Source of the DNA: a virus
IMG/VR virus record: IMGVR_UViG_3300049218_000480
Location: 1-33,559 of that record
Length of the DNA stretch: 33,559 bases
Direction: 5' to 3' (one strand)
Shown: one piece after another, positions 1 through 33,559 of the stretch
Position numbering within the stretch: the stretch's first letter is position 1
Layout: every line of letters starts with the position of its first letter
The notes under the pieces: model-generated
Seen by the model: the letters and a program-made list of their open reading frames with translations, nothing else
What the model was told of the DNA's origin: nothing
Databases searched by the model: none
Position numbers and translations under genes: made by a program

Positions 1-498
1 TCACTGTGACGACCTGTTGTCCGTGACGGTGATATTGGCGAAAGCGGTCGCCCCCGTGCCGTCAGTGACGGTGCAGCGGTAGGTGCCTGAAACACTACCG
101 GCCGGCGGCCTACCGGACCGGATGAACGAGGTGCCGGCGCTGCTGGGTGAGGAAATGGGGAAGTTCGTTCCGCCCGTGTTGGTCCAGGCGTAGGAGAACG
201 GCGCTTGGCCGCCTGTGACTGTGGCGCTGGACGACCCGATAGGCGCGCCGGTCTGCCCGCCCGTGTCGCCCGTCACGTTGGGGGCTGACACGCTCATGGC
301 GGTGTAGTTGGCGGCCCCGGCAAGCTGCGAGAGCCGCAGGGGCGCCGACTGCGGCACATTGGCGTTCTGTGCGGTGTTTGGCACTACCCCGCCCGGTGCG
401 CGGCGAAGCTGTGACATGCGCGAACCTGCGCCGAGGCCGAACTCGGCCAGCGCCTGAGAGAGCCGGTAGCCAGCCGGCATGGGATTGGGGATGGCCAT
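1..498 (-). CDS. Virion-associated protein with C-terminal Ig-like domain
   Basis: 165 residues, last gene of the late operon. Residues about 68-160 are Ser/Thr/Gly-rich beta-type sequence with a YAWTNTGG segment and a GTYRCTVTD segment, the usual C-terminal strand pattern of an Ig-like (PKD/I-set-like) domain of phage surface proteins. The N-terminal 60 residues carry three short related motifs (YRLSQ, SRMSQ, APLRLSQ); the last also occurs at the N-terminus of the protein encoded at 1910-4072. The ATG overlaps the upstream stop as TGATG, so it is translationally coupled to the tail spike/fibre gene. Inference: a small accessory tail or head decoration protein. Its exact virion position cannot be read from the sequence. 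Confidence 0.7.
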   Translation of the reverse strand: MAIPNPMPAGYRLSQALAEFGLGAGSRMSQLRRAPGGVVPNTAQNANVPQSAPLRLSQLAGAANYTAMSVSAPNVTGDTGGQTGAPIGSSSATVTGGQAPFSYAWTNTGGTNFPISSPSSAGTSFIRSGRPPAGSVSGTYRCTVTDGTGATAFANITVTDNRSSQ

Positions 499-1910
499 CA
501 GATGCCCGCCTTCGCCATGCGTGCGTCCAGTTCCAAGACGGTGTTGGCGACGATAGCGAGGACGCCCATGGGGCTCACGCCGCCGTAGCCTCTCACACCC
601 TTGCCTGTGGCTTCCGGGGCAACCGCTTCCACCTCATCGTGGATGAAACCGAACTCAGGCTTGCCCTTACCCTTGAACTGCTCGTTGTCGTACTTGACGT
701 ATTGCCGCGGCAGCATCTTCTTCAGCGCGTCCAGTCCATGGCGCAACACCCTGATTTCGTCTTTCAGAGCGCGGGCCGAGGTGTAGATGACATCCGGCGT
801 GGAAAGCACGCCATCGGTGCCAATGGACGCCTTGGACGTGATAGCACCCGTTCCGCTTCCGAAACCGAACTGGAATGCCCCGAAGCTGGACCAGATACCC
901 AAGGTATTCGACCCGTCCTTGAGCTTCCAGCCGCCACCGTAGGAGCCCTGGGTGAACATGCATAGACTGGATGCAGCAGGATCGTAAGTTCGGTTGGAGG
1001 TGATTTCACCCGTGAAAAGTAGCTGGGTGAATGTTCCGGCTGATCCGCCCGCCTGTAATGTGCCTCCGCCAGAGACGATCGTGGTGCCTGTGATGCCAAC
1101 GCCCGAAATGTTGCCGCCCGACGAAAAGTCGCTGGTCGAGGTCAGCTTGCCTACGATGTTGGTGTCGCCAGTAAAGTCCCAGCCGCCTCCACTGCGAAGC
1201 TTGCCGTAGGTGGTGCCCCCACTACCTAGAGCAAGCCCGGTGTCGCTGTTCGTGCCACCGAACCGAAGGAAGCCCATCTGCGTACTGTCCACGACACGCT
1301 GAAGCTGCCAGTGGACATCCTTCCAGTCGGCACCAGCGACGTTGCGATAGTGCGAAAGCAACATCTGGTCGTTGTTGCCGGTCACCGACTGCGCCAACGT
1401 CAGCGGAACGGACTGCCAGCCGGCTGTCGTGCCCAGCGCGGGCACTGTGACGCCCAGCGACCCTGTCAGGGTGCCTCCACCTATTGGTAAGGCACCGATG
1501 GCGCGAGTGCTGCTTACCAGAATCCAGACGCCCGAACCGATGGACCGGAAGGTATAGACATCACCGCCCTGGGTCGTGATGCTGTTCAGCCCGGGAAGCA
1601 CAATCGAGCTGCTGGCGACAATGGTGGCTGAGGCATCGAAACGGCATTCACGAATCAGGCCCGGGACACTGGTCCCGAACGAGGTAATATTGGCTGTGCC
1701 GGTGATATAGACCGACTGCGCATCGCCGGCACCGATATCGGTCGTGGAGGCTGATGGAATCGTCGCCGACGACAGGGCATTCGTTTGACGTACGATGGCC
1801 TGGATGCCGCGCAGGTAGTCATCAAGGCTATTCCCGATGGGGTCGGAACCTGACGGGCTATTGCTAGCTGCCTGCGTGCTCAAATCCTGCATTTTGCTCG
1901 GTACAGGCAT
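498..1910 (-). CDS. Tail fibre/spike protein with C-terminal S74 intramolecular chaperone
   Basis: 470 residues from the ATG at 1910, which overlaps the upstream stop as TAATG; a longer frame to 2006 would overlap the upstream gene by 97 bases and is not needed. The middle is Gly/Ser/Thr-rich repetitive sequence typical of trimeric fibres. The C-terminus from about residue 375 matches the peptidase S74 (endosialidase-type) chaperone: a Ser-x4-Lys dyad (S378, K383 in SARALK), then a PEFGFIHDEVEAVAPEA segment, and a helical end. In this family the domain helps the fibre trimerise and then cuts itself off. The intact dyad suggests autoproteolysis. Role: host receptor recognition at the tail tip. 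No enzymatic depolymerase motif was recognised in the shaft. Confidence 0.88.
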   Translation of the reverse strand: MPVPSKMQDLSTQAASNSPSGSDPIGNSLDDYLRGIQAIVRQTNALSSATIPSASTTDIGAGDAQSVYITGTANITSFGTSVPGLIRECRFDASATIVASSSIVLPGLNSITTQGGDVYTFRSIGSGVWILVSSTRAIGALPIGGGTLTGSLGVTVPALGTTAGWQSVPLTLAQSVTGNNDQMLLSHYRNVAGADWKDVHWQLQRVVDSTQMGFLRFGGTNSDTGLALGSGGTTYGKLRSGGGWDFTGDTNIVGKLTSTSDFSSGGNISGVGITGTTIVSGGGTLQAGGSAGTFTQLLFTGEITSNRTYDPAASSLCMFTQGSYGGGWKLKDGSNTLGIWSSFGAFQFGFGSGTGAITSKASIGTDGVLSTPDVIYTSARALKDEIRVLRHGLDALKKMLPRQYVKYDNEQFKGKGKPEFGFIHDEVEAVAPEATGKGVRGYGGVSPMGVLAIVANTVLELDARMAKAGI

Positions 1911-4072
1911 TAGGGATTCCTCAACAAAGACTGAGACGCCTGGGGAGCGCCGAAAAGGTATTGCTCTAGCAATCCCCGCTGCTGTTTCGGTTGCTTGTTC
2001 AGCCATCGCTGGATGGCCTCGGCCGAGGCTTTCGCATCCGCTGCGGACTGGCCTGTCTTCGCGATGATCCGGCTATTCGCGGCGCCGATAGCATCGGACA
2101 CACCACCGCCGATGCCTGCGCCTATCACGGTGCCGGCCGGCCCGAAGGTCGAGCCAAGCAAACCACCAATGGTGCCGCCACCCATCCGGCCGAGCCAGCC
2201 ACCCTTGTTCCCGAGATTGCCACCGAAGATGGCCCCCGATAGCAACCCTTGGGCCTGCATATCAGCAGCCGTGCCTGGGCCGGCAGCGTTGATCTTGGCG
2301 TCCGAAATGCTCCGGCGCTGAAGGCTGTCGCGCACCCCTTCCAGTTGACCGCGGACGGGATCGCTTACGCCGTAGTTGGCTTTGTCGTCAGCCCGTAGGG
2401 CCTGCTTTACACGAGCCGCTGTAAGCTGTGAATCGCCAGCAGTGTTAAGGCTACCCGGAGAATTAGGGTCAAGTAGCCCACGTACGGCCTGCATGTCGTT
2501 AATAGGCTGCGAAAGCTTGGCGTACGTCGCCAGGTTATTACGATAGCCCGGTACTGCTCGGTTGAGAGTAGAGACAATTTTCGCGGTGACGGGGCCATAC
2601 AGTGCGGCTTCCTGGGAACCTACTGCGCCATTGGTGGCGTTTGCCGAGAGTATATTCCCAATATTCTGACGCATGTCGTCCAGGGCGCGGGCCGGGACCA
2701 TCCCCGTCTCGTCAGCGTTCCTGGCGATCAGGTCAAGGTGCTGTCGAGCTGCGCCAGAAACGGTCGGGTTGCCCGATTTCGTCAATTCCTGAAGTTGGTT
2801 GGTAATCCTCGTCGGATCAACCATGTTCTTGTTGATGGCTGTAATGGCTTGGTCGAGCACCTTCTGTGCTTTGTTGGTCTTGACCGCGATCTGATTCATC
2901 AGGTCCGCACCCGTACCTTCATCAAGCACACCGCGAGCAACCTTGGACGCAATGCCCTTCGCCTGCTGTAACGCTTCGTAGTCAGGGCGGGCGTATTGCC
3001 CCTTGAGGTCGCCAAGAAGACCCATGGCCGTTTTGTAGCGCGCTTGCGGATTGCTAGGTGAAAGGGCGTCCTTGAAATAGGGAGCCGTCGCATCGCGACG
3101 GGCCTGAACCGCTGCCGTTAGATCATCGTCACTTCCGGCGATCTGCTGCAAAAGCCCCATGCGCGTCGAGTTGTTCGAATTGTCCTGAGCGACAAAGGCC
3201 GGTGCCGATGCGGGGTTGTTCCGTAACATCCGCTCAGCTTGCACCGCCTCCGGCGTTTGTAGCACTTGCGCTGCCGATGGGACTTCCCCGGGGACCATCT
3301 GCGCCGGATTCCCAAGCTTGGCGATGGTCGCCGGGTCACTTCCGTACATTCGTGCGATGTTCGCGTCAGCGACAGCCTGTGGATTGGTCGCGTGCTCTAC
3401 GACGCTGCCTACGCCCCTGCCTAGCAGGCCGAAAAACTTTCCTGCGCCATATAGCGCTGGGCCAGTCGCCCCGCCGATTGCAATCTGCTTGGCCTTATCG
3501 GCGCCATAGTCGGCTCCGCCATCAGTGACCGGCTGCGATGCCCCCATGGCTGCACCCTCAGCACCGAGCAAGCCCACCTTGCCCGCGGCCGTGGTCGCAG
3601 TCGGCATCATGCCCAACGCCCGGGCCTCACCGAGGCCAGTAGCCCACGGCAGAACCTCGCCCAGCGTTGCCCCCAAATAGCTTCCAGTTGAGTCAGGAAC
3701 CGACTGCTGATAGTTGTTTTCGCGGTCCTGAACCCACTTGTCGAATCCCTGCGTCTTCTGGTCAAGCCAGTTGCCAGGCTGCTGTCCTGTAATCAGGCCA
3801 GAGAGGGTTTTATCCGCAGGCGCAACTAAATCGCCGACTGCCTTTGCGCCATGCATCCCTAGCTGAGCCACGCCAACCGGAATACTAGCTACATGGTGCG
3901 CGAACGAGTCGCCCAAATTGTTGCCGAAGTCGTTGATGTCCTTGTAACCCTGGGATACTGCATCCCCGGCACGCTGCCAAATTGAAGGTTCCGGTGCGCC
4001 GTTTGCAGAAGTCACCTGCGAAAGTCGAAGCGGAGCAGCCCTGGTAGAGGAAATTTCCGATAGCTTCGGCAT
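1910..4072 (-). CDS. Large internal virion (ejection) protein
   Basis: 720 residues, starting with an ATG that overlaps the upstream stop as TAATG. It is Ala/Gln-rich and mostly predicted helical, with a long glycine-zipper-like hydrophobic stretch near residues 610-675 (repeated GG, GAGIGGG) that could insert in a membrane. Residues about 12-18 hold the APLRLSQ motif shared with the 165-residue protein at the end of the operon. The position after connector and small internal-protein genes and before the tail spike is where podoviruses encode inner core or DNA-ejection proteins (compare T7 gp14-16 and P22 gp7/16/20, by position only). No transglycosylase catalytic motif was identified. Function is inferred from position and composition. 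Confidence 0.7.
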   Translation of the reverse strand: MPKLSEISSTRAAPLRLSQVTSANGAPEPSIWQRAGDAVSQGYKDINDFGNNLGDSFAHHVASIPVGVAQLGMHGAKAVGDLVAPADKTLSGLITGQQPGNWLDQKTQGFDKWVQDRENNYQQSVPDSTGSYLGATLGEVLPWATGLGEARALGMMPTATTAAGKVGLLGAEGAAMGASQPVTDGGADYGADKAKQIAIGGATGPALYGAGKFFGLLGRGVGSVVEHATNPQAVADANIARMYGSDPATIAKLGNPAQMVPGEVPSAAQVLQTPEAVQAERMLRNNPASAPAFVAQDNSNNSTRMGLLQQIAGSDDDLTAAVQARRDATAPYFKDALSPSNPQARYKTAMGLLGDLKGQYARPDYEALQQAKGIASKVARGVLDEGTGADLMNQIAVKTNKAQKVLDQAITAINKNMVDPTRITNQLQELTKSGNPTVSGAARQHLDLIARNADETGMVPARALDDMRQNIGNILSANATNGAVGSQEAALYGPVTAKIVSTLNRAVPGYRNNLATYAKLSQPINDMQAVRGLLDPNSPGSLNTAGDSQLTAARVKQALRADDKANYGVSDPVRGQLEGVRDSLQRRSISDAKINAAGPGTAADMQAQGLLSGAIFGGNLGNKGGWLGRMGGGTIGGLLGSTFGPAGTVIGAGIGGGVSDAIGAANSRIIAKTGQSAADAKASAEAIQRWLNKQPKQQRGLLEQYLFGAPQASQSLLRNP

Positions 4073-5538
4073 TACGGGATCTCCACCACGTCAGGGTCTT
4101 CAGGATTGGAGACGCCCGTCACCTTGTACTTCTTCCCGTTTGCGCTGATCACCTGGCCGATCATGTATTTCGACGGCGCGCCGCTGTGACTGGCGGCAGA
4201 CGGTAGAGTCGCGGTACTGCTCGGCTGCACCACAGTGCTACCGAACCTCATCTTTCGGTTGTTCAAATCGTTCAGCTTGTCGATGTTCGCTTGCTTCTGG
4301 TTCCTAATATCCTGCTGTAGCGCAGCATGTACGGCTTCTAGCTGCTCTGGGGTCTGCGCAGAGTTGATCGCTTCAAGTGCATGCTCTCGTGCGCTGTCTG
4401 TCGTCCCTCCTGCGCCGGTTGCCCCCATTGCGATCTTCGCGTACTCCTGCGCTGTCAAGTTTCTAGCGGTTAGGAATGCAGCGGTATCTGGATCACCAGC
4501 GATATTCGATTTAGCACTCAGAAGCATCTTATTGAACGCAGGTATGCCGGTACGGGAGACCTTCTGCCCAAGCTTCAGCATGGTCCCGAAGTTGGCTTCG
4601 AACGTCTCTTCCTGGCGATCCAGCGCGTCAGCGCTCTTTTGCGTGTATGCCAGAGAACTTTGGATTGCTTTGTTTCGTCCTTGAACGGTTGCAAGCTCCT
4701 GGGATGAGACACCCGCTGTCTTTGCGATTTCCGCAACCCTATTGTTGACCTGATTTCGGATCGTGTCGCCGGACTTACCGCGTGAGTATTGGGGATTAGC
4801 GCCCGTCAGAACTTTATCCCACGCCATATTTTCGATCGCTTCGGGAGTTAGATCGGTATCGCTGGATGACGGCGTCAATCCGAACTTTGCCTTGATCTGA
4901 TCATCCGTAGCTCCGAGCTTGCGGAAAGCAGCTATCTGGCGATCCGTTTCCGATGCCTGCTGTGGCGCAAATCGGCTACCCGTCCCCACGACCTTCATGC
5001 TGCCGTCTGGCTGCAACTGACGCGTGACTACCTGATTGCCCTGCACGATCTGGTCGGTTACCGGCGTTTGTAGGTCACGCTGAGTCTTCTGCCCCTGCAA
5101 CTCAGCATTCCTTGCTTGGATCTCATTCTGGTGAAGCTCAAGCGCAGCCTGCGGGTCCTTCCCCATCAGCCACGTCTGATAGCCCTGGTGGTCAAACTCT
5201 GTCGTTCCGTCAGGTTTATGAACTACGAACGGCAATGCTCCATCTTGTAGCTCTCTGCGCCGCTGCATCTGGTCCTGCTGGTCAGCCATTTGCGACTGAG
5301 CGAACTGCTGCCGCTGCTGCTGGAACTTATCGTCCTGCAACTGGCGTGCGCCCTGCTGCGCAGAGTTGATGCCGCCGAGAAGACCGCCCGTGATCGCCTG
5401 GATGGGTGCGACGCCAGGCTGCGCGTTCGCGGAGAGGATGCCTAGCCCTGCCTGTAGCAAGCCACCGCGTGCGAGATTCGCCCGCTCGTCTTCAGTAGCG
5501 CCCGGCGTTGCACCAAGTAGACCGTCATACCATGCCAT
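4072..5538 (-). CDS. Internal virion protein, glutamine-rich and helical
   Basis: 488 residues. The N-terminus (residues 20-60) is hydrophobic and Gly/Ala-rich. Residues 60-100 form a very Gln-rich coiled-coil-like segment, followed by mostly helical sequence and a Ser/Pro-rich linker before a short C-terminal beta segment (GQVISANGKKYKVTGVS). Start ATG overlaps the upstream stop as TAATG, and its own stop overlaps the next start in the same way. Order and composition match podovirus ejection or core proteins. No enzymatic domain was recognised. It could also be a structural chaperone of the internal core. Confidence 0.65.
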   Translation of the reverse strand: MAWYDGLLGATPGATEDERANLARGGLLQAGLGILSANAQPGVAPIQAITGGLLGGINSAQQGARQLQDDKFQQQRQQFAQSQMADQQDQMQRRRELQDGALPFVVHKPDGTTEFDHQGYQTWLMGKDPQAALELHQNEIQARNAELQGQKTQRDLQTPVTDQIVQGNQVVTRQLQPDGSMKVVGTGSRFAPQQASETDRQIAAFRKLGATDDQIKAKFGLTPSSSDTDLTPEAIENMAWDKVLTGANPQYSRGKSGDTIRNQVNNRVAEIAKTAGVSSQELATVQGRNKAIQSSLAYTQKSADALDRQEETFEANFGTMLKLGQKVSRTGIPAFNKMLLSAKSNIAGDPDTAAFLTARNLTAQEYAKIAMGATGAGGTTDSAREHALEAINSAQTPEQLEAVHAALQQDIRNQKQANIDKLNDLNNRKMRFGSTVVQPSSTATLPSAASHSGAPSKYMIGQVISANGKKYKVTGVSNPEDPDVVEIP

Positions 5539-5945
5539 TAGCGCATCACCCCGAGCAGGCCGCTCCGCGTGCCATTGCCGATGTAACCGGCGGCGCCTTG
5601 CTGCACCTGACCCATGGGCCTGCCGGCGCGTCCCGGCGACGGACTACCCTGCCCCATCGCTGCCTGTGGGGTCAGTTGGCCGGCCTGGTGGGCGAGCCCA
5701 CCCAACGCCTCGGCGTAGCCGCCGCTTGAGTTACCCGGCTGGTTCAATGCCCATTGGCCGATCTTGGAGAAGTCCAGGCCTTGGGTGGCGGAAAGCGGCT
5801 GCGCCTGACCGCCACCAAGCACCTGGGAGTAATCCATGCCCTGCGGGGCACCCGTGTTCCACGCGGGGCTGTACGCCTGCATGGCCTGCGGGTTGTAGCC
5901 CTGTGGAGCGACCGGCTGGCCGGCGAGAAAGTCGAAAGTGCCCAT
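5538..5945 (-). CDS. Small Gly/Gln-rich virion protein
   Basis: 135 residues, low complexity, rich in Gly, Gln, Pro and Ala with scattered Tyr and Trp (QGYNPQAMQAYSPAWNTG). No known domain recognised. ATG at 5945 is preceded by a purine-rich AAGGCGG segment, and the stop overlaps the next start as TAATG. It sits between two predicted internal virion proteins, so it is probably another minor structural protein of the ejection apparatus. Function unproven. Confidence 0.6.
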   Translation of the reverse strand: MGTFDFLAGQPVAPQGYNPQAMQAYSPAWNTGAPQGMDYSQVLGGGQAQPLSATQGLDFSKIGQWALNQPGNSSGGYAEALGGLAHQAGQLTPQAAMGQGSPSPGRAGRPMGQVQQGAAGYIGNGTRSGLLGVMR

Positions 5946-5954
5946 GTGTCCGCC

Positions 5955-7049
5955 TTAGAGGTAGTAGGAGGCCAAGCCAATGCCGGCACCGATCGCAGTG
6001 CCCCAGCCAGGTGCCACGGAGCCCGCAGACCCACCCGCGATCGCAGCACCGAGTGCGCCACCCGCGGCGGCGCCACCGGCACCGGATGCCACGGCACCAC
6101 CCACGGTTCGCGGCTTGTAAGCAGGGTTGAGGCCGGAGGTCGCCGAACCCGCAAACTGACCCGCCGTCGAGTTAAGCGCATTGCCGAAGTTCGCAAGCCG
6201 CTGCTGGTCGTAGCCGTAGTTCTGCTGATACCAGTCGTTGTAGGCCTGGTCGATGTTGCCCTGGGCGTAGTCCTGCTGGACCTGACCGAACTGGTTCAAC
6301 TGCTGGTTGTACTGCGACTGGATGGCGTTGGCGGCGTTGAGGCCGGTGGAGCCGTTGATGACGTTGGCGGAATTCTGCTGGGCCGCGGAGAGCTGGTTCT
6401 GCCAGTCCTGCTGAGACAGGGCCGAGTTTCGGGCGAGGTCGGTCTGCTGGGCGGCCACGGAGCGGTTCAACGCCGCTTCCGCAAGCTGCTGCTGGCTGGT
6501 GTAGTCCTGATACCGCAGGCTGTCCGTGGACTGCGCCAGGTTCTTCGCTAGCGTGTCCTGCGAGGACTGCGCCGCTTGCTGCATGGCCGAACCGCCGAAG
6601 GCTCCGCCCGTGGCGAACTGCGCCGCCAGAGCCGGCACGGCGTTCTGGTTGTACGAGTCGGTGATATTCCGATTCGAATTGTTGACCATGCTCTCAAGGT
6701 ATGGATTCGAACCGGAATAGGCATTCGTCCCCACGTTGGTCGTCATGCCCAGGTACGGATTGGCCGATGCCTTGACGTTCTGCGCGCCGTTGATGAGGTT
6801 CGTCAGGCCATTGAGTGCCGTGCTCTGGCCGGGAAGCTGGTAGTTCGCCCCCATCTGAGCCAGCGCGCCTGCATCATTCTGGAACTCATTGGGCGCGGCA
6901 TTGAGGCTTCCGCCATACGACTGGTACGGCTTGGCGTTGACCTGATTCGTCTGGTTGAAGAACTGCTGGTAGGAGTTGGCCAGCCACGCCGGTAGCTCCG
7001 TCTTGGTCGTGGTCGTCGTGTTCTTCGGCTGCGAGCTTCCACCGCCCAT
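5955..7049 (-). CDS. Internal virion / ejection-type protein with C-terminal glycine zipper
   Basis: 364 residues. The N-terminus MGGGSS followed by a Thr/Lys tract is unusual. The body (residues 25-290) is very rich in Asn, Gln, Tyr and Ala. The C-terminal 55 residues form an Ala/Gly-rich hydrophobic zipper (GGAAAGGALGAAIAGG, then GIGLASYYL), compatible with a membrane-inserting end. The start lies one base after the upstream stop. In T7-like and related podoviruses the gene next to the gp13-like protein encodes a small ejection protein with a membrane segment (gp14-like). That analogy rests on position and hydrophobic pattern, not on sequence identity. Confidence 0.62.
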   Translation of the reverse strand: MGGGSSQPKNTTTTTKTELPAWLANSYQQFFNQTNQVNAKPYQSYGGSLNAAPNEFQNDAGALAQMGANYQLPGQSTALNGLTNLINGAQNVKASANPYLGMTTNVGTNAYSGSNPYLESMVNNSNRNITDSYNQNAVPALAAQFATGGAFGGSAMQQAAQSSQDTLAKNLAQSTDSLRYQDYTSQQQLAEAALNRSVAAQQTDLARNSALSQQDWQNQLSAAQQNSANVINGSTGLNAANAIQSQYNQQLNQFGQVQQDYAQGNIDQAYNDWYQQNYGYDQQRLANFGNALNSTAGQFAGSATSGLNPAYKPRTVGGAVASGAGGAAAGGALGAAIAGGSAGSVAPGWGTAIGAGIGLASYYL

Positions 7050-7050
7050 G

Positions 7051-7485
7051 TCAGTTCACCTCGTACCAAGAGTGAAGCTTCGTTGCATACCGTTCCGGCC
7101 ACTCGTCCTGCGGGGTGCAGAAAACGAGCTTTTCGTACGGCGACGCGGCCAGGACGGCCTTGGCAATCTCGATGCCGTAGTGCCCGGTTTTGGAGTTGTT
7201 CGTAAAGCCGAGCCAGAGGTTCATGACCGGCGCGCGGAACGGGAACTGGTGCGGTGCCAGCACGGCGAAGCCCGCGTACTCCGTGCCACCCTTCAGGACC
7301 ATGTACATCACCGCCTGCTGCGCCTGGATCGCGCTGAAAACGTCCTCGGGAAGGAACGGCTCGTGGTTCGTATCGATGATCTTCTCGATACCCGGGCGGA
7401 CCACGGGCCACGCCTGCCGGATGTCCTGCACAAGGTGGTAGTGCATGACCCCATCTTCGGTGATGCCGTTCATGAGCTGATTCAT
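7051..7485 (-). CDS. Acetyltransferase-fold internal virion protein (T7 gp13-like)
   Basis: 144 residues. Sequence such as YMVLKGGTEYAGFAVLAP and the following strand-helix pattern look like the core of a GNAT fold. Size and place, directly after the gp12-like tubular gene module, fit the T7 gp13-like assembly or internal protein family (about 140 residues). Start ATG overlaps the upstream stop as TAATG. Catalytic acetyltransferase activity is not implied; in this family the fold seems structural. Family assignment is moderate, based on length, fold pattern and synteny. Confidence 0.6.
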   Translation of the reverse strand: MNQLMNGITEDGVMHYHLVQDIRQAWPVVRPGIEKIIDTNHEPFLPEDVFSAIQAQQAVMYMVLKGGTEYAGFAVLAPHQFPFRAPVMNLWLGFTNNSKTGHYGIEIAKAVLAASPYEKLVFCTPQDEWPERYATKLHSWYEVN

Positions 7486-7790
7486 TAGTTACCTGTCAGG
7501 GTTCGAAGTGGGGACCATGTGCCGGGGGTGCCGGAGGCCGTGCAGAGCCAGCCGAAGACGAGGTACTTGGACCCCGCCGTGCCTAGCTCGCTGGGCGCCG
7601 AGTTGCGTACGAAGTCGCCTGCGTAGTTCTGTCCCGAGGCCGGGGGCGTGGGCTGGGCGTTGTAAAACGCCGAAACACGGCCCTCCGTGAGGTTGTTCAA
7701 CTGTGTTGTCACGTCGCGCAGGATGTTGGTCAGCTTGAGCACCAACTGCTGCGTCTCGGTCGGTAGCCGCGGATCGGTGAGAAGCTTCAT
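7485..7790 (-). CDS. Small structural protein of the tail module
   Basis: 101 residues from ATG 7790, which overlaps the upstream stop as ATGA; an upstream in-frame start would overlap the preceding gene further. The N-terminal half is helical (TETQQLVLKLTNILRDVTTQ), the C-terminal half is Gly/Ser/Thr/Trp-rich beta (KYLVFGWLCTASGTPGTWSP) and resembles the terminal strand pair of small phage fibre-like or head-closure proteins. No family recognised. It lies between the gp12-like and gp13-like genes, so it is likely a tail component. Confidence 0.6.
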   Translation of the reverse strand: MKLLTDPRLPTETQQLVLKLTNILRDVTTQLNNLTEGRVSAFYNAQPTPPASGQNYAGDFVRNSAPSELGTAGSKYLVFGWLCTASGTPGTWSPLRTLTGN

Positions 7791-9247
7791 TCGGGCGTAG
7801 TCGCTACGAGTTCGGCGGTGATGGCGTTCAAGGTCACCGTGCCCGTCCAATCCATGCGCACGCGGTGCCAGCGCGCTTCCCGCAGGAAGTCGAACCTGTT
7901 GTTGAACTGCGGCGTGGTCACGTCCTGCGTCGGCAGCGTGCCGAGGTTGTAGCGGTAGTAGTTCGTGGCGGTCGCCGTCGCATTTGCGGTGCGGTATCGC
8001 GGCGTCACGCGCTTGAGCAAGGAGAAATTCGTCTCGTCACCCATGTCGCCGGTAATCATGTAAGACGGACCCGGCACGCCTGTCAGGCTGTACAGCTTGT
8101 GGTCGGTCAGGATAACGCCCGGGACGGTGTTATCCGTGATCCAGAACGGCGAGTCGTAGCTGATGTTCGGCAGCGAGTCGTAGGTGGCATAAGCCGTGCC
8201 CAGCCCGTCATAGGTGATGTTGCCCGAGCTGTACTGGATGACCGCCTCGATGGATCGGGCGAACTTGCCCCACTTATTCGTGCGGATGTTGTAGACCACG
8301 CACATGTCGCACACGCCTGTGCTGGCCGTGCTGGGGAAATACCAGTAAACGAGGTCTCGGGTCAGGTCGGCGCCGCCCTTGATGTTGGCGCGCTGCTGGC
8401 CGTTTAGGTTGGTGAAGAACCACTCGCGGACCGGCGCGCCAATCGACCGCGGCACAGTGCCGTCGTAGACGTAGAAATCCGATGGGCCGACGAAGAAGTG
8501 GCTAGAGCCCAGCACCACTACGGCCTCCTGGCCTGAGCACCCGATGTCGCCTGGGATGCGCTGCCAGTTCCAGATCAGCGGTGGCCCCTGGTATTGGCCC
8601 AAGAACATCGACTTCTCTTTGTAGGCTACGACCGTGTCGCCTAGCTCGCGACCAGCGGTGATAGGGCCAGGTGCTGTGACTAAGCGACCATTCGCCGCCT
8701 GCGTCGTGGCGGAAGGCGTCCACGAGGCTTGATTGAACAGGGCCGAGCACCACCAGCCATCAGGCTGATCGCCGGCATTATTCGTAGAGTTTTGATCCGC
8801 CCAGTTGAAGGCCAGTACGAAGCCCGAGGCCGAACAGATGATCGCCGCGGCTGGAGCGTCGGCGATGTCAGAAAACGAACCACCCGGGGTCGCCTGCTGG
8901 ATGCGGGCATTACGGTTCGTCGCCAGCACATTGCTGCCGAACATGGTGAAGCGCCACGGGGCGAGGCCGGAGTAGCCAACTGACTTACTGCGATCCACCC
9001 AAGCGCCGCCCGCGATGTCCCACAGCTTGGCGTTCGTGCCGGCGACGATGCGCTTAGTGCCGTCCAGCAGCGTGCCGACGTAAGCACCCTTGCACGTACT
9101 GTCGAGGGCGACAAAGCCAGCGTCCACGGGCGTCATAGCCGCGGTCATGCCCTGCGTCGATGGCACGAACTGGTCGCAGTCCACGAGCACGCCAGGGAGC
9201 GCGGGATCAACGTCCGGCGCGAATCCCACCAGTTCGGTCGAACTCAC
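7787..9247 (-). CDS. Tail tubular protein B-like / stabilisation protein
   Basis: 486 residues from a GTG at 9247 that overlaps the upstream stop as GTGA. The rest is beta-rich with recurring GGAWVDRSKSVGYSG-like and WRFTMFGSNVLATN-like segments, resembling the beta-propeller-type nozzle proteins of podoviruses (T7 gp12-like, P22 gp10-like packaged-DNA stabilisation). It follows directly after a gp11/gp4-like adaptor, the expected order. Role: forms the tail nozzle below the portal and adaptor. The exact subfamily is uncertain. Confidence 0.75.
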   Translation of the reverse strand: MSSTELVGFAPDVDPALPGVLVDCDQFVPSTQGMTAAMTPVDAGFVALDSTCKGAYVGTLLDGTKRIVAGTNAKLWDIAGGAWVDRSKSVGYSGLAPWRFTMFGSNVLATNRNARIQQATPGGSFSDIADAPAAAIICSASGFVLAFNWADQNSTNNAGDQPDGWWCSALFNQASWTPSATTQAANGRLVTAPGPITAGRELGDTVVAYKEKSMFLGQYQGPPLIWNWQRIPGDIGCSGQEAVVVLGSSHFFVGPSDFYVYDGTVPRSIGAPVREWFFTNLNGQQRANIKGGADLTRDLVYWYFPSTASTGVCDMCVVYNIRTNKWGKFARSIEAVIQYSSGNITYDGLGTAYATYDSLPNISYDSPFWITDNTVPGVILTDHKLYSLTGVPGPSYMITGDMGDETNFSLLKRVTPRYRTANATATATNYYRYNLGTLPTQDVTTPQFNNRFDFLREARWHRVRMDWTGTVTLNAITAELVATTPE

Positions 9248-9837
9248 GGGGCCATCCCCTGCACGCGCTGCCGAGGCTTCACGAACCGATAGCGGTCGTC
9301 CTGAGCCGCCAAGGCCGCAATGGCGTTCTGGTAGCCGGCACCCCACACGTTGATGCGGTTGTCGTCCTTCAGGTACGGCGAGGCCTCAAGCAGGCAGGCG
9401 TACAGGTAGACGTTCGGGTAGTTGAGGATGAGCCAGTTTTGCGGCAGCGCGTCCGACAGCGACGGGATGCCACTGAAGTAGACGAGGCGGTAGGCCATGT
9501 CCTGCGAGCCATTCAGGACGATGTTGTTGTTGAGGACGTAGGCGCCGATCGGAAGGCCTAGCCGTGTAGCCACTTCGGACGGCGGCTTGATGTCGATGCC
9601 GCGTTCGGTGCCACCAGCAGGCACAAACAGGGCTTCAGCCTGCCGGAAATCCGTGGGCAGCGTGATGACGCCGCTTACCGTCGTGCCCGAGACCTGTTTC
9701 TGCTGGTTCGACAGCCGCAGATCGACCGAAATGCGGGCTTCGGCTAGCTGGATGAAATTGGGGATGACGTTGGTCAGGTCGGCGCGGTGCAGCCAGTCCG
9801 CTACGGCCGATTTGAGGGTGCTGTAGTCGTTCAGCAT
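9244..9837 (-). CDS. Head-tail adaptor (gp11 tail tubular A-like)
   Basis: 197 residues. An N-terminal helix-rich part (TLKSAVADWLHRADLTNVI, PNFIQLAEARISVDLR) precedes a beta domain and a C-terminal helix ending in a basic tail. This matches the adaptor or tail tubular A family, in which the opening 'IPNFIQLAEARI.RDLR' pattern is recurrent. The protein forms the ring between the portal and the nozzle. Its stop overlaps the nozzle gene start as GTGA. Confidence 0.82.
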   Translation of the reverse strand: MLNDYSTLKSAVADWLHRADLTNVIPNFIQLAEARISVDLRLSNQQKQVSGTTVSGVITLPTDFRQAEALFVPAGGTERGIDIKPPSEVATRLGLPIGAYVLNNNIVLNGSQDMAYRLVYFSGIPSLSDALPQNWLILNYPNVYLYACLLEASPYLKDDNRINVWGAGYQNAIAALAAQDDRYRFVKPRQRVQGMAP

Positions 9838-9862
9838 GGCGAATTCATCCCGTCCTGATAGC

Positions 9863-10414
9863 TCACGTCGCCAGTGCTCCCGAGGTGCGCAGTGCCGCTA
9901 GGAGCGCGTTCCAGTTGAGCGCGGTGGGCGCCACGAGCACGTCCGTCATGGCGGGCATCTGCTTGATGGTGCCGGCTGCGCTGCTTGTAGCGGCGGGAAG
10001 GCGGGCAGCGGCAACGTTCCCGGTCAGCTTGGCGGCGTCCAGCGAGGTCACATTGAGCGCAACGTCAGCCGAGCCATCGAACTGCACCGCGGTGGCTGTC
10101 GCGGCGCCCGTCATGGACACTGCGCGCGGCGTCTGAAGCTTAGATGCCGTGTTCGCGAGGTCGGCTGTGGACGTGGGCGGTGCCGTGTAGACCATCGCCA
10201 GGGTCGCTACAAGCTGCTCCTGCGGCATGCTCATGCCAAACCGGGCATTGGTCAGCATGAAGCGCTGGACCTCTGGCAGAACGGCGGTGTTGACGCCTAC
10301 GGCCGACGTGATCGAGGCGACGAGGCTGGCCTGACCGTTGTAGAGCGAATTCGGGTCGGGCGCGGCGGAAAAGTAGGCCCCGACGATGGAGGCAAGCTGA
10401 GACTGGATGCTCAC
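9863..10414 (-). CDS. Head fibre / decoration-type protein
   Basis: 183 residues, GTG start overlapping the upstream stop as GTGA. The N-terminal 80 residues are helical. The middle has the fibre-like pattern VSMTGAATATAVQFDGSADV, common in phage tail and head fibres, and the C-terminus ends in NWNALLAALRTSGALAT, which resembles the short C-terminal signature of head fibre proteins. It follows the capsid genes and precedes the adaptor, which suits a head-surface appendage. A short tail fibre is an alternative. Confidence 0.5.
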   Translation of the reverse strand: MSIQSQLASIVGAYFSAAPDPNSLYNGQASLVASITSAVGVNTAVLPEVQRFMLTNARFGMSMPQEQLVATLAMVYTAPPTSTADLANTASKLQTPRAVSMTGAATATAVQFDGSADVALNVTSLDAAKLTGNVAAARLPAATSSAAGTIKQMPAMTDVLVAPTALNWNALLAALRTSGALAT

Positions 10415-10701
10415 ACCCGGCCCTCGTGTACACGGAAGGCCGCCAGCGCGGGATCGTTGAGCATCCGCGTCTGGATATCGGGGTTGCGCATGAATTCTTG
10501 GAAGGTGACCCCGTTGTCGTTGCAGTACATTTCGATCATGAAGCGCGGCACGACGCCCAGCAGCCGCATGTCCTTGGAGCCGGTATTTCCCGTCTCGCGT
10601 AGTTCCTTGCAGTGGTCAGCCACGTACCGAAGGCTTTCCACCGACTCCGACGCGATATCGACCATGACGCCGGCTGACTGCTGGATCAGGTTGCGTTCCA
10701 T
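10411..10701 (-). CDS. Hypothetical protein downstream of the capsid gene
   Basis: 96 residues from the ATG at 10701, chosen because GGGAG lies 5-6 bases upstream; a TTG four codons earlier overlaps that site. Highly charged and helical (SVESLRYVADHCKELRE, RFMIEMYCNDNGVTFQEFM). No domain recognised. It is the first gene after the minus-strand terminator that follows the capsid gene. Possibly a head completion or assembly protein, judged only from position. Confidence 0.6.
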   Translation of the reverse strand: MERNLIQQSAGVMVDIASESVESLRYVADHCKELRETGNTGSKDMRLLGVVPRFMIEMYCNDNGVTFQEFMRNPDIQTRMLNDPALAAFRVHEGRV

Positions 10702-10710
10702 CGTTTCTCC

Positions 10711-10738
10711 CAAAAGAAAGGGCGCCCGAAGGCGCCCT
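10711..10738 (-). terminator. Intrinsic terminator after the major capsid gene
   Basis: On the minus strand an 8-bp GC-rich stem (10719-10726 with 10731-10738) and a tetraloop TTCG are followed by TTTCTTTT. It lies between the capsid stop (10761) and the next start (10701). It could reduce expression of the tail genes relative to capsid, or be read through by an antitermination-modified polymerase. Confidence 0.85.
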
Positions 10739-10760
10739 CTCGTCTTTGCTGCGTGGTGGT

Positions 10761-11759
10761 TTACGCGCCGGTAGCGGTCAGGTCACGGATCGCACCGAGC
10801 GTGCTTTCCTGGCGCACGATAAGCGTGGCTTCCGTGCGAATCTGCCAGTTCTTGGCATCACCCGTGGTCGCGAGCTGCTCCGATTCGAACGGGCGGAGCT
10901 GACCCAGAGCGATCTTGTCGTAGTCGATCACGTAGGCCGTGTTGACCAGGCCGGCGCCACCCGTACCCATCACGCGGTCCGGAACCACCTTCGACACGCC
11001 GAAGTCGTGGCCATAGAAAGAGAACGCGGTCTGCAAAACGACCTCGTTGGCCTGCTTCGACTTACTGACGCCGGGCTGCATGGCGACTTCGTTGGTGCGC
11101 TGCACGTTCGTGGTGAAGGTCGAGACCCGGCGCTTGTGCTGCGGACTGACCAGAAGCACGCTCGCGTCGCCGCCGTTCTGGTAAGCGGAGTTGATGACGT
11201 TGTCGAGCGAGGTGTTAACGAACGCGCGAAGCGTGCCCAGCGTCGGGGCCGTGTTGGTCTGCGGGTTCGGGGCAACACCGCCTGCGCCGAAGTCGTTGTT
11301 GGTCGCAATGAAGCCGTAGAGACCGCGCATCTGGCCGGCAACGCCGGACGTACCCGTGACCGCGATGGGGTTGCCGATGGCCGCGGCTTCCATGTCGCGC
11401 TTCAGCTCGACCATCTTCTTGGTCTTCAGGCGGGCGATTTCGGACGAGCGGCCGTACTTGCGCACCGCCTCCGCCGTGTTCGACACCGACACTGTGTCCT
11501 GAAAAATCTGCGTCCGGTTGTTGTACTGACCCGGCTGGGTCTGCGCCGAATAGCTGGCGTCGGCACCTTCGATAGCGGCGTTGGAGCCGTTCGGGGCGCG
11601 GTAGACGTCTGCCGTCCACTCGTGCAGCACGTTTTCGACCTTCACGCGGTCGATGGAGCTGATGAGCGGCGCGTCGGACGGGCGGAAGTTGTAAATCTTG
11701 TCTTCCACGTCCTCGGCGACGCGGATGACGCTCGGGGTGATGAGGGTGTTTGCGGGCAT
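10761..11759 (-). CDS. Major capsid protein, SU10 family
   Basis: 332 residues, HK97-fold shell protein. The pattern of an early APLISSIDR segment, then RTQIFQDTVSVSNTAEAVRK, then KKMVELKRDMEAAAIGN and a later RRVSTFTTNVQR segment is that of the SU10-type major capsid family (DUF5309). It is preceded by the scaffold gene at 17 bases and followed by an intrinsic terminator. ATG at 11759 has AAGGAA 6-7 bases upstream. No N-terminal delta domain is visible, consistent with a separate scaffolding protein. Confidence 0.9.
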   Translation of the reverse strand: MPANTLITPSVIRVAEDVEDKIYNFRPSDAPLISSIDRVKVENVLHEWTADVYRAPNGSNAAIEGADASYSAQTQPGQYNNRTQIFQDTVSVSNTAEAVRKYGRSSEIARLKTKKMVELKRDMEAAAIGNPIAVTGTSGVAGQMRGLYGFIATNNDFGAGGVAPNPQTNTAPTLGTLRAFVNTSLDNVINSAYQNGGDASVLLVSPQHKRRVSTFTTNVQRTNEVAMQPGVSKSKQANEVVLQTAFSFYGHDFGVSKVVPDRVMGTGGAGLVNTAYVIDYDKIALGQLRPFESEQLATTGDAKNWQIRTEATLIVRQESTLGAIRDLTATGA

Positions 11760-11776
11760 GTTCGTTCCTTAGGGGG

Positions 11777-12784
11777 TCAGATGCCGCGCTCATGGGCGAG
11801 AGAACTCAGCGCATCCAGGGATTCCGGGTTGCGGCGGAAGTTCTCACCGGCCTTCTTGGCGGCGGCGGTCGTGTTGGCGTTGCCGGAGGTGCCCGGTTTG
11901 ACGGGTGTCGGCGGAGTCGGAGGGGCGGCGGGTGCCTTCTTGGCCTGCAAGGCTTGGTGGCGACGCCAGAGCGCCGCATCGCGGGCAATGACGACGGCGC
12001 GGGGATCGGACAGGCCGGCCAGCTCGTCGTCGCTGTAACCCGCGTCACGCAGGGTCGAGGCGATGTCGCGCGTTTCGGCCGTTCGCTTGGTCGAGTCCTT
12101 CCATTCGGGGAGCATGTCCAGCAGTCGGGTCTCTGCCTGCTTCAGGGATTCGGCCTGCGCTTTCGCGCCCTCGTTGATCGCCTGCTGCTGCATTGCCTGC
12201 CGCTGCGCTTCCGCCTGGTTCAGCAACTGAACCTTGCCCTGCATCCGAGCCTGTGCCCGCAAATACTCCTGCGGGTCCGACTCGATCAATCCCGCAAGCT
12301 GGCTCTGGTCGCCGACAAGCTCCCGGTATAGCGCGGCTGACAGCGTGTCCAGGGCGTTGACTCGCTGCGCGAGTTCGCTGTGGACCTGCTGCCGTTCTGC
12401 CTGCGCGGTACGGGTTAGCTCGGCGGCTTCAGAGGTCTTGCGTCGATAGTCCTGCTCGCGCATGTAGCCCTGGGTGGCCTCATGCAGCGTTATTTCGTGT
12501 TCTTCGCCCTGGATGCTGACTTTGACCTTGCGGGTTTTCCACGACTCGTCGTCATCCTTAGCGGCCTTCTCGTCGTCCTTGCCGCCGTCGTCGTCGGATG
12601 CGCCGTCGTCGCCACCTTCGTCATCGGTGGTCGTGTTTTCGTCGCCCTCGGTCTCGCCGCGGCTGTCATCCTGCGTCGATTCCTCGTTCTCGCTGAGGTC
12701 CAGAAGGCCCGCAATGTCGTTGATGCTCGGCTCCGCTTCCGGTTGGCCGCTATCGGTGGTGAATTCCGCTGCCGGTTGATTCAC
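11777..12784 (-). CDS. Capsid scaffolding protein
   Basis: 335 residues from GTG 12784, picked because GGAG lies 6-9 bases upstream. Residues about 35-85 form a very acidic low-complexity stretch of Asp, Glu, Asn and Thr. Residues 105-240 are a Gln/Ala/Glu-rich coiled coil, and the C-terminus has a Pro-rich linker and basic end. Acidic N-terminus, coiled coil and position immediately before the capsid gene are characteristic of podovirus scaffolds, which co-assemble with the capsid protein and leave the prohead. Confidence 0.85.
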   Translation of the reverse strand: MNQPAAEFTTDSGQPEAEPSINDIAGLLDLSENEESTQDDSRGETEGDENTTTDDEGGDDGASDDDGGKDDEKAAKDDDESWKTRKVKVSIQGEEHEITLHEATQGYMREQDYRRKTSEAAELTRTAQAERQQVHSELAQRVNALDTLSAALYRELVGDQSQLAGLIESDPQEYLRAQARMQGKVQLLNQAEAQRQAMQQQAINEGAKAQAESLKQAETRLLDMLPEWKDSTKRTAETRDIASTLRDAGYSDDELAGLSDPRAVVIARDAALWRRHQALQAKKAPAAPPTPPTPVKPGTSGNANTTAAAKKAGENFRRNPESLDALSSLAHERGI

Positions 12785-12801
12785 TGGTTTCTCCAAGGCA
12801 T

Positions 12802-12823
12802 AAAAAAACCCGCCAAGGCGGGT
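12802..12823 (-). terminator. Intrinsic terminator before the scaffold gene
   Basis: On the minus strand a 6-7-bp stem (12808-12814 with 12817-12823, tight loop) is followed by seven T residues. It lies between the 95-residue gene (12852-13139) and the scaffold start at 12784, so it interrupts the packaging and capsid parts of the late operon. Confidence 0.85.
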
Positions 12824-12851
12824 CGGGGTGACTCAGCGGGGTGCGCTGTGG

Positions 12852-13139
12852 TCAGAAATGGGTGCCGAGTCGGTCGTTCACTGCCTGCTTTGCGCGGGAC
12901 GCCAGGGTGGCGCGAGCCAGCACACCGGACTCCATGACACCGGTCAGCTGCATCACCAGCTTGTCCAGCAGCTTGGTGCTGAGCCAGAGGGTTTCACGGC
13001 CCTGCGTGTCGCGTGCCGGCGATCCCTGCCACTGCGCGAGGATGTCCTGGCGGATCGTCTCGACGGCCTCACGGAACAACGGGTCTTCAAGGATGCGTCG
13101 GGCGCTCTCACCGCGCTGGGCTTCCAGTTCGGGGGTCAT
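12852..13139 (-). CDS. Small protein downstream of the portal
   Basis: 95 residues, predicted fully helical (SARRILEDPLFREAVETIRQDI and TKLLDKLVMQLTGVMESGV). Start overlaps the portal stop as ATGA. Small helical proteins of this kind, without known function, are common between portal and scaffold genes in podoviruses. No family name is proposed. Confidence 0.7.
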   Translation of the reverse strand: MTPELEAQRGESARRILEDPLFREAVETIRQDILAQWQGSPARDTQGRETLWLSTKLLDKLVMQLTGVMESGVLARATLASRAKQAVNDRLGTHF

Positions 13140-15448
13140 GCTGCGCCTCCATCAAGGTCATTTTCACGTCCCACGAAGGACGAGACGCCAGAGGCATCCT
13201 TGGCTCCCTGCGCGGCGGCGGCTTCGACCTTGGCGGCCGCGTTGATGCGCGCCACCTCGATGGCCGTCTGCTGCGCAAGCTCGGCCTTGTAGCGGGCCAA
13301 CTCCGCGTCTTTCTCGGCCTTGAACTGCGCCAGGGCCATGTCGTTCTGCATCTGCGCCGCGTTGCGCTGGGCCTCTAGTTCGGTCTCGGCCTGTGCCTGC
13401 TGCGCCTGTGCGGCCTGCTTCATGCGCTCCACCTCGATGTCACCTTGCTGCTTGGCGGCCTGCAACTGGCCTTGCTGCTGCATTTCGGCCATTCGTGCCT
13501 GCGACTCGGCCTGGACCTTTGCCATAGCGGCAGCATTCGGGTCCGGCGCCTGCGGAGGCGGGGCATTCGGGTCGGGTGGTGTGAAGAACTGCGACGCGTC
13601 CTTGTAGCCCATTGCCTCGCACAGCTTGGCGATGGCGTTGTACCCGTTCTGTGGCTGCACGAGTCCGTACTGCGCCGCCTGGGCCTGCAAGGCGATGAGG
13701 GTCTGCAACTGCTGCAACTGGCGGTCCTTGGACGAGGTGCCCACACCCACCGACACCACCATGTCGTAGTCGGTGCTCCATGCCCGCGGGTCGATCTGCA
13801 TCCAGTGGCCATTGATCTTGATCTGCTGCTCGCGGTCCTGATAGGTCGTGGCGAGCTTCAGGATCAGCTTGTACAGGCGCTTGATGCCCGTCTCGGCCAG
13901 GACGCGGGCTACCAGCTCCATACGCTGCGCGGCGGCGTCTGCAAGCTGGGCGACGCCCTGGGAACCGATCTGCGACTGGCTCAGCTCGTTGCCCACAAGG
14001 CCCTGGCTGAACTCTTTCACGCCGGTACGGCCATCGCGGACCTGATTGAAGTATTCAAGTCCGGCCTGTGCCTGCGCCCCGATGTTCACCGGCACAATCT
14101 CGCGCATCATGCCCGCCTGGCGGACACGGACCACACCGCCCGGCGTCGGGCTCAGGAAGTCATCGAGGTTGACTTGGCCCTCAACCACCTCGGTGCGCGG
14201 GGTGTTCGACAGGTACATGTTGTCGAGCAACTGGCGGGTGATCGCCGTTTTGATCCGCTGGATGTCCTCGACCAAGTCGTGGAAGGACATGCCGATCAGC
14301 TTGTAGGGCATCAGCACGGGCGTGAACAGGGCGAAGGGGTGCTCCGCTACCACCTCGTTCTCAAACACCGTTGAGCCGGCCTTGACCACGCGGCGGTACT
14401 CGGCGATGCCGTCCTTGTCGTAGTCCACCAGCAGGTAGGCTTCGGTGACCGTGACCTTGCGCTGCGACTCGTCGGCCGGATCGTCGTCGTAGTCGTTCAC
14501 TCCGTCCAGATCGCCACGGCTGGACGCCTCAGACGACATGTTGGCCTGCTTGTCGTCCGGCAGGGCGTCGATCTTGTCGTCCGGGTAGCCGATGCTTCGC
14601 AGGTCCGACATGGTGCGTTCCACGTCGTGCCCGATGTATCGAAGCTTGCCAACGTCCCGGTTGTCCTTGGACATGGTGATTTCTTCGGGCGGCACACCCT
14701 CCACCACGAATTCGTCCTTGCGCTTCTTGCGGCTGACCTTCACGTCGAAGGTGACCGGCGAGGCTTGGGGCTGGCCCATCGCCATCTGGCCCTGTGCAGG
14801 GTCGGCCATCATGGGCGGCACAATATTCCCTAAGTACCCGTTCCCAATGGTGTTTATGCCGGCCACCTGCTGGACCTCCGTGACTTCGTCCACGGTGATT
14901 TCGCTGTCGGACTGCAATGCCTGCAATTCAAGAACGGTCAGGCCCGTATAGGCTTCCTCCTTGGTCGCCCAGCTACGGTCGCAGTAGACCTTGACGATGC
15001 CCATGCGGGTGATGAGGCACGACTTGATCGCATCGTGCAGGACCGTGAAGCCCTCGTTCTTCCTGTGCAGGATGTAGCCGCAGTATTCGGTGGCGTCGGT
15101 GCAGTTCTGCTCGTCACCCTGTGCGGTCGGCTCAAACCGGACCACATCATCCGTGCCGGCGAACATGCGCATCAGGCTGGGCATCATCCACTCGACCGTA
15201 TCCATCAGGTCTTTGGAGACGACACGGGAGCGGCCTTCAACCTCCGGCGGGGCCAGCTTGCCGATGGCCTCGCCGTTGTAGAACTGCATGGCGGCCTCTC
15301 GGTCGCTTTGCATCTGGTCATTGGCTCCGATGCCATTGTCCCGCTCACGATCGATCAGCGCGCACAGGGCGGCGTCGGTCATCGTCTTGCTACTGCCCGA
15401 AGGCTCGGTGTAGCCGGCGTTGATTTCGTCGTAAGGGTTGGGTTTCAC
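13136..15448 (-). CDS. Portal protein
   Basis: 770 residues from a GTG at 15448 that overlaps the terminase stop as GTGA. The early motif VEGRSRVVSKDLMDTVEWMM and the length are characteristic of the P22-type portal family. Residues about 600-745 are a long Gln/Ala/Glu/Lys-rich coiled coil, matching the extended barrel region of P22-like portals. It forms the dodecameric ring through which the terminase packages DNA. Strongly supported by neighbours: large terminase upstream, scaffold and capsid downstream. Confidence 0.93.
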   Translation of the reverse strand: MKPNPYDEINAGYTEPSGSSKTMTDAALCALIDRERDNGIGANDQMQSDREAAMQFYNGEAIGKLAPPEVEGRSRVVSKDLMDTVEWMMPSLMRMFAGTDDVVRFEPTAQGDEQNCTDATEYCGYILHRKNEGFTVLHDAIKSCLITRMGIVKVYCDRSWATKEEAYTGLTVLELQALQSDSEITVDEVTEVQQVAGINTIGNGYLGNIVPPMMADPAQGQMAMGQPQASPVTFDVKVSRKKRKDEFVVEGVPPEEITMSKDNRDVGKLRYIGHDVERTMSDLRSIGYPDDKIDALPDDKQANMSSEASSRGDLDGVNDYDDDPADESQRKVTVTEAYLLVDYDKDGIAEYRRVVKAGSTVFENEVVAEHPFALFTPVLMPYKLIGMSFHDLVEDIQRIKTAITRQLLDNMYLSNTPRTEVVEGQVNLDDFLSPTPGGVVRVRQAGMMREIVPVNIGAQAQAGLEYFNQVRDGRTGVKEFSQGLVGNELSQSQIGSQGVAQLADAAAQRMELVARVLAETGIKRLYKLILKLATTYQDREQQIKINGHWMQIDPRAWSTDYDMVVSVGVGTSSKDRQLQQLQTLIALQAQAAQYGLVQPQNGYNAIAKLCEAMGYKDASQFFTPPDPNAPPPQAPDPNAAAMAKVQAESQARMAEMQQQGQLQAAKQQGDIEVERMKQAAQAQQAQAETELEAQRNAAQMQNDMALAQFKAEKDAELARYKAELAQQTAIEVARINAAAKVEAAAAQGAKDASGVSSFVGRENDLDGGAA

Positions 15449-16734
15449 GCGGTCGCCATTCGTGGAGAGGTGATTGCTTTGCCCCAGCCGGGGGAAACCT
15501 GGCTCGGGTAATCGATGGCCATGAGGCCGAATGCGTCAGAGCCGTGCGACGACCAGTCGTGCTCAGGCCCTAAGCCGATGCCGCGGGCGTCGTCCTTCTT
15601 CTCGTGATACCAGCCGAGGGCATCGCGTCCGCCTTCGGTCGTGGACTCGTTGAACCGGATCGACGGGAACACGCGGCGGACCGCCTCGATGCGGTTGTTG
15701 GCCGCGCCGGCACCCATATTCGGGATGACCCGGACATCGAACCCGGCTTCCGTCAGGGCGCTCCGGTAGCTGACGTTGAACACCTTGTCGTTGGTGTTCC
15801 CGTCGTGCGGGAGGACCATCTGAGCCTTCTCGTACTTCTTCTCGCGCAGCCACCCGACGTGCGTTGCCAAGGGTTGCCCCACGGCCTCGTAGTAGCCCAG
15901 AACCCGGACCTCCGTACCCACGAACTGGACGATCCAGATCGCGCAGGCGTCAGCCCGGGCGCCCGTGCCACCGATGTCCCAATACGCCCTGATCGTCATC
16001 AGAGGGTCGGGCGCGACGATCCCGATACGCCCCTGCGCCTTGGCCTCCGCCATGTGCTTGGCGAAGTAGGCGCCCGATGCCACGCCGGCATACTCGCCGT
16101 CCCATATGTGCCCGTAGTCCTCGGGCGTCTGGCGCAGGCAGTCAAGGCGCTCCTGCTCAAGCTCAGGCGTGAACCAGGGGTTGTCGCTCCAATTGGCCTC
16201 AACCACCGCCGCGCCAGTGGGCTTCTCTGCCCCCCGGAACATCATGTCCACCGGATCGACCTTGCGCCGCGGGTTCCAGCTAGCCCAAATCTCTGAGCCT
16301 GGCGCGCGGATCGTCGGCCGCAGCAGCTTCAGCGACAGAGACGACATGGTTTGGGCTTCCTCGATCCATGCCCGCTTGAAGCCCTCAAGCGACTTGATCG
16401 ACTCCGCCGTATGGTCCTGCATGCCCTGGAAGGTGATAACCCCGTCACCTGGGGTCTGGATCACCTCGTTGAACACCTTGAAGCCATCGGCCTCGCCCAG
16501 CCCAAGGTGCGCCAGCTTGTTCTCGATCAGGCGCTTGGACGACTGCTTGAGCGACTTCTGCACCTCACGGATGCACACCGACAGCAGCCCGGGCTCGCGC
16601 AGGCTGTCCTCGATCAGCAGCTCCCCGAAGAAATGCGACTTGCCCGACCCTCGTCCGCCGTGAGCCGCCTTATAGCGCGCAGGCTCTAGCAGCGGATGGA
16701 AGACCTCCGCTGTGGCGATACTGAGGGTTGCCAT
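15445..16734 (-). CDS. terL: Terminase large subunit
   Basis: 429 residues. ATPase domain with Walker A GGRGSGKS at residues 26-33 and a Walker B-like WIEEA at 123-127. C-terminal RNase H-like nuclease with YWDIGGTG containing D253, another Asp at 262, and a late GSDAFG segment providing acidic residues. This is a PBSX/Terminase_3-type motor that cuts concatemers and pumps DNA into the prohead. ATG overlaps the small-subunit stop as TAATG. Length is typical. Confidence 0.95.
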   Translation of the reverse strand: MATLSIATAEVFHPLLEPARYKAAHGGRGSGKSHFFGELLIEDSLREPGLLSVCIREVQKSLKQSSKRLIENKLAHLGLGEADGFKVFNEVIQTPGDGVITFQGMQDHTAESIKSLEGFKRAWIEEAQTMSSLSLKLLRPTIRAPGSEIWASWNPRRKVDPVDMMFRGAEKPTGAAVVEANWSDNPWFTPELEQERLDCLRQTPEDYGHIWDGEYAGVASGAYFAKHMAEAKAQGRIGIVAPDPLMTIRAYWDIGGTGARADACAIWIVQFVGTEVRVLGYYEAVGQPLATHVGWLREKKYEKAQMVLPHDGNTNDKVFNVSYRSALTEAGFDVRVIPNMGAGAANNRIEAVRRVFPSIRFNESTTEGGRDALGWYHEKKDDARGIGLGPEHDWSSHGSDAFGLMAIDYPSQVSPGWGKAITSPRMATA

Positions 16735-17093
16735 TACTTCGGTCGGACGATGACGCGCTCAATGCCAGTGACACGGACATCCTGCTTGACCTCGGACTTG
16801 TCCGTGTAGTCGTCGCGGAACCGGCAGCTCACCTGCTTGGCCCACAGGGAGGCGTTGAAGCCCTGCATCACTAAGCCGGACTGGCCCATATCTTCGAACC
16901 AGGCTTGAGCCAAATCCTTGGCGCGTGTGATTGCGGCCAAAAATTCCGGGTGCTCATCGGCCCAGTTACGAAGCGTCTGCCTTGCAACGTCCAATGAGGC
17001 AGCTATCTGAGCGTGGCTTTTCCCTTGGCGCCCAAGCTCTACGACCTGATCGCAGAACTCAGGCCGATAGTCAGTGGGGCGTCCGGCTGGCAT
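16734..17093 (-). CDS. terS: Terminase small subunit
   Basis: 119 residues from ATG 17093 (MPAGRPTDYRPEF), four bases after the upstream stop; an ATG at 17132 would overlap the previous gene by 35 bases. Residues about 15-40 form a helix-turn-helix (KSHAQIAASLDVARQTLRNW), the DNA-recognition motif of small terminase subunits, followed by an oligomerisation helix. It recognises the packaging site and hands DNA to TerL, encoded next with a TAATG overlap. Confidence 0.88.
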   Translation of the reverse strand: MPAGRPTDYRPEFCDQVVELGRQGKSHAQIAASLDVARQTLRNWADEHPEFLAAITRAKDLAQAWFEDMGQSGLVMQGFNASLWAKQVSCRFRDDYTDKSEVKQDVRVTGIERVIVRPK

Positions 17094-17097
17094 GGCT

Positions 17098-17484
17098 TCA
17101 GACCGGATAGCAGAACGGACGGGAATCGTCATCCTTCATCGCCTTGGCACTGGCGACGAGCAGGACACCGAAGGCCGGGGATGCGCCACCCGTGGGCGCG
17201 AAGACGTTGAGGTTGACCAGCTCGTCGCCGTTTTCCTCGCTCTCGTCGGTCGTGGGCTGGAAACTGGTGATGACACCGGCCACGGGGGCGACGGCACGAC
17301 GGTCGATTTCCGCCTGCTTCTTGTCCTCGTCCTTCTGGCTCTCGATGGTCGGAGTGGCGTTGTAGAAGTGGACGATGGTTCCGACCATTTCGTGGGACCG
17401 CTTCAGGCGGGCTTCCTCACGCTTGGCGTCTTTCTCATCCGCCAGCTCGACGGAGGTCTTGGTGTTTGTCTTGGACGTTGCCAT
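17098..17484 (-). CDS. Hypothetical protein upstream of terS
   Basis: 128 residues, N-terminus charged and probably disordered (ELADEKDAKREEARLKR), then a beta-rich part (MVGTIVHFYNATPTIES, GVITSFQPTTDE, ELVNLNVFAP) resembling small phage proteins of the lysis-to-packaging junction. The ATG follows AGGAGG, the best ribosome site in this stretch. No function recognised. Confidence 0.65.
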   Translation of the reverse strand: MATSKTNTKTSVELADEKDAKREEARLKRSHEMVGTIVHFYNATPTIESQKDEDKKQAEIDRRAVAPVAGVITSFQPTTDESEENGDELVNLNVFAPTGGASPAFGVLLVASAKAMKDDDSRPFCYPV

Positions 17485-17496
17485 GGGGCTTGCCTC

Positions 17497-17685
17497 CTAG
17501 GGCGTGATGATCGAGGTGGGCGGATTGGCGAAGTGCCCTTCCAAGTAGTAGTTGAGGTCAGCCCAATTACCGAAGACCAGGGATTGGGTGGCGGGGTCCG
17601 TCGTGGACTGGACCACCGCAAAGCCGTTGAAGGTCTTCACGATGGTGACGTTCGTGCCAGTGATCCAAGTCGGGTCGCCCTGCAT
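17497..17685 (-). CDS. Small hypothetical late protein
   Basis: 62 residues from ATG 17685; GAGGAA sits at the right distance for this start, whereas the ATG at 17691 (overlapping the upstream stop as ATGA) would have no spacing. Compact beta-type sequence (TGTNVTIVKTFNGFAVVQS, then NWADLNYYLEGHF). No family recognised. Confidence 0.55.
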   Translation of the reverse strand: MQGDPTWITGTNVTIVKTFNGFAVVQSTTDPATQSLVFGNWADLNYYLEGHFANPPTSIITP

Positions 17686-17687
17686 GG

Positions 17688-17855
17688 TCATTTCCTCGGG
17701 GTATCGGTTACGCGCTGGGGAGCCACACAGTCACAGGGGCCAGGCTCGTAAGCCGGAGCCCTGCTGGTGGCGCAGGTATTGGTGTGCTGGGTCGTGCCGC
17801 TCTGTGCGATGTACCGGGCGGCTGCGCGCTCGTTGGCGGCGCCTTGGTCATCCAC
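17688..17855 (-). CDS. Small Cys/Pro-containing hypothetical protein
   Basis: 55 residues from a GTG at 17855 that overlaps the end of the upstream gene by 8 bases. N-terminal helix (AANERAAARYIAQSG) and a Cys/Pro-rich C-terminus (CATSRAPAYEPGPCDCVAP). Support is limited to the gap-free tiling of the operon and the short overlaps on both sides. No function known. Confidence 0.42.
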   Translation of the reverse strand: MDDQGAANERAAARYIAQSGTTQHTNTCATSRAPAYEPGPCDCVAPQRVTDTPRK

Positions 17856-18060
17856 GGGATAGTTCGTCCTCGCCCAACCACTCGACGCGACGGCACTTGT
17901 CGTCATCGAAGTAGGCGATCTGGTATTCCTTGCCCGCAGCCGAGGCGCATACCTGCTTCACCCGGCCGTAGCATTCGGCATCGACCAGGCGAACCTTGTC
18001 ACCGATAGCGAAGGCGAAGGCGATGACGTTCTGGCCTACGTGGCTGGTGGTGGCGATCAC
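17848..18060 (-). CDS. Small KOW/SH3-like protein
   Basis: 70 residues from a GTG at 18060 overlapping the Rz1 stop as GTGA. The pattern GDKVRLVDAECYGRVKQVC followed by EYQIAYFDDDKCRRVEWL is that of a small SH3/KOW-like beta-barrel found in short phage proteins. Longer in-frame extensions run through Rz1 and are rejected. Function unknown. Confidence 0.6.
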   Translation of the reverse strand: MIATTSHVGQNVIAFAFAIGDKVRLVDAECYGRVKQVCASAAGKEYQIAYFDDDKCRRVEWLGEDELSRG

Positions 18061-18269
18061 TTCCCACACACCTTCACGTACTCGGCGTTGTGGGCAAGGA
18101 TTTGTTCCTTGGTCTCGTCGGTATCCCGGCGACTGGCGGATATGGGCTTGAAGTGCTCGCAGCCGGCGATGACGACTGTGGGCGGGGCTGGCGGTTTCGT
18201 GGGCGTGCATGCCACTGCGAATACGCAAGCAATCCACACGATCCCGTATCCGGCTTCAAGCTTAGTCAC
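18057..18269 (-). CDS. Outer-membrane spanin lipoprotein (Rz1-like)
   Basis: 70 residues from a GTG at 18269, overlapping the 3' end of the Rz-like gene by 8 bases. N-terminal signal peptide ending in a lipobox (FAVAC, Cys21), then a Pro-rich mature start (TPTKPPAPP), and a CEHFKPISAS...ILAHNAEYVKVCG tail seen in many Rz1-like proteins of this group. Together with the inner-membrane spanin it fuses the two membranes in the last lysis step. Confidence 0.82.
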   Translation of the reverse strand: MTKLEAGYGIVWIACVFAVACTPTKPPAPPTVVIAGCEHFKPISASRRDTDETKEQILAHNAEYVKVCGK

Positions 18270-18552
18270 GCAGCCGCCCCTGAGCCTTCAAGGCATCGTC
18301 CAGGGCGTTGGGGCCCTTGTCTGCTATGGCGTGCGCCTCGGCATCGGATGCCTGCCGGCTGCTGGTGGCCTCGGTCTTGGCCCTAGTAGCCGCGGCCTGC
18401 GTCTCGATGGCAACCTCGGCCCGGGTCTGATTCGAGGTATCCGACTTGGCCTGCTCTACGGCCTTGTCCTTACCGCGGGCGCCGAGTACATGGCCCAGGA
18501 ATCCGCCGATGACTGCGGCCACAGCGAGACAAGCGGCCAGGATGGCGCTCAC
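18262..18552 (-). CDS. Inner-membrane spanin (Rz-like)
   Basis: 96 residues from a GTG at 18552 overlapping the holin stop as GTGA; the longer frame upstream is the holin gene in another frame. One N-terminal transmembrane helix (residues 2-22) followed by an Ala/Lys/Glu/Thr-rich coiled coil, the architecture of Rz i-spanins. The next gene, overlapping by 8 bases, encodes the lipoprotein partner. Confidence 0.8.
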   Translation of the reverse strand: MSAILAACLAVAAVIGGFLGHVLGARGKDKAVEQAKSDTSNQTRAEVAIETQAAATRAKTEATSSRQASDAEAHAIADKGPNALDDALKAQGRLRD

Positions 18553-18758
18553 TGTGGATCGACCTTGGTCACGGTGACCCGACCGTAGATGCCAATCGCA
18601 GCCGTCACCAGTGCGGCGATGGCTAGCGCGGTCGGAGGGATCGCCGAACGCCACTCGGCGGGTAGCGTGAGCCATACCCCTGGCATAGCACCGGTAACGG
18701 CCAGCATTTGCGTACTGAGCCACTTCCAGGCGTGCCGCGCGTTATCGACCAGTTTCAT
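18549..18758 (-). CDS. Holin, small phage type
   Basis: 69 residues. The N-terminus MKLVDNARHAWKWLSTQ and the PAEWRSAIPP turn before a membrane segment (residues about 43-60) are those of a small holin family common in phages of this kind (DUF7940-like). A second hydrophobic stretch lies at residues 18-32. ATG preceded by AAGAAGG. The holin makes the membrane holes that release the endolysin encoded upstream, which has no signal peptide. Confidence 0.8.
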   Translation of the reverse strand: MKLVDNARHAWKWLSTQMLAVTGAMPGVWLTLPAEWRSAIPPTALAIAALVTAAIGIYGRVTVTKVDPQ

Positions 18759-18782
18759 TTCGCCTTCTTCTTCGGCTGGGCC

Positions 18783-19127
18783 TTACCGTTGGGCTTTTTG
18801 GGCGGGTTCAGGATGATCGGGGTGGACATAGGCATGTTCCGGCTTGAGTTGAGGGGCTTGCACATAGATGGCTTGCAGGTAGGAATTGAGGTCACCTACC
18901 TGACGGGCGAGATTCAACGTCCACAAGGAAATGGCGAAGGCCACTGCTACTGCGAACGAGGCAAGGACCGAGCACACGAGCACTCCGATACCCCCGGCGT
19001 TGACAACCACCCGGGAGTCGCTCTTGGCGTGGCCATTACCCGAGCCGAGCCGATCCAATGCCCTGCGCATGTCTTGCAAGGTCTCAGATAGCTCGTTGAA
19101 GATGTCCTCCTGACGGCTTGGCTCCAT
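18783..19127 (-). CDS. Small membrane protein of the lysis cassette
   Basis: 114 residues, ATG at 19127 overlapping the upstream stop as TGATG. N-terminal amphipathic helix (FNELSETLQDMRRALDRLG), one strong transmembrane helix (about residues 45-72), and a Pro/His/Lys-rich C-terminus. No family recognised. Position between endolysin and holin suggests a role in lysis timing (holin-like or antiholin-like) or superinfection, which cannot be decided from the sequence. Confidence 0.6.
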   Translation of the reverse strand: MEPSRQEDIFNELSETLQDMRRALDRLGSGNGHAKSDSRVVVNAGGIGVLVCSVLASFAVAVAFAISLWTLNLARQVGDLNSYLQAIYVQAPQLKPEHAYVHPDHPEPAQKAQR

Positions 19128-19468
19128 CAATCCTCATCCCGGGTACTGACGCCCTGCTTTGCTGCAATGCGGCGAACAAGGCGATCTACGTTGAGGACGG
19201 ACTTCTGTAAATCCTTGAAGTCGTCGTTGTGCGGCCGGTTGTTGGCGATATCCAACTGAAGGTCTTTAAGGGCTAGATCCTGTCGGTGTTGCCACCGCTC
19301 CACGCGCCAGGCGTTCGCGAATAGGGCCATGACACCCACCCGGATGACCCATCGGATCAGGTCATTTGTGCTTGCCACATCGAAAAGCTGGGATGGCTCA
19401 CCATCCAGCAAGATCAGCCCGAGCATTTGGGCCGTCATGCCGCCAAGAAGCCACGAAAACAACGTCAC
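19127..19468 (-). CDS. Membrane protein of the lysis cassette, possible second holin
   Basis: 113 residues from a GTG at 19468 overlapping the endolysin stop as GTGA. Two hydrophobic helices (residues about 4-22 and 38-54) and a long charged helical C-terminus (LALKDLQLDIANNRPHNDDFKDLQ). Two membrane helices plus a charged tail is the layout of class II holins, so a holin or antiholin role is plausible but unproven. Confidence 0.58.
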   Translation of the reverse strand: MTLFSWLLGGMTAQMLGLILLDGEPSQLFDVASTNDLIRWVIRVGVMALFANAWRVERWQHRQDLALKDLQLDIANNRPHNDDFKDLQKSVLNVDRLVRRIAAKQGVSTRDED

Positions 19469-19905
19469 AGGCGCCCCTCAAACAGGGCGCGCTCTTTGGC
19501 CCTGCGAGTCACCAGCCCTGGCATCACCTTGCCCGCGGCCTTGGTCCACTTGGGGAACTCTGCGGCGGCGACGGTGAAGTCCTTTGCGTTGATCCGGTTC
19601 AGCAGCGTGGAGCTACGGAAGCGGCCCTCGCCCAGGTTGAACACGAAGTCAGCCAGGGCGTCGAACTGGCCCTGAGTGAGCGGAACGTCCACCCAACGGG
19701 TGACGGCATTGCCTGCCTCGGTCATGTCCACCACGAGCCGCTGCTGAGCCTCGGCAAGGGTGATCGACATACCAGGCTTCACGCCCCGCGTGCTGCCATA
19801 GCCGATTGTCCACGGAGCGCCGCCTGTAGCCGGGTCAGGGTAGGCGGTCAGGCGCAGGCCTTCCGCCTCCTTAGCCAGGTTGTAGGCGTTGGCGCTGGGT
19901 TTCAT
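19465..19905 (-). CDS. Endolysin, GH24 lysozyme
   Basis: 146 residues, T4-type muramidase. The glycosidase signature EAEGLRLTAYPD...WTIGYG gives the catalytic residues E15, D24 and T33 (T4: E11, D20, T26). It cleaves the MurNAc-GlcNAc bond of peptidoglycan. There is no signal peptide or signal-anchor segment, so export depends on a holin encoded downstream. It is the first gene after the intrinsic terminator of the late leader. Confidence 0.93.
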   Translation of the reverse strand: MKPSANAYNLAKEAEGLRLTAYPDPATGGAPWTIGYGSTRGVKPGMSITLAEAQQRLVVDMTEAGNAVTRWVDVPLTQGQFDALADFVFNLGEGRFRSSTLLNRINAKDFTVAAAEFPKWTKAAGKVMPGLVTRRAKERALFEGRL

Positions 19906-19921
19906 CTAGGTTCCGGTAGGC

Positions 19922-19958
19922 GCAAAACAAAAAGCCCCGCCGGTTAAGGCAGGGCTTT
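19922..19958 (-). terminator. Intrinsic terminator before the lysis genes (tR'-like)
   Basis: On the minus strand a 7-bp stem AAAGCCC/GGGCTTT (outer) plus 3 inner pairs across one mismatch (19931-19941 with 19948-19958) is followed by TTTTTGTTTTG. It stands between the first late gene (19986-20225) and the endolysin start. In lambda a terminator at this position is overcome by Q. Confidence 0.85.
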
Positions 19959-19985
19959 ATGAGATATCGAGCTACTGCTCTGTGA

Positions 19986-20225
19986 TTACGTCTTCCAAAC
20001 TGGCTTCTTAAACTGGATATAAACGCGCAGGTCAACTAGGTCTTTGCTGGAAACGACCTTGTGCACGTACCCCTTCGTCAACGCTGCGCTAGCAGCGTTG
20101 GCAACAGAGGACCGCTCACCGGCAGACTGACAATCCACCCATACCGTGTCTTCTCGGTAATGAGTATCTGAGAGCCCGCGCAGGGCCGCCAGCGCTTCAC
20201 TAGTTGATATAGTCTCTTCCGTCAT
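19986..20225 (-). CDS. Small protein of the late leader
   Basis: 79 residues from ATG 20225 (MTEETISTSEALAALRG); an in-frame start 12 bases upstream is possible. It has a SEALAALRGL helix and a beta-rich end (DLVDLRVYIQFKK). No domain recognised. It is the only gene between the predicted late promoter and the terminator, so it would be expressed even without antitermination. Confidence 0.55.
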   Translation of the reverse strand: MTEETISTSEALAALRGLSDTHYREDTVWVDCQSAGERSSVANAASAALTKGYVHKVVSSKDLVDLRVYIQFKKPVWKT

Positions 20226-20445
20226 TCGCACACCCATACCGGCACGAATTAGGCCGGCCCGGCGTCAGCCGGAGACCCCGGACCGCACTCTGCATCAGGC
20301 GGCTAGGCGACGCTTAACCGCCGCAGAGAGAGAAGAATGAGGGCATGGAAAGACAGATCAAGGCCTGGGACGGCCGAAGGTTCACAAGCATTGTAGAGAC
20401 CGATGCGTATGGCTGAAAACCATACGCTTTCCCGGTCAACGAAGA
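20226..20445. promoter_or_regulatory. Late promoter and structured leader region
   Basis: 220 bases with no convincing gene. On the minus strand TTTTCA (20414-20419) and TACAAT (20390-20395), 18 bases apart, form a plausible sigma-70 promoter reading toward the lysis genes. An 8-bp inverted repeat, GCGTATGG with CCATACGC (20405-20412 and 20420-20427), overlaps the -35 and may be an operator or Q-related element. The leader has GC-rich hairpins, e.g. CCGGC/GCCGG at 20259-20272. All are pattern matches, not demonstrated sites. Confidence 0.45.
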
Positions 20446-20922
20446 TCAGACGTATCTACAAGTGAACCAGTCGAAGAACTCCATCACAAGCTGGATGTCT
20501 TCCTCGTAGTCCTCGCACCATGCCCGGATTTGTTCTAGCTGGTTGGCGTTGACGAGACACCGCGCTATCTCCGGCAGCGTGTCGAAGTCCTCTCCGCCGT
20601 GCGGTTCGAAGAATTCCAGTCGGTCCGCAGAAGAGGCTAGATGCTCAATAGCGGCGTCCACGCAGACGCTGTCCACCGATGCCGCCCTTTCAATGCACTC
20701 CGCCAGGCAGGCTCGCAGCTTCTCGACCACTGCGGTTATTCGCGTGCGTGCAGTTTCAGCAGCTAGGTCCTCTTCCTCGGCGCAGATGACGGTTACATCG
20801 TCACCTGCGCTCCAAAGGGCCACTAGCGCCGCTCCGGCAATTGCCATCCCGCCTGTGACCGTGCGATCGGGCGGGCGCTGCCATGAGTCGGCAAGTGGCC
20901 GTATCGGCACGACGTTGCTCAT
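20446..20922 (-). CDS. Hypothetical protein downstream of the antirepressor
   Basis: 158 residues, start overlapping the antirepressor stop as ATGA. Acidic and helical throughout (EEEDLAAETARTRITAVVEK, EYEEDIQ-like segments), Cys at several positions, ending WFTCRYV. Residues 25-37 form a short hydrophobic Ala/Gly stretch (GMAIAGAALVALW). No family recognised. Being in the ant operon it could modulate antirepressor activity, which is inference. Confidence 0.6.
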   Translation of the reverse strand: MSNVVPIRPLADSWQRPPDRTVTGGMAIAGAALVALWSAGDDVTVICAEEEDLAAETARTRITAVVEKLRACLAECIERAASVDSVCVDAAIEHLASSADRLEFFEPHGGEDFDTLPEIARCLVNANQLEQIRAWCEDYEEDIQLVMEFFDWFTCRYV

Positions 20923-21683
20923 GCCACGTCGTGCCTCGGGAAGAGTTCCAACACCGATTCCAGCCAGCGGAGTTGCTGGACCGGTGTGCCGTCGCTGTGC
21001 TGCTTTCCGGTGTCGAGCAGGACGGCGTAGGGCCTGCCGGCGTCGGTGGCCACCCAGGTGCCAGCGATACCCTTCTCTTGCACCCCTGCCCGCTCCAACC
21101 GCTTGTTGAAGGCTTGAGCCGATTCGCCCAGGGTGGCGCCGAGTTCTGTTGGCGTGCAGTGGCGTACCGGCTCGTCAGCGATCAAGTGCGTTGCACCCAC
21201 CAGATCGAGCGGATTCACGCCCATGACCAGTTCAATAGCCTTGGCGCCCGAAAGGATCGCCTGGTTGCCCTTGAAGCCGGCTAGCTTCGCGATGGCAAGC
21301 GCGCCCCGGAACTCGGAAGCGACACTGCGCAGGCCGGGACGGACGGGAGTATGCGCGCCCTGCTTTGCCTGACGCTCACACTCGATGAAGTAACGGCGTG
21401 CTTCCCTGCCCTTCTCGTTGCGCTCAACCATCGCCAGTTCCTTGGCCATGTCCAGCGAAACGGCGTACTCCATGGTCGGCCGGCCCCCAAAGGGGTTTTC
21501 GCCGGATTTGGCGACAACCTCGTAGTCCTGCCCGTCGATGAAACCGTACGCTTGAATCCGGTCCTTGATCCAGTTGGTGAAGTCCCTGCCCACCTGAAGG
21601 AACCGGTGGAGGTCGCGAGCGTCCACGGTCTGGACACCCTCACCGCCGATCTGGCGGCTACCGATGCGGATAAGCTCGTTCAT
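20919..21683 (-). CDS. AntA/AntB-type antirepressor
   Basis: 254 residues. The N-terminal half carries the AntA/AntB signature: TVDARDLHRFLQVGRDFTNWIKDRI, then RPTMEYAVSLDMAKELAMVERNEKGREARRYFIECER. The C-terminal part (about 115-254) is a KilA-C-like or variable partner domain. Antirepressors of this family bind phage repressor and trigger induction. The gene lies in an operon behind an Arc-like gene, as ant does in P22. This offers a RecA-independent route of induction. The partner repressor (at 22485 or 27939) is not determined. Confidence 0.87.
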   Translation of the reverse strand: MNELIRIGSRQIGGEGVQTVDARDLHRFLQVGRDFTNWIKDRIQAYGFIDGQDYEVVAKSGENPFGGRPTMEYAVSLDMAKELAMVERNEKGREARRYFIECERQAKQGAHTPVRPGLRSVASEFRGALAIAKLAGFKGNQAILSGAKAIELVMGVNPLDLVGATHLIADEPVRHCTPTELGATLGESAQAFNKRLERAGVQEKGIAGTWVATDAGRPYAVLLDTGKQHSDGTPVQQLRWLESVLELFPRHDVA

Positions 21684-22126
21684 GCTGCCTCCCGGCGTCC
21701 GAGGAACGGCGCGGCAAGGTCAAGGCGCTGGTCCTCCGGCAGCGCGTCGAACAGCGGGTCTCGGGCATCGGCCAGATCTGTAATGACGATCGACTGACGG
21801 ATGCCATCACCGCGGAAAAAGTCTGCCTGCCAGTAGGTCGTGACCCTTCCGCCGATGTCCGTGCCCGGCGGGGTCATACCCGCCAGCAAGACGATTGTTG
21901 GATCTTCGATCTCGGGATAGTCAATGAACGGGCGACGGCCGAAGCCCAACTGCCGCACGGCAGCAGGGGTCATGAGCCAGCCGTCCTCCGTGCCCTTCAG
22001 CCCCGTTATCACCGTGATTTCCACCGTTTCGTTCTCGGGAATCATCACGAATTCGTTCAGATCAGGGTCAAAGGCCCGAACCAGCGCCCGTTGCGTGCCG
22101 GCTTCGCCGGACGTATGCTTCTTCAT
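21680..22126 (-). CDS. Hypothetical protein of the arc-ant operon
   Basis: 148 residues, ATG with AGGAAA 7 bases upstream; its stop overlaps the antirepressor start as ATGA. Beta-rich sequence with VEITVITGLKGTEDGWLM and TYWQADFFRGDG segments. No domain recognised. Located between the Arc-like gene and ant, where P22 has no extra gene. Confidence 0.6.
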   Translation of the reverse strand: MKKHTSGEAGTQRALVRAFDPDLNEFVMIPENETVEITVITGLKGTEDGWLMTPAAVRQLGFGRRPFIDYPEIEDPTIVLLAGMTPPGTDIGGRVTTYWQADFFRGDGIRQSIVITDLADARDPLFDALPEDQRLDLAAPFLGRREAA

Positions 22127-22160
22127 AGAAATTTCCTGGTAAGGGGGATTTCCAATTACG

Positions 22161-22197
22161 ACCTCGACGGCGCGCCAACGCCTTCGAGGTTTTTTTA
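22161..22197 (+). terminator. Plus-strand intrinsic terminator inside the arc-ant operon
   Basis: Outer stem ACCTCGA/TCGAGGT (22161-22167 with 22184-22190) and inner GGCG/CGCC (69-72 with 79-82) followed by T6 (22191-22196). The poly-T is on the plus strand only, so it stops transcription running rightward, against the direction of the neighbouring genes. It overlaps the stop codon of the Arc-like gene. Confidence 0.75.
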
Positions 22198-22362
22198 TGC
22201 GCGCTCGCCATCGATGCGCTCGGCGTCCATAGCCTTGTTTAGAATTCGAACAACTTCCTTATTCAGGCTGCGGTCGTTTTCCTTTGCCTTCGCCTCTAGC
22301 CATCGGCGAACTTCTTTGGAAGCCGTGATGGTGAGGGGCTTCGCCTCTTGACGCTGTTTCAT
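22195..22362 (-). CDS. Arc-like ribbon-helix-helix repressor
   Basis: 55 residues, too short for many gene finders. The sequence KPLTITASKEVRRWLEAKAK, then NDRSLNKEVVRILNKAM is the ribbon-helix-helix pattern of the Arc family: a beta strand (LTITA) that reads the major groove, helix A, and helix B (LNKEVVRILNKAM). P22 Arc (53 residues) is the same size. It stands first in the operon leading to ant and faces a divergent repressor gene across repeated sequences, so autorepression of the ant operon is the obvious inference. Confidence 0.85.
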   Translation of the reverse strand: MKQRQEAKPLTITASKEVRRWLEAKAKENDRSLNKEVVRILNKAMDAERIDGERA

Positions 22363-22372
22363 GCTTCACCAT

Positions 22373-22484
22373 GTTGCATTTCGTTGTGAAATGAATGGTG
22401 TTGCATTTCGTTGCGCTCGTCAACATTTTTTTTGTGTTTTGTTGCGAATCACATATCCTGTCGGTACACCCCAGGATTCTTGAT
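22373..22484. promoter_or_regulatory. Divergent operator region between arc-like and HTH-RHH repressor genes
   Basis: Two direct copies of GTTGCATTTCGTTG (22373-22386, 22400-22413) are 27 bases apart. The first also forms an inverted repeat CATTTC-N5-GAAATG (22377-22393). A T8 tract follows. Possible plus promoter TTGTGT (22432-22437) - N16 - TATCCT (22454-22459) for the repressor; a TTGACG (minus strand, 22418-22423) may be the -35 of the arc-ant promoter, with a poor -10. The repeats are likely binding sites for one or both regulators. Confidence 0.6.
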
Positions 22485-22937
22485 GTGACCGATTTCGCAA
22501 CACGCCTTAGAAAAGCTCGTCTAAAGGCTGGTCTATCCCAGCGCGAATTGGCGCGTTCAGCCGAAATCGACGTTAGCCAGATTTCTCGCTACGAGAAGGG
22601 CAGCGGGGAGCCCCGACCAGGCGCATTGAAGCGGATAGCAGAAAAGCTCGATTCAAGCGCGGAATGGCTTGCTACGGGCAATCCTGACTTCGACCCTGAA
22701 CTTACCACCCACGTCATAAAGCTGGATCTCGACCGGGACATTCAAGAGAAACTGAGGGCTATCGCCGAGCGAGATGGGCGAACGGTGGAAGATGTCGTAA
22801 GGATTGCGATGCTGGAGGCTCTTGCTTTATTCGATGAAGCCCCGCAAAAGGACGAGGCGAAGGACATCCCGGAACGACAAACTGATCCGGGCGGCCCTCC
22901 GCAAGGAACTCGGCCTTCAGCGAAGCGAAGAAAGTAG
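22485..22937 (+). CDS. HTH_XRE repressor with C-terminal ribbon-helix-helix
   Basis: 150 residues from GTG 22485, preceded by AGGA; a longer frame from 22395 runs through the repeat region and begins with implausible sequence. Residues 17-36 are a Cro/CI-type HTH (LSQRELARSAEIDVSQISRY). Residues about 75-117 (THVIKLDLDRDIQEKLRAIA, then DGRTVEDVVRIAMLEAL) look like a ribbon-helix-helix, an unusual second DNA-binding or dimerisation module. The tail is Pro/Lys-rich. It diverges from arc-ant, a Mnt-like place. The 3' end overlaps the Q-like gene (opposite strand) by 21 bases. Confidence 0.8.
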   Translation: MTDFATRLRKARLKAGLSQRELARSAEIDVSQISRYEKGSGEPRPGALKRIAEKLDSSAEWLATGNPDFDPELTTHVIKLDLDRDIQEKLRAIAERDGRTVEDVVRIAMLEALALFDEAPQKDEAKDIPERQTDPGGPPQGTRPSAKRRK

Positions 22938-23609
22938 TAGTCCCTCAGCAACGATCAGGGCTTGGCGGCACGTACCCATTAGCCACTGGTACGGCTCCTG
23001 CCAGCGCTCGGTGAATGCAGCTCGCTGCATGCCGAGACGCATGGCGCGCCAAGTCGGCCCGTACTGCACGATGCCCGTGTTGAGGCACCTCTCACACGTC
23101 TTCGGCGCTCCCTTTCGGTCGGTCAGATCCCGGCCATTGCATTCCGGGCATATCCTGGGGTGCGCCAGTTCTTCAAGCACCCCTAGGCGGATGTGCCCAT
23201 AGGGCTCAGCGAAGGTGATCGGCTCAGCCTTCACCACGATCTGCGGCCAGCGGGACATGTGAGCCTCGCTGTAAGCCTGGGTCGCTCGCTGCTTGTCTCC
23301 GGAGTCCGCAATAGCGACCTGGCACAGCGCGCGTTGCATCGCCTGCTCGCGGCGGTTGTGCTCGCCGAGTTGCGCCAGGGTCAGCAGTTGGACCAGCGTT
23401 GCACGCCTGGCCTTCGCCGCATCCGGCCAGTGGACGTGCATTAGCAGTTCGCGGCCCAGTCCATCCGGAACCATTCCGATCGCCGCGGCCACATCCTGTG
23501 GCGTCAGGTCGGGAGCACCGCCGCCAGCACCAATATCGAATTTAACGTTTGCCGGGTTCAAGCGTGCCATCTGACGGCTGACTCGCTCGGAGGGGTCGAA
23601 GGTCTGCAT
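22917..23609 (-). CDS. Q-like late antiterminator with zinc finger
   Basis: 230 residues. Four cysteines at 154, 157, 172 and 175 (CPECNGRDLT...TCERCLNTG) form a DnaJ-like zinc finger as in the phage antitermination Q families. The C-terminal half has the basic/aromatic pattern (WRAMRLGMQRAAFTERW...CRQALIVAEG) typical of Q's DNA/RNAP-binding part. Location at the end of the early replication operon, followed by a late operon with intrinsic terminators, supports Q function. ATG follows CAGGAATC. The similarity is motif-level, so confidence is moderate. Confidence 0.72.
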   Translation of the reverse strand: MQTFDPSERVSRQMARLNPANVKFDIGAGGGAPDLTPQDVAAAIGMVPDGLGRELLMHVHWPDAAKARRATLVQLLTLAQLGEHNRREQAMQRALCQVAIADSGDKQRATQAYSEAHMSRWPQIVVKAEPITFAEPYGHIRLGVLEELAHPRICPECNGRDLTDRKGAPKTCERCLNTGIVQYGPTWRAMRLGMQRAAFTERWQEPYQWLMGTCRQALIVAEGLLLSSLR

Positions 23610-23632
23610 AAGATTCCTGAGCGATGGTGGTG

Positions 23633-23731
23633 TCAGTTGCGCACGTTGCGGCGATTACCCCGCCCTACTTCGCGAACCTGCCCTGCGAACAGGGCGCCGA
23701 CGAGAGCGAGGCAGATGACGGCACCGATCAT
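23633..23731 (-). CDS. 32-residue single-pass membrane peptide
   Basis: ATG overlaps the stop of the upstream gene as TGATG. Residues 2-17 are hydrophobic (IGAVICLALVGALFAG), followed by a short Arg/Asn-rich end. It occupies the otherwise empty gap before Q. Small inner-membrane peptides are common in early phage operons; no function can be assigned. Confidence 0.5.
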   Translation of the reverse strand: MIGAVICLALVGALFAGQVREVGRGNRRNVRN

Positions 23732-24063
23732 CAAGCAGCTGCCTCACGGTCGGTGCGCCATTGCTCGATCAAGTCGCCCAGGATGTCTTCGACAGAGGTG
23801 TCGACCGAGTAGGTGCCAACGATCCGATCGCTGTACTGCCGCAGCATCGATTTGCTGAAGGGGTGGTCAGCGGGCGTGACGTACACGCAGCCGTCGCTGT
23901 CCATACTGATCTGCATCCGACCGCGAGCGTATATAAGCTTCCAGGCGTCCTCGGCGATCGTCTGTGCACCGAGAGCACCAGGGCGAAGCTGGCCTATTGG
24001 CTCAAGAATGTTGCGCGGTGTAATCGCTGAATTATTTGCGTCGCTCGACGGCGTGACGGTCAT
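23731..24063 (-). CDS. Hypothetical early protein
   Basis: 110 residues from ATG 24063, with GGGAGGA 8 bases upstream; the longer frame adds a Pro/His-rich leader without its own ribosome site. Mixed alpha/beta sequence (MQISMDSDGCVYVTPADHPF, VEDILGDLIEQWRTDREAA). No domain recognised. It follows the helicase gene in the replication operon. Confidence 0.6.
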   Translation of the reverse strand: MTVTPSSDANNSAITPRNILEPIGQLRPGALGAQTIAEDAWKLIYARGRMQISMDSDGCVYVTPADHPFSKSMLRQYSDRIVGTYSVDTSVEDILGDLIEQWRTDREAAA

Positions 24064-24116
24064 ATAAAGTCCTCCCGGATGGCCAGCGGTTGATTGGCGG
24101 TGTGGCTTCGTATGCA

Positions 24117-25427
24117 TTAGGAGGCCGATTGGTCTGCAAGGGCGTCCCACTCAGCATCAGCGGTAGTCTTAGCGGTGGTGGAAGCACCTTCCGGCCGGCG
24201 GCTCGCCTGCTCAAAGCGCATGTATTTCATGTCTGCCTCAATCGCCAGTTCGCCAGTCGGTCCGTTCCGCTGCTTGTCCAGCAGCAGTTCCAGATAGCCG
24301 CGGTGGTTGTCGTTCGGCCGGTGCAAGAAGATGATCACGTCGGCGTCCTGCTCGATGGCGCCAGAATCGCGCAAGCTGCGTTGCGTCGGGCGCTGCCCAT
24401 CGCCGCCTCGGTTTAGCTGCGAAAGAAGTATCACCGGCACGTTCAGTTCTTTGGCGAGACCCTTGAGAGCGCGCGTCACCAGCTGCAACGCATCGGCGGT
24501 CGTGGCGGCCTTTGGCGGGGTGATCATCGTCAGGTAGTCGATCATCACAAGCCCCAGCCGGGTCTGGGCATGCTGCTGCCTGGCGCGCGCGCAAATCACG
24601 TCGACGGTGGTGCCGGAACTTTCGTCAATGTAGATCGGCAGACCGTGTAGAACCTCCAAACCACGCGCCCAAGCCGCCCAATCTTCTTCGGCCATAGCCT
24701 TGGGGCTGCGGAGCTTCTTGCCGTCGATCCGGCCCTCGGCGGAAATGCCGCGGTCGCCAATCTGTTTGCCATTCATTTCCAGAGAAAAGACCAGGCAAGC
24801 CTTGCCGGACTTGGCCGCGTACAGCACGCATTGCATGGCAAACGCGGTTTTACCGACGCTCGGGCGGGCGGCAAGGATGATCAGGTCGCTCGGCTGCCAC
24901 CCTTCCGTCAGGTCGTCCAGGGCCGGGATGCCGGTCGGAACGCCCGTAATGCGCTCGGTCATTTCCCGACGGCGGTTGACGTCCTCCATCGACTGCGCCA
25001 GGTAGTACCTGATGTGGCGAACGGCTTCGACGTTACGCGGAGCGCAAGCCGAAAGGATGCGCTGGGCCTGCCCCACTACGTCGTCGCCCTCCAAGCGCGC
25101 AATGGTTGCGCCGGCTTGTCGAACTCGGCGAGCCAACCCCTCAGCGGCGACAACGCCCGCGTAAGCCTTCACGTTGCCCACCCGCCAGCCGTGAGCCTCC
25201 TGCGTGTCCATCGCAGTGTCACGCAGGTCGGGCAAGTCAACGCCGATGGTAACGGCGTCGAACAGGTCGCCACGGCGCGCGCGATGCCCAATTTCGGCAT
25301 ACAGGGCTGCATGAGCCCCGTCACTAAAATCCTGCGGGACGAGCATATCGGCCACCAGCCAATACGCATCAGGGTCAGCCAAGCAGCAGCCGATGACGGC
25401 CCCTTCGGCCTCGATTCGGCGGCTCAT
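24117..25427 (-). CDS. DnaB-type replicative helicase
   Basis: 436 residues. N-terminal DnaB-like domain (residues 5-100, with AVIGCCLADPDAYWLVAD), then the RecA-fold motor with Walker A ARPSVGKT at 187-194, Walker B region VMIDYLTMI near 295, and the DnaB motif 4 area with SQLNRGGDGQRPT...LRDSGAIEQDADVIIFLHR. A 5'-3' helicase for phage DNA replication. Start overlaps the DUF1376 gene stop as ATGA. Length is typical for phage DnaB. Confidence 0.95.
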   Translation of the reverse strand: MSRRIEAEGAVIGCCLADPDAYWLVADMLVPQDFSDGAHAALYAEIGHRARRGDLFDAVTIGVDLPDLRDTAMDTQEAHGWRVGNVKAYAGVVAAEGLARRVRQAGATIARLEGDDVVGQAQRILSACAPRNVEAVRHIRYYLAQSMEDVNRRREMTERITGVPTGIPALDDLTEGWQPSDLIILAARPSVGKTAFAMQCVLYAAKSGKACLVFSLEMNGKQIGDRGISAEGRIDGKKLRSPKAMAEEDWAAWARGLEVLHGLPIYIDESSGTTVDVICARARQQHAQTRLGLVMIDYLTMITPPKAATTADALQLVTRALKGLAKELNVPVILLSQLNRGGDGQRPTQRSLRDSGAIEQDADVIIFLHRPNDNHRGYLELLLDKQRNGPTGELAIEADMKYMRFEQASRRPEGASTTAKTTADAEWDALADQSAS

Positions 25428-26497
25428 GCGGCGGCCCTCTCGTCACCGTCAGGTTGTGCGCGATTGCGCTGGCGTCGCGTCATGGCCCGGTCGTAAATCT
25501 TGGCGAACTGGTCCTCGCGGATGATGAAATCGAAGGTCGGACGCCAGTTCGCGTTCTGGTCCCGGTACGGCCCCGTGCCGTTGTAGAACGGATCGGCGGC
25601 GCATTCGAGGAAAATCGCCTTGAACGCGCCGGCTGAGCGGTGATCGACTTCGAGGTAATCCCAAGCTTTCTCGATCGCCCTGCGACGCTTCGGGGTGACC
25701 TTCTGCGGCTGCTCAAGCTGGGGCAGCGCCTTGCGGAACGCGTCCAGGATGTCGTCGTAGGGGATCGCGGGCTTTTTGGCCCGTGGCTCACCCACCCGAT
25801 GCTCGGCGTCAGCCGAGTCTCCCCCGGCAGGGGGTAGGGGGTGCTTTTGATCTTTTGCTTTTACTGTCCCTGTCCCTGTCCCTGTCTTAGCCATGACAGG
25901 TGTGTGACATGTCACGGTGACAGGTGGCGTGACATCTGATGTGACGCTAGGCGAAGCGTTCACGGTGACAGCCTCGTCCGTTGTCACGATGACGGTGATC
26001 TGCTTTTCATCGACAAGGCGACGTAGCTCGTGCGTCTTCACGTCGTATTGGGGAACAATGCCAAAGGCACGCAGAGCAGCAAACGCTGCGCTTCGCCACG
26101 CGCGTTCCCGCTTCTTGCGGTCATTCTCTGCGGCGCTCCTAGCGCGATGCTCCTGGCGCCCGTCCCACGCTTCCATGGCCTTCTCTGCGATGACGGGGTG
26201 ATACCAACGTCCGTCGTCGCACAGGACGAACCCACGCATGGCGCCTTCTTTGACCTTGCGCCACCCTTTGATATCGCGCCCATAGCCCGCGTAAGACGCC
26301 ATAGCCATGTCGTCGTCCGGCAAGCTGCCGGCGGGAACTTGGCCCCAACTGGCGCACCACAGGAGCACGGCGGCACGAAACTGATCGCCCGATGCGCTGA
26401 TCGACAACTGGCTATCACGCAGACGATTCACATCCAGCGGCATGAAGGGCATGCCGCGGAGATCGATTTCGATGGGGACAAGGGGCTGCATACTCAC
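25424..26497 (-). CDS. DUF1376-type replication protein with internal candidate origin
   Basis: 357 residues from a GTG overlapping the upstream stop as GTGA (ATG 26491 is an alternative). The N-terminal 125 residues match DUF1376 (FMPLDVNRLRDSQL, WCASWGQVPAGSLPDDD, GWYHPV-type segments), found in phage replication initiators. A low-complexity linker (about 175-240) rich in Val/Thr is encoded by an iteron-like repeat cluster. The C-terminus (PYDDILDAFRKALPQL...) resembles helicase-loader or DnaT-like domains. It precedes dnaB, so it likely marks the origin and loads the helicase, like lambda O/P combined. Confidence 0.78.
   Translation of the reverse strand: MSMQPLVPIEIDLRGMPFMPLDVNRLRDSQLSISASGDQFRAAVLLWCASWGQVPAGSLPDDDMAMASYAGYGRDIKGWRKVKEGAMRGFVLCDDGRWYHPVIAEKAMEAWDGRQEHRARSAAENDRKKRERAWRSAAFAALRAFGIVPQYDVKTHELRRLVDEKQITVIVTTDEAVTVNASPSVTSDVTPPVTVTCHTPVMAKTGTGTGTVKAKDQKHPLPPAGGDSADAEHRVGEPRAKKPAIPYDDILDAFRKALPQLEQPQKVTPKRRRAIEKAWDYLEVDHRSAGAFKAIFLECAADPFYNGTGPYRDQNANWRPTFDFIIREDQFAKIYDRAMTRRQRNRAQPDGDERAAA
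25828..26012. other. Candidate replication origin: iteron-like repeats and AT-rich stretch
   Basis: Inside the DUF1376 gene. About eight TGAC(A/G) or complement units lie within roughly 110 bases (25890-26000), including the 12-bp palindrome GTGACATGTCAC at 25904-25915, preceded by four tandem CTGTCC/T hexamers (25864-25887). Next to it is a short AT-rich stretch (about 25838-25863, TGCTTTTGATCTTTTGC). The layout mirrors lambda ori, where iterons and an AT-rich unwinding element sit within the O gene. Confidence 0.45.
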
Positions 26498-26703
26498 TCG
26501 ATGCCGTTGTCGTCAACGACCTTCTGAAGTGCCTCGATCACCGCCGGCAGGTCGCCCCAGGGCAGGCTTACGGACTCGTGTTCCACACGCTCAAAGTCAT
26601 CGTGGATACGCGCGGTATTGATGCTCACCGAGCCCTTCGGGTCCACGTACACACTGATCTGTGGCCTTTGGTTGATGACCAGAGTGATGGCTAGGTCATC
26701 CAT
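26494..26703 (-). CDS. Small hypothetical early protein
   Basis: 69 residues, ATG 26703 overlapping the upstream stop by 8 bases (ATGGATGA). Beta-rich N-terminus (LAITLVINQRPQISVYVDPKG) and helical C-terminus (LPAVIEALQKVVDDNG). No domain recognised. It stands in the early operon between two other small genes. Confidence 0.6.
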   Translation of the reverse strand: MDDLAITLVINQRPQISVYVDPKGSVSINTARIHDDFERVEHESVSLPWGDLPAVIEALQKVVDDNGIE

Positions 26704-26947
26704 GCGAGGACACCTCTGCCAGTTCGGAAAGCCGAACCTCGGCGCAGAGGCGTATTTCCTCTAGGTCGGACCTGTCGAGGTGCTTGAAAATCTGGTTCAG
26801 GACGGGGGCGAAGGCCAGTCGCGGTATCGCCACGTAGTTAGCGTCCTCGCCGTGGCTGTCCTCCTGTACGAAGCGGACGTGTTCGTCGTCAACGCCGATG
26901 GAGAGGGCGCCCGATGCGGCGAGTACCAGAGTGTTTTCGATTGCCAT
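26696..26947 (-). CDS. Small hypothetical early protein
   Basis: 83 residues. ATG follows AGGAGGT, the strongest ribosome site in the early operon. N-terminal beta (ENTLVLAASGALSIGVDDEHVRF), C-terminal helical (LNQIFKHLDRSDLEEIRLC). No family recognised. A 120-base gap upstream holds a short hairpin (27009-27014 with 27023-27028) and no gene. Confidence 0.6.
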   Translation of the reverse strand: MAIENTLVLAASGALSIGVDDEHVRFVQEDSHGEDANYVAIPRLAFAPVLNQIFKHLDRSDLEEIRLCAEVRLSELAEVSSHG

Positions 26948-27067
26948 GGAAACCTCCTAGTTAGCCCTAGGGAAGCCGTGGTCCGCCAACCTGCTAGGTC
27001 AGGCTGTCCGCCGGTGATCAAGCCGGCGTGAGGCGGTACGGTGTTACTTCTTAACCTGCGATCTCGC

Positions 27068-27442
27068 TCATGCCGCCTGCCCCATCAGCACACGACGAAG
27101 CGCCTCGTTTTCCTCCCGGAGACGTCGGTTCTCGCGTTCGGTCTCTGTCTCGCGGCGGCGGATCGAGTTCAGATCCCAGCCGCGGTCGTGAAGCATCCAG
27201 AGCAAAGGGGCGTCGTTCCCGCAGGTGTCCATAAGCGCAACGAGCTTCGGCCACTTGATGCCCTCGTCTCCGCTCTGCCAGCGCGAGAACTGACCCTTAT
27301 CGACGCCGAGCGACATTTGCAGCGTCTTATCGAATTCGTGGCCCCCAACCTTGGCGCAGAGCGCGATGGCCCCGCCCAGACTTCGTTCGCGGGCGACCTC
27401 TTCAGGACGGACCTGTGTGGGCAAGGAAAGCTGGGTGGTCAT
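27068..27442 (-). CDS. CII-position DNA-binding protein with leucine-zipper-like tail
   Basis: 124 residues from ATG 27442. A central HTH-like segment (FDKTLQMSLGVDKGQFSRWQSGDEGIKWPKL) is followed by LMDTCGNDAPLLWMLHDRG and a C-terminal charged coiled coil (ETETERENRRLREENEALRR). Proteins of this pattern occupy the second place in the early operon of several proteobacterial prophages, where CII or an equivalent activator would be. Lies after cro and before replication genes. Whether it activates lysogeny promoters is not known. Confidence 0.72.
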   Translation of the reverse strand: MTTQLSLPTQVRPEEVARERSLGGAIALCAKVGGHEFDKTLQMSLGVDKGQFSRWQSGDEGIKWPKLVALMDTCGNDAPLLWMLHDRGWDLNSIRRRETETERENRRLREENEALRRVLMGQAA

Positions 27443-27529
27443 TGCTCGGCAACTTCGTTGTGTGGTGTTGAGAGGCACCGATCACGCAAAATTTTTTGCA
27501 TGTCCACACCACCGAGAAAGGAGAAAGTC
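27443..27529. promoter_or_regulatory. AT palindrome upstream of the CII-position gene
   Basis: The segment 27486-27499 reads GCAAAA-TT-TTTTGC, a perfect inverted repeat in an otherwise GC-rich region. It lies 44 bases before the start of the CII-position gene and 31 bases before a plus-strand small frame. It could be an operator or a promoter core; a TTGAGA (27468-27473) followed by A/T-rich sequence at promoter distance exists on the plus strand. Confidence 0.4.
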
Positions 27530-27667
27530 ATGGGTGAGGTTGTTTCATTGCTTCGAGCTCGGCGCGCGCGCCGCCGCTGGCCGTCGAAATTCTTTCCACC
27601 CAGCAAAGCCCCCGTCGTCATACCCTTCCCTCTCTGGCGAGCGAGACCTCGCAGCAGGCCGGCGTGA
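27530..27667 (+). CDS. Possible 45-residue Arg-rich protein (antisense to early transcript)
   Basis: ATG 27530 is preceded by AAAGGAGA at ideal spacing. The product has an Arg-rich segment (LLRARRARRRWPSKFF) and a Pro/Arg-rich end. It runs against the early operon and its 3' end overlaps the 3' end of the Cro-like gene by 50 bases. The ribosome site is the main support; no homologue is recognised, and the composition could be a by-product of GC-rich sequence. Confidence 0.35.
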   Translation: MGEVVSLLRARRARRRWPSKFFPPSKAPVVIPFPLWRARPRSRPA

Positions 27668-27866
27668 TAGAGCCACGATCAACAGAGCCAACGCGCTCTT
27701 CGAAGAGCGTGTGCAATCGAACAGCCGGCATCCCGCCCGGATTCTTCGTCCGTCCCTGTTTCACGTCGGACACGCCCGGGAGCGACATTCCCGTCTGACG
27801 GGCGATCTCGGTTAGCGTCATTCCCGCGGCTTCAAGGGCGCGGACCTTTTCAGACCAAGTGTCCAT
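27618..27866 (-). CDS. Cro-like HTH regulator
   Basis: 82 residues. An HTH (residues about 15-38: GMTLTEIARQTGMSLPGVSDVKQGRT) with a short C-terminal part. First gene on the predicted PR transcript, divergent from the CI-like repressor, which is the Cro position. A site TTGACT - N18 - TAGGCT (27902-27873) lies just upstream of the start. Confidence 0.8.
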   Translation of the reverse strand: MDTWSEKVRALEAAGMTLTEIARQTGMSLPGVSDVKQGRTKNPGGMPAVRLHTLFEERVGSVDRGSITPACCEVSLAREGRV

Positions 27867-27872
27867 GCGCCC

Positions 27873-27938
27873 AGCCTATTGGATACCATAGGTCGAAGTC
27901 AATGGCATCCCATAATGCTTTTCCATAACTATCCGCCC
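27873..27938. promoter_or_regulatory. PR/PRM operator region
   Basis: Between the Cro-like and CI-like genes. On the minus strand PR: -35 TTGACT (27897-27902), -10 TAGGCT (27873-27878), 18-base spacer. Operator copies: ATGGCATCCCATA at 27902-27914 (plus reading) and a variant whose complement reads ATGGTATCCAATA at 27877-27889, one overlapping the -35 and one lying between -35 and -10. On the plus strand CATAAT (27911-27916) is a probable PRM -10 with a weak -35, as expected for a repressor maintenance promoter. Confidence 0.7.
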
Positions 27939-28562
27939 ATGACCATAGGTGAACGTATACGTGAGGCGCGCGAGCGCCTGAAAATGAGCCGGCCGGAGCT
28001 CGCGAAGGCGGCCGACATCCCGTATCCGACGCTAGCCGGTATAGAAAATAGTGATCAGGCGTCGAGCACCCGCCTCCATGCCCTGGCAAAGGCTCTAAAG
28101 GTGCGGCCTGAGTGGCTCGAAACCGGAAAAGGACCGTTAGAGGCTACTGTAGGCTCGCAGAGTGAAGAGGGCTGGGCCGACATCATCGGCGCGCGCCAAG
28201 CCACCGCCTTGGGCGATGGCACGATAGTTGGCGACTACGCCGAAACTCACAAGCTGAAGTTCCGTGCCGAAAGCCTGCGCCGGAAGCACTTGGACCCTGC
28301 CAAACTGGCTGTCTTCCGCACAGAAGATGACCAATCGCTCCTGTTCGACACTTCAGATGTCGAGCCGCGTGACGAAAAGCTCTATGTAGTGAGCTTCGGC
28401 GGCAAACTTTCCGCAAAGCGCCTGCTAGACCTAGGTGGTCGGTGGTTCGTCACGAGCGACCGGTCGTCGGACCCGAAGTGGAAGAAGCCCGTCGCCGTAG
28501 ACGATCTCAGCGACTTCGCCATCCACGGCCGTGTGCGGTGGATTGGAAGCTGGGAAGACTGA
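27939..28562 (+). CDS. CI-like repressor with degenerate S24 domain
   Basis: 207 residues from ATG 27939; earlier in-frame starts run through the operators. HTH_XRE at residues 17-36 (SRPELAKAADIPYPTLAGIE). The C-terminal part (about 105-207) has the S24/LexA-like beta layout with a Lys at 160 in KLSAKRLL, but the place of the conserved GDSM is DDQSL (131-134), so the catalytic serine position seems altered. No clear Ala-Gly cleavage site is seen between the domains. It likely holds the lysogenic state through the repeats at 27.9 and 30.1 kb. Confidence 0.85.
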   Translation: MTIGERIREARERLKMSRPELAKAADIPYPTLAGIENSDQASSTRLHALAKALKVRPEWLETGKGPLEATVGSQSEEGWADIIGARQATALGDGTIVGDYAETHKLKFRAESLRRKHLDPAKLAVFRTEDDQSLLFDTSDVEPRDEKLYVVSFGGKLSAKRLLDLGGRWFVTSDRSSDPKWKKPVAVDDLSDFAIHGRVRWIGSWED

Positions 28563-28609
28563 AATGCGCACGGCATCCCTTGCCGTGGCCCCAATGCAAG
28601 GAATGCTCG

Positions 28610-29062
28610 ATGATCCCCCAACTGGATGGCCTTGGCCTGATCCCTCCCGGAGTATGGGATTGCACATTCGCAGAAATTGAGAATGCCTTCTGCTGGAATG
28701 ATCATCGTCGCGCGCTTTGGGCGGACCTCACGCGGTTTCTCACGGATGTATACGCTGTGGCCGCGCCCGGGATGCCGGTGTGGATAGACGGCAGTTTCAC
28801 TCGATCGAAGCCATTGCCAGCCGACATCGACTTAGTCATCGACTTCAGCTCCGAGGCAATCGACGCGGTGGCCGCGACGATGATATCGCTTCGCAAACGA
28901 GCTGCCGACTACAAGAGGGACTATCATCTAGATGTCTGGGTTAGGCACCCTGAGTTACCCCGAGACCTAGCCGAATTCTTCCAATACGTGGGGGACAAGG
29001 CAGCCGCCGAACTTAGTCTTCAGCCTACAGATCCGAAGGGCATTTTGAGGGTTTCCCCATGA
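28610..29062 (+). CDS. Minimal nucleotidyltransferase (DUF6932-like)
   Basis: 150 residues from ATG 28610, with AAGGAA about 8 bases upstream. The opening LIPPGVWDCTFAEIENAFCWN and the core PVWIDGSFTRSKPLPADIDL fit the DUF6932 family of small Pol-beta-type nucleotidyltransferases. The catalytic signature is complete: G61-S62, D72 and D74, and a third acid D108 in YHLDVWV. Such proteins transfer nucleotides to protein or RNA substrates in toxin-antitoxin and abortive infection systems. It follows the repressor by 47 bases and overlaps the next gene as ATGA, so the pair would be expressed in the lysogen. Substrate unknown. Confidence 0.8.
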   Translation: MIPQLDGLGLIPPGVWDCTFAEIENAFCWNDHRRALWADLTRFLTDVYAVAAPGMPVWIDGSFTRSKPLPADIDLVIDFSSEAIDAVAATMISLRKRAADYKRDYHLDVWVRHPELPRDLAEFFQYVGDKAAAELSLQPTDPKGILRVSP

Positions 29063-30030
29063 GTTGGACAGAGCACGCCAACGATACCCTCAGGATGTTC
29101 CTAGAGAACATCATTGCCGAAGGCCGACTGGCAGAACGCTTCGGTCTTGATGCGTCTTCGAACGACATTATCGAATCCAGCAGAGAAGCTTTGCAGGACG
29201 TCATCCATCGAGGCCTGCCTATGGCGAAGCTCATGGACGAGTCAGACCTTATTCTCCATGCGGAAGGCCCTGCCGTTCGGGACAATGCACCAAGCCTGGC
29301 AGCTTTTAGCTGGATGGCCGGCACAGTGCAATCGTCTCTGCGAGAGCTTTCTCGAAGCATCTTCGATCTTCTGGAGCGCGATGCGCGGATGCTTTCAAGA
29401 AATCTGGATCTGCGCGTCACCGGGACGGCGCCAGGCAGTCTGTACATGGGTTTCGCCATTGGAACAAGGAGTGCTGATCTTCTGGCCAACGAGGCGGAGC
29501 CGGTGATGAGGCACATCCGCGACACTGTACACACGCTTCCCCTGCTCACACTCGCAATCGGAGACAACGAAATCTCCTCAGAAGCCGCCCAGATTGTGCC
29601 GGACGCAGCCGAAAGAGACTCTTCATTCGCGGCTCTCCTGAAGCTCTCGCCAACGGGAAAACGCGGCATTCATACCATTGATCTATCGGCCCCAGGATTT
29701 TCCCGTGGCAGCCTTTCGCAGCGAGAAAGGGTAGTCCTCCACGATGCATTGCGCGCACCTGTCCTCGCGAACAAGCGGCATGGGAGTTTCGTGGGACAGA
29801 TCCGACAGATCGACCTTGATACTCAGCGTATGCACCTAAGGAACGTCAGCGGCGTCGGAAGTCTCCGATGCGCCCTTCCGCTTCTCGATTTGCACCAAGC
29901 AAAGCTGCTGATCGGCGAGCAAGTCCGCGCTGAGGGTGAATACGAAATGGATCGAAACGGGCGGCCGCGCCTCCTTTTGGTTAACCGCATTGATCCAATA
30001 TCAATACCCTCACAAGGTGAGCTGCTCTAG
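29059..30030 (+). CDS. Unrecognised partner protein of the nucleotidyltransferase
   Basis: 323 residues, ATG overlapping the nucleotidyltransferase stop (ATGA), so translation is coupled. Residues 1-115 are helical, 120-165 contain a beta segment (LDLRVTGTAPGSLYMGFAI), and the C-terminal 85 residues look like a small beta-barrel of OB/SH3 type (GSFVGQIRQIDLDTQRMHLRNVSG, then GEQVRAEGEYEMDRNGRPRL). No transmembrane segment. I do not recognise the family. Its stoichiometric coupling to an NTase and its place after the repressor suggest a partner, target or effector of an exclusion or toxin-antitoxin pair. Confidence 0.7.
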   Translation: MSWTEHANDTLRMFLENIIAEGRLAERFGLDASSNDIIESSREALQDVIHRGLPMAKLMDESDLILHAEGPAVRDNAPSLAAFSWMAGTVQSSLRELSRSIFDLLERDARMLSRNLDLRVTGTAPGSLYMGFAIGTRSADLLANEAEPVMRHIRDTVHTLPLLTLAIGDNEISSEAAQIVPDAAERDSSFAALLKLSPTGKRGIHTIDLSAPGFSRGSLSQRERVVLHDALRAPVLANKRHGSFVGQIRQIDLDTQRMHLRNVSGVGSLRCALPLLDLHQAKLLIGEQVRAEGEYEMDRNGRPRLLLVNRIDPISIPSQGELL

Positions 30031-30048
30031 CGAGCGACACCTTGGTCG

Positions 30049-30086
30049 GCGGGCTTAGTGATAATAGACAAGCCCGCTCCGGCGGG
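30049..30086 (+). other. Two overlapping hairpins after the cargo genes
   Basis: GCGGGCTT (30049-30056) pairs with AAGCCCGC (30070-30077), and CCCGC (30073-30077) can pair instead with GCGGG (30082-30086). The two stems exclude each other. No T-run follows (a C9 run does), so a classical intrinsic terminator is not shown. It may end the repressor operon or act as an attenuator. Confidence 0.4.
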
Positions 30087-30116
30087 ATTCCCCCCCCCGG
30101 CCCCACGAAAGAAATC

Positions 30117-30158
30117 TATGGGATGCCATTGACACCGATATATGGCATCCCATAGGAT
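30117..30158 (+). promoter_or_regulatory. PL-like promoter with two repressor operators
   Basis: -35 TTGACA (30129-30134), 18-base spacer, -10 TAGGAT (30153-30158). The 13-base operator ATGGCATCCCATA occurs twice in opposite orientation: complement at 30117-30129, overlapping the -35, and direct at 30142-30154, between -35 and -10. The 40-base segment 30117-30156 matches the PR segment at 27875-27914 (minus strand) at 34 of 40 positions, so both are likely silenced by the same repressor. Confidence 0.8.
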
Positions 30159-30191
30159 ATATCCATCGACCAACGTCCGGGAGGACATCCG

Positions 30192-30371
30192 ATGGGTATC
30201 ACAACCGCTTTCCCCGCCGCTTGGAACATGGGCTTCGACGACGCCTTGGGCTCGCTGAAGCCCTGCCCGCCCAGGAACATGACGCTCCCTGGCCAGCGGG
30301 AGGCGTACCTCGCTGGCCACAAGGCCGCGGTGAAGGCCAACCGTCCCTCCCGCGCGTCGAAGGAGGGCTGA
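30192..30371 (+). CDS. Small Rmf/CrpP-like protein
   Basis: 59 residues, ATG preceded by GGGAGGA. The pattern WNMGFDDALGSLKPCPP...REAYLAGHKAA recalls the ribosome modulation factor (Rmf/CrpP) family, which has an N-terminal helix ending in G, a CP motif, and a C-terminal WLxGW-like helix (here YLAGH). First gene behind the PL-like promoter. The family link is weak because the sequence is short. RMF-like phage proteins could affect host ribosomes or act elsewhere. Confidence 0.5.
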   Translation: MGITTAFPAAWNMGFDDALGSLKPCPPRNMTLPGQREAYLAGHKAAVKANRPSRASKEG

Positions 30372-30374
30372 GCC

Positions 30375-31490
30375 ATGGTCGCTGTCATGAAGGAAGTCTC
30401 GGCGCCGCGGGCTGCCGCACGTAAAACTACAACTGCCTCCGCTGCTGCGGGACCGTTCGCTCAGTACCTCGACAAAGTTGACGAGTCGACCGCAAAGCTC
30501 ATCCGCACCGATAAGCCGATCCGCGAGCCGGAAACCGATCCGATCGCGCGCGCCATACGTCAGATGGGCGGTATCAGCCGAGCGAGCGAGAAGACCTCGA
30601 TCTCCTGCCCCCAACTGCTTGAAATCATCTTCGGCGGCGATGGCGTGGATGCAAGCGACTGTGTCCTTATCGAACGCGGCTGCTTGCAGAAGGTCATGTG
30701 CGAGGAAATGCGCCCGGATCTCCTGTGGTTCCGCGATGCTGGTAATGAGGTCGTTGGATTCGCCCAGCGCATCGACAGCCAGCCGGCCGACCTCGACGCC
30801 GCCATCAAAGCCCGCTTTGCCGACATGGGTGCAACCGCCGGCAACGCTGCCACGGATAAGGTGACGCCCTTCCTCACCGATCCTCGCCTTGAAGAGCTGA
30901 CCAAAGCCGCGCTGGAAACGGTGCGTGTAATCAGCTCTGTGAAAGATCACTTTGTGCGCGGCGTGGTAGTTGTCGGCCCCGATGCGTCGGAAGGCTGGAC
31001 CCCTTGGGGCAAGCATGGCGTTTTCACCACGCTCTCCGACGCAGCGCGAAATCTGGACAAGATCACAGGCGACGTGCTCGTTGCGGTCCATCGGGCAAAC
31101 AATACACCGCCGGATACTACGCTCGACCGGAGCGCAGTGATGCGAGAGCTCTTTGCCAGCGATGACGACACGCCATATTGGCAATCAGTCGCCCTTACCG
31201 ACGCCTGTAGATACCTAACAGTGGAGGTCGCCGATCAGCACACGGCGGAGCGGATCGCCCAGGGTTGCGACAACCTGCTTCACACGTTCGAACATGGCCT
31301 GGCAGGTCTCGCAACCATGCAATGGCATCTCTCGGTGAGCGATGCCAAGAACAACGTGGAGTCATGGGCGGTTTCTAACGTCCTGTATCTCACCAAGGCG
31401 ATCGCAGAGTACGCCATCGAGCTTCGCGGCCTGAAGGACGCCGCAGACACGCGACTCAAGCAGCTGGATAAGTCGTTCGGCACTAAATGA
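30375..31490 (+). CDS. Unrecognised early protein of the PL-like operon
   Basis: 371 residues, ATG three bases after the previous stop with AAGGAGGG in front. Alpha/beta composition; residues 1-35 look disordered (Ala/Thr/Lys-rich), then a globular part with SRASEKTSISCPQLLEIIFG, MRPDLLWFRDAGNEVV and RGVVVVGPDASEGWTP segments, and helical C-terminus (AIAEYAIELRGLKDAADTRLKQLD). No domain identified. A mirror-strand frame of similar length exists but lacks a ribosome site and plausible composition. Probably an early phage function under repressor control. Confidence 0.7.
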   Translation: MVAVMKEVSAPRAAARKTTTASAAAGPFAQYLDKVDESTAKLIRTDKPIREPETDPIARAIRQMGGISRASEKTSISCPQLLEIIFGGDGVDASDCVLIERGCLQKVMCEEMRPDLLWFRDAGNEVVGFAQRIDSQPADLDAAIKARFADMGATAGNAATDKVTPFLTDPRLEELTKAALETVRVISSVKDHFVRGVVVVGPDASEGWTPWGKHGVFTTLSDAARNLDKITGDVLVAVHRANNTPPDTTLDRSAVMRELFASDDDTPYWQSVALTDACRYLTVEVADQHTAERIAQGCDNLLHTFEHGLAGLATMQWHLSVSDAKNNVESWAVSNVLYLTKAIAEYAIELRGLKDAADTRLKQLDKSFGTK

Positions 31491-31539
31491 CGTAGGACGC
31501 CGCCAACATGGCGGGTAACGGGGAGGTGCGGTCGTGACC

Positions 31540-31755
31540 CTAACCCTCGATAAGGGCCCGCGCTAAGTGGTGAGCCTCCGCCATCGCTTCGTCAAGGCTG
31601 AGGAAAGGCCCGGCCCCGCTGGTCTTCTTGGCACGGCCGCTTACCTCGATGGATGCGACCTTAAAAGGCCCTCCATCAATGCCTTCAACGAAAACTTCGT
31701 AGTGAACGCCGCGATGGTCGCCGTCGTCTCTATAGGAAATGTAGGTACTTCCCAT
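31540..31755 (-). CDS. Small opposing-strand protein
   Basis: 71 residues from ATG 31755 (MGSTYISYRDDGDHRGVHYE), preceded by GGGGAG. Alternating hydrophobic pattern (YEVFVEGIDGG, FKVASIEVSGRAKK) and a helical end. It runs against the surrounding plus-strand genes. The 300 bases on the plus strand around it hold no other convincing gene. No function recognised. Confidence 0.55.
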   Translation of the reverse strand: MGSTYISYRDDGDHRGVHYEVFVEGIDGGPFKVASIEVSGRAKKTSGAGPFLSLDEAMAEAHHLARALIEG

Positions 31756-31833
31756 GCGTGAACTCCCCATCCTGATGAATGGCGCCATGGTGCCTCTGAT
31801 CCTGACGCCCCTGCAATGGCAACGGAGCAACGA

Positions 31834-32004
31834 ATGTCGGCTCAGCTGAAAACAACCACGAAGCCGGCCCTGCTTACCCTGATCGACGAACTCGCGCGTC
31901 GTGCCGCAAGGGATTATCTGACCGAGCGCGCCGCGCAGGAATGCGCTTCTACACAGTCCGGATCGAATCGGGATGCATTGCCCGATCTGAACGAGGCTGC
32001 TTAA
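31834..32004 (+). CDS. Small helical protein upstream of the recombinase
   Basis: 56 residues from ATG 31834, with GGAG 6 bases in front; a longer in-frame start lacks a good ribosome site. Amphipathic helical sequence (LLTLIDELARRAARDYLTERAA). Ten bases separate it from the serine recombinase, so they are probably co-transcribed. Recombination directionality factors are often small genes near the integrase, but no such family signature is visible here. Confidence 0.5.
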   Translation: MSAQLKTTTKPALLTLIDELARRAARDYLTERAAQECASTQSGSNRDALPDLNEAA

Positions 32005-32014
32005 AGTCTCGACG

Positions 32015-33559
32015 ATGCGAACAGCTGCCTACGCCAGATACAGTTCCGACGCCCAGCGCGACGCCAGCCTGGAAGACCAGCTGCGCAATTGCCGCGCCTA
32101 TTGCGCACGCATGGGGTGGCCTGAGCCGTCCGTCTACACCGACGCCGCCGTGAGCGGATCACGCCTGGACCGAGAGGCCTACCAGCGGCTTCTTTCCGAG
32201 GCGCACCGCTTCGATGTGTTGCTGGTAGATGACCTTTCCCGCTTTGGCCGCGACAGCGCTGAGCTAACCATGACAGTGCGCCGTTTGAAGTTTGCCGGGG
32301 TCCGGCTAATCGGCGTGAGCGATGGCGTCGATACGGAGCGAAAGTCACACAAGGCCGACGTGGGGCTGCGCAGCCTCATGTCCGAAATGTATCTCGACGA
32401 TCTGGCCGACAAGGTGCACCGCGGCCTCACAGGGCGCGCGCTGTCGGGCGCGAGCGCGGGGGGCCTGCCCTACGGCTACCGAATCACCACCGTGGGCTAC
32501 CGAGCGATCGACGAAGCTCAAGCAGCGATCGTGCGGCGTATCTTCGACGAGTATGTTGCCGGGTCCAGCCCCCGCGAGATCGTCTCAGGCCTCAACCGCG
32601 ACCGTGTGCCATCTTCCCGAGGCGGCGACTGGTACGTCAGCGCGGTCTATCCGGACCGGAAGCGCGGCATAGGCATCCTTGCCAACGCCATCTACGTTGG
32701 CCGGCAGATATGGAACCGCAGCCATTTCGTGAAGCACCCCGACACCGGGCGCCGGCTCCGCCAGGACCGCCCTCCGTCCGAGTGGATCATCACAGAGCAC
32801 CCCGAACTGGCCATCATCGACGAGGCGACCTGGGAGGCAGCACAGTCACGCGCACGGAAGTCCACGAACGATACCAGCGGCAGCAGTACGAAGCCTGCGC
32901 GGCCAGGGCGCCCCATCCGCTACCTGCTGAGCGGCATACTGCGGTGCGGCGACTGCGGCGGCCCCATGGTCATCGTCGATCGCTACCGCTACGGGTGCTC
33001 CGTCGCCAAGGATCGCGGCCCCACGGCCTGCCCCAGCACTCTGAAGGTCGCCAGGGAGCCCGCTGAGCGCGCCCTTGTGGCTGGGGTGCAGCGGGAACTG
33101 CTCACGGAGACGGCATTTCAGCGATTCACCGCGGCCGTCACCGCTCAGCTGAAAAGGGCGGCTCCCGATACAGAGGCGACCAAGCGGAGGCTCGCTGAGG
33201 CCGAGAAGGTGCACGCGAACGTGATGGCGGCCATCCGCGCCGGCATCGTTACGCCGAGCACCAGGGCGGAGCTTGTCAGGGCCGAGGGAGAGGTAGAGGC
33301 TGCGCGCGCGGACTTGGCGGCGTTGAAATCGTTCCAGCCGGCGCAGATCCTGCCGCGTGCTCGTGAAACGTGGCGCAGGCTCGTCGCCGAACTGACAACC
33401 GTGGCGGACACCCAACGCGCCCGTGATGCTCTGCGCGAGCTTATCGGCGAATCCGTGCGCGTCACAAAAGAAAACGGCGCGATCTTTGGAGAGATCGCGC
33501 CGTTCCAGATAAACCTGGTAGCGGGGGTAGGATTCGAACCTACGACCTTCGGGTTATGA
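32015..33559 (+). CDS. Large serine recombinase (phage integrase)
   Basis: 514 residues. N-terminal resolvase catalytic domain with YARYSSDAQ (catalytic Ser10, Arg8) and LSRFGRD (74-80, Arg76/Arg79). A recombinase domain follows (residues about 160-260), then a zinc ribbon with C311, C314, C328 and C339, and a C-terminal coiled coil (about 370-430). It integrates and, with a helper, excises the prophage. The last residues GVGFEPTTFGL are translated from tRNA sequence on the opposite strand, and the stop TGA (33557-33559) falls in the tRNA anticodon loop. The 3' end also covers the tRNA's terminator. Confidence 0.95.
   Translation: MRTAAYARYSSDAQRDASLEDQLRNCRAYCARMGWPEPSVYTDAAVSGSRLDREAYQRLLSEAHRFDVLLVDDLSRFGRDSAELTMTVRRLKFAGVRLIGVSDGVDTERKSHKADVGLRSLMSEMYLDDLADKVHRGLTGRALSGASAGGLPYGYRITTVGYRAIDEAQAAIVRRIFDEYVAGSSPREIVSGLNRDRVPSSRGGDWYVSAVYPDRKRGIGILANAIYVGRQIWNRSHFVKHPDTGRRLRQDRPPSEWIITEHPELAIIDEATWEAAQSRARKSTNDTSGSSTKPARPGRPIRYLLSGILRCGDCGGPMVIVDRYRYGCSVAKDRGPTACPSTLKVAREPAERALVAGVQRELLTETAFQRFTAAVTAQLKRAAPDTEATKRRLAEAEKVHANVMAAIRAGIVTPSTRAELVRAEGEVEAARADLAALKSFQPAQILPRARETWRRLVAELTTVADTQRARDALRELIGESVRVTKENGAIFGEIAPFQINLVAGVGFEPTTFGL
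33462..33504 (-). terminator. Terminator of the tRNA gene, inside the recombinase 3' end
   Basis: On the minus strand a 13-bp stem (33473-33485 with 33492-33504; loop TTGGAG on the plus strand) is followed by TTTTCTTTT. It lies 12 bases after the tRNA CCA, the normal place for a tRNA terminator. It is also read as recombinase codons (GAIFGEIAPF). Confidence 0.8.
33516..33559 (-). tRNA. 3' part of tRNA-Met (anticodon CAT), cut by the window edge
   Basis: The minus strand reads TCATAA (anticodon loop with CAT), a 3' anticodon stem CCCGA, variable loop AGGTC, the T arm GTAGG-TTCGAAT-CCTAC, acceptor CCCCGCT, discriminator A and encoded CCA. The 5' half lies beyond the window. The CAT anticodon means Met (initiator or elongator) or lysidine-modified Ile. 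It is the integration target or its copy at the prophage end. Confidence 0.85.

Follow-up and report, generated by a model that had tools for sequence, protein, structure and literature searches.

A DUF6932 nucleotidyltransferase and a divergent PDC-M63B-like partner as a candidate defence cassette in the rexAB position of a phage repressor operon

The interval between CI and N in phage genomes is a known hotspot for abortive infection (Abi) genes, among them rexAB and bstA (PMC8585504). Nucleotidyltransferases (NTases) are found in several two-gene systems, and the NTase toxins of the MenT group pair with diverse antitoxins (PMC10435456). One further pair, PDC-M63, is listed by PADLOC as a candidate defence system and consists of M63A, a DUF6932 NTase, followed by M63B, a protein of about 310 aa; with DUF6932 also described in Pfam, the kind of system that we discuss here is already known as a prediction. 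Our literature search found no paper mentioning DUF6932, and a single one naming PDC-M63. The PDC-M63AB genes of E. coli NILS69 have been deleted, and infection by 10 virulent phages was unchanged, in tests with a phage collection that contains no temperate phages (PMC12409345).

Here, we describe a computational analysis of a locus in which a DUF6932 NTase and a second protein follow a CI-like repressor. What is new, as judged from sequence comparison, is a member of the pair that fails the M63B model and passes a profile-profile test only. An uncharacterised candidate defence pair is in this way extended to a partner that current defence finders miss because of its divergence. Furthermore, the preferred place of the pair is the repressor operon, which also houses rexAB and bstA; this placement makes temperate and lambdoid phages infecting a lysogen, and not virulent phages only, the relevant challenge.

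Layout of the repressor operon

The window, the whole 33.6-kb stretch that was analysed, is an IMG/VR virus record. The features of the locus are as follows.

27618..27866, minus strand: small HTH regulator resembling Cro, 82 aa, oriented away from CI (matches phrog_6223, transcriptional repressor, at E=4.9e-14)
27875..27914, inverted arm: right operator/promoter, OR-PR/PRM-like, with a pair of ATGGGATGCCAT-type sites at a 25-bp distance
27939..28562, plus strand: CI-like repressor, 207 aa, HTH_3 and degenerate S24-like domain (PF01381, E=6.1e-10; phrog_4, transcriptional repressor, E=4.1e-28)
28610..29062, plus strand: DUF6932 nucleotidyltransferase, 150 aa, PDC-M63A-like (PF22014, E=4.6e-27; PDC-M63A, E=9.8e-15)
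29059..30030, plus strand: partner, 323 aa, divergent PDC-M63B-like (profile-profile P=4.9e-7; AlphaFold2 and Foldseek OB matches)
29776..29997, plus strand: predicted OB fold in the partner, spanning about residues 240-313 (AlphaFold2 strand order, Foldseek)
30117..30156, inverted arm: left operator/promoter, OL-PL-like, with TTGACA-18-TAGGAT at 30129-30158
30375..31490, plus strand: first long early gene past the left operator, 371 aa with a YdaS-like N-terminus (a PF15943 match below cut-off, E=3.6e-6)

On the plus strand the repressor gene is separated by a 47-nt gap from the NTase reading frame, which starts at ATG 28610 with an AAGGA ribosome-binding site 5 nt upstream and overlaps the partner gene by four nucleotides (ATGA, 29059-29062). 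A recheck of the sequence found the reading frames, this overlap and the NTase residues G61-S62, D72/D74 and D108 as an earlier note on this DNA had described them. The span given there, 27939-30030, takes in the repressor gene as well.

The earlier note had also put the cargo pair between two copies of an operator-promoter, in the place of lambda rexAB, and the comparison of the flanks bears this out: the 40-nt arms at 27875-27914 and 30117-30156 are inverted and 85% complementary. In each arm the near-palindrome ATGGGATGCCAT occurs twice, at a distance of 25 bp; of the four copies three are exact and one has 2 mismatches, and the TTGACA-18-TAGGAT promoter spans the left-hand pair. Chance similarity is excluded by these copies and by an arm similarity score of 22, compared with at most 11 in 30 shuffles. 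A cassette-specific terminator was considered as well and ruled out by a hairpin z of -1.8 and the lack of a T run. The repressor, the NTase and the partner thus form a rexAB-position arrangement between two inverted operator/promoter copies. A simple ungapped test gave no evident inverted operator pair around the cassette in most relatives, and we therefore claim operator flanking for the window only and, for the relatives, a position after the repressor.

The YdaS-like early gene forms the right border of the cassette. We take it as such because its homolog lies directly 3' of CI in phage L069, which is related to the window phage through the replication protein and the YdaS-like gene; there, CI is followed by the YdaS-like gene within about 80 bp and the cassette is absent. 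Two other relatives of the window phage have small unrelated genes after CI. Given a relative that has no cassette and others that have different small genes at this point, the cassette is interchangeable cargo at the rex site.

Several other elements of the window may be recorded here. A leader, ATCGACCA-CGTCCGGGAGGACATCCGATGGG, lies immediately 5' of the early gene and is near-identical in the window (30164-30195) and in L069 (about 3475-3440), despite repressors that are only 26% identical; it has CCATCG at its start and CGATGG at its end, and may fold into a hairpin that encloses the ribosome-binding site. The S24 match of the CI protein is weak (E=0.033), and visual inspection suggests that the GDSM motif has its catalytic Ser replaced (TEDDQSLL) with the Lys kept (SAKRL), a reading under which the repressor may not be cleavable through RecA. 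A large serine integrase gene (32015-33559) runs exactly to the final base of the record, its product having the C-terminus VGFEPTTFGL, and the 3' end of this gene may hold the boundary of the prophage or its attachment site. Finally, a 254-aa protein at 20919-21683 has by eye the look of an AntA-type antirepressor, and near it on the opposite strand is a second XRE-type gene (22395-22937); the two are possibly a second regulatory switch.

The nucleotidyltransferase and its partner

The first cargo gene encodes a member of DUF6932 (PF22014), with a score of 95.6 bits against a cut-off of 27 over residues 3-148 (profile positions 1-141). It also matches the PADLOC M63A model PDLC04744. The complete minimal nucleotidyltransferase triad that had been read from the sequence is borne out by the family: R33, G61, S62, P70, D72, D74 and K143 are invariant in 29/29 aligned NTase relatives, and position 108, the third carboxylate, is D or E in every one of them. 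The catalytic signature, GS(61-62)-x9-D72-x-D74 with D108 and K143, is thus kept family-wide. Weak matches of several DUF6932 members to Pfam Polbeta and DNA_pol_B_palm (best 0.0086), together with this signature, point to a place in the Pol-beta superfamily. The DUF6932 profile matches CD-NTases weakly (6e0m, E=0.16), and the window partner is no known CBASS effector. The AbiEii/DUF1814 NTase domain is absent from the Pfam matches of the 29 family members. In the NTase tree the window protein lies on a long branch (1.89), nearest a group of DUF6932 proteins with XRE partners, a grouping that is unsure.

The partner had been said to belong to no recognised family, a statement that stands for direct searches and falls in profile-profile comparison. 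Direct sequence searches gave no match in phages, plasmids, viral contigs, genome contigs or PDB sequences, and direct model searches gave none in Pfam, PHROGs, NCBIfam or PADLOC. The PADLOC M63B models do not match the window partner at E<=1; they do match the partners at loci L003, L044, L051 and L066. Elsewhere, the proteins adjacent to DUF6932 are roughly 310 aa long, usually with an ATGA overlap, and fall into two diverged clades, homologous to each other from end to end (P=5e-11): clade 1 from enterobacterial phages (phrog_6603, PADLOC PDC-M63B) and clade 2 (phrog_18731) from other prophages and from the genomes of proteobacteria. With single-clade profiles the window partner reached no better than P=0.0018-0.04, and hmmsearch did not separate it from shuffles. 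Only the merged 38-sequence profile was decisive, with an hhalign P of 4.9e-7 and a score of 51.8 for a colinear alignment of residues 113-309 to profile positions 111-298, compared with best scores of 23.0 among 150 shuffles and 22.6 among 117 unrelated ORFs. On the strength of this colinear match, far above both controls, we identify the window partner as a very divergent relative of PDC-M63B, at about 13-23% identity to M63B-like proteins. Neither a HEPN domain, a nuclease nor another catalytic family was detected in it, and HEPN is also absent from its relatives; antitoxin domains of the winged-HTH or kinase type were likewise not detected.

A separate observation concerns the M63B-like partners in general, which are weakly similar to PADLOC PDC-M32A and PDC-M02B; this suggests that the partners in several candidate systems belong to one broader family.

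The AlphaFold2 model of a clade-2 phage partner is confident (pLDDT 87, pTM 0.75); it begins with two helices, continues with a central alpha/beta domain and closes, at the C-terminus, with a barrel of the order b1-b2-b3-a-b4-b5. The model of the window partner has closely the same elements in the same order, with only the barrel confident (mean pLDDT 58.5 overall); as it shares its alignment with the homology test, this agreement in secondary structure is not independent evidence. The possible C-terminal beta-barrel noted earlier is supported as a predicted OB fold over residues about 240-313, where the block-mean pLDDT is 78-93. Foldseek matches this barrel best to the OB folds of RPA, CST, SSB and lysyl-tRNA synthetase (LysRS), and we infer an RPA/SSB-like OB fold. 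The OB fold is a common nucleic-acid-binding module with diverse ligands. The full partner has no full-length match in the PDB, and outside the barrel, including the central alpha/beta domain, no solved relative was found; against a viral structure library the full-length protein gave a weak match to a protein of Leptospira phage LE1 (E=2e-5, TM about 0.3). Conserved residues of the catalytic site and of the OB domain are targets for mutation.

Distribution of the pair and its proposed function

The conserved pair was sought elsewhere, as the earlier note had proposed, and was found 3' of repressors in many phages, in the form listed as PDC-M63; the refuting case named in the note, a pair that occurs together nowhere else, is thereby ruled out. 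It lies directly 3' of the repressor in Erwinia phage vB_EhrS_59, in PhiR30_1 and mEpX1, in a Rac-like E. coli prophage, in a Klebsiella prophage and in one example E. coli genome. Ten further upstream proteins, from loci of both partner clades, all have repressor-type domains, nine matching HTH and/or CI-repressor models and one (L097) S24 only; several clade-2 viral loci have other genes upstream, and thus not all follow a repressor. The 4-nt ATGA overlap is present in 29/29 viral contigs of the enterobacterial clade. Among bacterial genomes, the pair is carried by 96 of 5,426 complete E. coli genomes, and DUF6932 by 17 of 398 Pseudomonadota genomes at 18 loci. A partner gene lies immediately 3' of DUF6932 at every one of these 18 loci; it is intact and M63B-like at 13, truncated and M63B-like at 1 and of the XRE type at 4. 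DUF6932 therefore has at least two unrelated types of partner, M63B-like and XRE-IrrE.

We propose, with a probability of about one half, that the window pair is a lysogen-expressed defence cassette of the PDC-M63 kind, in which the NTase is the effector and the OB-fold partner its regulator or sensor. Both genes would share the lysogen promoter and the transcript of CI, and both proteins would be made in the lysogen while the lytic genes are silent. The effector would be a minimal Pol-beta-type NTase that adds nucleotides to RNA, most likely tRNA, or to protein. The translationally coupled partner would bind the NTase and hold it in check, and its OB domain may sense a nucleic-acid state brought about by an incoming phage, such as single-stranded DNA in replication. 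Upon infection the NTase would be released or directed, translation or replication would stop, and the superinfecting phage would be blocked. The NTase substrate and the sensing step are guesses. We place the effector role with the NTase because it is the constant component across otherwise unrelated partners, as are MenT toxins, and exclusion of a superinfecting phage is proposed as the outcome on the model of rexAB and bstA, which occupy this site in other phages.

The main rival explanation, which the earlier note had also raised, reverses these roles: in a type VII-like toxin-antitoxin (TA) system the partner would be the toxin and the NTase an antitoxin that nucleotidylates it, as in MntA-HepT. 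The window NTase is of the same minimal type as MntA, with x9 in place of the MntA spacing GSX10DXD (PMC7641770), its catalytic residues are invariant, and the short overlapping operon has the NTase gene first. Additionally, at the chromosomal locus L062 the NTase gene is open and the partner gene truncated, which resembles the remnant of an antitoxin left alone and is a mild argument against a toxic NTase restrained by its partner. The partner, however, lacks a HEPN domain, and neither a nuclease nor any other catalytic family was detected in it; moreover, an NTase that stays constant across unrelated partners is easier to understand as the effector. We consider this reversal of roles unlikely.

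The unchanged infection of the NILS69 deletion strain counts against the defence reading, and it would fit a role in lysogen housekeeping or regulation, in which the pair modifies an RNA or a protein of the host, or adjusts how the prophage replicates or is induced; the CI operon would then simply be the only site expressed in the lysogen. The presence of clade-2 relatives in bacterial genomes is also consistent with such a role. The patchy spread of the family among Pseudomonadota and E. coli genomes, on the other hand, suits accessory defence better, and the plasmid-borne forms with XRE partners adjoin reverse-transcriptase, TA and other defence-type genes. A housekeeping function is thus, in our view, distinctly unlikely.

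The forms with XRE partners were found at loci L004, L005, L006, L007, L009, L010, L052, L056, L057 and L063, where the partners are XRE-ImmA/IrrE fusions like PD-Lambda-2_B or, in cyanobacterial plasmids, XRE-only proteins; some of these loci adjoin reverse-transcriptase, helicase and TA genes. These pairs are a candidate for a second, larger defence or TA family with this NTase as its common element.

A pure addiction module, which would stabilise the prophage and have no anti-phage effect, would account for the TA-like anatomy of two coupled genes and for the pairing of plasmid DUF6932 genes with antitoxin-like XRE proteins. Prophage inheritance is, however, already stable, and the cassette occupies a site known for exclusion genes (PMC8585504), and we regard an addiction module as very improbable. 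The defence reading can also be widened. DUF6932 might be a new family of phage-defence NTase effectors with interchangeable regulators (OB M63B-like, XRE-IrrE and XRE-only), the OB form being a nucleic-acid-sensing NTase switch that many unrelated temperate phages carry at their rex site; this extension is tentative, and we hold it to be doubtful.

Comparison with known systems

In lambda, rexA and rexB are likewise two genes after cI and before the left operator that are presumably made in the lysogen, but they encode a sensor and a membrane channel, whereas the window pair encodes an NTase and a predicted OB protein. Homology to RexAB was rejected, with no Rex family match in Pfam, PHROGs or NCBIfam at E<=1. 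BstA of BTP1-type prophages is likewise encoded in the cI-N interval, by a defence gene 3' of the repressor (PMC8585504); this differs in being a single gene with an aba self-immunity site, and the protein is unrelated to the window pair.

Among NTase systems, the type IV TA systems MenAT and AbiE resemble the window pair in combining an NTase with diverse partner proteins and in their link to phage defence (PMC10435456). Membership was rejected, as DUF6932 is not DUF1814/AbiEii and the partner has no detected winged-HTH or kinase antitoxin domain. MntA-HepT (type VII TA) shares a minimal NTase with a partner, a two-gene operon and the GSxDxD motif; the HEPN/MNT group was rejected, for there is no HEPN protein and the window partner has a predicted OB fold. 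The pairs with PD-lambda-2-like XRE-IrrE partners also have a DUF6932 NTase upstream of an overlapping partner. That partner contains an HTH and an ImmA/IrrE peptidase, neither of which is present in the window partner, and membership of this group was rejected; PD-lambda-2 itself has a HigB-like first component.

The closest described system is PDC-M63. The window partner differs from M63B in its length of 323 aa and in being missed by every M63B model, the window NTase lies on its long branch nearest the XRE-partnered DUF6932 group, and the window phage is unrelated to lambdoid enterophages. The two-gene composition and the gene order are common to both, and the window pair occupies the same site after the repressor as PDC-M63 does in E. 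coli, Klebsiella and Erwinia phages.
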